Made by a program: the position numbers and the translations under genes
Source of the DNA: Campylobacteraceae bacterium
GTDB taxonomy: Bacteria; Campylobacterota; Campylobacteria; Campylobacterales; Sulfurovaceae
Assembly: GCA_027036015.1 (NCBI GenBank)
Contig: JALVTH010000009.1
Location: 1 to 55,006, forward strand
Length of the DNA stretch: 55,006 bases
Direction of reading: 5' to 3'
Notes under the pieces: generated by a model
What the model saw: the letters and a program-made list of their open reading frames with translations, nothing else
Database searches by the model: none
Told to the model about the DNA's origin: nothing
Shown: piece by piece, positions 1 to 55,006 of the stretch
Position numbering within the stretch: position 1 is the stretch's first letter
How the letters are laid out: each line of letters opens with the position of its first letter

Positions 1-1053
1 AAAGCACCAAATACAACAAAAGAGGATTTGGAAAATGCAAAAGTAGATGGGGCAGGTGAATTAACACCTCAAGAGTTAGCTCAAATTAATGAGTTAATTA
101 ATAAAGCAAATCCAAAACCAGTTACAACTGGTGAACTTGGCAAATTAGTAGAAGAGGGTAAAAAATTAGCTGGAAAAGTAGAAGAATTAATACAAAAAGC
201 GCCAAATATTGACAACAATGATACTCAAAACTTAGGATTGCGCCCAGAAATTATTACACCTGAAGAGTTAAAAGAGTTTAATAAACTTGTAGAAAATGCA
301 GATCCTAAGCCTAATACAAAAGATAAGTTACAAGAGTTATTAAATAGTGCAATTTTAAGTGTGAATTTAAAAGTTGAGCACACTGTGGATGGAAATATTA
401 AAGTTAGCGGTAAAGCTACACCAGTTAGCACAGTAACTGTTAAGTTCCCAGATGGTACTCAAAAAGAGGTACAAACTGATGAAAATGGAACATACTCTAT
501 TACATCAGATGATGCAATAGAGAAAGGTTTAGTAAGAGTTAGTGCTGTTGACGATCAAGGTGTTGGTTCTAATGAAATAGATTACTATGTATGGTTTAAG
601 AAAGTAGAAGACAATGATTCTATAAGCATTACATATAGTGGTAATGAAAATAAAGAGATTCAAAAAGAAGAAGCAACTAAGATTATTATTGATAAAAAAT
701 TAGAAGTGACAACAAAAGAAGAAAATAATGGAACTAAAATTGAGCTTGAAATTAAAGCTCCAACATCAAATCCAGCACCAGAAATTGCAACAAAAGAGTT
801 GCCTGAGTGTAAAGATAAAGATTATGTAGCATATGTTGTGCTTGATAAACAAAATGGAGAAGTAGAAACTGGATTTACATTTGATGATAGTAAATGTAGT
901 GCAAAATTCAAAGATGCAACCGTTTATGATAATAAACCGCTTAAGTTTGTACCAGGAACAGAGGTTCAAATTAAAGATACAAACGACAAAGGTGGTAAAG
1001 TGATTATTGTAGATGCAATTTTAGAAAAATCTATGAAATTTGGAGAGAGATAA
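1..1053 (+). CDS. C-terminal part of a large repeat-rich, Ig-like surface protein (5' end outside window)
   Basis: The frame is open from base 1, so the first about 350 residues here are the C-terminal part of a longer protein; the TTG at 28 is not a credible start. Two degenerate helical repeats are visible: one with ELTPQELAQINELINKANPK and a second with ITPEELKEFNKLVENADPKP, each followed by a short Lys/Glu-rich helix; KAPN recurs at about a 63-residue spacing. A bacterial Ig-like beta domain follows (about residues 130-200, with the typical DENGTYSI strand), then a beta-rich tail with two cysteines. This architecture is typical of exported adhesin-like or stalk-like proteins. The stop overlaps the next gene's ATG (TAATG at 1051-1055), so the next two genes probably share its transcript. 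Function beyond surface attachment or structure is unknown. Confidence 0.75.
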   Translation, partial: KAPNTTKEDLENAKVDGAGELTPQELAQINELINKANPKPVTTGELGKLVEEGKKLAGKVEELIQKAPNIDNNDTQNLGLRPEIITPEELKEFNKLVENADPKPNTKDKLQELLNSAILSVNLKVEHTVDGNIKVSGKATPVSTVTVKFPDGTQKEVQTDENGTYSITSDDAIEKGLVRVSAVDDQGVGSNEIDYYVWFKKVEDNDSISITYSGNENKEIQKEEATKIIIDKKLEVTTKEENNGTKIELEIKAPTSNPAPEIATKELPECKDKDYVAYVVLDKQNGEVETGFTFDDSKCSAKFKDATVYDNKPLKFVPGTEVQIKDTNDKGGKVIIVDAILEKSMKFGER

Positions 1054-1361
1054 TGAAAAAAGTAGCATTAAAATTAACAGCAGTAGCATTAGTTGCGGTA
1101 TTGTTTGGTGGATGTAGCGGTGGCAAAGATAAATGGGGAATTGACCATGAAGGGCCTGAAAAAAAGGTTTCTCATGGTCCTTTAATGCCAAATGGAAAAT
1201 ATCGATGTGATTTAGATAAAGGTGATGCAACATTGCTTCAACCAGGCCAAGAGGTAGTGCCAAGAACATCAGATACACAAATTAGAGTATGGCACTTTCA
1301 AAATTCGCAAGAGTATGTATGTTTACTGCAAGGTGATGCAGTTATTAAATTAACAAAATAA
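1053..1361 (+). CDS. small lipoprotein of unknown function
   Basis: 102 residues. The N-terminus is a lipoprotein signal: two lysines, a hydrophobic stretch, then a lipobox ending FGGC (Cys21), so the mature protein should be lipid-anchored. The mature part has no recognised domain; it contains two further cysteines (in YRCDLD and YVCLLQ) that could form a disulphide, and a central acidic stretch. Its ATG overlaps the stop of the upstream repeat protein by one base, so translation is probably coupled and it may help anchor, secrete or process that protein. This role is inferred from position only. Confidence 0.75.
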   Translation: MKKVALKLTAVALVAVLFGGCSGGKDKWGIDHEGPEKKVSHGPLMPNGKYRCDLDKGDATLLQPGQEVVPRTSDTQIRVWHFQNSQEYVCLLQGDAVIKLTK

Positions 1362-1372
1362 AGGATTTCAAA

Positions 1373-1939
1373 ATGAAAAAAGTTGCAATTTTAGCCCTCC
1401 TTACATCAGCACTTTTTGCTGGTGGAGCCACTCAAATGGCTCAAACACCAGCTGTGTCAGTAATGCCTAAAGAGAACAAATTTTATGCAGGTGCTGCTTT
1501 TGAGCTTCAAAGAGTAGAAACATTTAAATATGGACCAGCTAATAGTTATGGTGCATCTTTAAAAGCTGGATATGAATATAACAAGTATTTTGCTTTTGAG
1601 TTACGCTATGCAGCTGGAATAAAAAGAAAAAAACATCTTAAATTAGATTATTATTATGGTATTTTTGTAAAACCACAATTACCTTTACAAGATTTTAAAT
1701 TATATACTCTGTTAGGTTATGGAAAAGCTAAGGTAACTCATAATGGTTTGTCTCATCCTAATAAAGAGACTATAAAAAAAGGTTTCTCATATGGATTGGG
1801 AGCTGAATATAAAATTAATAATAAGCTTTCTGCATATGTTGAGGCTTTAAGTTTAATTGATAAAAGTGTTACAAGAGTAGAAGGAAAATATGCAATTAAA
1901 GTAAGAACATTTGGAATTGGTGTTTTAGTTAAATTTTAA
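1373..1939 (+). CDS. outer-membrane beta-barrel protein (OMP_b-brl/opacity type)
   Basis: 188 residues with a classical signal peptide (MKKVAILALLTSALFAGG) and a mature chain made of alternating beta strands (FYAGAAFEL, YGASLKAGYEYN, FAFELRYAAGI, FSYGLGAEYKIN, LSAYVEAL) ending in Phe after GIGVLVKF, the C-terminal aromatic signal recognised by the BAM machinery. Length and pattern fit an eight-stranded OmpA/opacity-like barrel. It follows the lipoprotein gene after 11 bases with an AAGGA ribosome site, so repeat protein, lipoprotein and barrel probably form one operon. The exact role (adhesion, porin, partner of the surface protein) is not visible. Confidence 0.8.
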   Translation: MKKVAILALLTSALFAGGATQMAQTPAVSVMPKENKFYAGAAFELQRVETFKYGPANSYGASLKAGYEYNKYFAFELRYAAGIKRKKHLKLDYYYGIFVKPQLPLQDFKLYTLLGYGKAKVTHNGLSHPNKETIKKGFSYGLGAEYKINNKLSAYVEALSLIDKSVTRVEGKYAIKVRTFGIGVLVKF

Positions 1940-1954
1940 CCTCCTTTTTGGAGG
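1940..1954 (+). other. short stem-loop directly after the barrel gene
   Basis: CCTCC and GGAGG form a perfect five-pair stem around a T5 loop immediately after the TAA stop. No T-run follows, so this is a weak terminator or RNA-end structure. The right arm looks like a Shine-Dalgarno but lies 15 bases before the next ATG, which has its own AGGA at 1960. Confidence 0.4.
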
Positions 1955-1969
1955 CTATTAGGAAAATAG

Positions 1970-2689
1970 ATGATTACAAAAAGTTCACTTGTTTTAGGCT
2001 ATCATAAACTTTTGCAAACTTTTTTGGAAGAAGCAATTAGTTTAGAATTAGAAGAGTTTTTAAAAAAAGAAAAAAACAATAGCAAAAATGGTTTTTATAA
2101 ACGAGTTGTAAAAAGTTCATATGGTAAGTTTACACTAAAAGTTGCAAGAGATAGAAAAGGGCATTTTCAAACTGCATTTTTGCCCCAAAGAATAAAGTCT
2201 ATCAAGTCTATAGAAAAAATATTATTACTCTTTTTCATTGAAGGTTATCCTGAAAAGGAGCTAAAAAGAAAGTTTTTTGAAATAAATTCTTCTTTATCAG
2301 AATATATTTTTATGCGCCTTAGGCAAGAAGCCCTCCTTTTAAGAGAGAAAGAGTTAAAAAAAAGCTATAAACTGTTGGCTATTTATCCTATAAGCATTCG
2401 GTTGGAATCTCCTTTGATAGAATTTGTTGATTGTTATATAGCTTATGGATTGAATAATGAAGATGAGTGTGAAATTATTGGTTTATGGCACGGGGCAAAT
2501 AAAAAGAGCTCATTTTGGAAAAAAGTTTTAACTTCTTTACAACAAAGAGGTTTAATGAGTGTAGAAATGATTGCTTATGAAAAATTGGCTGGTTTTAAAA
2601 AAGTTTATCCGCAATTTTTTCCAATGGCAAAAGAAGATAAAAATTTAAATGAAGAGCTTTATAAATACTTTGCTCTTTTTTTAGGATAA
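1970..2689 (+). CDS. IS256-family transposase-derived protein, catalytic acids replaced, short
   Basis: 239 residues. The whole length aligns by eye with the first two thirds of IS256 (mutator) transposases: NSKNGFYKRVVKSSYGKF and VARDRKGHF match the conserved NSRNGY..KTVKSEYGEI..PRDRKGEF region, IYPI precedes the first catalytic block, and EIIGLWHG...FWKKVLTSLQQRG then LAGFKKVYPQFFP match the second. The two catalytic aspartates are Glu here (about residues 146 and 204), and the chain ends before the third acid. The frame is intact with an AGGA ribosome site, so it is not simple junk. No terminal inverted repeats or target duplication were noticed. It may be a domesticated transposase (DNA-binding protein) or a decaying but still open remnant. 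Confidence 0.7.
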   Translation: MITKSSLVLGYHKLLQTFLEEAISLELEEFLKKEKNNSKNGFYKRVVKSSYGKFTLKVARDRKGHFQTAFLPQRIKSIKSIEKILLLFFIEGYPEKELKRKFFEINSSLSEYIFMRLRQEALLLREKELKKSYKLLAIYPISIRLESPLIEFVDCYIAYGLNNEDECEIIGLWHGANKKSSFWKKVLTSLQQRGLMSVEMIAYEKLAGFKKVYPQFFPMAKEDKNLNEELYKYFALFLG

Positions 2690-2690
2690 T

Positions 2691-3500
2691 TTATTCTAAA
2701 ACATATCGTATCGTTACACAAAAATGCATTGAGTAAGGAACTTTAGGAAATGAGCTTTGGGCTCTTTTTATTGTTTTAATTGCTCCTTGATTTAAAATCA
2801 TATGAGCTCCATAAGCACTAATATTACTTATACTTCCATCTTTATTAAGTGTAAAACAGCTATGTACACTACCTTCAAGATGCATTTTTTTTGCAAGTAT
2901 TGGATATATTTTTGCGTTGTTGATAGCTTGGTAAATTTTTGCTTTGATGTTTTGAGAAGGAATGCTTAGTAATTGGCGATGCGTGATGAGTGATTTGTTA
3001 GTGGTTAATAGTTTTTGTTTTTTGATTTTTTGTTTACTACTTTGAATTTTTGATTTAAACTTTTTGTTTTTTCCTTTCTTTTTACTCTTAAATTTATGTT
3101 TTTGGTAGTTAGCTTTAGTTTTTCTTTTTGGTTTAATTTTTATTTTGTGCTTTAAGAGGGTTTTTTGCTTATTCTTTTTAATTTTTTCTTTACTTTTTTG
3201 TTTTTTTATAGCTTTAAAAGTTGTATTTAGGTGTGTTTTAATAGTTTGTTTTTTAGGAACTTTTATTTGAGGTTTTATTTTGAGTTCTTTTTTAGAAGGG
3301 GTATATTTTTCTTTTTGAGTATTGTTTTGTTTTTTATTTTCTAAGAAAGTTTTTTTTGTTATTTTTTGTATGGTAATGGTATTTAGTGAAATCTTTTTTA
3401 AATGTGAATTTGTATAAAAAGTGTTGTGTTGAAAAAGAGGAAAAATGAGTGCAAATATAAGGCTATGCAATAGAATTGATAAAAAAAATGCTCTACTCAT
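2691..3500 (-). CDS. tonB: TonB energy transducer
   Basis: 269 residues. An N-terminal membrane anchor (about residues 5-23) is followed by a very Lys-rich linker (about 50-175) that replaces the usual Pro-Glu/Pro-Lys spacer, and a C-terminal TonB domain (about 185-269) with the family pattern of a YP motif (AKIYPILAKK), GSVHSCFTLNKDGSI and a final strand ICHVTIRYVL-like end. It couples proton-motive force, through ExbB/ExbD, to outer-membrane receptors. It overlaps exbD by 8 bases and is the last gene of a receptor-exbB-exbD-tonB operon, so it probably serves mainly the copper-type receptor encoded there. It converges with the transposase-like gene with one base between the stops. Confidence 0.85.
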   Translation of the reverse strand: MSRAFFLSILLHSLIFALIFPLFQHNTFYTNSHLKKISLNTITIQKITKKTFLENKKQNNTQKEKYTPSKKELKIKPQIKVPKKQTIKTHLNTTFKAIKKQKSKEKIKKNKQKTLLKHKIKIKPKRKTKANYQKHKFKSKKKGKNKKFKSKIQSSKQKIKKQKLLTTNKSLITHRQLLSIPSQNIKAKIYQAINNAKIYPILAKKMHLEGSVHSCFTLNKDGSISNISAYGAHMILNQGAIKTIKRAQSSFPKVPYSMHFCVTIRYVLE

Positions 3501-3876
3501 TTTCTTGGGTTACAATAGAGATATTATTAAAATTATTTGATTTTAGTGTATCTAAAACTTTAATAAAACTTTTAAATGATGCATTAGCATCGCAATTAAT
3601 TACAAAAGTGTTGTTTCTATCAAATCTTGTGATAATTGTTTTAAATTTATCAATTGATGTTTCGTTGTTTTCTATAAAAATGCTACCATTATTTTTAATT
3701 GTAATTGCTATATTTTTGTATTGAATTTTTTTTTCGGCACTTTTTGCTTTTGGCAAATCAACTGGAATTAGCTTTTTCTCAACTAAAGTTGCAGTTGTTA
3801 AAACAATTGCTAAAAGCACTAACATAATATCAACAAGTGGGATTACATTGAGTGAATCAAACTTTTTAAGTGCCAT
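3493..3876 (-). CDS. exbD: ExbD, TonB-system proton channel subunit
   Basis: 127 residues, normal ExbD size. The single N-terminal membrane helix carries the family motif NVIPLVDIMLVLLAIVL, including the conserved Asp that takes part in proton translocation, followed by a periplasmic ExbD/TolR domain with the usual VDLP segment shortly after the helix. It forms the inner-membrane motor with ExbB and drives TonB. The start overlaps exbB by 11 bases and its end overlaps tonB by 8, so the three are translationally coupled. Confidence 0.9.
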   Translation of the reverse strand: MALKKFDSLNVIPLVDIMLVLLAIVLTTATLVEKKLIPVDLPKAKSAEKKIQYKNIAITIKNNGSIFIENNETSIDKFKTIITRFDRNNTFVINCDANASFKSFIKVLDTLKSNNFNNISIVTQENE

Positions 3877-4276
3877 ATTCTACTAACTTTGTTTCAATTT
3901 TTCTTGCTAAAATATTATAAAGCACACTTGCAATAATTGCAACTATAAGTCCAGCTGCTGTGGTTTTGAGTGCCAAAGCCAAAGAAGCCATAATTTTAGT
4001 AGCTGCTAAATTGCTCTTTGCCATTTCTATAAAGGTTTGCATAATAGCTAAAACAGTTCCAAGTAGTCCAATGTATGGAGCATTAGAAGCAATTGTGGCA
4101 ATTGCTGTTATATTTTTTGTAAGAGCATTTTCTAAAAGTTCTTTATTTTGAAACTTTTTTATATCAACTTTTTTTAAAAAGCTTAGGCGCTCAAGAAAGA
4201 GCGCTACAGCAATAATACTCATTAAAAAAAGAAGCCCCATAATACCATAATCAATAAACTCTTTTAAATATGCCAT
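3866..4276 (-). CDS. exbB: ExbB, TonB-system proton channel subunit
   Basis: 136 residues, the short ExbB form common in Campylobacterota. Three membrane helices are visible: an N-terminal one (GIMGLLFLMSIIAVALFLE) and two in the C-terminal half, with the MotA/TolQ/ExbB signature region APYIGLLGTVLAIMQTF and LALALKTTAAGLIVAI. Works with ExbD as the proton-driven motor for TonB. It starts 9 bases after the receptor stop and overlaps exbD, placing it second in the operon. Confidence 0.9.
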   Translation of the reverse strand: MAYLKEFIDYGIMGLLFLMSIIAVALFLERLSFLKKVDIKKFQNKELLENALTKNITAIATIASNAPYIGLLGTVLAIMQTFIEMAKSNLAATKIMASLALALKTTAAGLIVAIIASVLYNILARKIETKLVEYGT

Positions 4277-4285
4277 TTAGCTCCT

Positions 4286-6283
4286 TTAAAATCTATATTG
4301 TATATTGGCATAAATGTATCTTCCTGGATTATTAAGTGGAATTTTTCTTTTTGCTCCGGTTGCTAAAAGTGTTAAGTCATTATAAGTATTTGAGCTTTGA
4401 TATTTCTTATTAAAAATATTATCAATGCCAAAAGTAAAGGTTAAATTATCGCTTATGAGTTTTTGGTATTTAAAATTAAAGGTGACAAATCCTCCAAGCT
4501 CTTGCTCTCCATTATCTTTGTCAAAGTATTTCCATCTTTTTTGTGCAATCATTTCAAATGAAAAAAAGTTTCTTTCATTTGGCATGTAATTTAAGGTTAC
4601 AAGAGCTCTAAGAGGTGTTATATCGGCTAAATCTTTATCACTTTGATTTGGTAAAGGATTATCTTTTTTTCCTCTTAAATAACTTAAGCCAAAATCTATA
4701 TTCAATTTTTCATTAAAGGCATAATTACCGCTCAATTTAATACCATAAATTTTTGCATCAATGTTTACGAATTTATTAGTTTTTAAATCGTTATCAAAAT
4801 AGATATAGTTTTTTAACTTGCTATAAAAGGCTTTGAGTTCAATTGAGCCTTTATTAAAGTTTTTCTTAATACCTAAATCAATTTCGCTATTTTTTGTTTG
4901 TTTTAAATTTGGATTACCAAAAAGTGGACCTTCGCCTTTATTTTTTTTATCTTTTCCTCTAAAAAAGAGTTCTCTTGCATCTGGAATTCTATGAGAGATT
5001 CCAAATCCTCCAAAAAGTTCCCAACCATTATGTAATGCAATGGTATCTGTGAGATATCCACTTAAAGAATTAAATTTTACACTTTTAATATTATCTTTAT
5101 TTTTCACCTTACTATGGTCATATCGTAAACCAAACTCAAGTTTATTATTTTGTATTGTTTTATTTAGCTTTATAAAAATTGCACTATTTTTAGTTACAGC
5201 TTGATTAATGCTATGGCCAAAAAATTTATTATGTTTTTTATAGTATGTTCCACTCCAATAGCGTCTGCTAAAATCAAGACCAAGTTTTATATTACTATCA
5301 AATAAAGTAAAATCATTAATAATTTTTGCTCCATAAATTGAGCTTTTCATATCATTTACAACTTCGCCCATTTTCCCTTTTGAGGCATTGCGATAGAGTG
5401 TGCTCATAGGATGGTGAACTTTAGAATAGAAATAAAGTAATTGCAATTTTTTAGAATATTTACCTAAATTTGTAAGAGTGTATTTAATATTATAAAGATC
5501 ACTATCATCTTTAAGCGCATCCATTGGTGTATTTGGATATAAAACATTGCTACTTCTATTTGCAGTGTAGCTAAGCTCTAAAGTTTGATTGTTGCTTGGA
5601 GTAAGTAAAAGTTTAGATAAAAGAGAAGCTTTTGAATAGGCATCCATATTGCTGTATTGTTTTTGATAAAGATTCATTTTTAAAGCGCCCGCTTTTTGCA
5701 TTTGAGCATTAAATTTATCACTAGCTCCATCTTTATATTGGCCACTATTTTCACGAGATAAGGTTAAAAGTGCTTTAATTTTGTCATTTCCTCCATTAAT
5801 TGTTAAAGATTCTTTGTTTTGATTAAAACTTCCATAATTAAAATTGAACTCTCCACTAAAGCCAGCTTGAGGATCAATTGTGGTAGCTTTTACAATCCCA
5901 CTTAATGTTCCAAAATCTTCAATATCAAATGGACCTTCAATAATTTTTATATTTTTAATATTGCTTGTTACAATATGAGAAATTGGAGGATCCATTCTAT
6001 TTGGACATCCTCCATAAATTTTGCCTCCATCAATAGTTACATTGATATTATCGCGTTTTTGCCCGCGCAAAATAATGTCATTTGCAATGCCACTTCTTTG
6101 GCTAATTGTAATATCTGGATCTTTTTGGCTAAGAGCTGTTCCTAAATCAAATGATTTTAAATCTTCTCCACTTATATTTTTTACATCAATATTACTAAAT
6201 TGCTCAATTACATTGATTTGACCTAAGTTTTGAGCATATAATGAAAGGGTTGCAAATGTTGAGAGGAAAAAGATTTTTTTCAT
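4286..6283 (-). CDS. TonB-dependent receptor, OprC/NosA copper type
   Basis: 665 residues with a signal peptide (about 1-17), a plug domain (about 30-140, with DIILRGQKRDNINVTIDGG) and a C-terminal beta barrel ending in Phe (YIYANIQYRF). The plug has CPNRMDPP, i.e. a CxxxM pair at Cys93/Met97, and a later loop has HPM, an HxM pair at His291/Met293. In the Pseudomonas outer-membrane copper protein OprC the copper site is built from CxxxM and HxM, and NosA proteins share this. The likely ligand is therefore copper, perhaps feeding copper enzymes such as nitrous-oxide reductase or cytochrome oxidases; this last step is inference. It heads an operon with exbB, exbD and tonB and is divergent from proC. 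No N-terminal TonB-box signalling domain is present. Confidence 0.85.
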   Translation of the reverse strand: MKKIFFLSTFATLSLYAQNLGQINVIEQFSNIDVKNISGEDLKSFDLGTALSQKDPDITISQRSGIANDIILRGQKRDNINVTIDGGKIYGGCPNRMDPPISHIVTSNIKNIKIIEGPFDIEDFGTLSGIVKATTIDPQAGFSGEFNFNYGSFNQNKESLTINGGNDKIKALLTLSRENSGQYKDGASDKFNAQMQKAGALKMNLYQKQYSNMDAYSKASLLSKLLLTPSNNQTLELSYTANRSSNVLYPNTPMDALKDDSDLYNIKYTLTNLGKYSKKLQLLYFYSKVHHPMSTLYRNASKGKMGEVVNDMKSSIYGAKIINDFTLFDSNIKLGLDFSRRYWSGTYYKKHNKFFGHSINQAVTKNSAIFIKLNKTIQNNKLEFGLRYDHSKVKNKDNIKSVKFNSLSGYLTDTIALHNGWELFGGFGISHRIPDARELFFRGKDKKNKGEGPLFGNPNLKQTKNSEIDLGIKKNFNKGSIELKAFYSKLKNYIYFDNDLKTNKFVNIDAKIYGIKLSGNYAFNEKLNIDFGLSYLRGKKDNPLPNQSDKDLADITPLRALVTLNYMPNERNFFSFEMIAQKRWKYFDKDNGEQELGGFVTFNFKYQKLISDNLTFTFGIDNIFNKKYQSSNTYNDLTLLATGAKRKIPLNNPGRYIYANIQYRF

Positions 6284-6342
6284 TTAACCATCCTTTTTTA
6301 TGAAAGTATAAAATCGTTTTGTTAATTGAATGTTAAATTTTG

Positions 6343-6348
6343 TATAAT
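6343..6348 (+). promoter_or_regulatory. -10 box for proC
   Basis: TATAAT preceded by TTTTG (extended -10 style) 20 bases before the proC ATG. An AT-rich stretch lies upstream and no -35 is clear, the usual form of sigma-70 promoters in Campylobacterota. Confidence 0.55.
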
Positions 6349-6368
6349 TGGCAAAAAAAAGGAATGCA

Positions 6369-7112
6369 ATGAAACTACTTTTAATAGGTGCTGGAAATAT
6401 GGGTTCAGCTATGTTGAAAGGGTTGGTTGAGTTTGATATTACTGTTGTTGAAAAGAGTGAAAAGAAAATTAATGAATTAAAAAAACTCTATCCTAACGTA
6501 ACATTTTTAAACGAAATTCCAAATTTAAATGGATTTGTTGTTATTTTAGCAATCAAGCCTCAAAGCTTACCATATATTGAATTTAATGGAGAGGCAAAAG
6601 CACTTATTTCTATTTTAGCAGGAACTCCTCTATCAATACTTAAAGAAAAAATTCAAGCAAAATATTATGTTAGGGCAATGCCAAATGTTGCAGCTTTGTA
6701 TCAAAAATCTGTTACATCAGTAACGGGTGATGAAGCTTTTAAAAAAGAAGCTCTTACAATTTTAAGCTCTATTGGCAAAGCGATTTGGCTTGAGAGTGAA
6801 AAGGAGCTTGATATTGCAACAGGACTTGCTGGTTCATCTCCAGCTTGGCTTGCAATTGTAGCAGAAGCTCTAAGTGATGGAGCTGTTAATTTAGGTTTGC
6901 CAAGACAAAAAGCAAATGAGTATTTAGGAGCACTTTTTGTTGGAGTGGGGGAGTTGTTAAAAAATAACCATCCAGCTCTTTTAAAAGATATGGTGAGCTC
7001 TCCTGGTGGAACTACAATTGCAGGATTAAAAGCATTAGAAGAAGAAAAGGTACGAGCTGCTTTTATAAAGGCAATGGAAGCTGCATTTTCAAGAGCAAAA
7101 GAGCTCTCATAG
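6369..7112 (+). CDS. proC: pyrroline-5-carboxylate reductase
   Basis: 247 residues. The N-terminus MKLLLIGAGNMGSAML is the NAD(P)H-binding Rossmann fold; AIKPQ and the PN-rich block RAMPNVAALYQ follow; the C-terminal ProC signature region VSSPGGTTIAGLKALEE is intact. It catalyses the last step of proline synthesis from glutamate. The ATG at 6369 is chosen because AAGGA lies just before it; the upstream in-frame TTG at 6348 overlaps the -10 box. It is transcribed alone, divergent from the copper receptor operon, and ends inside a terminator hairpin. Confidence 0.92.
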   Translation: MKLLLIGAGNMGSAMLKGLVEFDITVVEKSEKKINELKKLYPNVTFLNEIPNLNGFVVILAIKPQSLPYIEFNGEAKALISILAGTPLSILKEKIQAKYYVRAMPNVAALYQKSVTSVTGDEAFKKEALTILSSIGKAIWLESEKELDIATGLAGSSPAWLAIVAEALSDGAVNLGLPRQKANEYLGALFVGVGELLKNNHPALLKDMVSSPGGTTIAGLKALEEEKVRAAFIKAMEAAFSRAKELS

Positions 7113-7121
7113 GCTCTTTTG
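7096..7121 (+). terminator. proC terminator containing the stop codon
   Basis: CAAAAGAGC and GCTCTTTTG form a nine-pair stem around an 8-base loop, 7105-7112, which contains the proC stop codon TAG. T-rich sequence follows. Confidence 0.6.
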
Positions 7122-7242
7122 TTTCGTTTTGTTGCAATGATAAAAAATATTTTATCTTTCATTTTGACATAAAAATTAGTTTTATCTTCATTTTTTGCAA
7201 TAATTAAAAAATCCATTGAAAAATGCTTAAGAGTGCTTTTGT

Positions 7243-7248
7243 TACAAT
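7243..7248 (+). promoter_or_regulatory. -10 box for the Sel1-repeat gene
   Basis: TACAAT, 34 bases before the ATG at 7283. The 170-base gap 7113-7282 otherwise shows only AT-rich sequence with two near-copies of a TTTTATCTT-CATTTT element. Confidence 0.45.
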
Positions 7249-7282
7249 CAAAAAGAGGGGATTTTAGACTAAAGGAAAGCGC

Positions 7283-7804
7283 ATGAAAAAATTTCTTATT
7301 TTAATTTTTTGTTTCGTTTCGCTTTGGGGTGTTGATGTAAATAGCTTAATTGCAAAGGCAAAACAAGGAGATAAAAATGCAATTTATGAGCTTGGATACA
7401 TTTTTGAAAATGGTTTAGGAGTAAAAAAAGATCTACAAAAAGCAAAAGCACTCTATCAAAAAGCTGCAAATTTAGGAAATGCTGATGCAAAAGTCTCTTT
7501 AGCTTTACTTGAACTTGATAAAATCTCAAAAGAGCATTCAAATAAAATTATTAATAATAAAGTTGTTATTGAACACAATAATGGATTAAATTTAACGCTT
7601 AGCCTTTCAGATTTAAAAGCTATTGTAAAAAGAGCAAAACAAAATGATTCTAACGCACTTTTTACTTTAGCTACTTTATATGAAAGTGGTATTCTAAAAG
7701 GGGATAGCTCTAAAGCTTTGCTTCTTTATAAAAAAGCAGCTCTTCTTGGAAATAAAAAAGCACAAAAGATACTTAGCATTAAAAAAGGTGCTACTAAAAA
7801 GTAG
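7283..7804 (+). CDS. secreted Sel1-like repeat protein
   Basis: 173 residues with a signal peptide (about 1-16, ending SLWG) and Sel1-like/TPR-type helical repeats: GDKNAIYELGYIFENGLGVK and KAKALYQKAANLGNADAKVS form one pair, and NDSNALFTLATLYESGILKG with KALLLYKKAALLGNKKAQK a second, separated by a Lys/Asn-rich spacer. Such proteins act as periplasmic protein-interaction scaffolds and in Campylobacterota are often Cys-rich; this one has no paired cysteines in the repeats. It converges with the OmpA-like lipoprotein gene. Partner unknown. Confidence 0.8.
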   Translation: MKKFLILIFCFVSLWGVDVNSLIAKAKQGDKNAIYELGYIFENGLGVKKDLQKAKALYQKAANLGNADAKVSLALLELDKISKEHSNKIINNKVVIEHNNGLNLTLSLSDLKAIVKRAKQNDSNALFTLATLYESGILKGDSSKALLLYKKAALLGNKKAQKILSIKKGATKK

Positions 7805-7807
7805 CAC
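7781..7807 (-). terminator. terminator of the OmpA-like gene, shared by both stops
   Basis: GTGCTAC (7788-7794) and GTAGCAC (7801-7807) form a seven-pair stem around a short A-rich loop; on the minus strand it is followed by CCTTTTTT, a good intrinsic terminator. The stop codons of both convergent genes lie in or touch the stem. Confidence 0.7.
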
Positions 7808-8520
7808 TAAATACAAGGATCGGTCATATCCGATACTCTGTTATAAAGATAAATTTCTACACGGCGATTAATTGCTCTTTGTGCTTCAGTTTTATTTGGA
7901 ACGAGAGGTTTATTGTAAGAGCATCCTTTTACATAAATTCTATTGGCAATTCCATAGCTTTTTAAGATGTTAGCCACAGCTTGAGCTCTTTTGAGTGAAA
8001 GTTTATAGTTATATTCATAACTTCCTTTGCTATCGGTAAATCCAGCCACTTGAACGATTGTTTGAGGATAGTTACGAAGTAAGGCTGCAACTTTAAGCAC
8101 TTTATCTCTTGCACTTGGCATAACTTGAGCTGAATCAAATGGGAACATCATGGAACTTCTAAACATAATGCGAACGTATCTATCGCCTTTAATAACGACG
8201 ATACTTCTGCTTGGATCAAGTGCTGCTAATGGATCGTTGCTCACTCCTGTTCCTAAAGCCTCAGCTACCGCGTTTGCTTGTTCGTCAAGCAAATATCCAA
8301 TACCACCGCCTACGGCCGTTCCAGCTGCTGCACCAAGCAATGCTCCTTTTAATTTTTTCTTAGAAGTTGCCGCACCAATAACTGCTCCAGCAACTGCACC
8401 AATTAATGCTCCATTTTCAGTTCTTGCATGTGTGTCATCTTTAACAAGCGTTGGTTGAACAACGGCACATCCACCCATTAAAGCACCAATAAGGGTAAAT
8501 GAAATTATTTTTTTTCTCAT
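7807..8520 (-). CDS. OmpA-family lipoprotein with glycine-zipper region
   Basis: 237 residues. Lipoprotein signal ending MGGC (Cys18); then a glycine-zipper segment (about 36-80: alternating GALIGAVAGAVIGAAT and GALLGAAAGTAVGGGIGYLL) that can insert in or lie against membrane; then a C-terminal OmpA domain (about 110-230) with the peptidoglycan-binding pattern QVAGFTDSKGSYEYNYKLS and LKRAQAVANIL, ending NRRVEIYLYNR. It resembles YiaD/Pal-like proteins tethering the outer membrane to peptidoglycan. It is monocistronic, immediately upstream (divergent) of rnpB. Confidence 0.88.
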   Translation of the reverse strand: MRKKIISFTLIGALMGGCAVVQPTLVKDDTHARTENGALIGAVAGAVIGAATSKKKLKGALLGAAAGTAVGGGIGYLLDEQANAVAEALGTGVSNDPLAALDPSRSIVVIKGDRYVRIMFRSSMMFPFDSAQVMPSARDKVLKVAALLRNYPQTIVQVAGFTDSKGSYEYNYKLSLKRAQAVANILKSYGIANRIYVKGCSYNKPLVPNKTEAQRAINRRVEIYLYNRVSDMTDPCI

Positions 8521-8586
8521 CCTTATACTCCTGTTTCATATTTTTCAATATATTATAGCACGCTTTTTTAAATTTTCAAAATATGG

Positions 8587-8592
8587 TATAAT
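8587..8592 (+). promoter_or_regulatory. -10 box of rnpB
   Basis: TATAAT eight bases before the predicted 5' end of RNase P RNA at about 8601, the expected spacing for a direct start. Confidence 0.7.
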
Positions 8593-8600
8593 TATAAGCT

Positions 8601-8938
8601 CTAATATGGGTATGACGGGTAGTTGCTTGGTTTAGTCAAGAGGAAAGTCCGGGCTGCAGCAAGGCAGGGTTCCGCTTAACGGGCGGCCGCAGTAATGCGA
8701 GGGCAAGTGCAACAGAGAGTAGACCGCCGGAAACTTTTTCGGTAAGGGTGAAAGGGTGGTGTAAGAGACCACCGGTGTCTATGGCGACATAGGCAGCCAG
8801 GTAAACCCAACCCGCAGCAAGAAGCACCAGGTATAAGCCTTGCAATTTGTGTGCTTCGCAAGAGGTAGTTAGCAATAGCTACCCATAGATAAATAACTAC
8901 CCAAGACAGAACCCGGCTTATAGTCGTGCCCATATTAG
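8601..8938 (+). ncRNA. rnpB: RNase P RNA (bacterial type A)
   Basis: The catalytic RNA that trims tRNA 5' ends. Conserved blocks are present: GAGGAAAGTCCGGGCT near the 5' end (8639-8655), AGAGAGTAGACCGCC, GTAAACCC, and ACAGAACCCGGCTTATAG near the 3' end. The ends are set by helix P1: CTAATATGGG (8601-8610) pairs perfectly with CCCATATTAG (8929-8938). Length about 338 nt. The short reading frames on the minus strand here are artefacts of this RNA. Confidence 0.96.
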
Positions 8939-9000
8939 GGCATTTTTACTTCTTATCTTTTTTTGCTATAGTAACTTAAAAAAAAGAAAGAGAAATTTTC

Positions 9001-9786
9001 ATGAGATTTGCTTTAATTTGTATTGTAAGCTCTTTTTTATTAGCAAATACGCATTATGCTAAATTAGAGCCTTTTAGCAAAGCAACGATTAAAGCACAAG
9101 TTGCAGGCCAAGTTACTATGGCAAAAGAAGCTCTTGAAGGAAGAGTCGTTGATGGCAAAATAGTTCAAATTGATGATACAATTGAACAAATTGAATTAAA
9201 AAGTGCAAAAAAAGAGCTCAATTTAACGAAAAAAGAGTTGGCTCTTAATAAAAAATTGCTTCCATTTTTAAAAAAAAGTTTAGCGCAAAAAGAGCAGCTT
9301 TATAAAAAAATCACTCCTTTAAGCGCTACCTCTTTTAGTCAAAAAGATTCTGTTTATAGTGCCTTTTTATCAGCAAAAACACAATTTTTTGCTACAAAAG
9401 AAAAGATACTCTCCTTACAAGAAAAAATGAATAATTTACAAAAACAAATTGCTCTTTTGCAAGATAAAATTGAGAAAAAAGCAATTAAAATCCAGAATCG
9501 CTATTTATATAAACTCTTTGTTAGAGAAGGCGATTTTGTAAGTATTGGTTCACCAATTGCTACGATTTTAGACACTTCTAAAGCAAAATTAACGATTTTT
9601 TTAACAAAAGAGGAACTTAAAAATATTACTAAGAAAAAAATCTATATAAATGGAAGGGTAACAAATTTGAGATTTTATAAGATTTGGCAAGTTGCCGATA
9701 GTAAATACATTTCCTCATATAGAGCCGAAATTGTTACAAAACCTTTTACGCAATTTTCAACTTTAATAAAGGTAGAAGTTAAATGA
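9001..9786 (+). CDS. periplasmic adaptor-like (HlyD/MFP-type) protein
   Basis: 261 residues with a short signal peptide (about 1-15). The arrangement is that of a membrane-fusion protein: a first half-lipoyl segment (KLEPFSKATIKAQVAGQV, about 22-55), a long coiled coil (about 60-170, Lys/Gln/Leu-rich), the second half-lipoyl (VREGDFVSIGSPIATILD), and a short beta-barrel-like end. It is shorter than efflux adaptors and no pump or TolC gene is adjacent. Instead its stop overlaps (ATGA) a molybdopterin oxidoreductase gene, so the two are coupled. Efflux function is therefore uncertain; it may serve another envelope process. Confidence 0.65.
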   Translation: MRFALICIVSSFLLANTHYAKLEPFSKATIKAQVAGQVTMAKEALEGRVVDGKIVQIDDTIEQIELKSAKKELNLTKKELALNKKLLPFLKKSLAQKEQLYKKITPLSATSFSQKDSVYSAFLSAKTQFFATKEKILSLQEKMNNLQKQIALLQDKIEKKAIKIQNRYLYKLFVREGDFVSIGSPIATILDTSKAKLTIFLTKEELKNITKKKIYINGRVTNLRFYKIWQVADSKYISSYRAEIVTKPFTQFSTLIKVEVK

Positions 9787-11567
9787 TTCAAACGGCATGT
9801 CCTCTTGATTGTTATGATGCTTGCAAAGTTTTAGTTGATCCTAAAAACCCTAAAAAGCTTTTTGGAGCACCTCATCCATATACAAAAGAGAGGCTTTGTG
9901 TTCATTTATATCGACACTTTCCAAATGCCAAAAGAATTACAAAGCCAAAAGTTAATGGCAAAGAGGTAAGCCTTGATGAAGCACTTGATGCAGTTGCTGA
10001 TGCACTTAAGAAAAAATGGCTGCTTTGGAGAGGAAGTGGTAATTTAGCTCTTATGCAAGAAGTTACTAATCTTTTAGCAAAAAGAGCCAATGGAGTCATT
10101 ACAAGAGGAAGCCTTTGTGATGGGGCTGGAGATGCTGGAATAGTAGAGGGAAGAGGAGTTAATAAGCTTTTAAGTCCACATCAAATTGCAAAGGCTGATG
10201 TTGTCGTTATTTGGGGAAGAAATGTAACCGAAACAAGCCCGCACTTAGTAGATTTTATTAAAGATAAAAAGATAGTTGTTATTGATCCAAGAAAAATTCC
10301 AATAACAAAAAATGCTATCTTACATTTGCAAATTAAACCAAGAAGCGATTTTTATTTAGCCATTTTGTTAGCACGCTTTTTAATAATGGAAGGAGCCGAA
10401 GATAGCCCTTGGCTTGAAAAGTTTGCAAGTGAATGGGAAGATTATTATGAATTCACAAGAACGTTTCGAATTAAAGCTATTTTAGAGCATATTGGTATAA
10501 GTTTGGATGATTTAGGAGATTTGCTTTTATTGCTGCAAGAAAAAAGAGTCGTCTTTTTAGTTGGTGCTGGAGTTCAAAGAAATTGCATTGGAAATATGAC
10601 GCTAAGAGCAATAGATGCGGTTGCGGCAATTTTAGGGCTTTTTGGCAAAGAAGGATGTGGGGTGAGTTATTTATCTAATTCAAAATTAGGTCTTGAGAAT
10701 CCATTTGAAATTACAGCTAAAAGTGAGCCAAAAGCGGCAACTCCATTTGCAAAATATGAAAGCGTTTTAATTCAAGGTGGTAATCCAGCCCACTCAATGC
10801 CAAATAGCAATAAAGTTGTAAAAGAGTTAAAGGAGGTTGAAAATATAATTTATTTTGGACTTTACGAGAATGAAACGAGTGCTCTATCTAACATAATTAT
10901 TCCTGCAAAAAGTTTTTTAGAAAAAGATGATGTGCGCCTTTCCTATGGACATGAATATATGCTAAAAATGAATAAAGTTTATGAAAGCGATATAGGAATT
11001 AGTGAATATGACTTTACTCAAGAGATTTTAAAGCGTCTTAATTTAGAGCCAATTGAGAGTGAAAGTTTTTACATTGAACATTTCTTAAAACAAGCAAAAA
11101 GAGTGGATGATCATCTCATAAGTCCAGCCTTTGAAGAGATTCCTTATAAAGATGGTTTTAGCGAAGATGGAGAGGATGAATTTGAATTTATTGATGATTT
11201 TTATGATGATTTTGAAAATATTAAGGCACTTCGGCGTTTTCGAAGAAAAGTTAAAAAAGAGACGCAAAAGTTTTTTTATCTTTTAACGCCAAAGAGTAAA
11301 AGAAGTCTTAATTCGCAATTTGCTCCAAGTGAAGTTAAAGTTTATCTTTCAAAAGAGGCTGGATTTAAAGAGGGCGATGAGGTAGTTGTAATTTCTGATA
11401 ATGGAGCATTGAAAGCTATCGTTGCAATTGATGATGAGCTGCGAAGTGACGTAGCTGTAATTTATAGTTATACGAAAGGAGTAAACAAATTAACCCCTTC
11501 GCATCTATCTGATGAGGGAGAGAATGCATGTTATGGAGATGTTAAAGTTATAATTGAGCCACTTTGA
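9783..11567 (+). CDS. molybdopterin oxidoreductase with [4Fe-4S] site, cytoplasmic
   Basis: 594 residues. The N-terminus carries a [4Fe-4S] motif C6-x3-C10-x3-C14 with a fourth Cys at 39 (CPLDCYDAC...RLC). Molybdopterin-binding blocks follow (VVVIWGRNVTETSPH, IVVIDPRKI, QGGNPAHSMPN, IIPAKSFLEKDDVR), with a Cys at 112 in TRGSLCDGAG at the position where the metal ligand lies in formate-dehydrogenase-like enzymes. A C-terminal cofactor-binding beta-barrel ends the protein. No twin-arginine signal is present, so it should be cytoplasmic. About residues 452-482 form a strikingly acidic insert rich in Asp/Glu/Phe. Substrate unknown; Mo or W cannot be distinguished. Coupled to the adaptor-like gene by a 4-base overlap. 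Confidence 0.8.
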   Translation: MIQTACPLDCYDACKVLVDPKNPKKLFGAPHPYTKERLCVHLYRHFPNAKRITKPKVNGKEVSLDEALDAVADALKKKWLLWRGSGNLALMQEVTNLLAKRANGVITRGSLCDGAGDAGIVEGRGVNKLLSPHQIAKADVVVIWGRNVTETSPHLVDFIKDKKIVVIDPRKIPITKNAILHLQIKPRSDFYLAILLARFLIMEGAEDSPWLEKFASEWEDYYEFTRTFRIKAILEHIGISLDDLGDLLLLLQEKRVVFLVGAGVQRNCIGNMTLRAIDAVAAILGLFGKEGCGVSYLSNSKLGLENPFEITAKSEPKAATPFAKYESVLIQGGNPAHSMPNSNKVVKELKEVENIIYFGLYENETSALSNIIIPAKSFLEKDDVRLSYGHEYMLKMNKVYESDIGISEYDFTQEILKRLNLEPIESESFYIEHFLKQAKRVDDHLISPAFEEIPYKDGFSEDGEDEFEFIDDFYDDFENIKALRRFRRKVKKETQKFFYLLTPKSKRSLNSQFAPSEVKVYLSKEAGFKEGDEVVVISDNGALKAIVAIDDELRSDVAVIYSYTKGVNKLTPSHLSDEGENACYGDVKVIIEPL

Positions 11568-11611
11568 TATAAATTTTTGCAAGATAATTTGCACTTTTAT
11601 TAAAAAATTGC

Positions 11612-11617
11612 TATCAT
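11612..11617 (+). promoter_or_regulatory. -10 box for bamA
   Basis: TATCAT preceded by TTGC (TGn extension), 30 bases before the bamA ATG, in an otherwise empty 79-base gap. Confidence 0.45.
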
Positions 11618-11646
11618 ATGAAATATCTTTTTTATAAAGGAAAAAC

Positions 11647-13692
11647 ATGATAGCAAGGGCGACTTTAATATCAATTGCAACTTCTGCTATTTTATTAGCT
11701 GCCGCTTTACCACAAGGTAATGGGAAAATTGTTAAAATTTCTACTTCTGGAATGTCTGAAGATAAAGTCTCAGCCATTACAGGGATTCATGAGGGGGATG
11801 AGTATTCAATTGCTGCTATACAAGCAGCTGCGGCTAATTTGGAGCGAGCCCTTAAGCAAGCAGGTTATGTTGATGCAAAAGTAAGCGTTAGTGCCACTCA
11901 AAAAGATGATGGTATGAAAGTAAGTTTTAATGTCGATAAAGGTGAACCAATTAAAGTTAAAAAAGTTACCTTTATTGGAAATCATAAAATTAGCTCAAAA
12001 ATTTTAGAAGAAAATATTGTCAACAAGCCAGGAGGTTGGTTTTCATGGCTCACAGGCAGTGGTATTGCTGTGCCTTCACAACTTGAAGTAGACATGGCAA
12101 GAGTAAGAGATGAGTATTTAAAAAGAGGGTATTTGGATGTTAAAATTGATAAGCCTTTAATGAAAACCGATTTTGCTTCTAAAACGGCAGAAGTTACCTT
12201 TAGAATTTTAAACGAAGGTGAGCCTTATAAAGTATCTTCACTTAAACTTGAACCAATTCCAGGATTTGATAATAAAAAGTTACAAAAAAAGTTTGAGCTA
12301 AAAGAAGGGCAAGTTTTTAACGTTGAATATTTACGCCACGATTTACAAAAGCTTATTGAAGAAGCTGGAAACAAAGGATATGCGTTTGCCAATGCACAAC
12401 CACGCTTTAGAAAAAATGATGCAACGCATACTATTGATGTTATCTATTCAGTAAATTTGGGACCAAAAGTTAAAATTCATGATGTAAAAATTTTTGGTAA
12501 TACAAAAACAAAAGATCACGTTATTAGACGCTATATCTATTTAGCTCCTGGCGATACCTTTAATTTACAAGATTTAAAAGATTCTAAAGAAGAGTTGCAA
12601 AGAACGGGATTTTTTGATAGAGTAGATTTAGTTCCTAAAAAAGTAGGAGCAGATGCGGTTGATTTAGATGTAAACGTAAAAGAAGCGCAAACTGGAAGTA
12701 TTACGGCTGGACTTAGCTATGGAAGTTATGATGGATTAGGTGTAGATGCGTCAATTTCAGATATTAACCTTTTTGGAACTGGAATTGGATATAGTTTAAG
12801 TTTAGAAAAATCAAGAAAATCGCATAATTATTCAATTTCTATAACTGATCCAAGAGTATTTGATTCACTTTATAGTGTTTCTTTTGGACTTTTCCATCAA
12901 AAATATGAATTTATCGATTACACCAAAAAAGAAAAAGGTGGATATGTAAGTGTTGGAAGAAAGCTTACCAGACATTTAGATGCTTCTGTTGGAATTAGTT
13001 ATTCTGATGTTTCATATAGTGATTATGATAATAATATTACAAGCACAGATTACAATTTTGATTTTACTTCTTATAAAAAAGCTGCTATTTTTTCAACAAT
13101 TACTTATGATACAACTGATGATTATTATGTTCCAAGAAAAGGTATTTATGCTCAACTTTATTTAGAGTATGCCGGTTTTGGTAAAAAAAGTAAATATGCA
13201 CGATTTTTTAAGAGTGAATTTAAATTTGCTACCTATTATGGAATGAAAAAGATTTTAAATTATGATTTAATTTTAAGAGCAAAATTAAGAGCTGCTTATA
13301 TTAACAATAAAGGGAATACTCCAAGAGCTGAGAGACTCTATCTTGGTGGATCAAGCTATGGAGTAAGAGGCTTTACTACTGCTTCTATTTCTCCAATGGG
13401 AAAAGATAATAATGGCAATTTATATCGTCTTGGTGGATATAAAAGTGCTGTTGTTTCACTTGAAGCAAGCATTCCTCTTGATTTTATTACCGACAAAATG
13501 CGTTTAACTGGATTTGTTGATTATGGATGGATTAAAGGGTATAATCAAACTGAAAAAAGAGGCTCAGTTGGTGCCCAAATTGAGTGGCGTTCACCATTTG
13601 GACCAATTAATTTGATTTTTGCTAAAGGCTTTAATAAAAAACCATATGATGATACAGCTAAATTTGAATTTACTATTGGTAACAAATTCTAA
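11647..13692 (+). CDS. bamA: BamA, outer-membrane protein assembly factor
   Basis: 681 residues with a signal peptide (about 1-21), POTRA domains and a 16-stranded barrel. Four POTRA units can be recognised (about 27-100, 101-193, 194-275, 276-350; each with the buried GY or GF turn such as LKQAGYVDAKV, YLKRGYLDVKI, GNKGYAFANAQ, LQRTGFFDRV), one fewer than the five of E. coli BamA. The barrel has the lid-loop motif GVRGF and ends TIGNKF with the terminal Phe of the beta signal. It inserts barrel proteins into the outer membrane. Chain length is below the usual 740-800. Single gene with its own promoter and terminator. Confidence 0.92.
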   Translation: MIARATLISIATSAILLAAALPQGNGKIVKISTSGMSEDKVSAITGIHEGDEYSIAAIQAAAANLERALKQAGYVDAKVSVSATQKDDGMKVSFNVDKGEPIKVKKVTFIGNHKISSKILEENIVNKPGGWFSWLTGSGIAVPSQLEVDMARVRDEYLKRGYLDVKIDKPLMKTDFASKTAEVTFRILNEGEPYKVSSLKLEPIPGFDNKKLQKKFELKEGQVFNVEYLRHDLQKLIEEAGNKGYAFANAQPRFRKNDATHTIDVIYSVNLGPKVKIHDVKIFGNTKTKDHVIRRYIYLAPGDTFNLQDLKDSKEELQRTGFFDRVDLVPKKVGADAVDLDVNVKEAQTGSITAGLSYGSYDGLGVDASISDINLFGTGIGYSLSLEKSRKSHNYSISITDPRVFDSLYSVSFGLFHQKYEFIDYTKKEKGGYVSVGRKLTRHLDASVGISYSDVSYSDYDNNITSTDYNFDFTSYKKAAIFSTITYDTTDDYYVPRKGIYAQLYLEYAGFGKKSKYARFFKSEFKFATYYGMKKILNYDLILRAKLRAAYINNKGNTPRAERLYLGGSSYGVRGFTTASISPMGKDNNGNLYRLGGYKSAVVSLEASIPLDFITDKMRLTGFVDYGWIKGYNQTEKRGSVGAQIEWRSPFGPINLIFAKGFNKKPYDDTAKFEFTIGNKF

Positions 13693-13698
13693 CTCTTC

Positions 13699-13730
13699 TC
13701 TCGCCTTTGGCGAGAATGCTACTTTTTTTC
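13699..13730 (+). terminator. bamA terminator
   Basis: TCTCGCC and GGCGAGA form a seven-pair stem with a TTT loop, followed by a T-rich run starting at 13721. Confidence 0.75.
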
Positions 13731-13796
13731 TTTTTTTCACTCAAAGCCTCTTTCTTTATGCTATAATTTAAAAAAAATTTTTATAAAGGATTGAAA

Positions 13797-14363
13797 ATGG
13801 CAAAAGCATTAGTTCTTTTAGCAGATGGATTTGAAGAGATTGAAGGTGTAACCATTATTGATATTTTACGAAGAGGTGGAGTAGAAGTTCAAAGTGCTTA
13901 TTTACCAGGTGAATTTGAAAATGATTTAGTAACTGGAGCAAATGGAATTACCATTCAAGCCGATGTTCCTTTAAAAACTGTTGTTGTAGATGAGTATGAT
14001 ATTGTAGTACTTCCTGGAGGTTGGGGTGGAACCAATCGTTTAGCCGAAAATGAAATGGCTCAAAGCGTTATTAAAGAGTTTAAAGCAAAAGGGAAGTGGG
14101 TTGCGGCAATGTGTGCAGCTCCTTATGCATTGCATGTTGCTGGGGTTTTAAGCAAAAAATATACTTGTTATCCTGGTGTAGAAGAGCAAATTAGACCAGA
14201 AGATAGAGTAGATGATATAGTAGTTGTTGATGAGAAGGTTATTACTTCTCAAGGTCCTGCAACTGCAATTTGTTTTGCGTTAGAGATTGTCAGACAATTA
14301 GTTGGAGAAGAGAGCTTTGAAACTGTTAAAAATGGAACTTTGGCAAAATATTGCCAAGAGTAA
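13797..14363 (+). CDS. DJ-1/PfpI family protein (YajL-like)
   Basis: 188 residues from the ATG at 13797, which follows AAGGA; the in-frame TTG at 13791 is less likely. The fold pattern is complete: MAKALVLLADGFEEIEGVT with Glu15 (equivalent of the conserved acidic residue) and the nucleophile elbow VAAMCAAPYAL with Cys106. Length and Cys position match human DJ-1 and E. coli YajL. Family members act as glyoxalase/deglycase-type or redox-protective enzymes; the exact activity is debated. A 58-residue winged-helix gene follows after 9 bases. Confidence 0.88.
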   Translation: MAKALVLLADGFEEIEGVTIIDILRRGGVEVQSAYLPGEFENDLVTGANGITIQADVPLKTVVVDEYDIVVLPGGWGGTNRLAENEMAQSVIKEFKAKGKWVAAMCAAPYALHVAGVLSKKYTCYPGVEEQIRPEDRVDDIVVVDEKVITSQGPATAICFALEIVRQLVGEESFETVKNGTLAKYCQE

Positions 14364-14372
14364 GGAGAGAAG

Positions 14373-14549
14373 ATGAGTATTGAAGAGCAAGTTTTACAAG
14401 CTTTGCAAAAAAGTGAGGAGCCACTTAAAAGTGGTGATATTGCAAAAATTTTAAATATTGATTCAAAAGAGGTGAGCAAAGCGATTAAAAAATTAAAAGA
14501 GCAAGGCAAAATTGAATCTCCTAAGCGTTGCTACTACAAAGCTAAATAA
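14373..14549 (+). CDS. 58-residue winged-helix DNA-binding protein
   Basis: A short gene starting at ATG 14373 with GGAGAG 6 bases before it. The product is one compact winged helix: EEQVLQALQKSEEPLKSGDI (helix 1-2), AKILNIDSKEVSKAIKKLKE (recognition helix) and a wing GKIESPKRCYYKAK. It resembles the HTH part of MarR- or IclR-type or archaeal-style small wHTH proteins. It is probably co-transcribed with the DJ-1-like gene and may regulate it; this is inference. A terminator hairpin follows its stop. Confidence 0.7.
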   Translation: MSIEEQVLQALQKSEEPLKSGDIAKILNIDSKEVSKAIKKLKEQGKIESPKRCYYKAK

Positions 14550-14553
14550 CTTC

Positions 14554-14572
14554 TCTTCCCTTTTAGGGAAGA
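14554..14572 (+). terminator. stem-loop after the winged-helix gene
   Basis: TCTTCCC and GGGAAGA form a seven-pair stem with a TTTTA loop four bases after the stop; only scattered Ts follow. Confidence 0.55.
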
Positions 14573-14596
14573 TTTGCTTCTTTAGAAAAAAAATGC

Positions 14597-14602
14597 TACA
14601 AT
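14597..14602 (+). promoter_or_regulatory. -10 box for dnaE
   Basis: TACAAT with upstream TGC (extended -10), 27 bases before the dnaE ATG. Confidence 0.5.
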
Positions 14603-14629
14603 CAAGTTAAATTGCCAAAAAGGATTTTA

Positions 14630-17600
14630 ATGGCTGCACCTAAATTTACCCATTTGCATTTGCATACCGAATACTCTTTGCTTGATGGCGCTAATAAAAT
14701 TAAAGCTTTAGCAAAGCGCATTAAAGAGCTTGGAATGGAAGCTGTTGCTATGACTGATCATGGCAATATGTTTGGTGCGATAGATTTTTATACGACTATG
14801 AAAAAAGAAGGCATAAAGCCAATTATTGGAATGGAAGCCTATTTGCACAATAGTGAGGATTTAGGCGATAAAAGCACTAAACAGCGTTTTCATCTTTGTT
14901 TATATGCAAAAAATGAGATTGGTTATAAAAATTTGATGTATTTAAGCTCTCAAGCTTATATTAATGGATTTTACTATTATCCAAGAATTAATAAAAAGCT
15001 CTTAAGAGAACATAGCGAAGGTTTGATTTGCTCAGCTGCTTGTTTGCAAGGAGAAATCAACTGGCACTTAAATACCAATGAAAAAAATCTTAAATTTGGT
15101 GCAAAAGGGTATGAGAAAGCCAAAGAGATAGCACTTGAGTATAAAGAGATTTTTGGTGAAGATTTTTATTTGGAGATTATGAGGCATGGAATTAATGATC
15201 AATTACGAATTGATGAAGATATTTTGCGTCTTTCTAAAGAAACGGGTATAAAAGTAGTAGCAACAAATGATACTCATTATACCTTTAGAGAGGATGCCGA
15301 AGCACATGAAGCTTTTATGTGTATTGCAATGAACAAACTCTTAGATGATCCAAATAGACTTCGCCACTCCGTGCATGAATTTTACGTCAAATCTCCCGAA
15401 GAGATGGCAAAACTTTATGCCGATATTCCAGAGGCTTTAGAGGCAACGCAAGAAATTGTAGATAAATGCAATTTAGAGCTTAAGCTTGGCAATCCAACGC
15501 CGCCAAATTTTAAATTTACAAGAGAGCGTGCCAAAAAGGTTGGGCTTTCTTTACCAGAGCCTGATAAAGAGTATTCATTTAAAAATGATACCACACTTTT
15601 TATTTACGAAGCAAAAGAGGGCTTAAAGCGTCGCTTAGAGTATGTTCCAAAAGAGAAACATCAAAAGTATTGGGATCGTTTAGAACATGAGATAAAGATT
15701 ATTACTCAAATGAAATTCCCAGGTTATATGCTAATTGTTTGGGATTTTGTTAGAGAAGCAAAAGAGATGGGTATACCAGTAGGTCCTGGAAGAGGCTCAG
15801 CTGCTGGAAGTTTGGTTGCTTACGCGCTTGAGATTACCGATTTAGATCCAATGCCTTATGATTTGCTTTTTGAGCGTTTTTTAAATCCAGAGCGTGTAAC
15901 GATGCCAGATATTGATATGGATTTTTGTCAGAGCCGTCGCCAAGAGATTATTGATTATGTTATTCGAAAATATGGGCGCTATAATGTTGCGCAAATTATT
16001 ACTTTTGGGAAACTTTTAGCAAAAGGTGTAATTCGGGATGTTGCCAGAGTGCTTGGCATGCCTTATGCTAAAGCTGATGCAATGGCAAAATTAATTCCAG
16101 ATAAACCTGGAACAAAACTTGATGAAGCTTATGAAGCTGAATCAAAGTTACGAGAGCTTATTAAAAATGATCCTCAAGCAGCGCGTGTTTGGAAATATGC
16201 AAAAGCACTTGAAGGGCTCAATAGAAATGCTGGAACGCATGCAGCAGGAGTGGTAATTAGCAATGAAGAGCTTTGGCATAAAACTCCTCTTTTTAAACCA
16301 GCTGGACAAGATACATTAGCAACGCAATATAGTGGAAAATATATTGAAGATGTTGATTTAATTAAGTTTGACTTTTTGGGATTAAAAACTTTAACGGTAA
16401 TTGATGAAGCCAAAAAGCTTGTTAAAGAGCGCCGAGGAGTAGAGATTGATTTTAAAAAGGTTGATATTCAAGATAAAAAGGTCTATGAGTACATTTCGCA
16501 AGGGAACACTTTAGGGCTTTTTCAAATTGAATCAGCTGGTATGCAAGATTTAGCAAAACGCCTTAAACCGAGTGGTTTTGAAGATATAATTGCGATGCTT
16601 GCACTCTATCGTCCAGGACCGATGGAATCAGGTATGCTTGATGACTTTGTTGAAAGAAAGCATGGACGAGCAAAAATTACCTATATGTTTCCAGAGCTTG
16701 AGCCTATTTTAAAGCCAACTTATGGTGTTATTGTTTATCAAGAGCAGGTTATGCAAATTGTGCAAACTATTGGTGGCTTTACTCTGGGTGGGGCAGATTT
16801 GGTGCGCCGTGCAATGGGGAAAAAGATTAAAGAGGAGATGGATAGACTCAAAGGTGAGTTTGTTCAAGGTGCACAAAAAAACGGTTTTAATCCTCAAAAA
16901 GCGGGTGAGCTTTTTGATTTGATTGTAAAATTTGCTGGTTATGGATTTAATAAATCACACTCAGCCGCATATGCTATGATAACTTTTTATACCTCATATT
17001 TAAAATGTTACTATCCAACTGAATTTATGGCAGCGCAACTTTCGTTAGAAAAAGATAATACTACTAAAGTTGTAACTTATGTAGATGAAGTTAAACGCAT
17101 GGGAATTGAACTCTTGCCACCAGATATTAACCGCTCCGATTTAAAATTTATTGCAAGTAATATTGATGGCAAAGAGGTTATTTTATTTGGTTTGGGTGCT
17201 ATTAAAGGAGCCGGAGATATTGCGATAAACTCAATTTTAGAAGCAAGAAAAGAGGGTCCTTTTAAAGATTTAAGTGATTTTATCTCAAGGATTGATTCAA
17301 GCAAGGTGAATAAAAAAGTTATAGAGTCACTCATTAAATCTGGAGCCTTAGATTGCTTTGGCTATAGCCGCCGTGCAATGCTTATGCAAATTGAAGATAT
17401 TATTGAAGCTGCTCAAAAAGTAGCTTTAGCCAAAAAACAGGCACAAAATTCGCTCTTTGGCGAAAATGAAGAGATGACGCGTATTGAAATTGAGTTAGAA
17501 AAGTTAGAAGAGTTTGATACCTTAGAGCTTTTAGCTTTTGAAAAAGAGACTCTTGGATTTTATGTTTCTGGTCATCCTCTTGATAAATATAGAGATACTT

Positions 17601-18172
17601 TAAATAAAATTAAATATACCCTAAGTAGTGAGTTGGAAGACTTAGCTGATGGCTCAGAAGCTTTGCTTGTTGGAAAAATTGAAGAGATTAAAGAAAAAAT
17701 TTCTAAAAAAGGAAATAAATTTGCAATTGCTACTTTAATGGATTTACATGGCAATATTGAACTTATGCTTTTTGAATCGCAACTAAAAGAGCTTGAAGAA
17801 AATTTTAATCTTGAAGAGCCAATTGCATTTAAGGTTAGAATTTCTAAGACCGAAGAGTTTACAAGAACAACAATCGTAAAAATTGAAACACTTGAGGAAG
17901 CTTTAAAAGAAAAAGTTAAAATAAAAAAAGAGCAAAAATATACTCCTGAACCTGATGCAAAACCACTCATTATTGCAATTAATTTAATGCCAGATAGCAA
18001 AATTGCTGAGGATCTTTATTGCTTAGCTCAAAAGCATCCTGGAAACCATCCATTATCTCTTAAGGTTCGCTCAAAGCTTGCTGATGTTATTATAGAATCA
18101 AATGTTAGAGTTTCAAAAGAGTTTATTAAAGAGGCGCAAAATTTAGGATTTGAAATAGAAGAGGCAGTGTAA
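14630..18172 (+). CDS. dnaE: DNA polymerase III alpha subunit
   Basis: 1180 residues from ATG 14630, which follows AAAAAGGA; the TTG at 14612 lies before that site. The N-terminal PHP domain has FTHLHLHTEYSLLDGANK and TDHGNMFG. The polymerase palm has GPGRGSAAGSLVAY and the catalytic pair in PDIDMDF (Asp427, Asp429). Fingers (YRPGPMESGMLDDF, YQEQVMQI), the tandem HhH region, and a C-terminal OB fold (EALLVGKIEEIKEKISKKG) follow. It is the replicative polymerase catalytic subunit. Length matches the DnaE1 class. A broken lipoprotein gene starts 13 bases downstream in the same transcript. Confidence 0.97.
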   Translation: MAAPKFTHLHLHTEYSLLDGANKIKALAKRIKELGMEAVAMTDHGNMFGAIDFYTTMKKEGIKPIIGMEAYLHNSEDLGDKSTKQRFHLCLYAKNEIGYKNLMYLSSQAYINGFYYYPRINKKLLREHSEGLICSAACLQGEINWHLNTNEKNLKFGAKGYEKAKEIALEYKEIFGEDFYLEIMRHGINDQLRIDEDILRLSKETGIKVVATNDTHYTFREDAEAHEAFMCIAMNKLLDDPNRLRHSVHEFYVKSPEEMAKLYADIPEALEATQEIVDKCNLELKLGNPTPPNFKFTRERAKKVGLSLPEPDKEYSFKNDTTLFIYEAKEGLKRRLEYVPKEKHQKYWDRLEHEIKIITQMKFPGYMLIVWDFVREAKEMGIPVGPGRGSAAGSLVAYALEITDLDPMPYDLLFERFLNPERVTMPDIDMDFCQSRRQEIIDYVIRKYGRYNVAQIITFGKLLAKGVIRDVARVLGMPYAKADAMAKLIPDKPGTKLDEAYEAESKLRELIKNDPQAARVWKYAKALEGLNRNAGTHAAGVVISNEELWHKTPLFKPAGQDTLATQYSGKYIEDVDLIKFDFLGLKTLTVIDEAKKLVKERRGVEIDFKKVDIQDKKVYEYISQGNTLGLFQIESAGMQDLAKRLKPSGFEDIIAMLALYRPGPMESGMLDDFVERKHGRAKITYMFPELEPILKPTYGVIVYQEQVMQIVQTIGGFTLGGADLVRRAMGKKIKEEMDRLKGEFVQGAQKNGFNPQKAGELFDLIVKFAGYGFNKSHSAAYAMITFYTSYLKCYYPTEFMAAQLSLEKDNTTKVVTYVDEVKRMGIELLPPDINRSDLKFIASNIDGKEVILFGLGAIKGAGDIAINSILEARKEGPFKDLSDFISRIDSSKVNKKVIESLIKSGALDCFGYSRRAMLMQIEDIIEAAQKVALAKKQAQNSLFGENEEMTRIEIELEKLEEFDTLELLAFEKETLGFYVSGHPLDKYRDTLNKIKYTLSSELEDLADGSEALLVGKIEEIKEKISKKGNKFAIATLMDLHGNIELMLFESQLKELEENFNLEEPIAFKVRISKTEEFTRTTIVKIETLEEALKEKVKIKKEQKYTPEPDAKPLIIAINLMPDSKIAEDLYCLAQKHPGNHPLSLKVRSKLADVIIESNVRVSKEFIKEAQNLGFEIEEAV

Positions 18173-18185
18173 AAAGGAAAAGAGC

Positions 18186-18613
18186 GTGAGGGGATTTTTG
18201 TTTTTCTTTTTATCTTTTTCTTATTTGGTTGTGGTGGAGATGTTTTAAATAATGCAAAAGAAAAATTAACAAAGCAGTCCTATTTTTATAGCGATAGTTG
18301 TTATGAAGAAAATGTTGAGTATCGTTTTTTTGAAACAAAATATAAAAAAATTTTTTACAAAAGTGCGCAATTTCAAGAAATTACAAAAATAAAAGAAGAT
18401 AAAGTGCGTTATTTAGACATGCTACACGTTCAAATAAAAGAAGATACAAACATTTTTACTTGCACTGTTGGAGAAAATGATGAAAATTCTTTAGTTTTAG
18501 TTTGTCTCAATCAAACTGTACACTCTCCTTATGCTAAAGTTATGACTCTATGGAAAATGAAGAAATTAGCAAGAGAAAATAAAGATTACGATTGTGATCC
18601 TTATAGTAATTAA
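18186..18613 (+). pseudogene. lipoprotein gene with a one-base frame break in the signal peptide
   Basis: The frame that ends at TAA 18611-18613 encodes a hydrophobic leader, a lipobox ending LFGCGG, and about 120 residues with five cysteines, but between the dnaE stop (18170-18172, same frame) and the lipobox it has no ATG, GTG or TTG. A GTG at 18186 with AAGGA 7 bases upstream is ideally placed, but reads in another frame that stops at 18246-18248. Adding one base in the G4 run at 18190-18193 would join them to give MRGIFVFLF...GC, a normal lipoprotein signal. So it is either a frameshifted gene, a base-call error, phase variation, or recoding. An internal GTG at 18404 would give only 69 residues. 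No known domain. Confidence 0.6.
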
Positions 18614-19653
18614 TTAAGAAGGATTTTTTTACCAAATGGAACTTCAATATCATGAGTTAAAGCCCAAATGGTTGGATATTTGGGCTTTTGTTGAGGAAAA
18701 TATCCCATAGCATCGGTAAAATAGATTAAAAGAGCTATATCTTCTTTACTTTTAGTTATATAGTCAAAGACAGGGCGAAAATCAGTTCCACCCCCTCCTT
18801 TAAAACTTTGTTTTAATTTTTGCATAGGTTTATATTTTGCAATGTTTCTAATTTTATAATCACACTCAATTAAAATAATTTCATAATTTCTCAATTTAGA
18901 TAAAATTGTGTTAATTTCACTAAAAAAAGTTTCTAAAAGTTCATTCGAAATTGATGCAGAAGTATCAATAGCAATTGCAATTGTAATTTTTTTGGTATAA
19001 ATTGATGGTAAGGTAATATTTTGATATAAAAAGCGTTTATTTGGAGGGTAAAGGCTATAATCTAACTTTACATATTGATTAATAATATGTTGTAAAATCT
19101 GTTGCCAAGGAGTTTTTGTAGGTTTTAGTTTTTTAATTAAGAGTTCAAGTGCTGTTGGCAGTTCTTTTTCAAAAGATGCTTCTTGAATAATTTTTTCAAA
19201 AAGCAAATTATATTCATCATCTTCTATCATTTGAATTTCTTGTTCTTTTTCATTGATATTGCTTTCACTTAATAAAATTGAATAAATCTCTTCTGTTGAG
19301 AGTCTTTCAAAGCGGCTGGAGTAATTTGCCAGAGGAGGAATAACAAAGCCATTTTGTGCCAAAATATTATTAATAGCAAAATCACTTGCTAAATACCATA
19401 AAAATTGTATTTTTCCTTTTCCTCTTTCTTGATGAAAAAAAGCTTGGTGAAGTGCTCCATTAGCTAAGATCGTTTTGATTTCATCTGAATTTAATACTTC
19501 TAAATATTCATTATTGATTTCAAGCAAATCACCTCGGCTTTTAAATGATTTAATATTATTATTAAAAGCAATTTTTAATGGAAGTAAAAGTTTTCCAAAA
19601 AATGGTTCTTCTAAAATGAGTTGTTGTTTGATTTTTTCAATATTTTGCATCAT
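18610..19653 (-). CDS. VWA-domain protein of the DUF2201 type, metallopeptidase site degenerate
   Basis: 347 residues. The C-terminal half is a VWA-like domain with a complete metal-binding MIDAS: DTSAS (Asp230, Ser232, Ser234), GGGGTDF (Thr290) and YFTDAMG (Asp314). The N-terminal half matches the putative metallopeptidase region of DUF2201 proteins, but where HExxH is expected it reads NGALH (about 65-69), so the general base and first ligand are absent. Such proteins are partners of MoxR-type ATPases; here the ATPase gene is directly upstream (5-base gap). It is the last gene of a four-gene minus-strand set and its stop overlaps that of the broken lipoprotein gene. Role unknown; likely substrate or complex handling with the ATPase. 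Confidence 0.75.
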   Translation of the reverse strand: MMQNIEKIKQQLILEEPFFGKLLLPLKIAFNNNIKSFKSRGDLLEINNEYLEVLNSDEIKTILANGALHQAFFHQERGKGKIQFLWYLASDFAINNILAQNGFVIPPLANYSSRFERLSTEEIYSILLSESNINEKEQEIQMIEDDEYNLLFEKIIQEASFEKELPTALELLIKKLKPTKTPWQQILQHIINQYVKLDYSLYPPNKRFLYQNITLPSIYTKKITIAIAIDTSASISNELLETFFSEINTILSKLRNYEIILIECDYKIRNIAKYKPMQKLKQSFKGGGGTDFRPVFDYITKSKEDIALLIYFTDAMGYFPQQKPKYPTIWALTHDIEVPFGKKILLN

Positions 19654-19658
19654 TTACT

Positions 19659-20648
19659 TTATTCTAACAAATCTTCAAAATTTTCAATCCACTCTTCAAA
19701 AGCTTCACACTCTTCAACTTCTACTTGAGCTTTTTGCATATCTTTTATAAGAGCAATTGCAAACTCTTTTGGCAAATTGAGTGAAAATTTAATAATATTA
19801 TTGAGTTCTTTATTAGAAGCTTTTTTTGATTGCATTGTTAAAATGGAATTTAATGCAAAAAGTGTTGCAATATCTTTTGGCACTTCAACATCTTTTCCTT
19901 GTAAAATATCATCAATATTTGGGAGCTTTTCTTTTACTTTTAAAAAATTGACAAATTCATTTGCAACATTGCCAACAGCTCCTTTGATAACTTCTAAAAG
20001 AGAGTTGGTTTTAATATTGCTTTGCAAAATTTTACTTACAAACTCCCAGCTTCTTGGTGTTGCAAAAGCATTTTGTTCGCTTTGTGGATTAAAGGTAAAA
20101 AGCATTTCTTGATGTAGTTGTAAAAATGCAATAACATAGCTATTGATATCATTTTGCAATGCCCACTCTTTCCAATCTTCAAAATCTACATCCATATAAA
20201 GATGAATAAAACGATTAAGCAAAGGAGCACTCATACTAAATGTTGCTCCCATATCACTTTCAAGATTTCCAGCTGCAACAATTGCCCAATTAGAAGGTAA
20301 TTCATACTCTCCAATTTTTCTATCTAAAATAAGCTGATAGGCTGCTGCTTGAATGGTTGGAGGAGCAGTATTAATTTCATCTAAAAATAAAATTCCACTT
20401 CCACTCTTTGGCAAAAATGCAGGAGGTGCCCAAATAGCTTGTTTTGTTTGGGCATCAAAAAAAGGAATACCTTTTAAATCGGTAGGATCTAAAAGACTTA
20501 ATCTTAAATCAATAAAATCTAAGTTTTCTTCTTTTGCTATTGATTTTACAATAGAAGATTTTCCAATTCCAGGGCTTCCCCATATAAAAACAGGAAGTTT
20601 TTTCTCAATTAATACTTTTAGATTTTCTTTTAACTCTTTTGCTCTCAT
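19659..20648 (-). CDS. MoxR-type AAA+ ATPase
   Basis: 329 residues. Walker A is GSPGIGKSS (24-32), Walker B ILFLDEIN (86-93), sensor 1 in AAGNLESD, and the arginine finger region in APLLNRFIHL; SWEFVSKIL follows in the lid. The sequence is of the MoxR/dynein-like AAA_5 group that pairs with VWA proteins to remodel or activate complexes. Its start overlaps the end of the BRCT/LRV gene by 4 bases and the VWA gene follows by 5 bases, so the three are translationally linked. It is distinct from the second MoxR at 50176. Confidence 0.85.
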   Translation of the reverse strand: MRAKELKENLKVLIEKKLPVFIWGSPGIGKSSIVKSIAKEENLDFIDLRLSLLDPTDLKGIPFFDAQTKQAIWAPPAFLPKSGSGILFLDEINTAPPTIQAAAYQLILDRKIGEYELPSNWAIVAAGNLESDMGATFSMSAPLLNRFIHLYMDVDFEDWKEWALQNDINSYVIAFLQLHQEMLFTFNPQSEQNAFATPRSWEFVSKILQSNIKTNSLLEVIKGAVGNVANEFVNFLKVKEKLPNIDDILQGKDVEVPKDIATLFALNSILTMQSKKASNKELNNIIKFSLNLPKEFAIALIKDMQKAQVEVEECEAFEEWIENFEDLLE

Positions 20649-22000
20649 AGATACTCTTTATTTGATTTTATTTTTTGAATTAGTGTTTCATTTTCATTCA
20701 TAATTTGAAGGAGTCTTGGATCAAGTTTGAAATAATCGATATATTCTTGCGGTAAGGATGGGTTTTTTGCTAATTCTTGATTGAGAGTAAAATCATCTCT
20801 TTGACAAAGTTTATATAAAATCTCTTGAGGAGTATTTGGATTACTTGCAAGATAGAGTAAAAGTGACTCTTCTTTAAAAAACTCTTGTAAAAGATAGCTT
20901 GGAGTGTTTGGATTTTTAGCAAGTGATGGTTTGACAATATCACCATATTTTTCTAATAGTTTAATGAGATTTCTTTGTTCAATAAGCGGGTTGATAGCAA
21001 GCTCAATATCAATTGATTGATCAATTAAAAGAGCATCATTTAAAGCTTTTGGACTTTTTTGATTGTGTGCTAAATAGTGGAGATATTTCTTTGGAATGAA
21101 AGAGATATCTTCAATTTTTTGATGCTCTAAAAGGGTTTGAACAACTTCTTTATTTTCATTTAAAAGGGCTTGAAAAACTTCAATATCTAAATTTTCATTT
21201 TTAGCTAAATTAATTTTTGTTTGAAGTGAATTTGCTCTTTGCAAAATTAAAAGCTGTTCTTCTTTATTTATGGCAGGATTTAGTGCTAAAAGAGTATCGT
21301 AACTTTTTTCTCTGAAGAAAAAGGCTTTTGTTTCATTTGATATATGTTCATTTAATGCAATAAAATCATAAAGTTTTTTGGGTTTCCAAGCTTCTTGGTA
21401 GCGTCTTTTAAAGGTAATATTTGGTAAACGAAGCATTGCATCAAGCACTTTAGAATTTGTGGTAGTTAAGGCAATTTCAATTAAAGAAGAAAGTGAATGG
21501 GTAAAATCTAAATGGTTAAATTCAACTCTTTTTGGAAAAAAGCGATTGATAAAACTTAATATTACATCTCTATCTTCATCACTTTCTATTTCATTTTTAT
21601 TCCATTTATACAAGGAAAATAGTTTTAAAAAAAGCTCATCATCTATACCTTTACTTTTTAAAAATGAGACTAAGCGCTTTTGATTGTTTGATAGTTTTAA
21701 ACTCATTAAAAGAGTTTTACTCTTTATATTTTTTGCATAATAACTTTCAAATTCAATGAGAGTGCACTCATTTATCTTTTTTTGATAGAGCTTTTCTAAA
21801 ATATTCTCTTCATCTGGATTTAATAAAGAACTAACTACAACTAAAGCATAATCTACATTTTCATTATAAGTAGTATAAAAAGAAAATCCTATTTTTTGAA
21901 CAAATTTTTCTAAATCTTCTTTACTTATATGAATAAATTTGCCTAAAAAAAGAATTTTTTTAGAAGAAGCATTGTGTAAAATTGTTTCTACTTTATTAAT
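20645..22000 (-). CDS. BRCT-like plus leucine-rich-variant repeat protein, apparent AUU start
   Basis: 451 residues if started at ATT (22000-21998), which has AAGGAG five bases upstream. There is no ATG/GTG/TTG in frame between that ribosome site and the ATG at 21706, yet the 98 residues between read as coherent protein. They look like a BRCT fold: KILFLGKFI, a helix EDLEKFVQKIGFSFYTTYN, strand YALVVVSS, then LYQKKINECTLIEFESYY. The rest (about 99-451) is alpha-helical with LRV-type repeats, clearest near the C-terminus (LAKNPNTPSYLLQEF, LASNPNTPQEILYKL, LAKNPSLPQEYIDYF). It is probably a protein- or nucleic-acid-binding scaffold for the MoxR/VWA pair, which it overlaps by 4 bases. A shorter form from 21706 (353 residues) is the alternative. 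Confidence 0.65.
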   Translation of the reverse strand: MNKVETILHNASSKKILFLGKFIHISKEDLEKFVQKIGFSFYTTYNENVDYALVVVSSLLNPDEENILEKLYQKKINECTLIEFESYYAKNIKSKTLLMSLKLSNNQKRLVSFLKSKGIDDELFLKLFSLYKWNKNEIESDEDRDVILSFINRFFPKRVEFNHLDFTHSLSSLIEIALTTTNSKVLDAMLRLPNITFKRRYQEAWKPKKLYDFIALNEHISNETKAFFFREKSYDTLLALNPAINKEEQLLILQRANSLQTKINLAKNENLDIEVFQALLNENKEVVQTLLEHQKIEDISFIPKKYLHYLAHNQKSPKALNDALLIDQSIDIELAINPLIEQRNLIKLLEKYGDIVKPSLAKNPNTPSYLLQEFFKEESLLLYLASNPNTPQEILYKLCQRDDFTLNQELAKNPSLPQEYIDYFKLDPRLLQIMNENETLIQKIKSNKEYL

Positions 22001-22039
22001 GAGAACTCCTTTTTTATTACCTATAGTAATAAAAAAAGC

Positions 22040-22870
22040 TTAAGGTTTAAGGAAAAAAAGAGCTCCAAGAAAAATTGCAGTTGCTATAAGAAGATGTTTA
22101 CCAATAACACCAATTTGATTTCCAATTTGACAGCTTGTGCATTGGCGATATTTTTTTGCTTCATATTGGGCGTAAAAAAAGTAAACTATCATTAAAATCC
22201 AAGATAGAATATAAGCAAATTTATCAAATTGCCAAAAACTTTGAATATGATTTTTTATCCAAGGACTATAGTTTTTAAGCAAAGGAGCAAAAAGAGTAAG
22301 CCCCATAAAAAAAAGCAATTTTGAGTTAAAACTGGTAATATAATCTTTTTTGCTAAAGAGAGGGCAAACTTCTTCTGGTCTATAAACTCCTTTATCTTTT
22401 AAAGCTTGAATGACTCTATCTCTTTGATTTTGATCTAATCGATAAAGTGGAGTTGCACCAGAGAGATAATCTAATTTTCTTTGAATTGTTGCACTAAGCT
22501 CTTTATCTTCAATAGTCATACTTTTCATATTGCCATTTCTATCTTCAAAAAGAACTTTTATCTTTTCAAAACGAGGAATTTTAAAAGTAATTCCTGGATA
22601 ATAAGAGGTTGTTTCAATACTTTCAAATCTTCCTTCTTTTTGAATGATAGATGGATTAATAAGTTCTAAATAGGAGCCATCTTTTTGTTTAATTACTACA
22701 ATATTAAAAGGATGGGCAACTTGAATAGCACTAAGAGCATTTAAATTATGAGCTTCCATAGTCTCTTTCATATCTTCAAGTAGTTTTGGGAGAGATGGAT
22801 CTTTAAATGAGCGAACTGGCCCACACATAATAATTCTATCATCTGGATATACAACCAACTCTTTTACCAT
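22040..22870 (-). CDS. membrane-anchored pseudo-peptide deformylase
   Basis: 276 residues. Residues about 1-165 follow the peptide deformylase pattern (start LVVYPDDRI, helix, AHNLNALSAIQVAHPFNIVVI, INPSII, PG turn, ELSATIQRKLDYLSG). All catalytic features are changed: the Gly/Ala-rich motif I keeps only Gln50, the EGCLS Cys is replaced (ETTSYYPG), and HExDH is RKLDY (131-135), so both His ligands and the catalytic Glu are lost. Three hydrophobic segments (about 184-200, 216-234, 256-273) and a CxxC (Cys244, Cys247) follow. It is therefore probably a non-catalytic, membrane-bound relative, perhaps binding formylated N-termini. It is the first gene of the BRCT-LRV/MoxR/VWA set. Confidence 0.75.
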   Translation of the reverse strand: MVKELVVYPDDRIIMCGPVRSFKDPSLPKLLEDMKETMEAHNLNALSAIQVAHPFNIVVIKQKDGSYLELINPSIIQKEGRFESIETTSYYPGITFKIPRFEKIKVLFEDRNGNMKSMTIEDKELSATIQRKLDYLSGATPLYRLDQNQRDRVIQALKDKGVYRPEEVCPLFSKKDYITSFNSKLLFFMGLTLFAPLLKNYSPWIKNHIQSFWQFDKFAYILSWILMIVYFFYAQYEAKKYRQCTSCQIGNQIGVIGKHLLIATAIFLGALFFLKP

Positions 22871-22894
22871 GTAAATCCTTTTAATATTGTAGTA

Positions 22895-22909
22895 TCCCCA
22901 AAAAGGGGA
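22895..22909 (-). other. intergenic stem-loop between the SQR-linked small gene and the pseudo-deformylase
   Basis: TCCCC and GGGGA pair around a five-base A/T loop. No T-run follows on the minus strand, so termination would be weak and some read-through into the four-gene set is possible. Confidence 0.4.
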
Positions 22910-22919
22910 GTAGTAGTTT

Positions 22920-23093
22920 TTAGTGGCTTTTGCTTACAACAAGAATCATTTTAATGTTAATTACAATAAAGCGAATAATTTGCCATAAAATACAAGTTCT
23001 TAAAAACTTCACTAATGGCGTAGGAACCATAGTTTCAAAACTTGGCTCATACGGCTTTACATGTTTTTCAATTGAATGATCTACTGATGCCAT
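22920..23093 (-). CDS. 57-residue putative membrane-associated protein next to SQR
   Basis: Starts at ATG 23093 with AAAGGAG 7 bases upstream; ends TAA. The first half is polar (MASVDHSIEKHVKPYEPSFE), then after TPLVKFLRTCILWQ comes a hydrophobic helix (about 35-53, IIRFIVINIKMILVV). It lies 23 bases after the sqr stop and is surely co-transcribed with it. It may help hold the flavoprotein at the membrane, which is inference. No named family recognised. Confidence 0.65.
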   Translation of the reverse strand: MASVDHSIEKHVKPYEPSFETMVPTPLVKFLRTCILWQIIRFIVINIKMILVVSKSH

Positions 23094-23116
23094 TTTTTTC
23101 TCCTTTATAGTATCTA

Positions 23117-24589
23117 TTATTCTGGAATAAGAGTCCAGCCTGGCTTAAGTTTTGCTTTGTAAATAAACATATAGTGCAAGATGTGTTTAATCCAGTGTCC
23201 TGCAAGACCAATTTCTCCAAATGTATAATCTAAATCTCTACCAATTCCAGGATATTTGTCATAATCTGGAACTACTGGATAAACAGTAAGAGCTGCTGCT
23301 GTACCTTTTGTTAATGATTTACCAGCACTTGCAACACAAGCTGCACCCATTTCTGCCATTGATGCTTCATGTAGTTTTGCATTTGGTCCATGTTTAATCA
23401 AATCAACAACTGAATGTGCTACTGCTTTACCAATGATACCTGATGGCATACCAGTTCTAGGAGGTGCAGGTGTAATTGGTGTACCATTTGGCGATTTTGC
23501 AGGTTTTGAAATTGGATGAGGTGGAGCAAAAGCAATCCCTACTGCAAAAATGTTTTTATAATCTGGATTTTGATAAGTTCTTGGCCAATCGCTTGCTTTC
23601 CACTCTTCATATGGTTTTGGAGTGTAGTTAGCATCCACTTTCATAAAGCCATTTGGTGCAAAAAGTTTATCTGTAATATCTTCTCCAGCTTTATCGTAAG
23701 CTTTTAATCCTACGCCGCTAAATGGAGGAATAAGCATTGCAAAGTCAAACTCTTCTGTTCCTTCGCTTCCATCTAAAAGCTCATAGTGAACTTTACCTTC
23801 TTCTACTTTCTTAACTGCAGCACCTACAATCCAATCAACTCCTCTTTCAACAAAGAGCGATTCTGCAAAGATTTTTGAACTTGCTGCATATCCACCACGT
23901 TTAATATGAAGACCACCAATTCCAAAGTCACCTAAAAATTGTTCATTTGAAATCCATTTAATTTCTAAGTTATCTCTAACGCCAGCTCTTCTTGCTTCAA
24001 ACTCAATATTAAAGATATACTCAAATGCTGCACCTTGACATGTACACATACCATGTCCGGTACCAATTAAAATTTTTTGTTTTTGTCCAGCTTTTGCTTT
24101 TTCAAAAATTTTTCTAAGTTCATTATTTGCATGAACTGCATGATCTGCTGTACATACAGAAACAGTGTATGGTCCAATTTGTCCTTGTCCATTTCCAAGG
24201 CCAGGAGTTGCATCAAAGTTTAGTTTAGGACCAGTTGCATTAATTAAATAATCATACGTTACCTCTTCTGTTTGTCCTTCTTTGCCTTGCCCTGTATACT
24301 CAATTGTAATAAAAGGTTTGTCGCTGCCTTCTTTTCCTTCTGGATGGATAGAAACAGCTTTTGCTTGTTTATAGATAATTCCAGCTTTTTCATACACTGG
24401 TGCAAGTGGGAAAACAACATCTTCTTTTGTCATTTCACCAACACCAACCCAAATATTAGATGGAATCCAGTTCCAATTTGAGTTTGGTGTTACAACAACT
24501 ACCTCATGCTCTTTGCCCAGCCAATGCTTAGCAAAGGTTGCGGCAGTGTGCCCAGAAACACCAGCACCCATTACTACTACTCTTGCCAT
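23117..24589 (-). CDS. sulfide:quinone oxidoreductase-like flavoprotein
   Basis: 490 residues. The FAD-binding start is VVVMGAGVSGHTAATFAKHW; the second dinucleotide block IGTGHGMCTCQGAAFEY carries Cys182 and Cys184; NIFAVGIAF is the late FAD-binding motif. Other cysteines at 146 (TVSVCTADH) and 418 are candidates for the redox-active pair. The C-terminal amphipathic helix (GHWIKHILHYMFIYK) is the kind that anchors SQR monotopically in the inner membrane. The reaction would be sulfide oxidation to polysulfide or sulfur with quinone reduction. It is longer than type I SQR and the exact type cannot be assigned by eye; other two-dinucleotide-binding flavoproteins are possible. Followed by a 57-residue gene. 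Confidence 0.75.
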   Translation of the reverse strand: MARVVVMGAGVSGHTAATFAKHWLGKEHEVVVVTPNSNWNWIPSNIWVGVGEMTKEDVVFPLAPVYEKAGIIYKQAKAVSIHPEGKEGSDKPFITIEYTGQGKEGQTEEVTYDYLINATGPKLNFDATPGLGNGQGQIGPYTVSVCTADHAVHANNELRKIFEKAKAGQKQKILIGTGHGMCTCQGAAFEYIFNIEFEARRAGVRDNLEIKWISNEQFLGDFGIGGLHIKRGGYAASSKIFAESLFVERGVDWIVGAAVKKVEEGKVHYELLDGSEGTEEFDFAMLIPPFSGVGLKAYDKAGEDITDKLFAPNGFMKVDANYTPKPYEEWKASDWPRTYQNPDYKNIFAVGIAFAPPHPISKPAKSPNGTPITPAPPRTGMPSGIIGKAVAHSVVDLIKHGPNAKLHEASMAEMGAACVASAGKSLTKGTAAALTVYPVVPDYDKYPGIGRDLDYTFGEIGLAGHWIKHILHYMFIYKAKLKPGWTLIPE

Positions 24590-24743
24590 GTCATTCCTTT
24601 AGTAAAGATTTTAAATACACCTAATTTTAATACATTCTTAATTAAAGCAATATTAATTTTTATTATATTTCAACTAAACTATTGCTTAAGTGTTAAAATA
24701 GTAAAATTATGTGTTACTTTTTTACAATAGAAAGGTTCTATCA

Positions 24744-26246
24744 TTGAGAAGAATTATTTTAATTATAATTTTTTCTTTTAGTCTTTTAGCTGAGCCATTT
24801 TATCGCTCCACTTCATCTTCACCTAATAGAATCAACCCACTTTTGGCAACCGATAGTGTAAGTGGAGAGATAAGCTCTTGGATTTTTAATGGGTTAGTAA
24901 AGTTTGATAAAAATGGAAAAATTGTTGGAGATTTAGCTACATCTTGGAAATTTGAAGATAATACAACTTTAATATTTTATTTAAAGAAAAATGTTTTTTG
25001 GCATGATGGCAAAAAATTTAGTGCTAAAGATGTTGTTTTTACTTATAACTTACTTCGCTCAAAAAAAATTGTTACGCCATATGCTACTGATTTTAAAGAG
25101 GTTCAAAGTGTTGAAGCAATTAATGATTATACTATAAAAATAAAGTATAAAAAGCCTTATTTTAAAGCTCTTTCAATTTGGATGATGGGGATTTTACCAA
25201 AACATATTTGGGAAAAAGAGAAAAATCCAATGCAATCTCGTTTTAATAAGTTTGCTATTGGAACTGGTCCTTATAAAATGATAAAGCCTTTTGAAGTTAA
25301 CAAAGATATTGTTTTAGTAGCGAATAAGAGGTATTTTGAACATCCTCCTTACATAAAAAAAATGATTTATAAATATGTAGCTGATAGTGCAACAGAATTT
25401 ATGCTGTTAAAATCACAAAAATTAGATATTGGTGGACTCACCCCTTTGCAATTAACACGCCAAATTGATAAAAATTTTAAAAAACATTTTAATATATTTG
25501 AAATGCCAAGTCATGGCTATACTTATATAGGATTTAATTTAAGAAAAAAGCCTTTTAATAATAAGCAATTGCGTAAAGCTATTGCGTTAGCGATAAATAA
25601 ACAAGAGCTTATTGATTTACTCTTTTTTTCTCATGCAAAAATTTGCAATGGTCCTTTTATGCCAGGAAGCGGAGTCTATCCAAAAGACTTTAAACCGCTC
25701 AAATATAATCCCAAAAAAGCAAAAGCCATTTTAAAAGAGTTGGGTTACGATAGTAAGCACCCCTTTACTTTTACGTTAGTTACTAATAGTGGCAATCCTA
25801 TTAGAATTTATGCGGCAGAGATTATCCAGCAACAACTACTTAAAGTAAATGTTCATATGAAAATTCGCGTTTTAGAGTGGCAAGCTTTTTTAAATACTAT
25901 TGTTTTTCCTCATAGATTTGATGCTGTTTTGCTTGGTTGGGGGCTTAGCTTAATTCCAGATGCTTATTCTATTTGGCACAGCAAAAGTGATACAAAAGGA
26001 GGTTTTAATTTTATAGGCTATCATAATAAAAAAGTGGATAAACTTATTATAAAAGCTCAAAGCGAGATAAATCAAGAAAAATTTAATAAGATTTATCAAA
26101 AAATTTTTAAACTTATAGTTAACGATCATCCATACGTTTTTTTATATATTCCAAATTCTATAACGGCTGTTTCAAAAAGTATCAAAAATGTCTCACCTTC
26201 TATAGTAGGCTTAGAATATAACTTCATAGACTGGGTGAAAGAGTAA
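24744..26246 (+). CDS. ABC-type peptide/opine-like substrate-binding protein (SBP family 5)
   Basis: 500 residues from TTG 24744, placed 8 bases after AAAGG and giving a clean signal peptide (RRIILIIIFSFSLLAEP); the in-frame GTG at 24711 would spoil it. The mature part is the OppA/DppA fold: RINPLLATDSVSGEISSWIF, VFWHDGKKFSAKDVVFTY, GTGPYKM, and LRKAIALAINKQELID. It binds peptides or nickel chelates or similar ligands in the periplasm for import. No permease or ATPase gene is adjacent, so it is an orphan here. A strong terminator follows. Confidence 0.85.
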   Translation: MRRIILIIIFSFSLLAEPFYRSTSSSPNRINPLLATDSVSGEISSWIFNGLVKFDKNGKIVGDLATSWKFEDNTTLIFYLKKNVFWHDGKKFSAKDVVFTYNLLRSKKIVTPYATDFKEVQSVEAINDYTIKIKYKKPYFKALSIWMMGILPKHIWEKEKNPMQSRFNKFAIGTGPYKMIKPFEVNKDIVLVANKRYFEHPPYIKKMIYKYVADSATEFMLLKSQKLDIGGLTPLQLTRQIDKNFKKHFNIFEMPSHGYTYIGFNLRKKPFNNKQLRKAIALAINKQELIDLLFFSHAKICNGPFMPGSGVYPKDFKPLKYNPKKAKAILKELGYDSKHPFTFTLVTNSGNPIRIYAAEIIQQQLLKVNVHMKIRVLEWQAFLNTIVFPHRFDAVLLGWGLSLIPDAYSIWHSKSDTKGGFNFIGYHNKKVDKLIIKAQSEINQEKFNKIYQKIFKLIVNDHPYVFLYIPNSITAVSKSIKNVSPSIVGLEYNFIDWVKE

Positions 26247-26247
26247 A

Positions 26248-26274
26248 AAAAGTGTTGCATTTAACAACACTTTT
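26248..26274 (+). terminator. terminator of the SBP gene
   Basis: AAAAGTGTTG and CAACACTTTT form a ten-pair stem with a 7-base loop right after the stop; T-rich sequence follows. Confidence 0.75.
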
Positions 26275-26329
26275 CCTTTGATTTTTAGAATTATTTATTC
26301 AATTAAAGGCTTATTTAAGTTCAACTTAT

Positions 26330-26335
26330 TACAAT
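26330..26335 (+). promoter_or_regulatory. -10 box of the por operon
   Basis: TACAAT 26 bases before the first por ATG, between the upstream terminator and the AAGGAG site. Confidence 0.45.
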
Positions 26336-26361
26336 AGGTTAACACAAAAGAAGGAGTAGCA

Positions 26362-26925
26362 ATGATAGAGATTAGATGGCATTCGCGTGCAGGACAAGGT
26401 GCTGTAACGGGCGCTAAAGGTCTTGGTGATGTTGTAGCAAGAACTGGAAAAGAAGTGCAAGCTTTTGCTTTGTATGGTTCAGCAAAAAGAGGCGCTGCAA
26501 TGCGCGCTTATAATAGAATTGATGATAAACCAATAATTAATCATGAAAAATTTATGAGACCAGATTACGTGCTTGTAATTGACCCAGCACTTGCATTTAC
26601 CGATAATATTACTGAAAATGATAAACCTACAACAAAATATATTATTACAACACATTTAAGCAAAGATGAATTGATTGCTCAAATTCCAGAGCTTCAAGAT
26701 AAAAAAGATAGAGTATATGTGGTAGATGCTATTGGAATTTCAATGGATACAATTGGAAGATCTATTCCAAACACTCCAATGCTTGGAGCTTTAATGAAAG
26801 TATCTGGTATGTTTGATTTGGATTTCTTTTTAGAGTCAATGAAAAGAGTTCTTTCAAAGTTTCCACAAAAAATTATTGATGCAAATATGGAAGCTATTAA
26901 AAGAGCTTATAACGAAGTTTATTAA
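26362..26925 (+). CDS. porG: pyruvate:ferredoxin oxidoreductase gamma subunit
   Basis: 187 residues. WHSRAGQGAVTGAKGLGDVV is the conserved start of the gamma (POR domain III) subunit, followed by GSAKRGAAMRAYNRID, DYVLVIDPAL and a C-terminal NTPMLGALMKVSG block. Gamma forms part of the heterotetramer that interconverts pyruvate plus CoA and acetyl-CoA plus CO2 with ferredoxin or flavodoxin; in autotrophic Campylobacterota it works in the carboxylating direction of the reductive TCA cycle. First gene of the gamma-delta-alpha-beta operon, with 10-12 bp gaps. Confidence 0.93.
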   Translation: MIEIRWHSRAGQGAVTGAKGLGDVVARTGKEVQAFALYGSAKRGAAMRAYNRIDDKPIINHEKFMRPDYVLVIDPALAFTDNITENDKPTTKYIITTHLSKDELIAQIPELQDKKDRVYVVDAIGISMDTIGRSIPNTPMLGALMKVSGMFDLDFFLESMKRVLSKFPQKIIDANMEAIKRAYNEVY

Positions 26926-26935
26926 AGGATAGAGT

Positions 26936-27385
26936 ATGAGTAAAGGTGTATTAGCAACTCCTAAAAGAGGAATTAGAGAACTTGGTGCAGAGGAATTAGT
27001 AGGTTGGGATGAGGTAACGCAAGGAACGATTTTAGAAACATTTGAAACCGAAGTTGATAATGTTGCACATATACGTCCAGAAGAGCGACCATATTCAGAT
27101 TTTAGTTCATACACAGCAACAGTTGCTTCTTGGCGTGTAATTAAGCCAGTTTATAATAGAGACATTTGCATCGATTGTCAACATTGCTGGGTTTGGTGTC
27201 CAGATACTTCTATTGTTTCAAGAGATAAACAAATGCTTGGAATTGATTATGATCACTGTAAAGGGTGTGGGGTTTGTGTTGAAGTTTGTCCTACAAATCC
27301 AAAATCGCTTTTAATGTTTGCAGAAGCTGAAGAGCCTGAAGTTGCGTTAACCAAATGGCCAGAGAAGAAAAAGAAAGAAAAGTAA
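26936..27385 (+). CDS. porD: pyruvate:ferredoxin oxidoreductase delta subunit, 2x[4Fe-4S]
   Basis: 149 residues. Two ferredoxin-type clusters are formed by C78-x2-C81-x2-C84-x3-C88 (CIDCQHCWVWC) and C108-x2-C111-x2-C114-x3-C118 (CKGCGVCVEVC). It carries electrons between the TPP-bound intermediate and external ferredoxin or flavodoxin. The first 60 residues are an N-terminal extension longer than in many archaeal delta subunits. The Lys-rich tail ends the protein. Second gene of the por operon. Confidence 0.93.
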   Translation: MSKGVLATPKRGIRELGAEELVGWDEVTQGTILETFETEVDNVAHIRPEERPYSDFSSYTATVASWRVIKPVYNRDICIDCQHCWVWCPDTSIVSRDKQMLGIDYDHCKGCGVCVEVCPTNPKSLLMFAEAEEPEVALTKWPEKKKKEK

Positions 27386-27397
27386 GAAAGGAATATT

Positions 27398-28633
27398 ATG
27401 GCAGAGAAAATGCAATTAAACGAAGTTGAAGTTTGGGATGGAAATTTAGCAGCTGCCCAAGCATTACGCCAAGCGCAAGTTGATGTAGTTGCGGCTTACC
27501 CGATAACGCCATCAACTCCAATCGTTGAAAATTATGGCTATTTTGTTGCAAATGGATATGTTGATGGTGAATATGTTATGGTTGAGAGTGAGCATGCTGC
27601 AATGAGTGCTTGCGTTGGTGCTGCAGCAGCTGGTGGTAGAGTTGCAACTGCAACAAGCTCTCAAGGTTTTATGTTAATGATTGAAGTGCTTTACCAAGCA
27701 AGTGGTATGAGAGTTCCTTTAGTTCTTACTGTTGCTAATAGAGCAGTTGCTTCTCCACTTAACGTTCGTGGCGATCATGGTGATATGTATGCAGGACGCG
27801 ATAGCGGCTGGGTTCAAATGGATGCTTTTAATGCTCAAGAAGCATACGATTTAACGCTTTGTGCTTTTAAAATTGGTGAAGATATGAGAGTAAGACTTCC
27901 TGTAATGGTGCATCAAGATGGATTCTTAACTTCTCATACGGCTCAAAACGTTCATCCCCTCCAAGATGATGAAGCATATAAATTTGTAGGTGATTATAAG
28001 CCTTATGAAGAGATGTTAGATTTTAGCAAACCAGTAACATATGGCGCACAAACAGAAGAAGATTGGCACTTTGAGCACAAAGCAAGACAACACAAAGCTC
28101 TTTTTGACTCTGCAGCTGTGATTGATGAAGTATTTGAAGAGTTTAAAAAGTTAACTGGACGTGAGTATAAAAGAGTAGAAAGCTATATGATGGAAGATGC
28201 TGAGGTTGCAATTGTTGCACTTGGAACAACAGTTGAGACTGCAAGAGTAGCGGCTGAAGAACTTAGAAAAGAAGAAGGCATTAAAGCTGGAGTTGTTGCT
28301 CCAAGAGTATTTAGACCATTCCCATTTAATGAAATTAGAGATGCCTTAGCAAATGTAAAAGCTGTTGCAGTATTAGATAGATCTGCTCCAATGGGTGCAA
28401 TGGGGGCTTTATTTAATGAAATTTCAGCTGCAATGTATACAACACCAAATAGACCACTCATTACAAACTTTATTTATGGACTTGGTGGAAGAGATTTTCC
28501 AGTAAGTGAGGCAAAAAGAATTTTTAAAGAGCAAAAAGCACATGCTGATGCAGGATATATTACAACACCAATTCAACAATTTAGTGGTGTTAGAGGTCCT
28601 AAACTTGGTTTTTTTGAGACTAAAAGGAGTTAA
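27398..28633 (+). CDS. porA: pyruvate:ferredoxin oxidoreductase alpha subunit
   Basis: 411 residues. The N-terminal domain has the family motif AAYPITPSTPIVE and VESEHAAMSACVGAAAAGGR, and TATSSQGFMLM; the C-terminal domain has VAIVALGTTVETAR and GVVAPRVFRPFP and VLDRSAPMGAMG. It contributes to the TPP-containing active site with PorB. Third gene, 12 bp after porD and 2 bp before porB. Confidence 0.95.
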   Translation: MAEKMQLNEVEVWDGNLAAAQALRQAQVDVVAAYPITPSTPIVENYGYFVANGYVDGEYVMVESEHAAMSACVGAAAAGGRVATATSSQGFMLMIEVLYQASGMRVPLVLTVANRAVASPLNVRGDHGDMYAGRDSGWVQMDAFNAQEAYDLTLCAFKIGEDMRVRLPVMVHQDGFLTSHTAQNVHPLQDDEAYKFVGDYKPYEEMLDFSKPVTYGAQTEEDWHFEHKARQHKALFDSAAVIDEVFEEFKKLTGREYKRVESYMMEDAEVAIVALGTTVETARVAAEELRKEEGIKAGVVAPRVFRPFPFNEIRDALANVKAVAVLDRSAPMGAMGALFNEISAAMYTTPNRPLITNFIYGLGGRDFPVSEAKRIFKEQKAHADAGYITTPIQQFSGVRGPKLGFFETKRS

Positions 28634-28635
28634 TC

Positions 28636-29589
28636 ATGGCACTTAGACCAATTAAAAATTTAAAAGAGTTTTCAACAGCAAATGAAAGACTTGAGGGTGC
28701 ACACTTACTATGTCCTGGTTGTGCGCACTCTATGATTGTAAGAGAATTGATGAATGCAACAGATGATAACCTTGTTATTGCAACAAATACAGGTTGTTTA
28801 GAAGTATCAACTGCAGTTTATCCATACACTTCTTGGGATACAAGCTGGATTCATATTGGTTTTGAAAATGCAGCTTCTGCAATTAGTGGAGCTGAGGCAA
28901 TGTATAAAGCAAGAAAAAGAAAAGGAACGCTCAAAGATCCAGATGCTCCAGTAAAATTTGTTGCATTTGGTGGAGATGGTTCAACGTATGATATTGGTTT
29001 TCAATGGTTAAGTGGAGCAATTGAGAGAGGACACGATTTTACTTATATTTGTTTAGATAACGAAGTTTATGCTAATACTGGTGGACAAAGAAGCTCTTCT
29101 ACTCCAGTTGGAGCAAGCACAACAACAGCTCAAGCAGGACGCGTTAGTTATGGTAAAAAAGAGAAGAAAAAAGATATTGTAGCAATTATGGCAGCTCATG
29201 GTGCACCTTATGTAGCTCAAGTTGCACCAAATAAATGGAAAATTATGGCAAAAGTTTTCCAAAAAGCGCTTGAGACTGAAGGGCCTTGCTTTATTAACAC
29301 CGTTTCAGCTTGTACGACTGAATGGAAGTTTGATCCAAAAAATACGATTGAAGTAACTGATTTAGCAACCGATACGCTTATTTTCCCAATTTACGAAATC
29401 GTAAATGGAACTGAGCTTAACATTTTATATAGACCCAAAAAAGTGCTTCCAGTAGAAGAGTATTTTGCAGCGCAAGGTAGATTTAAACACCTCTTTAAAC
29501 CAGAAAATCGCCATATCATTGATCAAATCCAAAAAGATGTTAATGAGCGCTGGGAGTATCTCCAAAGAAGAGAGGAAGCAAGAGTTTAA
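28636..29589 (+). CDS. porB: pyruvate:ferredoxin oxidoreductase beta subunit (TPP-binding)
   Basis: 317 residues. The TPP/Mg motif is FGGDGSTYDIGFQWLSGAIE with the closing DNEVYANTGGQRSSSTP. CPGCAHS near the start and NTGCLE, SACTTEW supply the cysteines for the proximal [4Fe-4S] cluster. It holds TPP and the reactive site. It is the last por gene; its stop overlaps the convergent helicase stop within a hairpin at 29575-29600. Confidence 0.95.
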   Translation: MALRPIKNLKEFSTANERLEGAHLLCPGCAHSMIVRELMNATDDNLVIATNTGCLEVSTAVYPYTSWDTSWIHIGFENAASAISGAEAMYKARKRKGTLKDPDAPVKFVAFGGDGSTYDIGFQWLSGAIERGHDFTYICLDNEVYANTGGQRSSSTPVGASTTTAQAGRVSYGKKEKKKDIVAIMAAHGAPYVAQVAPNKWKIMAKVFQKALETEGPCFINTVSACTTEWKFDPKNTIEVTDLATDTLIFPIYEIVNGTELNILYRPKKVLPVEEYFAAQGRFKHLFKPENRHIIDQIQKDVNERWEYLQRREEARV

Positions 29590-29600
29590 CTCTTGGCTTC
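29575..29600. terminator. bidirectional hairpin formed by overlapping coding ends of porB and helicase
   Basis: GAAGCAAGAGT and ACTCTTGGCTTC pair with one bulged G around a TTA loop. Both stop codons (TAA 29587-29589 plus, TAA 29588-29586 minus) lie in or beside the loop. A short T-run follows on the plus strand. Confidence 0.55.
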
Positions 29601-31496
29601 TTTATAAACTCCATTTTTCTTGCAATATGTAATTAATCTTTGATATGTTGGATGAGAGCTAAGTGTTTTAGCATCAGCAATAATAATAAGCTTTCTTTTT
29701 GCGCGCGTTAGAGCAACGTTAAGTCTTCTTAAATCTTGTAAAAAACCGATATTTTCTTTTTCGTTAGAGCGCACTAAACTTAAAATGATAATCTCTTTTT
29801 CTCTTCCTTGAAAGCCATCAACCGATTTTATTTCGATATTTGCAATAAGCTTTTTTAAATACTCTTCTTGATCTTTATAAGGAGTAATAATGCCAATCAT
29901 ATCTTCTTTGGCGCTTGCTCTAAGTAAAGTATCAACTAATTTTTTTACAAAGTGTGCTTCTTGAATATTACTTTTAGAAGTGCTCCCTTTTTTACTTGTT
30001 TCAATAAATTTTCCTTTTGTATCAAATAAAACAAGAGGGGCAACAGAGCCAAAAAACTCCTCTTCTTTTATTCCTAAATCTTTCATTGTAATGTTGGCTA
30101 CACTCTTATCACTTTTTACCACACAATTGTAAAACTCGCAACTTGGAAAGTGATTAATTTTTTCATTCATTCGATATTGAATTGAGAGTGTATGCATAGC
30201 TTTGGGATAAAGAGTGCTAAATCGCTCAAAAAGGCTAATTTGTAACTTTTTATCATTGCTCAAAATTGTTGGAGGCAACTGCTTGTGATCTCCAGCTAAA
30301 AGAACTTGCTTTGCTTTACTCATAGCAATTATTATGCTTGGCTCCATTGCTTGAGCTGCTTCATCAATGATTGCTACATAAAAACTTTGCTCTTTTAACA
30401 GCTCACTTCCAGCACCAGAAGTGGTAGCAAATACAATATGAGCACTTTCAAAAATTTCGTTAATAATATATTGAGTGAGTTTATCTTTTTTTTCAAAAAG
30501 GCTATTTAATTTTTTTTGCATAAGAAGCCATAATTTCATTTTTTCTAATTTGCTAATTTTAATACCGCGAACTGCTTTTTTGGCTTTTGCAAACTTTATA
30601 ATTTCTTCTTCACTTAAGCCTCTTTTATTTGCTGGAGTGGGCTTTAAACCATTTGCATCTTGAAGTTGTTTAAGTTTTTTTATCTTTTTTAAAAGCTCTT
30701 TTATCTCTTTATATTTTGGGTGTTTGGTAATTTGATAATCAAGAGAGTGCTCTTTTAGTTTTGTATCAATTTTTGCAGGATGTCCTATTCGAACTACCTT
30801 AAAATCAAGCAGCCTTTCTAATAAATTATCTACGGCAACATTGCTATCAGCACTTACTAATATCTTTTTTCCTTTTAAAGCTTTAATGATTTCTACTAAA
30901 GTTGTCGTTTTCCCCGTGCCATAGGGACCATGAATTAAAAAAAGCTCACTCTTAACTGCTTTGCTAAAGGCAATATTTTGTGAGTCATTTAAATTTTTAC
31001 TAAAGTGCTTTGTTTGAATTATTTGAGGCTCTTTTGCTCCAAGAATGATTTTGTATGGAAAAATGGAGTTTTCTAAATTTTTAATAGCTTCTTCCATTCG
31101 TTTAAAAGTAATATCATTAACAAATAAATCGACTCTATAACGTTTAGCTTTAAAAAGCTCCCCACTAACAAAACACTCAATATAATTTTTTGCAACCACG
31201 CTAACGGTGGCTTCAATATTAAACTTTAAAGGCTCGCCTTTGCTAATTAAAACAATATCTCCCACTTTTATTTGATGTTCATTTAAATTGGGTTTAAAAA
31301 AACGATAAATAGAGTAATCTAAAAATTCACCACTTTTTTTTCCTTTTAAATCAAGCAAAGCGCGTCCAAGTTCTTGGCGTTTTTTGCCTGAGAGCGTTTT
31401 AATTTCGTTTAAAAAAAACTCTTTTTGCGCTTTTCGCTCTTTTTCAATTAATGGTAAAAAATAGTCTTGATATGCTTTGATTGAATCAAATTTCAT
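29586..31496 (-). CDS. superfamily 1 helicase, UPF1/IGHMBP2-like
   Basis: 636 residues from ATG 31496, which follows AAAGGGAG. The longer open frame running up to 31841 is rejected because it runs antisense through the ArsC-like gene. Motif I is HGPYGTGKTTTLVE, Ia SADSNVAVDNLLERL, II IIDEAAQAMEPS, III LAGDHKQLPPTI, V SVDGFQGREKEIIILSLVRS, VI LNVALTRAKRKLII. The N-terminal region has the OB/1B-type insert of UPF1-like proteins (DIVLISKGEPLKFNIEATVS). Bacterial members are little studied; likely 5'-3' unwinding of DNA or RNA. Divergent from the ArsC-like gene and convergent with porB. Confidence 0.9.
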   Translation of the reverse strand: MKFDSIKAYQDYFLPLIEKERKAQKEFFLNEIKTLSGKKRQELGRALLDLKGKKSGEFLDYSIYRFFKPNLNEHQIKVGDIVLISKGEPLKFNIEATVSVVAKNYIECFVSGELFKAKRYRVDLFVNDITFKRMEEAIKNLENSIFPYKIILGAKEPQIIQTKHFSKNLNDSQNIAFSKAVKSELFLIHGPYGTGKTTTLVEIIKALKGKKILVSADSNVAVDNLLERLLDFKVVRIGHPAKIDTKLKEHSLDYQITKHPKYKEIKELLKKIKKLKQLQDANGLKPTPANKRGLSEEEIIKFAKAKKAVRGIKISKLEKMKLWLLMQKKLNSLFEKKDKLTQYIINEIFESAHIVFATTSGAGSELLKEQSFYVAIIDEAAQAMEPSIIIAMSKAKQVLLAGDHKQLPPTILSNDKKLQISLFERFSTLYPKAMHTLSIQYRMNEKINHFPSCEFYNCVVKSDKSVANITMKDLGIKEEEFFGSVAPLVLFDTKGKFIETSKKGSTSKSNIQEAHFVKKLVDTLLRASAKEDMIGIITPYKDQEEYLKKLIANIEIKSVDGFQGREKEIIILSLVRSNEKENIGFLQDLRRLNVALTRAKRKLIIIADAKTLSSHPTYQRLITYCKKNGVYKEAKS

Positions 31497-31554
31497 CAAC
31501 TCCCTTTGAAATTTTTTTGCTATTATTGCATAAAAAGAAAAAGGAGTAAAGCCA

Positions 31555-31896
31555 ATGAGAGTATATGGTATTAAAACATGCGGTAGTGTAAAAAAAGCTT
31601 TAAAATTTTTTAAAGAACATAATATTGAATATGATTTTGTTGATTTTAAAAAAGAGCCAGCAAGTTGTGAAAAGATAGATTTTTGGATTGAAAAAGTTGG
31701 AGTTGATACCCTTTTAAATACAAGAGGCACAAAATATCGAACCCTTAAATTAAAAGAGCTCAATTTAGACGATAGCGGCAAAAGAGAGTGGCTTTGTAAA
31801 GAAAACCTTTTAATTAAACGCCCCGTCATTGAACTTGACAATGGTGAGGTTATTGTTGGATTTGACGAAGAAAAATATAAAAATCTTTTTGCCTAA
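31555..31896 (+). CDS. ArsC/Spx-family thioredoxin-fold protein (YffB-like)
   Basis: 113 residues. Thioredoxin-like start with VYGIKTCGSVKKALKFF: Cys is followed by GS rather than a second Cys, as in YffB; FKKEP, TRGTKYRTL and the end KENLLIKRPVIELDNGEVIV with the ArsC-family LIKRP motif are present. The family includes arsenate reductases and Spx regulators; the YffB subgroup has no established substrate and may be a glutathione-dependent thiol reductase. Single gene, divergent from the helicase. Confidence 0.85.
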   Translation: MRVYGIKTCGSVKKALKFFKEHNIEYDFVDFKKEPASCEKIDFWIEKVGVDTLLNTRGTKYRTLKLKELNLDDSGKREWLCKENLLIKRPVIELDNGEVIVGFDEEKYKNLFA

Positions 31897-32498
31897 GGGC
31901 AATGTTTTGCAAGCACCTCTTTGATATATTGCTTATAAATTTTGCTAGAAGAGGTGTAGGGCCAATTTGGCCAATCACCTTTATTTTGGTTAATGAGTTT
32001 AAATCCTTTTAAATTCTTTTGTGAGGGCAAATGTAAAAAATGAATCCAGATTCGAAACTTGCCTTTGCCAAAATTGCTTTGGGCACTTTTTATGAGTGAA
32101 ACAACAAAAAGTTTTGCTAAATTGATAACTTTTTGGTGGGCTTTTTTGGATGTGCCTAAGTTAGAAACAAGCTCTTTCAAATCAATTATAAAAGAGTAAT
32201 CATAAATTCCTTTTTTGTAGCGATCAAATTTGAGTTTAACTGCTATTTTTCCATATTTGCTTAAGAGATTAATATTTTCGTAACTAATTTTTTGCGCAAC
32301 TTTGAGTGTTTTTGTAGGTGCAAAAATGGCTCTTGCTACATTTTCTAAAGGAATTCCTTCGCTGCTTAAAAGTGGAGCTTTTTGTAAACAAACTTTTAAA
32401 GAATTGATATCTTGATAGGGAAAGTAATAAAAACGATTAACTAAAACAGTAGCTTTCATAAAAGCAATGAAAAAGATTGTAAGCAAAACAACTCTCAT
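31893..32498 (-). CDS. secreted protein of unknown function
   Basis: 201 residues from ATG 32498, chosen because AAGGAGGAG sits right before it and because it gives a signal peptide (MRVVLLTIFFIAFMKA); an upstream in-frame start at 32528 overlaps that site. The mature part has no recognised domain: basic, with two cysteines (VCLQK, and KHCP at the C-terminus), a predicted mixed alpha/beta fold and a Trp-rich region GDWPNWPY. Its stop overlaps the convergent ArsC-like gene by 4 bases. It is divergent from the TRAP transporter operon. Role unknown. Confidence 0.65.
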   Translation of the reverse strand: MRVVLLTIFFIAFMKATVLVNRFYYFPYQDINSLKVCLQKAPLLSSEGIPLENVARAIFAPTKTLKVAQKISYENINLLSKYGKIAVKLKFDRYKKGIYDYSFIIDLKELVSNLGTSKKAHQKVINLAKLFVVSLIKSAQSNFGKGKFRIWIHFLHLPSQKNLKGFKLINQNKGDWPNWPYTSSSKIYKQYIKEVLAKHCP

Positions 32499-32624
32499 TG
32501 TCTCCTCCTTTACTTTTAAGTATAGCATAAACTTTTATTTTTGTTGAATAAAAATTTTAAAAAATGTTAAAATTTCTTAACTCTTTTAGGATAAAATAAA
32601 ATGAATCTTTTTAAGGAGAGAAAG

Positions 32625-33704
32625 ATGTTAAAAAAGATGAGATTATTTTTCTTTAGTGTTTTAGCTTTAGTATTTGTTTTAACCCCTTTAAGTGCAAGAA
32701 TTGTGCATTGGCGCCTTGCAATGACTTGGCCTTCAACCCTAAAACCACTTGCTTCGCCTCCACTTGAAGTTGCAAAATTAGTAAAGCAAATGAGTAAAGG
32801 CAAATTTATTATTACTGTTGATGGAAAAGAAAAACATAGAGCCCCTTTTGGCATTTTAGATATGGTAAAAGGTGGAATGTATCAAATGGGGCACAGTTCT
32901 TCTTATTATTGGAAGGGTAAAGATATTAATACCGTTTGGTTTACAACTGTTCCTTTTGGAATGACGCCAAGTGAGCAATATGCATGGTTTTATTATGGCA
33001 ATGGAATGAAATATATGAGGCAAGTTTATGATAAGTTTGGAGTTTATGTATTTCCTGGTGGAAATACAGGAAATCAAATGGGTGGCTGGTTTAAAAAAGA
33101 GATTAAAAGTGTTGATGATTTAAAAGGGCTTAAGATGCGCATTCCTGGTCTTGCTGGTGAGGTGATGGCAAAACTTGGAGTTAGTGTTGTAAATATTCCA
33201 GCTGGAGAGCTTTATACTTCACTTGATCGTGGAACAATTGATGCACTTGAGTGGGTAGGACCTGGAATGGATATTAAAATGGGCTTTCATAAAGTTGCTA
33301 AATATTACTATACTGGATGGCATGAGCCAGGAAGCGAAATGCAATTTTATGTCAATAAAAGAGCGTTTGATAAGCTTCCTAAAGAGTATCAAACAATGCT
33401 TATTACTGCTATGAAAGCCGCAACATTTGATATGTATGTAGAAAATTTTGCCGAATCAGTTGAAGCATGGGCAAAAATGAAAAAAGAGCATCCCGAAATT
33501 CAAGTTAAAACTTTTCCAAAACCAGTATTACTTGCACTTAAAAAGGCAACTGATGAAGTATTTAGTGAATATGCAGCAAAAAATCCACTTTTTAAAGAGA
33601 TTTGGGCCGATTATAGAGCCTATATGAAAAAAGCAAGAGCTTGGTCTATGATGATGCAATATTACTATTTAAAAATGTCAAAAGATTTAAATATTACACA
33701 ATAA
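32625..33704 (+). CDS. dctP: TRAP transporter substrate-binding protein, DctP/TakP type
   Basis: 359 residues from ATG 32625, which follows AAGGAG; upstream ATG 32601 lies before that site. Signal peptide about 1-28 (ends PLSA). The mature part matches the DctP family: LAMTWPSTLKPLA, PGGNTGNQMGGWF, DLKGLKMRIPGLAGEV, GELYTSLDRGTIDALEWVGP, and KVAKYYYTGWHEPG. The last is typical of the TakP-like subgroup binding 2-oxo acids or related carboxylates. It delivers substrate to DctQM for Na+- or H+-driven uptake. A pair of stem-loops separates it from dctQ. Confidence 0.9.
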   Translation: MLKKMRLFFFSVLALVFVLTPLSARIVHWRLAMTWPSTLKPLASPPLEVAKLVKQMSKGKFIITVDGKEKHRAPFGILDMVKGGMYQMGHSSSYYWKGKDINTVWFTTVPFGMTPSEQYAWFYYGNGMKYMRQVYDKFGVYVFPGGNTGNQMGGWFKKEIKSVDDLKGLKMRIPGLAGEVMAKLGVSVVNIPAGELYTSLDRGTIDALEWVGPGMDIKMGFHKVAKYYYTGWHEPGSEMQFYVNKRAFDKLPKEYQTMLITAMKAATFDMYVENFAESVEAWAKMKKEHPEIQVKTFPKPVLLALKKATDEVFSEYAAKNPLFKEIWADYRAYMKKARAWSMMMQYYYLKMSKDLNITQ

Positions 33705-33756
33705 CCCCTTATTTGGGGTAAAGCCAAAAGATAATTTTGGTTATTTTTTGGCTTTA
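33704..33756 (+). promoter_or_regulatory. two stem-loops between dctP and dctQ
   Basis: ACCCC/GGGGT (33704-33719, six-base loop) directly at the dctP stop, then AAAGCCAAAA/TTTTTGGCTTT (33720-33755). This arrangement fits partial termination or 3'-end protection so that the binding protein is made in excess over the membrane subunits. Inference from structure and position. Confidence 0.5.
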
Positions 33757-33769
33757 GTAAAGGAGTAGT

Positions 33770-34303
33770 ATGTTAGAAAAATTTGAACGAGTAAGTGATA
33801 AGATAATCGATTTTATTGGTGTTATTTTAGCAATTTTATTGCTGCTTCTTATTCTTAATGTTGCGTATGATGTTTTTGCAAGATATGTTTTGCATATTAA
33901 AACTGTAGCTACACAAGAGCTTGAGTGGCATAACTTTGCAATTATTATGCTTTATGGTACTGGATATGCTCTTCGTCACAATGCCCATGTAAGAGTTGAT
34001 TTTATTTATGATAAGTTAGGTCCTAAAAAACAAGCAATTATTAATATTTTTGGAGCAATATTGTTTATTATTCCTTTAGCGCTTTTGATAATTTATAGCT
34101 CTTATGAGTTTGTAATGGATTCATATACAACCAATGAAATTAGCCCAGATCCAGGGGGGCTTCCATATCGATGGATTATAAAAGCGCAAATTCCTTTTGC
34201 TTTTATCTTTTTACTCTTTTGTACACTCAATTTTATTGTAAAAAATATTAATATCTATCGTGGTAAAGAAGCTCCATTAAAAGAAGAAGAGGTGGAAGTA
34301 TGA
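33770..34303 (+). CDS. dctQ: TRAP transporter small membrane subunit
   Basis: 177 residues with four membrane helices (about 12-34, 55-73, 95-115, 137-155) and the family block RYVLHIKTVATQELEWHNF and GTGYALRHNAHVRVDFIYDK. It forms the membrane complex with DctM. Its stop overlaps dctM by 4 bases (ATGA). Confidence 0.9.
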   Translation: MLEKFERVSDKIIDFIGVILAILLLLLILNVAYDVFARYVLHIKTVATQELEWHNFAIIMLYGTGYALRHNAHVRVDFIYDKLGPKKQAIINIFGAILFIIPLALLIIYSSYEFVMDSYTTNEISPDPGGLPYRWIIKAQIPFAFIFLLFCTLNFIVKNINIYRGKEAPLKEEEVEV

Positions 34304-35637
34304 TTGGAATAGTAATGTTTGTAGCAGCTTTGCTTTTTTTGCTGCTTGGTTTTCCAGTTGCATTTACGTTTGGAGCAGTGGCTCTTTTTTTTGGTTTAGG
34401 GGCTAGTTATTTAGAAGTTATGCCAGATGGTGGAACATTTATAGACTGGATGGATGAATTTATCTCGATGTTTTCGATGCTTCCATTTAGAATCTATTCT
34501 ATTATGCAAAATAAAATTTTAATGGCTGTGCCTCTTTTTATCTTTATGGGGATTGTATTGCAAAAAAGTGAGCTTGCTGAGCGCCTTTTGCTCTCAATGG
34601 GAACACTTTTTGGCAAAATTAGAGGTGGACTTGCAGTTTCTACTGTCTTAATTGGAGCATTGCTTGCAGCTTCTACTGGAGTTGTTGGAGCAAGTGTTGT
34701 AGCAATGGGGGTAATTTCATTGCCAATTATGTTAAGAAATGGGTATGATAAAGCGCTAAGCTCTGGAACAATTTGTGCATCAGGAACGCTTGGGCAAATT
34801 ATTCCTCCATCAATTGTTTTAATTATTTTAGGAGATGTCTTTCAGTTACCTGTTGGAGATTTATTTAAATCAGCAATTATGCCAGGATTTATTTTGGTGG
34901 GCGTTTATATTCTTTATATTTTAATTCTGGCTTATCTTAAGCCAAATGTTGCTCCAGCAATTGTTAATGAAAATATTAGCTACAAAGAAAATGCAAAAAA
35001 AGCGCTCAAAGCCATTATCCCGCCACTTGTTTTAATTATTTTGGTGCTTGGCTCAATCTTTGCAGGAATTGCAACACCAACTGAATCAGCTTCACTAGGA
35101 GCAATTGGCGCAGTTATTTTAGCTGCAGCTTATAAAAAGCTCTCTTGGAGTCTTTTAAAAGATTCTTCGCTTGAAACAGTTAAAACAACAGCAATGGTTT
35201 TTGCCATTTTAGTAGGAGCTACAGCTTTTTCTATGGTATTTAATTATAGTGGTGCAGATACAATTGTAGAAGAGTTTATGACGCACTTACCAGGACAAAA
35301 ATGGGGCTTTTTGATACTTTCTATGGCAATTATTATGTTTCTTGGATTTTTTATCGATTTTATTGAGATTTCTTATATTGTAGTACCAATTTTATTGCCA
35401 ATTTCTCAAACAATAGGAATTGATCCACTTTGGTTTGCTATTTTAATTGCGCTCAATTTACAAACTTCCTTTTTAACACCACCTTTTGGATTTAGTTTGT
35501 TTTATTTAAAAGGTGTGGCACCAAAAGAGGTAAGCTCAATTGATATTTATAAAGGGGTTATTCCTTTTATTCTTTTACAAATTTTGGTGCTTGCTTCAAT
35601 TGTACTTTTCCCAAGCTTTTATGGATTTAAAGGGTAG
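34300..35637 (+). CDS. dctM: TRAP transporter large membrane subunit
   Basis: 445 residues, multi-helix IT-superfamily protein. Family motifs: [70 protein letters not shown], and [20 protein letters not shown]. It is the ion-coupled transport channel. It follows dctQ with a 4-base overlap and precedes cmoA by 2 bases. Confidence 0.93.
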
Positions 35638-35639
35638 GG

Positions 35640-36350
35640 GTGAGAGATAGGGTTTTTGCTAAAGAGATTGAGAAAAAATTTGAGTTTGATGAGAGCGTTG
35701 CATCAGTTTTTGATGATATGCTCAAGCGCTCAGTCCCTTTTTATAAAGAGGTGCAAAAGCTTATTATTGACTTTATTAATCTTAATGCAAAAGAGGGAGA
35801 TAAGCTTATAGATTTAGGCTGTTCGACAGCCTTGTTTTTGCTTGAAGTTAAAAGCAAAGCAAAAGTCAATTTAGAGCTTTTTGGGATAGATAACTCAAAA
35901 CCAATGCTTCTTCAAGCACAAAAAAAATTGCAAGCTTATGGGATAGAAGAGATTCATCTACAATATGGCGACATTAAAGAGGTAAGTTTAGATAACTTTG
36001 ATTTTATTGTTGCAAATTATACATTACAATTTATTCGCCCAATCAATCGTCCAAAAGTTGTGCAAAAAATTTTTGATGGTTTAAAAAAAGATGGAGTTTT
36101 TATTTTTAGTGAAAAAGTAGTTTTTGAAGATAAAAAGCTTGATAAAGATATAATTGAAATCTATTATGGTTATAAAAAAGCACAAGGCTATAGTGAGTAT
36201 GAAATAAGTAAAAAAAGAGAAGCCTTAGAAAATGTGCTTATTCCTTTTACTATTTCAGAAAATATCCAAATGTGCAAAGATGTTGGATTTAAAAATGTTC
36301 ATACAATCTTTCAATGGGCAAATTTTGTTACCTTTGTTGCAAGGAAATAA
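35640..36350 (+). CDS. cmoA: carboxy-S-adenosyl-L-methionine synthase
   Basis: 236 residues. GTG start with GGGTAGGGG overlapping the dctM stop. N-terminal block DRVFA...[22 protein letters not shown] is characteristic of Cmo[16 protein letters not shown] is the SAM-binding motif [15 protein letters not shown] is also CmoA-typical. It converts SAM and prephenate to carboxy-SAM, used by CmoB to make 5-carboxymethoxyuridine at the tRNA wobble position. It sits at the end of the TRAP operon, probably by chance of packing rather than function. Confidence 0.9.
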
Positions 36351-36365
36351 AGCTGTAACAATATA

Positions 36366-37448
36366 TTACAAACTTTTGATAAATCCATTAAAAATTTTTG
36401 TTACTAATTCAATCCGATTAAAATAGCTTTTTTTATTGGCTCGCTCATGAATAGTATGGTCTCCATCTCCATAAGGACCAAATCCATCAAGTGTTATTGC
36501 TCCAGCACTTGCGGCAATATTGGCATCACTTCCTCCACCTCTTTTTTCGGTTAAAAGCTTGCTATTAGTCCAATTTTCTAAAAGTTTAATAAATTCAAGC
36601 TGTTTGCTATTTTCTTCCATTACATCTCTTTGTAAGTTACCACTTAATTTTGCGCTTGTTCCTTCTATATAAGATGTATTTACAATTTCATGCATCTCTT
36701 TTAAAATTCTATCTCGTTCACTTATTTTACTAAAGCGTGTTTCAAAGAGCAATTTTGCATAAGGGCTAATGGTATTTGCTCCAATTCCTCCTTCGATTTT
36801 TCCAACATTTACAGTTGTGCCTTCTTCTAAAGAGCTTAAGTGTGAAAGTGCCAAGATTTTATGGGCTGCTTCTTGGTTGGCATCAACTCCTTGAGTGTAG
36901 CAGTTGCCAGCATGAGCGGCTTTGCCTGTGATTTCTATGCTAAAGGTGCCAATTCCTTTTCTTGCAGTTACTATTTCTTCATTTTTCCCTGCAGCTTCAA
37001 AAACAAGGCAATAGGTATAGTTTTTTGCTAAATGAAAGGTTAACTCTCTTGAATCATCACTCCCTGTTTCTTCATCACTTACTAATAAAACATCGATATT
37101 ATAAATTTTTTCTTGCGCTCTTAGAGCTTCTACCATGACCATATTACCACCTTTCATGTCACAAACACCAGGACCATAAATCCACTCACTATCTTCGCTA
37201 AAATGCTCAAAAGTTCCTGGTGGAAAAACAGTATCAAGATGTCCTAAAAGGAGCATTTTAGGACCTTCTTTCTTAGCTGATTCAAAAAAAAGGTGGTTAC
37301 CAATTTCTTTTCTTTCATAAATTGTTGTTTTAAAGTTAAGTGCTTCAAACTTTTTTTGCATTAAGGCACCATTTGCATCAACACCTTTTTTATTTTTAGT
37401 ATATGAGTTTATATTGATAAGTTCGGCAAGCTCTTGAAATTCACTCAT
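36366..37448 (-). CDS. M20 metallopeptidase, glutamate-carboxypeptidase (CPG2)-like
   Basis: 360 residues from ATG 37448 after AAAAGG; the in-frame TTG at 37463 precedes it. Metal ligands of the M20 family are present: GHLDTVFPPG (His70, Asp72), GPGVCDMKGG (Asp97), DEETGS (Glu126/127), FEAAG (Glu151), and DGDHTIHERA near the C-terminus; the dimerisation domain (about 165-275) has GKAAHAGNCYTQGVDANQEA. No signal peptide, so cytoplasmic. CPG2 relatives remove C-terminal glutamate from folates or peptides. It is divergent from two ATP-grasp ligases and an M14 peptidase with 78 bp between, suggesting shared control and a role trimming their product. The substrate is not known. Confidence 0.85.
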   Translation of the reverse strand: MSEFQELAELININSYTKNKKGVDANGALMQKKFEALNFKTTIYERKEIGNHLFFESAKKEGPKMLLLGHLDTVFPPGTFEHFSEDSEWIYGPGVCDMKGGNMVMVEALRAQEKIYNIDVLLVSDEETGSDDSRELTFHLAKNYTYCLVFEAAGKNEEIVTARKGIGTFSIEITGKAAHAGNCYTQGVDANQEAAHKILALSHLSSLEEGTTVNVGKIEGGIGANTISPYAKLLFETRFSKISERDRILKEMHEIVNTSYIEGTSAKLSGNLQRDVMEENSKQLEFIKLLENWTNSKLLTEKRGGGSDANIAASAGAITLDGFGPYGDGDHTIHERANKKSYFNRIELVTKIFNGFIKSL

Positions 37449-37526
37449 TTTAAACCTTTTCAAATTTATTTTTATGTAATATAAAAATTTTAAATATTAT
37501 AAGAAATTTTTTCTAAAGGATTCATA
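37449..37526. promoter_or_regulatory. divergent intergenic region between M20 and ATP-grasp genes
   Basis: 78 bases, very AT-rich, with TATTATAAG near 37495-37503 as a possible -10 for the plus strand and ATATAAAA/TTATATT-like tracts that could serve the minus strand. It probably holds both promoters. Confidence 0.4.
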
Positions 37527-38432
37527 ATGGGCAAAGTGGGGATTTGGATGTATCAAAATGGCGGCGGTGATGTGATTGAGCAAAAGTTGGTAAATAAACT
37601 TCAAGAATCAGGCCATGAGGTAATAACAAACATTAATTTGCGTTATGCTGTAGCTGAAAATGGAAAAATACTTTTTAATGGAGAAAATCTTTATGAGCTT
37701 GATTGTTTTTTTAGTTATAATGCCGGGCAACAGACAAAATATCAGGTATATCTTTATGAAACACTTGATAAGCATGTACCATGTATTAATAATTTTAAAG
37801 CATTTCGAATCAGTGAAGATAAATTTAAAACTAATGATTTATTGAGGCAAAATGGCATAAGGACAGCAGATTATTTTTTGTGTCATAGAGAAGATGTAGA
37901 AACGATAAAGAAAAAATTTTTAGAGTGGGGCAAAGTGGTTTTTAAAACAGTTGATGGCTGGGGAGGACTTGGAATGGCTTTAGTTGATAGTAAGGATAAA
38001 CTTGATATGATTTTGCCCTTTTTAAATAGAACCGATATGCGTTTTTTTTACATTGAACAATTTATTGATTATGATGGAAGCGATTTTAGAGTGGATTTGG
38101 TAGATAATGAATTTATTGCTTGTTATGGAAGAAAAGCAAAAGAGGGAGATTGGCGCACCAATGTTACAAGTGGAGGAAGCGTTATATTAAGAGATGATTG
38201 CTCTGATGAGGTGATTGAACTTGCAAAAAGAGCGTCAAAAGCTCTTGGAATGGAAATAGCAGGAGTTGATATTATTTTTGATAGAAAACGTCAAGAGTAT
38301 GTAGTATTAGAAGTAAATGGTATTCCAGCTTTTGCAACGCCTGAGCAAGAGAAATTGGGACTTAATTTTAATGATAAAAAAATTGATAAAATTGTCGAAC
38401 TTATTAATAAAAAAATAAAGGATAAAAAATGA
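37527..38432 (+). CDS. ATP-grasp ligase, RimK/glutathione-synthetase-like
   Basis: 301 residues, cytoplasmic. The ATP-grasp core is seen: VVFKTVDGWGGLGMALV (Lys140 and the glycine-rich ATP loop), YIEQFIDYDGSDFRVDLV, RTNVTSGGSVIL and the metal site in GVDIIF (Asp248) with LEVNGIPAF (Glu262, Asn264). It is thus expected to be active, joining an amino group to a carboxylate through an acyl phosphate. The N-terminal pre-ATP-grasp domain starts GIWMYQNGGG. The following ATP-grasp gene overlaps by 4 bases (ATGA). Substrate unknown; RimK relatives add glutamate or build di/tripeptides. Confidence 0.85.
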   Translation: MGKVGIWMYQNGGGDVIEQKLVNKLQESGHEVITNINLRYAVAENGKILFNGENLYELDCFFSYNAGQQTKYQVYLYETLDKHVPCINNFKAFRISEDKFKTNDLLRQNGIRTADYFLCHREDVETIKKKFLEWGKVVFKTVDGWGGLGMALVDSKDKLDMILPFLNRTDMRFFYIEQFIDYDGSDFRVDLVDNEFIACYGRKAKEGDWRTNVTSGGSVILRDDCSDEVIELAKRASKALGMEIAGVDIIFDRKRQEYVVLEVNGIPAFATPEQEKLGLNFNDKKIDKIVELINKKIKDKK

Positions 38433-39835
38433 AAAAGTTACCAAAAATTGGACTTTTATATTTAGATTATGTTTTGCGATTTTTTGATAGAAGCAATTTT
38501 AGAGGATGGCCTGAAAAAATTGAGACAGTTGTTTATCATTGGAAGGGGGATGAAGAGCGCTTTATTAATGAAGTAAAGCGAAAAAAAATTGATGTATTAA
38601 TTGGAAATATCCCCGCAACTGCCTATGAAACCTTTAGAAAAATTGCAAAAAGATTACCTAATGTGAAATTTATTCCTTCTTTAGATAGCCAATTTGCCAA
38701 TAAATCAAAAGAAAATGTTACAAGATTTTGTCAAAAATATGATATTCCCATTCCAAAAACTTATATTTTTTATAATAAAGAAGAAGGAATGGAGTTTTTA
38801 AAAAATACAACTTATCCAAAAATTATCAAAAGAAGTTACGGTCCCAGCAATTATGGAGGATATTATGTTCATAAAGTAGATTCATACGAGGAAGCAAAAA
38901 AATTACTTGAAACTAAAAAATATTGTCCAATTTATGTGCAAGATTTTATTCCAATGAGTGCAGATATTAGAGTAATGCTTATTGGGCATAAACCAGTTTG
39001 TGCTTTTTGGAGAAGACCTCCAAAAGGACATTGGCTCACCAACACAAGCCAAGGTGGAAGTATGGATTATATGGATGTGCCAAAAGGGGTTTTGGATTTG
39101 GCTGTAAAAGTAAGCAAAGCTGCAAATGCAGAATACTGGGCATGTGATATTGCAGTTGGAAAAGAAGATGGTAAATATCGAATTTTAGAGTGTGCGACTG
39201 CTTTTGCTGCTTTTCCTTATATTAGAGATTGGATTGGACAATATTTGATGTGGAAGTTAAGTAGTGGCAGATTTCCTAAACCAAATATTCCAATATATAA
39301 CTGGGAAGAGCTTGGAAAGATTGATAGTTCGCTTCTTAGAACAATGCGTTATATTACTTTTGGGCGCTATACACCAAGCTTTGATGGGGAGTATTTTTTA
39401 AATAGAAGAAAAATTGATGAAAGAGGAGCTGTTCATAAGATTTGGGAACTTGATGAAGAGTATCCTATGTTAAACACAGAAGATAGAACTACTGAAGAGT
39501 GGCCAAGCGAAAAGTGGGATTTTACATATAAATGTAAAGGTTTTTGGAAAGAAGAACCACAAAATGAGAATAAAAAAGAATCAAATGAAGAACATAATTT
39601 TGAAGAAGTAACTGACGAAGAGCCGATACAATTTAGTGAAGAAGAGTTAATTAGCTTTTTTAAAGAGGTTTTAGGGGATAATTTCGAAAATATTACAAAG
39701 CAAATTGATATATTCAACCTTGCATATGAGCTTGATAATAATCCTCAAGCATTATTGGAGATTGAAGGAATTAGCGAAAGTGGTTTAGAAGTTTTGCTTA
39801 CAAAGTGGAATCAATTTAAAAAGGAAAGTAGTTGA
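38429..39835 (+). CDS. second ATP-grasp protein with altered metal site and C-terminal HhH-like tail
   Basis: 468 residues. ATP-grasp elements: KIIKRSYGPSNYGGYYVHKV (about 131-150), YVQDFIPMSADIRVMLIG (169-186), WLTNTSQGGSMDY, and WACDIAV (Asp240). Where E-x-N is expected the sequence is ILECATAFAAF: Glu254 is kept but Asn is Ala256. So the second Mg2+ ligand is missing and activity may be altered. Beyond residue about 355 is an acidic linker (NENKKESNEEHNFEE) and a short helical end (DIFNLAYELDNNPQALLEIE) like a helix-hairpin-helix. It overlaps its upstream ATP-grasp partner and the downstream M14 gene by 4 bases each; it may be a regulatory or heterodimer partner. Confidence 0.75.
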   Translation: MKKLPKIGLLYLDYVLRFFDRSNFRGWPEKIETVVYHWKGDEERFINEVKRKKIDVLIGNIPATAYETFRKIAKRLPNVKFIPSLDSQFANKSKENVTRFCQKYDIPIPKTYIFYNKEEGMEFLKNTTYPKIIKRSYGPSNYGGYYVHKVDSYEEAKKLLETKKYCPIYVQDFIPMSADIRVMLIGHKPVCAFWRRPPKGHWLTNTSQGGSMDYMDVPKGVLDLAVKVSKAANAEYWACDIAVGKEDGKYRILECATAFAAFPYIRDWIGQYLMWKLSSGRFPKPNIPIYNWEELGKIDSSLLRTMRYITFGRYTPSFDGEYFLNRRKIDERGAVHKIWELDEEYPMLNTEDRTTEEWPSEKWDFTYKCKGFWKEEPQNENKKESNEEHNFEEVTDEEPIQFSEEELISFFKEVLGDNFENITKQIDIFNLAYELDNNPQALLEIEGISESGLEVLLTKWNQFKKESS

Positions 39836-42408
39836 AGCATCAATACAAATCTTATCAAGATACAATCAATTTTTTAGAAGAAAAGGTTAAGGAGTATCCG
39901 CATTTAATAAAAATTGAATCAATTGGAAAGACATGGGAAAATAGAGATATTATTTTAGCAACTGTAAGTTTGGATGTTGAGTTTGCCAATTTAAAGCCAG
40001 CTCTTTTATATACAGGGACAATTCATGCAAGAGAGTGGATTGGTAATGAATTGGCTGTGGCTTTTATTGACTATTTATTAACGCATCATAAAAGCGATCC
40101 AAGAGTTATTCAAGCGCTATCACGAAATACGCTTTATATAGTGCCAGTGCTGAACCCAGATGGATTTGAATATAGCCAAAAACACTATTCATTTTGGCGT
40201 AAAAACAGAAGAAAAAACCCAGATGGAAGTTATGGAGTAGATTTAAACAGAAATTTTAGTGTTGGATGGGTAAAGAGTAATAACTACTCATCCAATGTCT
40301 ATGGAGGTCCAGCACCTTTTAGTGAACCAGAAACAAAAGCTATTAAAAATTTTGTAGATTCTCATCCAAATATTACCATTGCACTTGATTATCACTCACA
40401 AGGGAATGTTTTTTTCCCAGCACACAAATTTAACCACGAAGCTGAGATTGAAGGGACTGATTTAAATGTACTTTGTGCTAATATGAATTATGAAATAGAA
40501 AAAGTTACTGGCAGACGCTATGGGATTCATCGTGGAAAGCCTCCAGCAAAACTAATTAGCGGCAGTGGGAGAGAGTATTACTATTCAAAAGGAATTTTAG
40601 CAAGTGTTGTTGAGGTAGGAACAAGAAATATTCCAGATTATTTACAAAATATGAGTGAATCGATACATGAAAATATTCCAGCCCTTTTATATGCCCTTAA
40701 TGAAGCACATAACTATTCAAAAAATACACCTCCAAGAGTTGAGGAGTTTTTTATTGAAGAGGTAAAAAGCAATTGTGTTAAGCTAAAATGGGATTATGAT
40801 TTACAAAATTATCCAAATGTCTATTTTGAAATTTATCGAAATGAAAAACATAAAGAAGCGTGTCGAGAACCTTCTCTCATTGCAACTACAAACGAGCTTG
40901 AATATCTTGATAAAGATAGAAAAAGTGGAAAACTTTATTTTTATTATATAAGAGCTGTTGATGCTATTACTAAGCTAAAGGGTCCTTTTGCTCCACAAGT
41001 TAAAGTTATGACACAGCTTGAAAGGGATGAGTTTTTTAGAAACATTTTTCCAGCTCCGCAAGATATTGGATATGTGGCTGAGAAATCTACAAAAAATAAA
41101 GAGCATTTTGGTAAGAACTCTTTGTTTGTAGGAGTAAATAAAACATTAGGTGTTAGTTATGGTGTTTTAAAATTTAAAACTCCTTCAATTCCAAAAAATG
41201 CAATTATAAAAGAAGCAAAAATAAGTTTATACCCCCTTAATCGTGTTAATGTAAAAATAGAAAAGTATGGAGAGTGGGGAATAAGTTTTATTGAAGACGT
41301 AAAAAATTTGAGCGACTTTAATGAAATTGCCAATGCAAAGGTAATCCAAACTTTAGGTCATACTATTCCTTCACAAAAGCTCACTCAAGGTATTTGGCAA
41401 ACATGGGAATTGAATGAGTTTGAAAAAAAGATTTTGCAAGAGCAGTTACAAAAAGGTGAAGTCCTCTTTCGTTTAGAAGGGCCTACAAAGCTCCCACTTG
41501 GGGCTGATTCGCAAATGATGATGTTTGATTTAGGTTATGGTCCATTTGGTGGAGGAATTCATTACAGACCACATTTGGATATTAAATATACACTACCTCC
41601 AACAAGTGTAGAGTTAGAACCATCAACTTTAGCAACTGTTTATGAGAATGAAGTAGTTTTTGATAATCTCTCTTGCGGTTTTGATAAAGATGGGAAAGTA
41701 GTATATGGATATATGGAATTTGATTTATCCTCTTTACCAACTCCAACCGATACAGTGATAACACAAAGTTATATTCAAATTCAAAGCAAAGGGATTAAAA
41801 AAAGCAAAGAAGATATTCGATATTTGATTGAGTTTGTCAATTTAGAAAAGCTTGATTATAAGCATATTAAAAATAGAACATCACTTGGCTTTATTGATTA
41901 TGAAGTAAGCGAAGATGAGTTGCAAAAAGAAAGCACAAACTATTTTATATTTGATAGTGCAAGCAAAATAGAATTAGAAAAAATACATGAAGATAGAAAT
42001 AAAGTTGGTTTTCTAATTCGTCCAACATTAGCCTCATTAACGAAAAATCATATAATCAACTGGTATGATAAAAAGAGTCCAAATGCAGTAAAATTTGTAA
42101 TTAAATATATTAAAAGAAGAAAAGAGTCAGTTGCACAAGTAAAAAATCTTAAAGCAACCATTGAAAAAAATATGGTTAAACTTACTTGGGAAAATCCAAA
42201 AGATAAAGATTTTGTTGGAGCATTTGTGGTTCGAAATAGATTTCATCCACCAAAAAATCCACACGATGGTGTAAAACTCTATGCTGGAAAAGACAATTAT
42301 ACCTATGATAATTTTGGCAATACCAAAATTGAAAAATATTACGCTGTCTTTACATATGATGATGTGCCAAATTATAGTAAGCCTGTCATTTTACACTATA
42401 AACCCTAA
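39832..42408 (+). CDS. M14 zinc carboxypeptidase with Fn3- and DNRLRE-like domains, no signal peptide
   Basis: 858 residues, TTG start overlapping the previous TGA, with AAAAGGAAAG upstream. The catalytic domain (about 1-295) has the zinc site HAREW (His65, Glu68) and ALDYHSQG (His188), substrate-binding DLNRNF (Asn139, Arg140), and the catalytic Glu261 in SVVEVGTRN. Then an Fn3-like domain (about 300-395), two beta domains resembling DNRLRE/CBM96-type modules (about 410-580 and 600-775, with YGVLKFKTPSIPKNAIIKEA and YGYMEFDLSSLPTPTDTVI), and a last Fn3-like domain (about 785-858). Such accessory modules are usually extracellular, yet no signal peptide is present. With two ATP-grasp ligases upstream, it may trim or cyclise their product. 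Confidence 0.8.
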   Translation: MKHQYKSYQDTINFLEEKVKEYPHLIKIESIGKTWENRDIILATVSLDVEFANLKPALLYTGTIHAREWIGNELAVAFIDYLLTHHKSDPRVIQALSRNTLYIVPVLNPDGFEYSQKHYSFWRKNRRKNPDGSYGVDLNRNFSVGWVKSNNYSSNVYGGPAPFSEPETKAIKNFVDSHPNITIALDYHSQGNVFFPAHKFNHEAEIEGTDLNVLCANMNYEIEKVTGRRYGIHRGKPPAKLISGSGREYYYSKGILASVVEVGTRNIPDYLQNMSESIHENIPALLYALNEAHNYSKNTPPRVEEFFIEEVKSNCVKLKWDYDLQNYPNVYFEIYRNEKHKEACREPSLIATTNELEYLDKDRKSGKLYFYYIRAVDAITKLKGPFAPQVKVMTQLERDEFFRNIFPAPQDIGYVAEKSTKNKEHFGKNSLFVGVNKTLGVSYGVLKFKTPSIPKNAIIKEAKISLYPLNRVNVKIEKYGEWGISFIEDVKNLSDFNEIANAKVIQTLGHTIPSQKLTQGIWQTWELNEFEKKILQEQLQKGEVLFRLEGPTKLPLGADSQMMMFDLGYGPFGGGIHYRPHLDIKYTLPPTSVELEPSTLATVYENEVVFDNLSCGFDKDGKVVYGYMEFDLSSLPTPTDTVITQSYIQIQSKGIKKSKEDIRYLIEFVNLEKLDYKHIKNRTSLGFIDYEVSEDELQKESTNYFIFDSASKIELEKIHEDRNKVGFLIRPTLASLTKNHIINWYDKKSPNAVKFVIKYIKRRKESVAQVKNLKATIEKNMVKLTWENPKDKDFVGAFVVRNRFHPPKNPHDGVKLYAGKDNYTYDNFGNTKIEKYYAVFTYDDVPNYSKPVILHYKP

Positions 42409-42420
42409 AATGGGTTTTTT
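42400..42420. terminator. terminator shared by the M14 and panE-like genes
   Basis: AAACCC and GGGTTT form a six-pair stem followed by TTT on the plus strand. The M14 TAA (42406-42408) is in the loop and the convergent TAG (42407-42405) overlaps it. Confidence 0.65.
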
Positions 42421-43304
42421 AAAGAGTGATAAATTTTCTCCATTAAAGGAGCACTTACTCCTAACTTTTTACTCTCTTTAGCTACAAATCCAAGAAGAGA
42501 TTCAATTTCGCTTTTTTTGCCTTTTTCAAAATCAAGTTGCATTGAGGTTTTTGCACCTTTAATTACTTTCAAAGCTTGAGCAAGAGCATCATCAATATCT
42601 TTTTGGCTAAGAGCAATACCCTTTTTTTGGGCTAAAAGGGTAATTTCGCTAAGAAGCTTTTTAAAATCATTTTGATATTTTGAAGCAATAATATCCATAG
42701 ATGTTTTATAATATGTTGTCAAAGCAGCCATTGCCGAGATAAAAAGAAATTTTTTCCAAATCTCATAATCGATATTTTGAGTAAATTTGTGGCGAAGTTT
42801 GGCATTATCAAAAAGTGTGGCAATTTGTTTTTGACTTTTTGTATCAATTGCACCGCCCCAGCAAAGTTTAAAAACTTTACCCTTTTTTTCAATGACTCCA
42901 GGCTCTTTTAGATGCGAAATAATATAAATGCAACCTTTAAGCACTATCGCATTTGGATAATATTTTTTAATTGTTACATCGTGTTCAACGCCATTTAAAA
43001 GTGGCAAAATGATTGTGTTTCTATTAATATTATTTTTTAGTTGTTCTAAAAGTGGTTCTAAATCGTATGATTTAACAGCAATTAGAATAAAATCAAAAAT
43101 ACCTTCTTCTTTTAGATTATCAACTACTTTAAATGGCTTAATAATAAACTCTTCATTATTATCAATAACTTTGAGTCCATTTTTTTTGATAGTCTCAAGG
43201 TGAGAGGCTCTTGCTAAAAGTGTAACTTTGGCATTGCTATTTTGAATAAGCTTTGCTCCAATATATCCGCCAACCCCTCCAGCTGCTGCAATTAAAATTT
43301 TCAC
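42405..43304 (-). CDS. ketopantoate reductase family protein (PanE/ApbA)
   Basis: 299 residues. N-terminal NADP-binding motif AAAGGVGGYIGAKL and ILIAVKSYDLEPLLEQL; LPLLNGVEHD follows; the C-terminal helical domain has EIWKKFLFISAMAALTTYYK (the catalytic Lys in the KF region) and the long helix LAQKKGIALS. It reduces 2-dehydropantoate to pantoate for CoA synthesis; family members with other substrates exist, so the symbol panE is likely but not certain. It converges with the ligase/peptidase operon, sharing a terminator. Confidence 0.85.
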   Translation of the reverse strand: MKILIAAAGGVGGYIGAKLIQNSNAKVTLLARASHLETIKKNGLKVIDNNEEFIIKPFKVVDNLKEEGIFDFILIAVKSYDLEPLLEQLKNNINRNTIILPLLNGVEHDVTIKKYYPNAIVLKGCIYIISHLKEPGVIEKKGKVFKLCWGGAIDTKSQKQIATLFDNAKLRHKFTQNIDYEIWKKFLFISAMAALTTYYKTSMDIIASKYQNDFKKLLSEITLLAQKKGIALSQKDIDDALAQALKVIKGAKTSMQLDFEKGKKSEIESLLGFVAKESKKLGVSAPLMEKIYHSLKNPF

Positions 43305-43378
43305 TCAAACTCCTTGAATAAAATTATCATTATCTTAACAAAATGTGATAAAAAGAGGATAAAAAGTTATTAAATAGT

Positions 43379-44365
43379 TTAAAGTTCCTCTTTAAACTGG
43401 GTACAATGGTCATATTGTTGCACAATTTTTTCATCAAACTTTATTAAAATATTATGGTTTTGTAAAACTTCTAAAGTAATGGTATGATTTGCTCCTTTTA
43501 TAAGAAGTTTGCCTTGATGAAAACATAACTGATTGTCTATTTCATCATTTTCATTTGCTTCAAAAGCCATTGGTGTTTCTAAAACGATCCATCCATTCAG
43601 TTTTGAGCTATAAATTGCTCCAGAGAGTTTAAAAGATAGATAGCGTTTGTGAGTATCGTTTGTAGTTTCGTCATCAAAAATTTTTTCTCTTTTTATGTTT
43701 TTAAATTGTAATGTTTCTTTACCATTAACAAAAGTAGCGTCATATTGTAAAAAAGAAGAGCCTTTGTTTATATTAGCTTGACTTTGATTGTTATCGTTTT
43801 GCATTCCATTAAAAAGACTAACTTCTCCTTTGTTATGCAAAATATAACTAATTGTTACTTTATGTGTTGTATCTTTTTGATAAGTCATTTGAGAGCTTTG
43901 ATAAATTAAATCGTATGTTAAGATAGGTTTATGAAGACTCCATTTCTCACTTATTTTTTCAACCCCATTTAAAGAGATAGTAGGATTTTTTTTACAATCG
44001 TGATAAATAACTTCAACAACTGAGTTTCCAGAAGTTTTGTTTGTTTCGTAATAATTTACTTCTGAATTTCCAGAGAGTTTAATTGTTTCTTTGAATCCTC
44101 CATCACTACAATATTCTTTATTTTGTGAAGTTGAAGCAAAAGGTTTTGAGACCTTTTTTAATTTATTAGATGTGCCAAAATCGTTTAAAAGTTCCGTTGG
44201 CTTTAAAAAATTTGATTGGATAATTGAGCTTACAAGTTCTTTGGATTGGTTCTTTTGTAAATTTGCTGTTGGAGTGATTGCATCTTCTATTTTTGAATAA
44301 CTTTCACCGCCACCACAACCATAAAATATAAAAAGGGTTAACAAGCTTACAAAAAGTGCTTTCAT
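43379..44365 (-). CDS. lipoprotein of unknown function
   Basis: 328 residues from ATG 44365 after GAAAGGAAGAG. Signal ends IFYGC with Cys about 17 and then a Gly-rich GGGES. The rest is beta-strand-rich with no recognised family; it contains Cys residues in EYCSDGG, HDCKKN, QLCFHQG and DHCTQF, possibly two disulphides. The pattern of repeated LSGNSEV, YHDC, QMTYQK strands suggests an extended beta sheet. Likely envelope lipoprotein; role unknown. Divergent from argH with 117 bp between. Confidence 0.65.
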   Translation of the reverse strand: MKALFVSLLTLFIFYGCGGGESYSKIEDAITPTANLQKNQSKELVSSIIQSNFLKPTELLNDFGTSNKLKKVSKPFASTSQNKEYCSDGGFKETIKLSGNSEVNYYETNKTSGNSVVEVIYHDCKKNPTISLNGVEKISEKWSLHKPILTYDLIYQSSQMTYQKDTTHKVTISYILHNKGEVSLFNGMQNDNNQSQANINKGSSFLQYDATFVNGKETLQFKNIKREKIFDDETTNDTHKRYLSFKLSGAIYSSKLNGWIVLETPMAFEANENDEIDNQLCFHQGKLLIKGANHTITLEVLQNHNILIKFDEKIVQQYDHCTQFKEEL

Positions 44366-44482
44366 TACTCTTCCTTTCGATAAATTTATCAATTATACCA
44401 AATAACAAAAAGATAAAAAATAAAACTATAGCAATTAAGATAATCTAAGTTAAGATATCAAAAAAGTTTAGAGGAGAAGAGT

Positions 44483-45868
44483 TTGAAAAAAAATATTGCA
44501 ACAGCAAGAATAAAGGTTGAGAGTTCCAAGCTTTTAAAAGAGCTTAATGATTCGCTTCCTTTTGATAAAGAGCTTTTTAAAGAAGATATTACGGGTTCAT
44601 TAGCGCATGCAAAAATGCTTGCAAAACAAGGCATTATTAGCCAAGAAGATTATGAAGCAATTGCAAAAGGGCTTCAAGAGATTTTAGCTGAGATTGAAAG
44701 TGGAGAAATTAGTTTAGATGGAGCAGATGAAGATATTCATATGGCAATTGAGCGCCTTTTAACTCAAAAAATTGGAGATGCAGCAAAGAGGCTTCATACA
44801 GCAAGAAGCAGAAACGATCAAGTAGCACTAGATTTTAGAATGTATGTGTTAAAAAACTCACTTGAAATTGCAGCGCTTATTAAAGAAAATATTCAAACTT
44901 TAGTAGAAATTGCCAAAGGGCATACTAATACCTTACTTCCTGGAATGACGCATTTGCAACATGCTCAGCCAATTAATTTTGCTTATCATCTGTTAGCTTA
45001 TGCGAGTATGTTTAAAAGAGATTATGAGCGGTTTTTAAGTTCATATAATCGAAACAACTACTCTCCGCTTGGATGTGCAGCACTTGCTGGAACACCTCAT
45101 CCAATTGATAGAGAAATAACAGCCAAAGAGCTTGGATTTAAAGCGCCAACTATCAATTGTCTTGATAGTGTGAGTGATAGAGATTTTGCACTTGAGATGC
45201 TTTTTAATATTGCAATGCTTATGATGCATATCAGTCGCTTAAGTGAAGAGCTCATTTTATGGAGCACAAGTGAATTTAACTTTATTACATTAAGCGATAA
45301 ACATGCAACGGGAAGCTCTATTATGCCGCAAAAGAAAAATCCAGATATTCCTGAGCTTTTGCGTGGTAAAACAGGAAGAGCCTATGGTAATTTAATGGCA
45401 CTTTTAACAGTAATGAAAGGCTTGCCATTAGCCTATAATAAAGATACACAAGAAGATAAAGAAGGAGTTTTTGATAGTGTAAAAACAGCCAAACTTGCTT
45501 TGCAAGTTCTTAATGAGATGATGCAAGAGATGCAAGTTAATAAAGAAAATATGCAAAAAGCTTGCCAAAGAGGGCATTTGAGTGCTACAGATTTGGCTGA
45601 TTTTTTAGTGAAAGAATTTAATATGCCTTTCCGAGATGCTTACTATTTGGTTGGAGATGTTGTCAATAAGGCTCAAGATATGGGCAAAGATATTAGTGAG
45701 CTTAGTTTAGAAGAGTTAAAAGCAATAGATAGTCGTTTTGATGAGCGGGTTTTGAATGTTTTAAATGTGCAAAATTCAATGAATGCAAGAAATTCTTTAG
45801 GAGGAACAGCAAGTGCTCAAACTCAAAAACAAATTGAGTTTTTTAAAGAGTGGTTAAAAGCAAACTAA
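44483..45868 (+). CDS. argH: argininosuccinate lyase
   Basis: 461 residues, TTG start preceded by GAGGAGA. Signature regions: [45 protein letters not shown], and the fumarase/aspartase superfamily loop [12 protein letters not shown]. Cleaves argininosuccinate to arginine and fumarate, the last step of arginine synthesis. Length is normal. Single gene with its own upstream region. Confidence 0.95.
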
Positions 45869-45895
45869 ATTGCATTTATTTTGAAAAATTTAAGT

Positions 45896-45901
45896 TATAA
45901 T
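45896..45901 (+). promoter_or_regulatory. -10 box for the small helical gene
   Basis: TATAAT 19 bases before the ATG at 45920, with AAAGGAG following. Confidence 0.5.
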
Positions 45902-45919
45902 TAGAAAAAAGGAGTAACA

Positions 45920-46126
45920 ATGCCACATCACAAAGTCCATGAAAAGTTAGAAAAAATTAAAGATGCAGTTAATAAGTTGGAGTTAAGTGAAGAAGAAAAA
46001 AGCAATGCATATAAACATATTGAGCAATGGTATGCAGAAGATAAAGCACTTGAACAACTTGCTGCAGATTTAGCTAAAATTTCTCAAAAATTTGAGCCTA
46101 TTTTAGAAGAGTTAGGTCTTATTTAA
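45920..46126 (+). CDS. 68-residue helical protein of unknown function
   Basis: ATG preceded by AAAAGGAG. The product is highly charged and almost all helical (HKVHEKLEKIKDAVNKLELS, HIEQWYAEDKALEQLAADLA). It has no cysteines and no membrane segment. It looks like a conserved small cytoplasmic coiled-coil protein but I cannot name a family. A small hairpin with a TTCG loop (46132-46145) follows the stop. Confidence 0.65.
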   Translation: MPHHKVHEKLEKIKDAVNKLELSEEEKSNAYKHIEQWYAEDKALEQLAADLAKISQKFEPILEELGLI

Positions 46127-46131
46127 TCTTC

Positions 46132-46145
46132 TTGCCTTCGGGCAA
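46132..46145 (+). terminator. UUCG-loop hairpin after the 68-residue gene
   Basis: TTGCC-TTCG-GGCAA, a five-pair stem with a stable tetraloop; the downstream T content is modest. Confidence 0.45.
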
Positions 46146-46196
46146 TTGCTGCTTTTAAGAAAACTTTAACAAATTTCTTGTTATAAAATAATTTGC

Positions 46197-46202
46197 TATA
46201 AT
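46197..46202 (+). promoter_or_regulatory. extended -10 box for the SQR-like gene
   Basis: TGCTATAAT, with the -10 hexamer 35 bases before the ATG at 46237. Confidence 0.55.
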
Positions 46203-46236
46203 ATAAAAAATAAAGTTTTCTTATGGAGAATAAGCA

Positions 46237-47403
46237 ATGAAAAAAGTATTAATTTTAGGCGGGGGATTTGCAGGGTTAGAAGCAGCAATATTTTTAAGAA
46301 AAGAAAATTTTGATGTAACGCTTGTTTCTAATAGAGACTACTTTTATATCTATCCAACTTCTATTTGGATTCCAACTGGCGAAGCAACGATGGAAGATGT
46401 TACAATTGCTTTTAGTGAACTTGCCAAAGTGCATGGATTTAAATTTATTTTAGATGAAGTGCAAGCTATTAAAGCTAAAGAGCATAAGGTAATAACAAAA
46501 AAGAATGAATTTAGCGATTTTGATTTTTTAGTTGTTGCTATTGGAGCGGGTAAAGTGCAACATAAAGGAAGTGAGCACTTTTTATCTATTTGTGGTGAAC
46601 CTGAAGAAGCTCCTAAAATTAAAGAAAAAATTGATGCACTTATTGCTAAAGGTGGTGGGAAAATTGCAATGGGATTTGGAGGAAATCCAAAAGATTCAAG
46701 TGCAGTAAGAGGTGGGCCAGCATTTGAAGTGCTATTTAATGTGCATAACCATTTAAAAAAATTAGGCATCAGAGATAAGTTTGAGCTTACTTTTTTTGCT
46801 CCAATGGAAAAACCAGGTGCAAGACTTGGAGAACAAGCTCTTAAGATGATGGATATCTTTTTTAAAAAACTCAATATCAATAAGCACTTTGGCAAAAAGA
46901 TAAAAGAGTTTGTCAGTGATGGAATTATTTTTGAAGATGATTCAAAATTAGAAAGTGATTTTACAATGTTTATCCCAGCAGGAGCGGGGCATAAAGTGTT
47001 TGAAAATAGTGATTTGCCTTTGAGTGAAGCTGGATTTATTAAAGTAAATGAATATAATGAGGTAGAAGGATTTGAGAATATCTATGCAATTGGTGATAGT
47101 GTGGCGCTTGAAGGTCCTAATTGGAGAGCAAAACAAGGGCATGTTGCGGAAGTTATGGCAAGAAATACTGCTTTTAATATTGCAGCAAAAGTTAAAGGAA
47201 GCAATGAGAAAAAAAGCTATAAAGAGCATTTAAACATTTTATGTGTGATGGATAGTGGAGATGGTGCAGCATTTGTCTATCGAGACTTTAAAGGTGGCAA
47301 AATGATTCCACTCCCAATTATTGGGCATTGGCTCAAAAAAGGATGGGGTTGGTATTGTCGTAATTCAAAACTTAATAAGATTCCAAGAATTCCTGGAATG
47401 TAG
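46237..47403 (+). CDS. FAD-dependent pyridine-nucleotide/sulfide:quinone-type oxidoreductase
   Basis: 388 residues. FAD motif VLILGGGFAGLEAAIFLR, AIGAG, and the late FAD block NIYAIGDSVALEG. The end (NILCVMDSGDGAAFVYRDFK, then GHWLKKGWGWYCR) resembles SQR-family C-termini. Cysteines are at 119, 336 and 374. It belongs to the same superfamily as SQR, flavocytochrome c sulfide dehydrogenase and NDH-2; which acceptor it uses cannot be read from the sequence. Shorter than the SQR-like protein at 23117. Single gene, convergent with nhaC-like. Confidence 0.75.
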   Translation: MKKVLILGGGFAGLEAAIFLRKENFDVTLVSNRDYFYIYPTSIWIPTGEATMEDVTIAFSELAKVHGFKFILDEVQAIKAKEHKVITKKNEFSDFDFLVVAIGAGKVQHKGSEHFLSICGEPEEAPKIKEKIDALIAKGGGKIAMGFGGNPKDSSAVRGGPAFEVLFNVHNHLKKLGIRDKFELTFFAPMEKPGARLGEQALKMMDIFFKKLNINKHFGKKIKEFVSDGIIFEDDSKLESDFTMFIPAGAGHKVFENSDLPLSEAGFIKVNEYNEVEGFENIYAIGDSVALEGPNWRAKQGHVAEVMARNTAFNIAAKVKGSNEKKSYKEHLNILCVMDSGDGAAFVYRDFKGGKMIPLPIIGHWLKKGWGWYCRNSKLNKIPRIPGM

Positions 47404-47420
47404 TTAAAAAACTATTCCAG
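47393..47420. terminator. hairpin covering both stops of the SQR-like and antiporter genes
   Basis: CTGGAATGTAGTT and AACTATTCCAG pair with a two-base bulge around an AAAA loop. TAG (47401-47403) and the minus-strand TAA (47406-47404) both lie in it. There is no T-run, so the terminator role is tentative. Confidence 0.45.
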
Positions 47421-48783
47421 CAATAAGAAAACCAACTAAAGCCAAAGCTGCTCCAAGTAAGGCATATGGCAATTGGGTTGTGACATGTTCGATATGATCA
47501 CACCCAGCTGCCATTGAAGAAATAATTGTTGTATCTGAAATTGGCGAGGCGTGATCGCCAAAAATTCCACCAGAAATTACTGCACCAATTACTAATGGGA
47601 TATAAACTTCGCTACTTGCAGCATAGGTAATTGCAAGAGGCATCATAATAGAAAACGTTCCCCAGCTAGTTCCTGTAGCAAAGGCAATAACTGCTGAGAT
47701 TAAAAAAATAAGAGCTGGAATGAAGCTTTTATGAATTGTGCCTTTTGCAATTGAGGCAATGTAATGAGCAGTATCAAGTTCTTTTATTACACTTCCAATT
47801 AAAAAGGCTAAAAGCAAAATTGTAACAATTGGAATCATTTTAGCAATGCCTTCAAAAAAAGCATTCATATACTCTTTATGAGTAAGTGCTTTGCTTGGAA
47901 CATAAAGAAAATAAGAAAAAATTAAAGTAACAATTACTGCATAAAATACTGAGGTTGAACCGCTTCCTTTTAAAATATTGCCATTGCCGCTTAAATAAAG
48001 AGCAATTGGCATTGAAATAATTAAAACAAGAAGAGGCAAAATCATATAAAGCATATTGCCTTTATGTTGTAAGTGGTTTAAAGTATAGTTTGTGATAGGC
48101 TTTGCACTAAGTTCTGCTTTTTTCATAGGACCAAAATCTTTTTGTGTAAAAATAAAAAAAAGCACTAAAAGCAGTGCAATAATTGAGTAAAAATTAAAAG
48201 GAATAGAATAAAGCAAAAGTGTTAGAGCATTGCCAGAGATAATATGAGCTGAAATTTGAGCAGTAATTAGTCCAATGAGCAAGGCACCCCAACCGTTAAA
48301 TGGAATGAGTGAGCAAACAGGAGCTGAGGTAGAATCGCAAATATAAGCAAGTTTTGCACGAGAAATGCCAAATTTATCGTATACTCCTTGAGAAATTGTT
48401 CCAGCAACCAAAGAGGTAATAGAAGATTCGATAAAAATAATAAGTCCAGTAATATAAGTTAAAAGCATAGCACCTTTTTTGCTTTTGATATGTTTTTTGC
48501 TTAAATATGAAACAAAGCCATCAACTCCACCAGATTTTTTTAAAAGCTCAATGATACTTCCAACAAGCAAAGCAAAAAAAATTGTTTTAGTAACCCATCC
48601 TTTGGCAAAAAGTGCAACAAGAGAGTCAAACAAATCAATAAAAGCAGTGCCAAAGTGGAAATGATGCAAAATTAAAAAACCGCTAAATGTTCCAAGTAAA
48701 AGAGAAAGAATAACATCTTTTGTAATAAGAGCTAAAACAATTGCCAAAATTGGTGGTATGAGCGATAAAAAGCCAAATTCCAT
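47404..48783 (-). CDS. Na+/H+ antiporter, NhaC family
   Basis: 459 residues from ATG 48783 after AAAAGGAA; an upstream start at 48888 would overlap the next gene and add a non-membrane leader. About 11-12 membrane helices. Family features: SAPVCSLIPFNGWGALLIG, FATGTSWGTFSIMMPLAI, and GAVISGGIFGDHASPISDTT, the NhaC/MleN-type signature with Asp residues likely involved in ion exchange. It would support Na+ or pH balance, or exchange of small organic anions. Ends in a hairpin shared with the SQR-like gene. Confidence 0.85.
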   Translation of the reverse strand: MEFGFLSLIPPILAIVLALITKDVILSLLLGTFSGFLILHHFHFGTAFIDLFDSLVALFAKGWVTKTIFFALLVGSIIELLKKSGGVDGFVSYLSKKHIKSKKGAMLLTYITGLIIFIESSITSLVAGTISQGVYDKFGISRAKLAYICDSTSAPVCSLIPFNGWGALLIGLITAQISAHIISGNALTLLLYSIPFNFYSIIALLLVLFFIFTQKDFGPMKKAELSAKPITNYTLNHLQHKGNMLYMILPLLVLIISMPIALYLSGNGNILKGSGSTSVFYAVIVTLIFSYFLYVPSKALTHKEYMNAFFEGIAKMIPIVTILLLAFLIGSVIKELDTAHYIASIAKGTIHKSFIPALIFLISAVIAFATGTSWGTFSIMMPLAITYAASSEVYIPLVIGAVISGGIFGDHASPISDTTIISSMAAGCDHIEHVTTQLPYALLGAALALVGFLIAGIVF

Positions 48784-48817
48784 TACATTCCTTTTTTTTA
48801 CATTATAACATAAAGAG

Positions 48818-50026
48818 TTAATATAAAAATCCAAAAAGCCAAAGAGGGATTTTATTTTTGAAACCAGTTTCAATACCGTCAGCTGCAACGAATGAATTTG
48901 AAATCTCTTTTATTTGAGAGAAATCTTTATTTTTATCTCCAATTTCAAAAAGATATTGTTCGTTTACTAAAAAGTCTCCTTTATTAACATAATACAAGCT
49001 TAAATTTGCTCCTAATATTTGAGAGACAAAAAAACTCTCTCTAATAGAGCCAATTTTTGGAGTAAGGCATAAAATATGATAAAGATTACTATTAGCTAAA
49101 TAGAGCTTATCTGGTTTTTGAAGTGAACGAAAGCGTTTAGCTTCATAAATAATGTGGGTTAAAAGTTCAGCTTTATGAAGTAAATTGATATATTTATATA
49201 GGGTTGTTTTAGAAATTCCAACTTTTTTAGCTAAATTTTCAATACTTAGTTCATAAGGTTCACTAAGACAAAGAGATGTTAATAGTTTTTTTAAAGTAGT
49301 AATTTTTTCTCCTGAGAGATTATAAATTGGGGTTAAGTCTTTATATAAAATGGCATTGATGGTATCTAAAAGCATTTGGGTAAAATTTTCTTTATTTGCA
49401 AAATAAAAAGGATATGCTCCATGTTTTAAATAGGCTTCAAAATGTTTTAATATCTTCTCTTCTTGGAGGGCTGTTTGAATTTTAATGCTAAAATCAACAT
49501 GATTTGTTAAAAGGTTTTCTAAATTTATTGATGGAAGAGAAAGATTTAAAAGGAGTTCTAAATATTCTCTTAAAGAAAAAATTGGTAAATGAAACATAGC
49601 ATATCGTCTAATAAAAGAAGGATTAGTAATTTTAATGGCACTTGAGCCTGAGAATATAATTTTTATATTTATAAAATCGTAAATTGATTTTAACTCTTGC
49701 TCAAAATTTTTTGCTTCGTGTATTTCATCAATAAAAACAACTTTTCCTCCATATTTATAAAATTCATCAACCAATTCAAATAAAGAAATATTACTTAAAA
49801 GAGGATGATCACAAGAGATATAAAGAATTTCATCTTGATTATATTGTAAATTTTGAGCTATTTGAATCATTAAAGTAGTTTTTCCAACACCTCTTGAACC
49901 ATATATTCCAATAAATTTTGCATCGCTTTGGATAATTTTTTGAAAAAGAAAGCGTTTATAAGAAAAGTGAGTGCTTGAAATTTTTCTAATTGAAAGTTCT
50001 AAAAGTTTGTTTAATAAATTTTTCAT
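48818..50026 (-). CDS. AAA ATPase with DUF4143 C-terminal domain
   Basis: 402 residues. Walker A YGSRGVGKTTLM (about 43-54), Walker B VVFIDEIHEA, sensor IIFSGSSAIKI, then a winged-helix segment (LSIENLAKKVGISKTTLYKYI) and the C-terminal DUF4143 domain with LFEIGDKNKDFSQIK, a region related to nuclease folds. Family proteins are widespread, often mobile, and mostly uncharacterised, sometimes in defence islands. Upstream is a perfect 16-base palindrome at 50042-50057, a candidate operator. Codon use is AT-rich like its neighbours, so no clear sign of recent transfer. Confidence 0.8.
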   Translation of the reverse strand: MKNLLNKLLELSIRKISSTHFSYKRFLFQKIIQSDAKFIGIYGSRGVGKTTLMIQIAQNLQYNQDEILYISCDHPLLSNISLFELVDEFYKYGGKVVFIDEIHEAKNFEQELKSIYDFINIKIIFSGSSAIKITNPSFIRRYAMFHLPIFSLREYLELLLNLSLPSINLENLLTNHVDFSIKIQTALQEEKILKHFEAYLKHGAYPFYFANKENFTQMLLDTINAILYKDLTPIYNLSGEKITTLKKLLTSLCLSEPYELSIENLAKKVGISKTTLYKYINLLHKAELLTHIIYEAKRFRSLQKPDKLYLANSNLYHILCLTPKIGSIRESFFVSQILGANLSLYYVNKGDFLVNEQYLFEIGDKNKDFSQIKEISNSFVAADGIETGFKNKIPLWLFGFLY

Positions 50027-50041
50027 AAAGTTGCCTTTATC

Positions 50042-50057
50042 GTTTAATCGATTAAAC
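50042..50057. promoter_or_regulatory. perfect 16-bp palindrome upstream of the DUF4143 gene
   Basis: GTTTAATCGATTAAAC is its own reverse complement, 16-31 bases upstream of the start codon of the minus-strand gene, with a related half (TTTAGTTTAATTTAA) a few bases further. Good candidate operator; the ATPase has a winged helix that could bind it. Confidence 0.5.
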
Positions 50058-50147
50058 TATTATATGATATTTTAGTTTAATTTAATATAAAGTAAAAAAG
50101 ATGCAAACTAAGTTGCACAATTTACGCTTATTACACACTATACTTGC

Positions 50148-50153
50148 TATAAT
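50148..50153 (+). promoter_or_regulatory. extended -10 box of the moxR-bat operon
   Basis: TTGCTATAAT, a TGn extended -10, 23 bases before the moxR ATG. Confidence 0.6.
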
Positions 50154-50175
50154 GCAAAATAAAAAAAGAGGGGAT

Positions 50176-51120
50176 ATGAATAAGGTAGCAGCAATTAAAA
50201 AAGAGGTAGCAAAAGCAATTGTTGGACATGAGCATTTGATAGATGCGCTTTTAATTGGGCTTTTAAGTAATGGGCATATTTTAGTTGAAGGTGTGCCTGG
50301 ACTTGCTAAAACAACAGCAATTAATGCGCTTGCACGTGCACTTGGGCTTGATTTTAAAAGGGTTCAGTTTACGCCAGATTTGCTTCCAAGCGATATAACA
50401 GGAACGGAGGTTTTTGATCCAAAAGAAGGGGAGTTTAAAATCAAAAAAGGGCCAGTTTTTACCAATTTGCTTTTAGCAGATGAAATAAATAGGGCTCCAG
50501 CCAAAGTACAAGCTGCACTACTTGAAGTGATGCAAGAGCGCCAAGTTACAATTGGGCAAGAGAGTTTCACACTTGATAGACCATTTTTGGTTATGGCAAC
50601 ACAAAACCCAATTGAGCAAGAAGGAACCTATCCTTTGCCAGAAGCACAACTTGATAGATTTATGCTAAAAGTTATTGTCTCTTACAACACTCCACAAGAA
50701 GAAGTTGAAATTATTAAAAAAGTAGCCTCAAATGAAGCAAGTAAAATTGAACAAGTTGCAAGTAAAGAAGATATCTTTGTTATGCAAGATGAGGTAAAAA
50801 ATGTTCATATAGATGAGGCATTGATTGAATATATTGTTTCAATTGTCTATGCAACACGAGAACCAAAAAAATATAATATTGAAGGAATCAGTGAATATAT
50901 TGAACTTGGAGCAAGTCCGAGAGCTTCAATTAATCTTTATAATGGAGCAAAAGCCAAAGCATATCTTAGTGGCAAAGATTATGTGACACCGCTTGATATT
51001 GCTACCATAGCGCCTGATATTTTGCGCCATAGAATTGTATTAAATTATAAAGCTGAAGCTGCTGGAATTAGTAGCGATTATATTATTGAAAAAGTTTTAG
51101 CAACATTGCCTGTGCCATAG
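50176..51120 (+). CDS. moxR: MoxR AAA+ ATPase of the Bat operon
   Basis: 314 residues from ATG 50176 after AGAGGGG; a longer frame from 50101 overlaps the promoter and is rejected. Walker A GVPGLAKTT (39-47), Walker B LLLADEINRAPAKVQAALLE, sensor MATQNPIEQEGTYPLPEAQLDRF, all characteristic of MoxR (AAA_3). It acts as a chaperone-like ATPase with VWA proteins in assembly or stress tolerance of the envelope. It starts the classic MoxR-DUF58-BatX-BatA-BatB-BatC order. Confidence 0.93.
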   Translation: MNKVAAIKKEVAKAIVGHEHLIDALLIGLLSNGHILVEGVPGLAKTTAINALARALGLDFKRVQFTPDLLPSDITGTEVFDPKEGEFKIKKGPVFTNLLLADEINRAPAKVQAALLEVMQERQVTIGQESFTLDRPFLVMATQNPIEQEGTYPLPEAQLDRFMLKVIVSYNTPQEEVEIIKKVASNEASKIEQVASKEDIFVMQDEVKNVHIDEALIEYIVSIVYATREPKKYNIEGISEYIELGASPRASINLYNGAKAKAYLSGKDYVTPLDIATIAPDILRHRIVLNYKAEAAGISSDYIIEKVLATLPVP

Positions 51121-51127
51121 GATAAAA

Positions 51128-51964
51128 ATGATACCTAAAGCAAAAGAGATTATTATAAAAACTAAAAAGCGCCTATTTGGTGCAAATATTGGGAATAATG
51201 TTTCCGTTTTTCAAGGAAGCGGGCTTGATTTTAGTGAAATTAGAGAGTATAAAATTGGTGATGATGTAAAAAAGATTAATTGGAAAGTTACAGCAAGAGT
51301 TAATAAACCCCATGTAAACATTTTTTATGAAGAGCGAGAGTTAAATATTGTACTTTGTTTTTTGGTGAGTGGTTCGATTTATTTTGGCAGTGTGCGGCAA
51401 AAACAAGAGCTAATGAGTGAAGTTTTAGCTTTGATTGGATATTCGGCAATTAAAAATAGTGATAAGTTTCATGCAATATTTTTTGATGAAAAAATAATAA
51501 AGCGTTTTGCTCCCACTAAAAGTCAAAAACTTTTATATGCTATATTAGAAGAAGCTCTTATGCTTGATGCTTTGGGAAAAAAGGTAGATTTTGAGGCACT
51601 GCAAGAGTATTTGCTCCACTCTCTCAAACAAAAATCAATCATTTTTTTAGTTGGAGATTTTTTGCAAGATGAGATTGATTTAAGCTTACTTGGGGCAAAA
51701 CATGAAGTTTATGCAGTAATTGTTAGAGATAAATTTGAAGAAGAGCCAAAATTAATTGGAGAAAATGCTTTGATTGATTTAGATACACTCAAAGAGTTTA
51801 AGGTAACTTTTGATGAAGGAGTTATTAAAGAGTATCAAAAGGCTATGCAAAAGCATGATAAAAACTTATCAATGCACTTTTTACAAAATCAAGTAGAGTT
51901 TGTTAAAATTTATACCGACGAAGAGCCATATTTTAAATTAGCAAATCTTTTTAGGGTTAAATAA
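51128..51964 (+). CDS. DUF58 protein of the MoxR/Bat operon
   Basis: 278 residues. It starts like DUF58 proteins (GSGLDFSEIREYKIGDDVKK, INWKVTARVNKPHVNIFYEE), then a degenerate VWA-like fold (LNIVLCFLVSGSIYFG, SIIFLVGDFLQ) without a complete metal site. No N-terminal membrane helix, so cytoplasmic. Partner of MoxR and Bat proteins. Seven bases after moxR, and overlapping the next start by one base. Confidence 0.88.
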   Translation: MIPKAKEIIIKTKKRLFGANIGNNVSVFQGSGLDFSEIREYKIGDDVKKINWKVTARVNKPHVNIFYEERELNIVLCFLVSGSIYFGSVRQKQELMSEVLALIGYSAIKNSDKFHAIFFDEKIIKRFAPTKSQKLLYAILEEALMLDALGKKVDFEALQEYLLHSLKQKSIIFLVGDFLQDEIDLSLLGAKHEVYAVIVRDKFEEEPKLIGENALIDLDTLKEFKVTFDEGVIKEYQKAMQKHDKNLSMHFLQNQVEFVKIYTDEEPYFKLANLFRVK

Positions 51965-52371
51965 TGGAAGAGTTAGCAAAATTAAAAGATATTAAGCCAC
52001 CAATCTATCTTGATTTAACAATGCAAAAAGCATTTATATATGCAAGTGCAGGGGTAGGGGTGCTTGCTATTATAGCTTTGATTTCAGGACTTTATTTTTG
52101 GCTTTTTAAAAAGCGAAAAAAAGCTCTTTCAAGAGAACAAAAAGCACTTGAGATGTTAAAAAAAATTGATTTTAGCAATACAAAAAAAGCAGTATATGAT
52201 TTTAGCCGTTTGGGTGCAATTGTTGCCAAGGATAATGAACGCTTTCAAGAGATTTTAAAGCAATTAGAAAAGTATAAATACAAAAAAGAGGTTGAGCCTT
52301 TAAGCAAAGAAGATATTACATTGATGAAAAATTTTATTAAAGCAATAAAGGTTGAAGATGCAAGGGCTTAG
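51964..52371 (+). CDS. single-span membrane protein of the Bat operon
   Basis: 135 residues with one membrane helix (about 25-47) followed by a Lys/Arg-rich stop-transfer and a cytoplasmic helical domain (about 55-135). Size, position and fold match the DUF4381-type protein usually found between DUF58 and BatA. It overlaps the upstream gene by one base and the next by 14. Probably tethers the MoxR complex at the membrane; the role is inferred from context. Confidence 0.7.
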   Translation: MEELAKLKDIKPPIYLDLTMQKAFIYASAGVGVLAIIALISGLYFWLFKKRKKALSREQKALEMLKKIDFSNTKKAVYDFSRLGAIVAKDNERFQEILKQLEKYKYKKEVEPLSKEDITLMKNFIKAIKVEDARA

Positions 52372-53245
52372 CTTTGAGTATAAGAGTGCATTTTTGCTCT
52401 TTTTGCTTTTTTTTCTTTGTTTGAAATTTTGCAAGCCAAAACTGAAGGCTCTTTATTTCCCAAATGCAGCCAAGCTTTATAAAAGTGCTAAAGAAAAAAG
52501 TTATCTTTTTACACTTTTAAAAATTTTAACAGCCTTTTTTTTGATAATTGCACTTGCAAGCCCTATCAAAAAAGATGAGTATCAAATAAGTAATCAAAAA
52601 GGGCATGAGATTGCTTTGATTTTAGATGCAAGTGGTTCAATGAGAGAGTACAATAAGTTTGATATTGTGAAGCAAATTGTTTTAGATTTTATTAAAAAAC
52701 GAAAAAATGATAAGATTGGCTTAACAATTTTTGCTGATTTTGCTTATGTTGCAGTGCCACTAACTTATGATAAAAAGAGTTTAATTAATCTTTTACAACG
52801 AGTTGAAGTTGGAATTGCAGGCGTGCAAAGAACGGCACTTTATGAAGCTTTGTTTCTTAGCACACGCCTTTTTAAACATTCAAAAGCTAAAAATAAAGTT
52901 GCTATTTTATTAACTGATGGAGTAGATAATACCAATTCCATTCCACTTGATGTAGCAATTAAGAGTGCTAAAAAGTATCATATAAAAGTTTATACAATTG
53001 GAATTGGAGTGCCAGGGGGCGATTTTAACCCCAAAGTTTTGCAAAAAATTGCCAAAGAAACAGGTGGAAAATATTATAACGCAACAAATACAAAAGAGCT
53101 TCAAGAAATCTATAAAGAGATTGATAAATTGGAAAAGAGTAAATTTAAAGAGCAAAAATATGTAAAAAAAGAGTATTACTTTATTTATCCGCTCAGTTTA
53201 GGGCTTTTTTTCTTACTACTTTTATTGATAGGATATAGAAGATGA
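52358..53245 (+). CDS. batA: BatA, membrane VWA protein
   Basis: 295 residues from ATG 52358 after AAAGG; the TTG at 52352 is too close to that site. Hydrophobic N-terminal hairpin (about 9-25 and 48-65), VWA domain with full MIDAS (LILDASGSM; Thr in QRTAL; LTDGVDN), and a C-terminal membrane helix near the end (FIYPLSLGLFFLLLLLIGY). Acts with BatB and MoxR, in other bacteria in aerotolerance or envelope stress. Overlaps batB by 4 bases (ATGA). Confidence 0.88.
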   Translation: MQGLSFEYKSAFLLFLLFFLCLKFCKPKLKALYFPNAAKLYKSAKEKSYLFTLLKILTAFFLIIALASPIKKDEYQISNQKGHEIALILDASGSMREYNKFDIVKQIVLDFIKKRKNDKIGLTIFADFAYVAVPLTYDKKSLINLLQRVEVGIAGVQRTALYEALFLSTRLFKHSKAKNKVAILLTDGVDNTNSIPLDVAIKSAKKYHIKVYTIGIGVPGGDFNPKVLQKIAKETGGKYYNATNTKELQEIYKEIDKLEKSKFKEQKYVKKEYYFIYPLSLGLFFLLLLLIGYRR

Positions 53246-54207
53246 GTTTTGCATATCCTTGGGTTTTGGTTTTGATTGCTCTACCTTTTTTGCTCTTTTT
53301 GCTTTTTAAAGGCTCTTTGCAAAATTTGGAGCAATATTTTAACAAAGAGCTTTTAAACAAAATGCAAAGCAAAAGCGGAGGGCTTAGCAAAAAGGCTCGA
53401 AGCTACATTTTGGCACTTAGTTTTATCTTTGGCATTTTGGCTATTAGCCGTCCTTATATTGATAATGGAAAAATTACAATAAAGCAAGAAAAAACAACAC
53501 TTATTAGTGCATTTGATATTTCTCAATCAATGTTGGCGCAAGATCTCTATCCAAATAGATTAGAATTTGCCAAAAAGAAGTTTTTTGCTTTGCTTCAATA
53601 TTTAAAAAATGTAGAAGTTGGAGCTATTGCTTTTAGTCAAAGAGCCTTTTTAATTGCACCTTTAACGCAAGATTATGAAACACTTCGCTATTTAGTAAAA
53701 AATTTGAATTTAGATTATGTTTCACTCAAAGGCACCAATATTTTATCGGCTCTTAAAGTAGCAAATGAGCTTTTAAAAAAGCAAAAAGAAAAAGCGCTTT
53801 TACTCTTTAGCGATGGAGGAGATAAAAGTGATTTTAGCAAAGAGATAGCCTATGCCAAAGAGCATCATATCAAAGTTTTTGTTTATGCAGTTGCAAGCAA
53901 GAAAGGAGCTGTTATTCCAAAAAGAGGTGGAGGTGTGGTTAAAGATAGCAAAGGAGAGATTGTAATTAGCCGCCTTAATGAAGCGATAAAAGATTTGGCT
54001 TTGCAAAGTGGCGGAGCATATATACATTATACAATCAGCAATGAAGATATGGCAAAACTTGCTGAGATTTTACAAAAAAATCTAAAAACAAAGGAAGTTG
54101 GCAAAAAAGTAATTCATGATAAAAAAGAGCTTTTTTACTATCCGCTTTTTATTGCAATTGTTTTGTTTTTTGTAGCGCTTTTTTCGCTTCCAAGGAGAGG
54201 GCAATGA
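53242..54207 (+). CDS. batB: BatB, membrane VWA protein
   Basis: 321 residues. N-terminal membrane helices (about 5-22 and 50-68), VWA domain with DISQSM (DxSxS), the KGTNILSAL Thr site and LLFSDGGDKSD; C-terminal membrane helix (YYPLFIAIVLFFVALF). Pairs with BatA. Overlaps batA and batC by 4 bases each. Confidence 0.88.
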   Translation: MSFAYPWVLVLIALPFLLFLLFKGSLQNLEQYFNKELLNKMQSKSGGLSKKARSYILALSFIFGILAISRPYIDNGKITIKQEKTTLISAFDISQSMLAQDLYPNRLEFAKKKFFALLQYLKNVEVGAIAFSQRAFLIAPLTQDYETLRYLVKNLNLDYVSLKGTNILSALKVANELLKKQKEKALLLFSDGGDKSDFSKEIAYAKEHHIKVFVYAVASKKGAVIPKRGGGVVKDSKGEIVISRLNEAIKDLALQSGGAYIHYTISNEDMAKLAEILQKNLKTKEVGKKVIHDKKELFYYPLFIAIVLFFVALFSLPRRGQ

Positions 54208-55006
54208 GAGTTGTTTTGATACTATTTTTTATAACATTTGCATGGGGCGGTGTTTTGGATACCTTTACTTTATCTAAAGCGCAAGAAGCTCTAAAGCATC
54301 ACCAATATCAAAAAGCGCTGCAACTTTTTAATAAAGTAGAGAAGAAAAACGATACAATTAAATATGATATAGCTCAAGCGCTCTATAAAACAAAGCAATA
54401 TAAAAAAGCAGCCAAGCTTTTAGAAAGTATCACGCAAAAAAATTTGCAGTTTCAAAAATATCACAATTTAGGAAACTGTTATGCAAAAACAAAGCAATTT
54501 AAAAAAGCAATTAAAGCTTATGAAAATGCTTTGAAAATAAAAGAAGATAAAGATACACGTTTTAATTTGGAACTTATTAAAAAACTTTTGCAAAAAAATC
54601 AGCAAAATAAGCAAAATAATAAGAATCAAAATAAGCAGAATAATTCTCAAAACAATCAAAACAAAAAGAGCAAAAGCAAGCAAAATCAAAAGAAAACTCA
54701 AAATAATCAAAAAAAACAAAATAAAAATCAAAAAGACAATTCTCAAAAAGAAAGTAGTAATAATAACCAAAACAAAGCTTCTCAAAAGAAACAAAATCAA
54801 TCAACAAACAAGCAACAAAATCAAAATAAAAGCCCAAAAAAACAAAACAGCACTCAAAAAAAGCACTCTCAAACACAAAAAAAAGAGCAAAATATCACAA
54901 AAAAGCAAATTCAAGAAGCACTTAAAAAGCTTAAAAAGATGCAAAAAAAACAAAAAACGCCTCAAGTTGGCAAAGCAAACAATAAAAAGGTGCCAATTAG
55001 TGATAT
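54204..55006 (+). CDS. batC: BatC, TPR protein with Gln/Asn/Lys-rich tail (3' end outside window)
   Basis: The frame starts at ATG 54204 (overlapping the batB stop) and is still open at the window end after 267 codons. Signal peptide (about 1-16), then TPR-type helices (YQKALQLFNKVEKKNDTIKY, YDIAQALYKTKQYKKAAKLL, HNLGNCYAKTKQFKKAIKAY) to about residue 125, then a long low-complexity stretch dominated by Gln, Asn, Lys and Ser (about 130-240), and the start of a helical KKQIQEALKKLKKMQKKQK segment. Position and TPR part match BatC of Bat operons; the Q/N/K-rich linker is an unusually long version. Confidence 0.85.
   Translation, partial: MRVVLILFFITFAWGGVLDTFTLSKAQEALKHHQYQKALQLFNKVEKKNDTIKYDIAQALYKTKQYKKAAKLLESITQKNLQFQKYHNLGNCYAKTKQFKKAIKAYENALKIKEDKDTRFNLELIKKLLQKNQQNKQNNKNQNKQNNSQNNQNKKSKSKQNQKKTQNNQKKQNKNQKDNSQKESSNNNQNKASQKKQNQSTNKQQNQNKSPKKQNSTQKKHSQTQKKEQNITKKQIQEALKKLKKMQKKQKTPQVGKANNKKVPISD

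Follow-up and report, generated by a model that had tools for sequence, protein, structure and literature searches.

A MoxR AAA+, VWA and BRCT-LRV gene trio of Campylobacterota and its neighbouring sulfide:quinone oxidoreductase unit with a pseudo-deformylase

The established pairs of MoxR-family AAA+ ATPases and VWA proteins act as chaperones that help enzyme complexes to mature (PMC3893208). In NorQ/NorD, CoxD/CoxE, CbbQ/CbbO and RavA/ViaA, a small MoxR protein adjoins a VWA protein with an intact MIDAS, and no effector domain is present. A study by Kaur et al. 2020 proposed as conflict systems a set of ternary MoxR-VWA systems, in which the pair is joined by a variable but characteristic third component of the VMAP, iSTAND, FtsH or beta-propeller type (PMC7159879). 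Neither ‘LRV’ nor ‘BRCT’ appears in that study, and a literature search found nothing linking DUF2201 or LRV with MoxR. Pairs of MoxR with a DUF2201 VWA metallopeptidase also occur in other phyla and in phages (phrog_1297/phrog_1314).

The window is a 55,006-nucleotide stretch of DNA from a Campylobacteraceae bacterium (contig JALVTH010000009.1). A preliminary description had grouped four of its minus-strand genes, encoding a pseudo-deformylase, a BRCT-LRV protein, a MoxR AAA+ ATPase and a VWA protein, as one set. Their order and their spacings of 39, -4 and 5 bases were borne out by the ORF coordinates. The domain calls for the deformylase, the MoxR AAA and the DUF2201_N plus DUF2201 VWA protein agree with Pfam, in which LRV and BRCT are weak, and the reading of the deformylase and DUF2201 metallopeptidase parts as non-catalytic was upheld by the motif counts given below. 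The region is nevertheless composed of two units and not of a conserved four-gene system. One contains a sulfide:quinone oxidoreductase (SQR)-like gene, a 57-aa ORF and the pseudo-deformylase, and the other the MoxR AAA+, VWA and BRCT-LRV genes. The latter trio resembles the NorQ/NorD-type pairs in its MoxR protein, adjoining VWA protein, MIDAS and lack of effector domains, but differs in that its VWA protein is of the DUF2201/pseudo-zincin type and is accompanied by a third protein. With the ternary systems it shares the plan of MoxR, VWA and a characteristic third component, although that component is BRCT-LRV, effector modules are absent and the bpMoxR model is not matched at its cut-off.

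The MoxR-family AAA+ ATPase (19659..20648, minus strand) matches Pfam AAA_3/AAA_5. Its Walker A, Walker B and sensor-1 motifs are intact, with GxPGIGKS, ILFLDE and AGN invariant in the 24 aligned sequences, and its Arg residues are also conserved. The VWA-type protein (18610..19653, minus strand), a putative co-chaperone, contains a DUF2201_N pseudo-zincin part and a DUF2201 VWA part (PF13203, 2e-23; PF09967, 7e-25). The MIDAS (DxSxS..T..D) is kept throughout, being found in 48/48 type A copies bar a single gap at either of two alignment columns. The HExxH of the zincin part is replaced by NGALH in the window; all 48 type A copies lack the Glu of this motif and mostly the first His too, while the 15 type B copies all carry HT/HV/HI/HAxxH. 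Of the 81 sequences compared, 18 are relatives from other phyla, 15 of them with an intact HExxH, and 63 are Campylobacterota copies, none of which has it. By this motif loss the zincin part is judged non-catalytic, and its function is more probably to bind than to cut. In other phyla and in phages, the pairs of DUF2201 VWA and MoxR proteins belong to these two families and show this gene pairing, but the copies of other phyla mostly retain the protease motif.

The third trio member is the BRCT-LRV protein (20645..22000, minus strand). Its reading frame is open from an ATT at 22000 to 20645, with no ATG, GTG or TTG before residue 99, where the first in-frame ATG is found. Since the entire N-terminal domain is conserved in the family alignment and a TTG of the sole genus-mate (G237, L221:8732) aligns with the ATT, the latter is probably the start codon. 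It stands 5 bases after a GGAG. The predicted structure (pLDDT 91.8) shows a helical repeat solenoid beyond the N-terminal domain. LRV_2 was matched by Pfam in 20 of 33 family members, a repeat type shared with known LRV proteins, while the window protein scored 19.7 bits, under the cut-off of 27; the LRV model, too, drew hits among the relatives. A fold search with the full-length model returned mostly HEAT/armadillo repeats with poor superposition, and the N-terminal domain was therefore folded separately. These 93 residues gave an AF2 model of pLDDT 93.7 with a β-α-β-β-α-β-α fold, for which most of the top PDB matches are BRCT domains, including those of LigA, RFC1, XRCC1 and REV1 (Foldseek probability up to 1.00, TM 0.5-0.6, best E 2.5e-3). 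The domain (residues 14-91, β1-α1-β2-β3-α2-β4-α3; 21728..21961, minus strand) is accordingly predicted to be BRCT-like, an assignment resting on predicted structure with a Foldseek E slightly above 1e-3; Pfam BRCT scored 13.7 bits against a cut-off of 21.3. The LRV protein of Azotobacter has an N-terminal 4Fe-4S cluster; the N-terminal domain here is predicted to be BRCT-like. An apparent fusion of BRCT-LRV and AAA in one genome (G278, a 955-aa frame) was rejected, since this frame, at the end of a contig, is only an overlapping reading.

The AAA, VWA and BRCT-LRV genes form a co-inherited three-gene set. A survey of 397 Campylobacteria genomes found BRCT-LRV in 69, of which 68 also encode the VWA family, the exception (G278) being cut at a contig end. 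In 39 of the 69 genomes no more than 4.5 kb separates the two genes, and in 46 no more than 15 kb; in 4 they lie farther apart on one contig and in 18 on different contigs, these linkage counts being lower bounds as they derive from draft genomes. In the complete genomes G233, G250 and G293 the VWA gene is retained although it lies 100-950 kb away, and in G233 BRCT-LRV and AAA are still contiguous. In a tree of 102 AAA proteins, all LRV-linked members fall within one 66-member Campylobacterota clade, where BRCT-LRV is adjacent in 50 of 66, versus 0 of the 36 outside it, a few of which are at contig ends. A 12-member subclade without adjacent BRCT-LRV is nested inside this clade, and 4 of its 6 tested genomes encode the protein elsewhere. 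BRCT-LRV was found in none of the 21 genomes outside the phylum which have such AAA-VWA pairs. The BRCT-LRV protein has so far been seen only in Campylobacterota, on a survey of 397 class genomes and these 21. The trend is one of loss of the VWA protease site within one phylum, and gain of a BRCT-LRV partner in one clade thereof.

A separate AAA clade of 15 members (type B) is located among nif genes, with NifQ, an ODP-family flavoprotein, a nitroreductase and an ArsC-like protein. The BRCT-LRV-free AAA subclade is also near nif genes in some genomes. Nitrogen fixation was rejected as the role of the trio because the nif-linked pairs are this separate clade; most trio genomes of a 150-genome sample are without nifH. 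The type B pair has its own conserved downstream partner of ~233 aa in most loci (L101, L103, L104, L106, L113 and others), with no Pfam match. Homologues of the AAA were found in 793 phage records and of the VWA in 167, with full-length matches of the two families to phrog_1297 and phrog_1314. The latter is labelled an HNH endonuclease, yet it aligns over the full length to the zincin-VWA protein (cf. L219, L220). BRCT-LRV itself was absent from the phage and plasmid collections searched, and its spread by either was rejected.

The second unit begins with the SQR-like flavoprotein (24589-23117, minus strand), whose nearest PDB relatives are solved SQRs (phmmer, E 3e-41) and whose orthologues across the class are 56-87% identical. 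It is followed by the small hydrophobic 57-aa ORF (23093-22920, minus strand), with equivalents in L119 and L221, and then by the membrane-anchored pseudo-deformylase (22040..22870, minus strand). Residues 3-150 of the latter match the Pep_deformylase fold (Pfam, E 8e-24). Unlike peptide deformylase, this family lacks the metal-ligand and catalytic motifs and has a C-terminal membrane part. The HExxH of motif III is absent in 23/23 copies, with a Q-containing motif in its place, and the motif II Cys is missing from every aligned copy, so that the protein is non-catalytic on the evidence of its motifs. A C-terminal CxxCQxGN or close variant is kept in all 23. The long pseudo-deformylase is present in 23 of 150 class genomes, including that of the window. 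In 22 of them it follows an SQR-like gene of the same strand at a distance of 200-600 bases, the exception being G115. The arrangement of SQR, a hydrophobic ORF of ~57-67 aa and a dead deformylase with conserved CxxC recurs as a unit in these 22 genomes (loci L118-L131). In Sulfurimonas-type genomes there can be a second, unlinked copy. Nothing connecting deformylase with SQR was found in a literature search. That a dead membrane-bound deformylase is retained next to SQR suggests that sulfide oxidation has a component so far unrecognised.

The reading given somewhat better than even odds (probability about 0.55) is that the trio is a chaperone-type MoxR-VWA remodelling machine with a dedicated BRCT-LRV adaptor, and that SQR, the 57-aa membrane protein and the dead deformylase belong to another unit. 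The AAA+ ring would burn ATP and the VWA protein would couple to it through the intact MIDAS. The dead zincin domain and the BRCT-LRV solenoid would recognise the client, which would undergo remodelling or maturation and not cleavage, as with NorQ/NorD, CoxD/CoxE and RavA/ViaA. It is by analogy with these established pairs that the trio likely remodels a specific client, and that we infer the formation of a complex, the adaptor role and the chaperone-type outcome. Such a machine would add a ternary type to those known for MoxR and VWA. No gene consistently linked to the trio emerged from neighbour clustering as a client candidate, and the neighbours differ between genera, the immediate ones being for the most part housekeeping genes. 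The trio of Sulfurimonas and Sulfuricurvum has among its flanking genes a PIF1-like helicase, at 17 loci, and an ExoX/DnaQ-like exonuclease, at 12 (L096, L098, L109-L111, L135 and others). Small toxin-antitoxin-like genes, one of them PIN-like by eye, lie between trio members in L094, L097 and L109.

A conflict or anti-phage system, in which a MoxR-VWA switch would be governed by a BRCT-LRV sensor in the logic of the ternary systems that Kaur et al. 2020 proposed, is considered unlikely. The patchy distribution of BRCT-LRV would fit a conflict or accessory system, as would the phage homologues of the AAA and VWA proteins and the toxin-antitoxin-looking genes inside some trios (L097, L109). However, Pfam, NCBIfam and PADLOC scans of the three proteins found neither a nuclease nor an active protease nor any other effector domain, and none of the VMAP, iSTAND, FtsH or beta-propeller third components. 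PADLOC returned only generic AAA matches, and the bpMoxR Pfam model scored the window AAA under its cut-off. Clustering and a partial Pfam scan of neighbours gave no match to a defence or effector family; the mostly housekeeping neighbours and the lack of BRCT-LRV in the phage and plasmid collections also speak against this role. A DNA-linked remodelling complex, in which the BRCT domain would guide the AAA-VWA machine to proteins of repair or replication, is distinctly unlikely. The top BRCT matches, DNA ligase and RFC1, and the helicase and exonuclease genes point in that direction, but those genes are restricted to one family, where they may be inherited synteny, and are not beside the trio in the family of the window.

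That all four genes cooperate, the pseudo-deformylase being a receptor in the membrane that binds formyl-Met chains and feeds the AAA-VWA pair, is highly improbable. The tight spacing in the window is in its favour, as is the genus-mate, where the pseudo-deformylase and BRCT-LRV are 2 bases apart. In that genome, however, SQR, the 57-aa ORF, the pseudo-deformylase and BRCT-LRV are contiguous while AAA and VWA lie elsewhere. Although 58 of the 69 BRCT-LRV genomes also have the pseudo-deformylase, it is <2 kb from BRCT-LRV in only 2 of these 58, the window and its genus-mate; the junction is hence a genus-level neighbourhood. Several genomes contain the pseudo-deformylase without the trio. Across the class the trio and the pseudo-deformylase are correlated in their presence (14 of 15 trio genomes), whereas inside the four trio-holding families no association is seen (Fisher p 0.14). 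The shared lifestyle of sulfur-oxidising Campylobacterota, which confounds co-occurrence statistics, is therefore enough to explain the correlation. A four-gene unit is rejected on these linkage counts and on the SQR linkage. What stands of the four-gene set, and of the co-occurrence on which it was to be judged, is the trio; the pseudo-deformylase falls away. As the latter is tied to SQR, the suggested recognition of formyl-Met chains by the trio is left without support. An intermediate reading is quite improbable, in which the BRCT-LRV/AAA/VWA machine is tied to the SQR unit in this genus and matures or repairs a membrane complex of SQR and the pseudo-deformylase, the dead deformylase being a sulfur-handling membrane adaptor via its CxxC.

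The proposed machine would be encoded by three defined genes that can be deleted in sulfur oxidisers amenable to culture. In the window, the pseudo-deformylase and BRCT-LRV genes are separated by a stretch with a perfect inverted repeat of 11 bp, rich in A/T (TTTTTTATTAC/GTAATAAAAAA), at 22005-22035, where it directly precedes the ribosome-binding site of the BRCT-LRV gene.

Follow-up and report, generated by a model that had tools for sequence, protein, structure and literature searches.

What do two ATP-grasp ligases do when they are encoded side by side with two carboxypeptidases? The question is raised by four adjoining genes in a 55,006-nt stretch of DNA (the window, meaning the whole stretch that was analyzed), in which a first-pass annotation had seen a candidate system for making and trimming a small peptide or a C-terminal amino-acid tag. 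All four genes were confirmed as open reading frames, with the M20 gene divergent from the AG1-AG2-M14 run, as follows:

36366..37448, minus strand: M20 metallopeptidase, carboxypeptidase-G2-like (Pfam Peptidase_M20 and M20_dimer; PDB 1cg2; metal-binding residues)
37449..37526, no strand: M20/AG1 intergenic region, 78 bp (from the sequence)
37527..38432, plus strand: AG1, RimK/LysX-type ATP-grasp ligase (Pfam RimK; canonical D248, E262, N264)
38429..39835, plus strand: AG2, second RimK/LysX-type ATP-grasp (Pfam RimK; LECA replaces LEVN)
39832..42408, plus strand: M14 zinc carboxypeptidase with extra beta domains (Pfam Peptidase_M14; active-site residues)

The annotation had described three plus-strand genes with 4-base overlaps, and these are present as ATGA at AG1/AG2 and TTGA at AG2/M14, the M14 start being a TTG that overlaps the AG2 stop; the gene identities that it gave agree with the Pfam matches. 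Its 78-bp distance to the divergent M20 gene is exact if M20 starts at the in-frame ATG at 37448, and an alternative upstream TTG start would extend the gene to 36366-37463 (minus strand). A ribosome-binding-like site (AAAGGA) precedes AG1 inside this gap. Scans for promoters and terminators at the cassette, including the gap, gave scores no higher than those of shuffled sequences, and the flanks have no insertion-type repeats, only short imperfect matches. We note that an unrelated TRAP transporter lies upstream of the cassette in the window and argH lies ∼2 kb downstream; argG is just upstream in the f6 loci.

The grouping of the four genes is far from chance. Any of AG1, AG2, and M14 is found in 56 of 397 Campylobacterota genomes, and 50 of those 56 have all three; pairwise co-occurrences have Fisher p values of ∼1e-58 to 1e-59 over the 397 genomes, with relatedness ignored. 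All four genes are together in 41 of the 51 loci fetched, and the surroundings are unrelated between loci. Co-conservation in related genomes had been set beforehand as a test that could refute a functional grouping, and the genes proved to be co-conserved. Five genomes of one genus have M20, AG1, and M14 together and AG2 elsewhere. Evolutionary distances of AG2 and M14 are the most correlated of any gene pair (r 0.90), and the two trees have 16 well-supported splits in common, out of 23 and 30; AG1 distances correlate less with those of the other cassette genes (r 0.49 to 0.61). A Photobacterium megaplasmid carries all four genes in the same order, with the same divergence and the 4-base overlaps. 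The cassette thus moves horizontally, both among families of Campylobacterota and into a gammaproteobacterium; the donor of the copy in the window was Nitratiruptor-like. In a scan of genome contigs, the 80 listed of 340 relatives all have Campylobacterota-type names, and the other 260 may include other phyla. No relative was found in viral contigs, and matches in phage collections are 23-32% identical ATP-grasp proteins; a role in anti-phage defense was set aside, with PADLOC models giving 0 matches for the four proteins up to E 0.01. Among cultured strains, Nitratiruptor sp. SB155-2 and Sulfurovum sp. NBC37-1 presumably carry the cassette.

Both ligases match Pfam RimK (cut-off, 21 bits), AG1 at 1.2e-24 (87.4 bits) and AG2 at 1.9e-13 (50.9 bits), and both miss the 143.4-bit cut-off of the NCBIfam RimK-family model TIGR00768 (132.9 and 79.3 bits, respectively). 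No named enzyme model of NCBIfam is matched above its cut-off by either ligase, so the possibility that the ligases are characterized enzymes of an unrelated pathway found no support there. Matches up to E 0.001 include only RimK-kind ATP-grasp families, with no tubulin-tyrosine-ligase models among them. The closest solved relative of AG1 is RimK, a glutamate ligase, and the closest fold to AG2 is that of ArgX/LysX/RimK. AG1 metal ligands D248, E262, and N264 are kept in all 44 copies, whereas AG2 keeps D240 and E254 and has A256 in place of the second metal-ligand Asn (LECA vs LEVN) in 51 of 51, and may therefore be inactive or work differently. The Arg preceding the GG motif in RimK/LysX is Ser/Ala in AG1 and Gln in AG2, so that an amino acid other than glutamate may be the substrate. 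AG2 consists of a very conserved ATP-grasp (∼1-330), an acidic linker, and a small helical C-terminal domain (404-467), which is a helix-hairpin-helix in many relatives; a helix-hairpin-helix search of the window and Photobacterium AG2 proteins gave no match.

The carboxypeptidases also offer clues to the chemistry. M14 matches Peptidase_M14 at 5.8e-56 and has its nearest PDB relatives in CPT/CPA4/CPO, with a catalytic domain (1-295) followed by FnIII-like, two DNRLRE-like, and FnIII-like domains, an extra beta part of ∼560 residues; ETS-domain PDB matches of a profile made from the C-terminal half of the M14 domain were judged to be chance. Zinc ligands and catalytic residues (H65, E68, R123, N139, R140, H188, E261) are present in 44/44 copies. 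Also invariant (44/44) is Arg247, which aligns with an Ile of CPA4 and an Arg of human carboxypeptidase O, and which places a basic residue at the 255 equivalent, the S1' specificity position, in the SG-S/G-x-R-D/E context that the human enzyme shares. Arg255 of carboxypeptidase O is reported to confer acidic specificity (PMC9925722). The human enzyme is secreted, whereas the cassette M14 begins at its catalytic domain, with no signal-like N-terminus in 43/43 relatives (judged by eye), lacks a Tyr248 equivalent (K/H/A/R at that position), and has four extra beta domains. M14 is therefore predicted to be acidic-specific and cytosolic. The best PDB match of M20 is carboxypeptidase G2 (1cg2; 7.5e-29), whose metal ligands correspond in an alignment that covers residues 10-337 of 365, and metal-binding residues H75, D102, E132, E156, and H336 are present in 42/42 aligned copies, one further row, a mis-started 8-residue fragment, having been left out. 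M20 nonetheless differs from that enzyme in falling under NCBIfam cut-offs (188.6 bits vs 349 for the glutamate carboxypeptidase model NF004788).

We propose, tentatively and with slightly more doubt than belief, that the cassette writes and erases acidic amino acids, most probably glutamate, in the cytosol, as a self-contained system that spreads by horizontal transfer. In this scheme the two ligases would turn a carboxylate into an acyl phosphate and then couple it to an amino acid; AG1 would be the standard catalyst of the pair and AG2 an atypical ligase that its C-terminal domain tethers to a partner or a macromolecule. M14 would strip C-terminal Glu/Asp as the counterpart of AG2, and M20 would hydrolyze the remaining acyl-glutamate bond as the counterpart of AG1. 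We infer glutamate as the unit, the direction of the reactions, and the matching of writers to erasers from these similarities; the assignment of individual writers to individual erasers is weak because AG2 lies apart from M20-AG1-M14 in the five genomes mentioned above. The writer-and-eraser part of the annotation's make-and-trim proposal thus gains from the predicted properties of M14 and the likeness of M20 to carboxypeptidase G2; the product may be either a small peptide or a C-terminal protein tag. No precursor peptide was found near the cassette. The tails of ribosomal protein S6, the classical RimK substrate, are similarly acidic in 12 cassette-positive and 12 cassette-negative genomes and so do not discriminate. 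For the target we lean toward a protein C-terminus, a reading that is unlikely when taken by itself, over its chief rival, a small glutamyl peptide.

According to that rival, the two ligases make a glutamyl oligopeptide in the cytosol, as a metal-binding, redox, or osmotic protectant, and M14 and M20 recycle it; we regard this as possible although on balance unlikely. CPG2-type M20 enzymes act on small acyl-glutamates, and the cassette stays one unit in another phylum with no fifth gene conserved across the compared loci, even after this transfer, such that free amino acids may serve as the substrate. The ∼560 residues of M14 FnIII/DNRLRE-like domains and the frequent AG2 helix-hairpin-helix are, however, odd for small-molecule work. 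Expression bears on the same reading: one cassette ligase (NIS_RS04835, assigned by gene count) is among 27 genes of Nitratiruptor sp. SB155-2 induced by both Cd and Cu, together with proB and chaperones, but its induction is modest (log2 1.03 and 1.29, from two replicates), and that table (Table 1 of PMC10092412) does not include the cassette's other three genes. For the write-and-erase system itself, a role in metal or protein-damage stress may likewise be proposed. An M20 peptidase of Photobacterium damselae is reported to be 27-fold salt-regulated (PMC10308900); a salt response of the cassette was set aside, as that gene could not be linked to the cassette.

Three other readings give the ligases or the peptidases a different role. 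The carboxypeptidases could simply degrade peptides, with the ligases as side activities, and M14 and M20 are indeed common degradative enzymes with a TRAP transporter upstream in the window; yet M14 is co-inherited with both ligases and lacks a signal peptide, and in other loci the cassette has no linked TRAP permease genes, making salvage improbable. Quite improbable, too, is a LysW-like carrier chemistry in which an amino acid is loaded by AG1/AG2 onto a protein's carboxyl group, where it is protected, and is later freed by M20/M14. The ATP-grasp plus M20 hydrolase logic of LysX/ArgX-LysK is shared, AG2 is nearest LysX/ArgX, AG1 reaches 102 bits against LysX (cut-off, 275.6), M20 scores 48 bits with the [LysW]-lysine hydrolase model (cut-off, 363), and argG and argH lie near the cassette as noted above, but every LysX/LysW-type score is far under its cut-off, neither a carrier gene nor a biosynthetic enzyme is conserved beside the cassette across families, and M14 has no part in the LysW pathway. 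Graspetide synthesis, with the ATP-grasps cyclizing a ribosomal precursor that the peptidases trim, is very improbable: AG2 matches MvdC/MvdD and SAV_5884 maturases, but weakly and far under cut-offs, no small ORF within 1.2 kb of the cassette is conserved across families, and no exporter or double-glycine peptidase is conserved alongside in the compared loci. The short-ORF clusters listed near the cassette are drawn from f6 loci, a single cluster also having one f7 locus; as they overlap or adjoin flanking genes, they are probably shadows.

Returning to the write-and-erase proposal, one close bacterial comparison is RimABK, in which RimK and its regulators polyglutamylate S6. AG1 shares the RimK ATP-grasp domain and has RimK as its best solved relative, whereas the cassette ligases fall under RimK-family and S6-ligase cut-offs, and their partners are M14/M20 zinc enzymes rather than the retropepsin-like RimB described in PMC12239564. 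The eukaryotic system of TTLL polyglutamylases and M14 deglutamylases (CCPs) resembles the cassette in its logic, in which ATP-grasp writers are combined with an M14 expected to take acidic residues off C-termini, and differs in that the cassette ligases are RimK/LysX-like and its M14 is closest to CPT/CPA4/CPO. The four-gene set was not found described in our literature search; an earlier mention is possible, likeliest in Iyer et al. 2009. A bolder and unlikely version of the proposal would make the cassette a bacterial counterpart of tubulin polyglutamylation, independent of TTLL/CCP: a transferable, stress-linked means of reversibly extending the C-terminus of a conserved cellular protein with acidic residues. 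Two writers of the ATP-grasp kind, one of them held in place by a helix-hairpin-helix, would face two dedicated erasers, an acidic-specific cytosolic M14 and the CPG2-like M20. Eukaryotes offer well-described cases of reversible tagging with amino acids by systems that have their own erasers; in bacteria such tagging is, to our knowledge, hardly known. The cassette is a discrete four-gene set traveling between deep-sea and other bacteria; if the write-and-erase reading is true, it would provide a compact, testable module along with a bacterial M14 enzyme predicted to be specific for acidic residues, and if its product is a small peptide, vent bacteria may have in it a new stress metabolite.

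All four genes of the cassette proposed in the first-pass annotation are genuine open reading frames in the window, at the positions it assigned:

36366-37448, minus strand: M20, a carboxypeptidase-G2-like metallopeptidase
37527-38432, plus strand: AG1, a RimK/LysX-type ATP-grasp ligase
38429-39835, plus strand: AG2, a second ligase of this type
39832-42408, plus strand: M14, a zinc carboxypeptidase

The AG1-AG2 overlap is ATGA and the AG2-M14 overlap is TTGA, and a purine-rich site precedes each plus-strand start (AAAGGA for both AG1 and AG2, AAGGAAAG for M14), so the three genes look translationally coupled. The M14 TTG start lies at the identical aligned position in many relatives. M20 is divergent, with its ATG at 37448 leaving a 78-bp gap.

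AG1 is a canonical ATP-grasp, with D, E, and N kept in 44/44 copies. AG2 keeps D and E, and Ala replaces Asn in 51/51 copies; conservation is strong over its first 330 residues, and its nearest folds are ArgX, LysX, and RimK (Z ~20, rmsd 2.9-3.4 Å over 251-263 residues). A helical C-terminal domain is predicted (pLDDT 83-92 per block), and helix-hairpin-helix models match some members (HHH_5 14/19, HHH_3 5/19; E up to 0.01), with no match to the AG2 of the window or of Photobacterium. M14 retains all catalytic residues; the residue equivalent to Tyr248 is not Tyr, and the rest of the protein consists of 560 residues of beta domains (matches to DNRLRE in 16/16 and FnIII in 8/16). Alignment places its Arg247 at the S1' position. 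According to PMC9925722, Arg255 confers acidic specificity in carboxypeptidase O, and a frog enzyme with Arg at that position cleaved a Glu-Glu substrate and not the other two. M20 aligns with carboxypeptidase G2.

To what extent these genes travel together was assessed in 397 genomes of the class, with AG1, AG2, and M14 each searched. AG2 is present in 52 genomes, M14 in 54, and AG1 in 52 at >380 bits, a count that leaves out three weak matches of 27-31% identity. The four genes prove to be co-conserved: AG1, AG2, and M14 are all present in 50 of the 56 genomes with any of them, and all four genes lie together in 41/51 fetched loci; in 17 of these M20 is divergent, and in the other 24 it is co-directional.

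Genomes with an incomplete AG1, AG2, and M14 set
G037: AG2 present as a stop-containing remnant
G371: M14 present as a fragment
G104: M20-AG1, on a contig of 4.2 kb, without AG2 or M14
G217: without AG1
G255: M14 only
G380: without AG2

In five of the ten fetched loci where the four do not lie together, all from one genus (L053 and L055-L058; g15), AG2 is separated from M20-AG1-M14, which stay together elsewhere in the genome. At L053 (8336-14094), AG2 stands alone between genes whose N-termini read as efp (elongation factor P) and dnaE (DNA polymerase III alpha subunit); L055-L058 were assigned by the same neighbor clusters. The broken AG2 of G037 sits at this efp/dnaE site (L080, 8707-8982) in a genome also lacking AG1 and M14, which is co-loss of the set.

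Other variants were also observed. In G392, M14 (L185, contig C109, 7547-11500) is two genes from the ribosomal S6 gene, in the order M14, small monooxygenase-like ORF, rpsF, ssb, rpsR (names other than S6 read by eye), and AG1-AG2 are on a different contig. In most loci of family f6, argG precedes the cassette and a gamma-carbonic-anhydrase-like gene follows M14 (e.g., L063, 5200-5700 and 12011-13255; N-termini read by eye), a linkage confined to that family. In the window's genus, genome G397 (82% complete) has three M14 matches (contigs C22, C69, and C151), reflecting either several copies or a mixed bin.

The genes around the cassette vary from family to family. The window's housekeeping neighbors are nearest to its own family, f1: ArgH identity is 70-74% in f1 (one of nine genomes has no ArgH match) versus 67-70% in f8, the family presumed to hold Nitratiruptor, and CmoA identity is 60-70% in f1, except for one of the nine genomes (29%), versus 49-55% in f8. 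The cassette proteins show the opposite trend, with 65-85% identity over whole alignments to the seven f8 loci and ≤66% to every non-f8 locus (39 loci compared), and the window is nested within the f8 group in 4/4 trees. M14 occurs in 5/12 genomes of the window's genus, the window included, and the best copies of the four congeners are 54-57% identical to the window M14. In a congener lacking the cassette, G207, argH directly follows dctM (gap ~55 bp); in the window, these two genes are separated by CmoA, the cassette, PanE, and one more ORF. The block absent from G207 spans 35640-44392 (CmoA to a hypothetical protein of 337 aa). This arrangement resembles an empty site, from insertion or deletion, and the stretch inserted in the window, or lost in G207, may extend beyond the cassette. 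Photobacterium sp. DA100 has all four genes, arranged as in the window, on a plasmid record of 2.1 Mb (identities: AG2 58%, M14 54%, AG1 54%, M20 52%); no relatives were found in the viral contigs searched.

Genome G036, which we take to be Nitratiruptor sp. SB155-2, has an SO_0444 transporter at 913301-914314; fifteen ORFs back from it is AG2, or AG1 if a split CopA-like gene is counted once. The published table for Nitratiruptor sp. SB155-2 lists 27 genes up-regulated by Cd as well as by Cu, including NIS_RS04835, an 'ATP-grasp domain-containing protein' (log2 1.03 and 1.29), and NIS_RS04910 is the SO_0444 transporter (PMC10092412). The genes after the G036 transporter agree with that table (cytochrome c, winged-helix regulator, and TolC, from ORF starts read by eye). 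From this ORF count we infer that one cassette ligase is metal-responsive; none of the remaining cassette genes is among the table's 27.

Kinship to RimK and to carboxypeptidase G2, together with the Arg at S1', hints at acidic residues as the unit handled, and the lack of a signal peptide on M14 points to the cytosol. No fifth gene conserved across families was found beside the cassette in the fetched loci, and thus the substrate must be either one that distant hosts share or one built from amino acids. The strongest co-variation is of AG2 with M14 (r 0.90), which, with the M20-AG1 pair of G104, suggests two writer/eraser pairs (ligase and carboxypeptidase, respectively), although the split in family f7, where M20, AG1, and M14 are together, speaks against simple pairing. 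In its working the cassette would be akin to known writer/eraser pairs, but it is assigned to none of them. Its four genes form a real system, both conserved and transferable, whose function is most likely the adding and removing of acidic residues.
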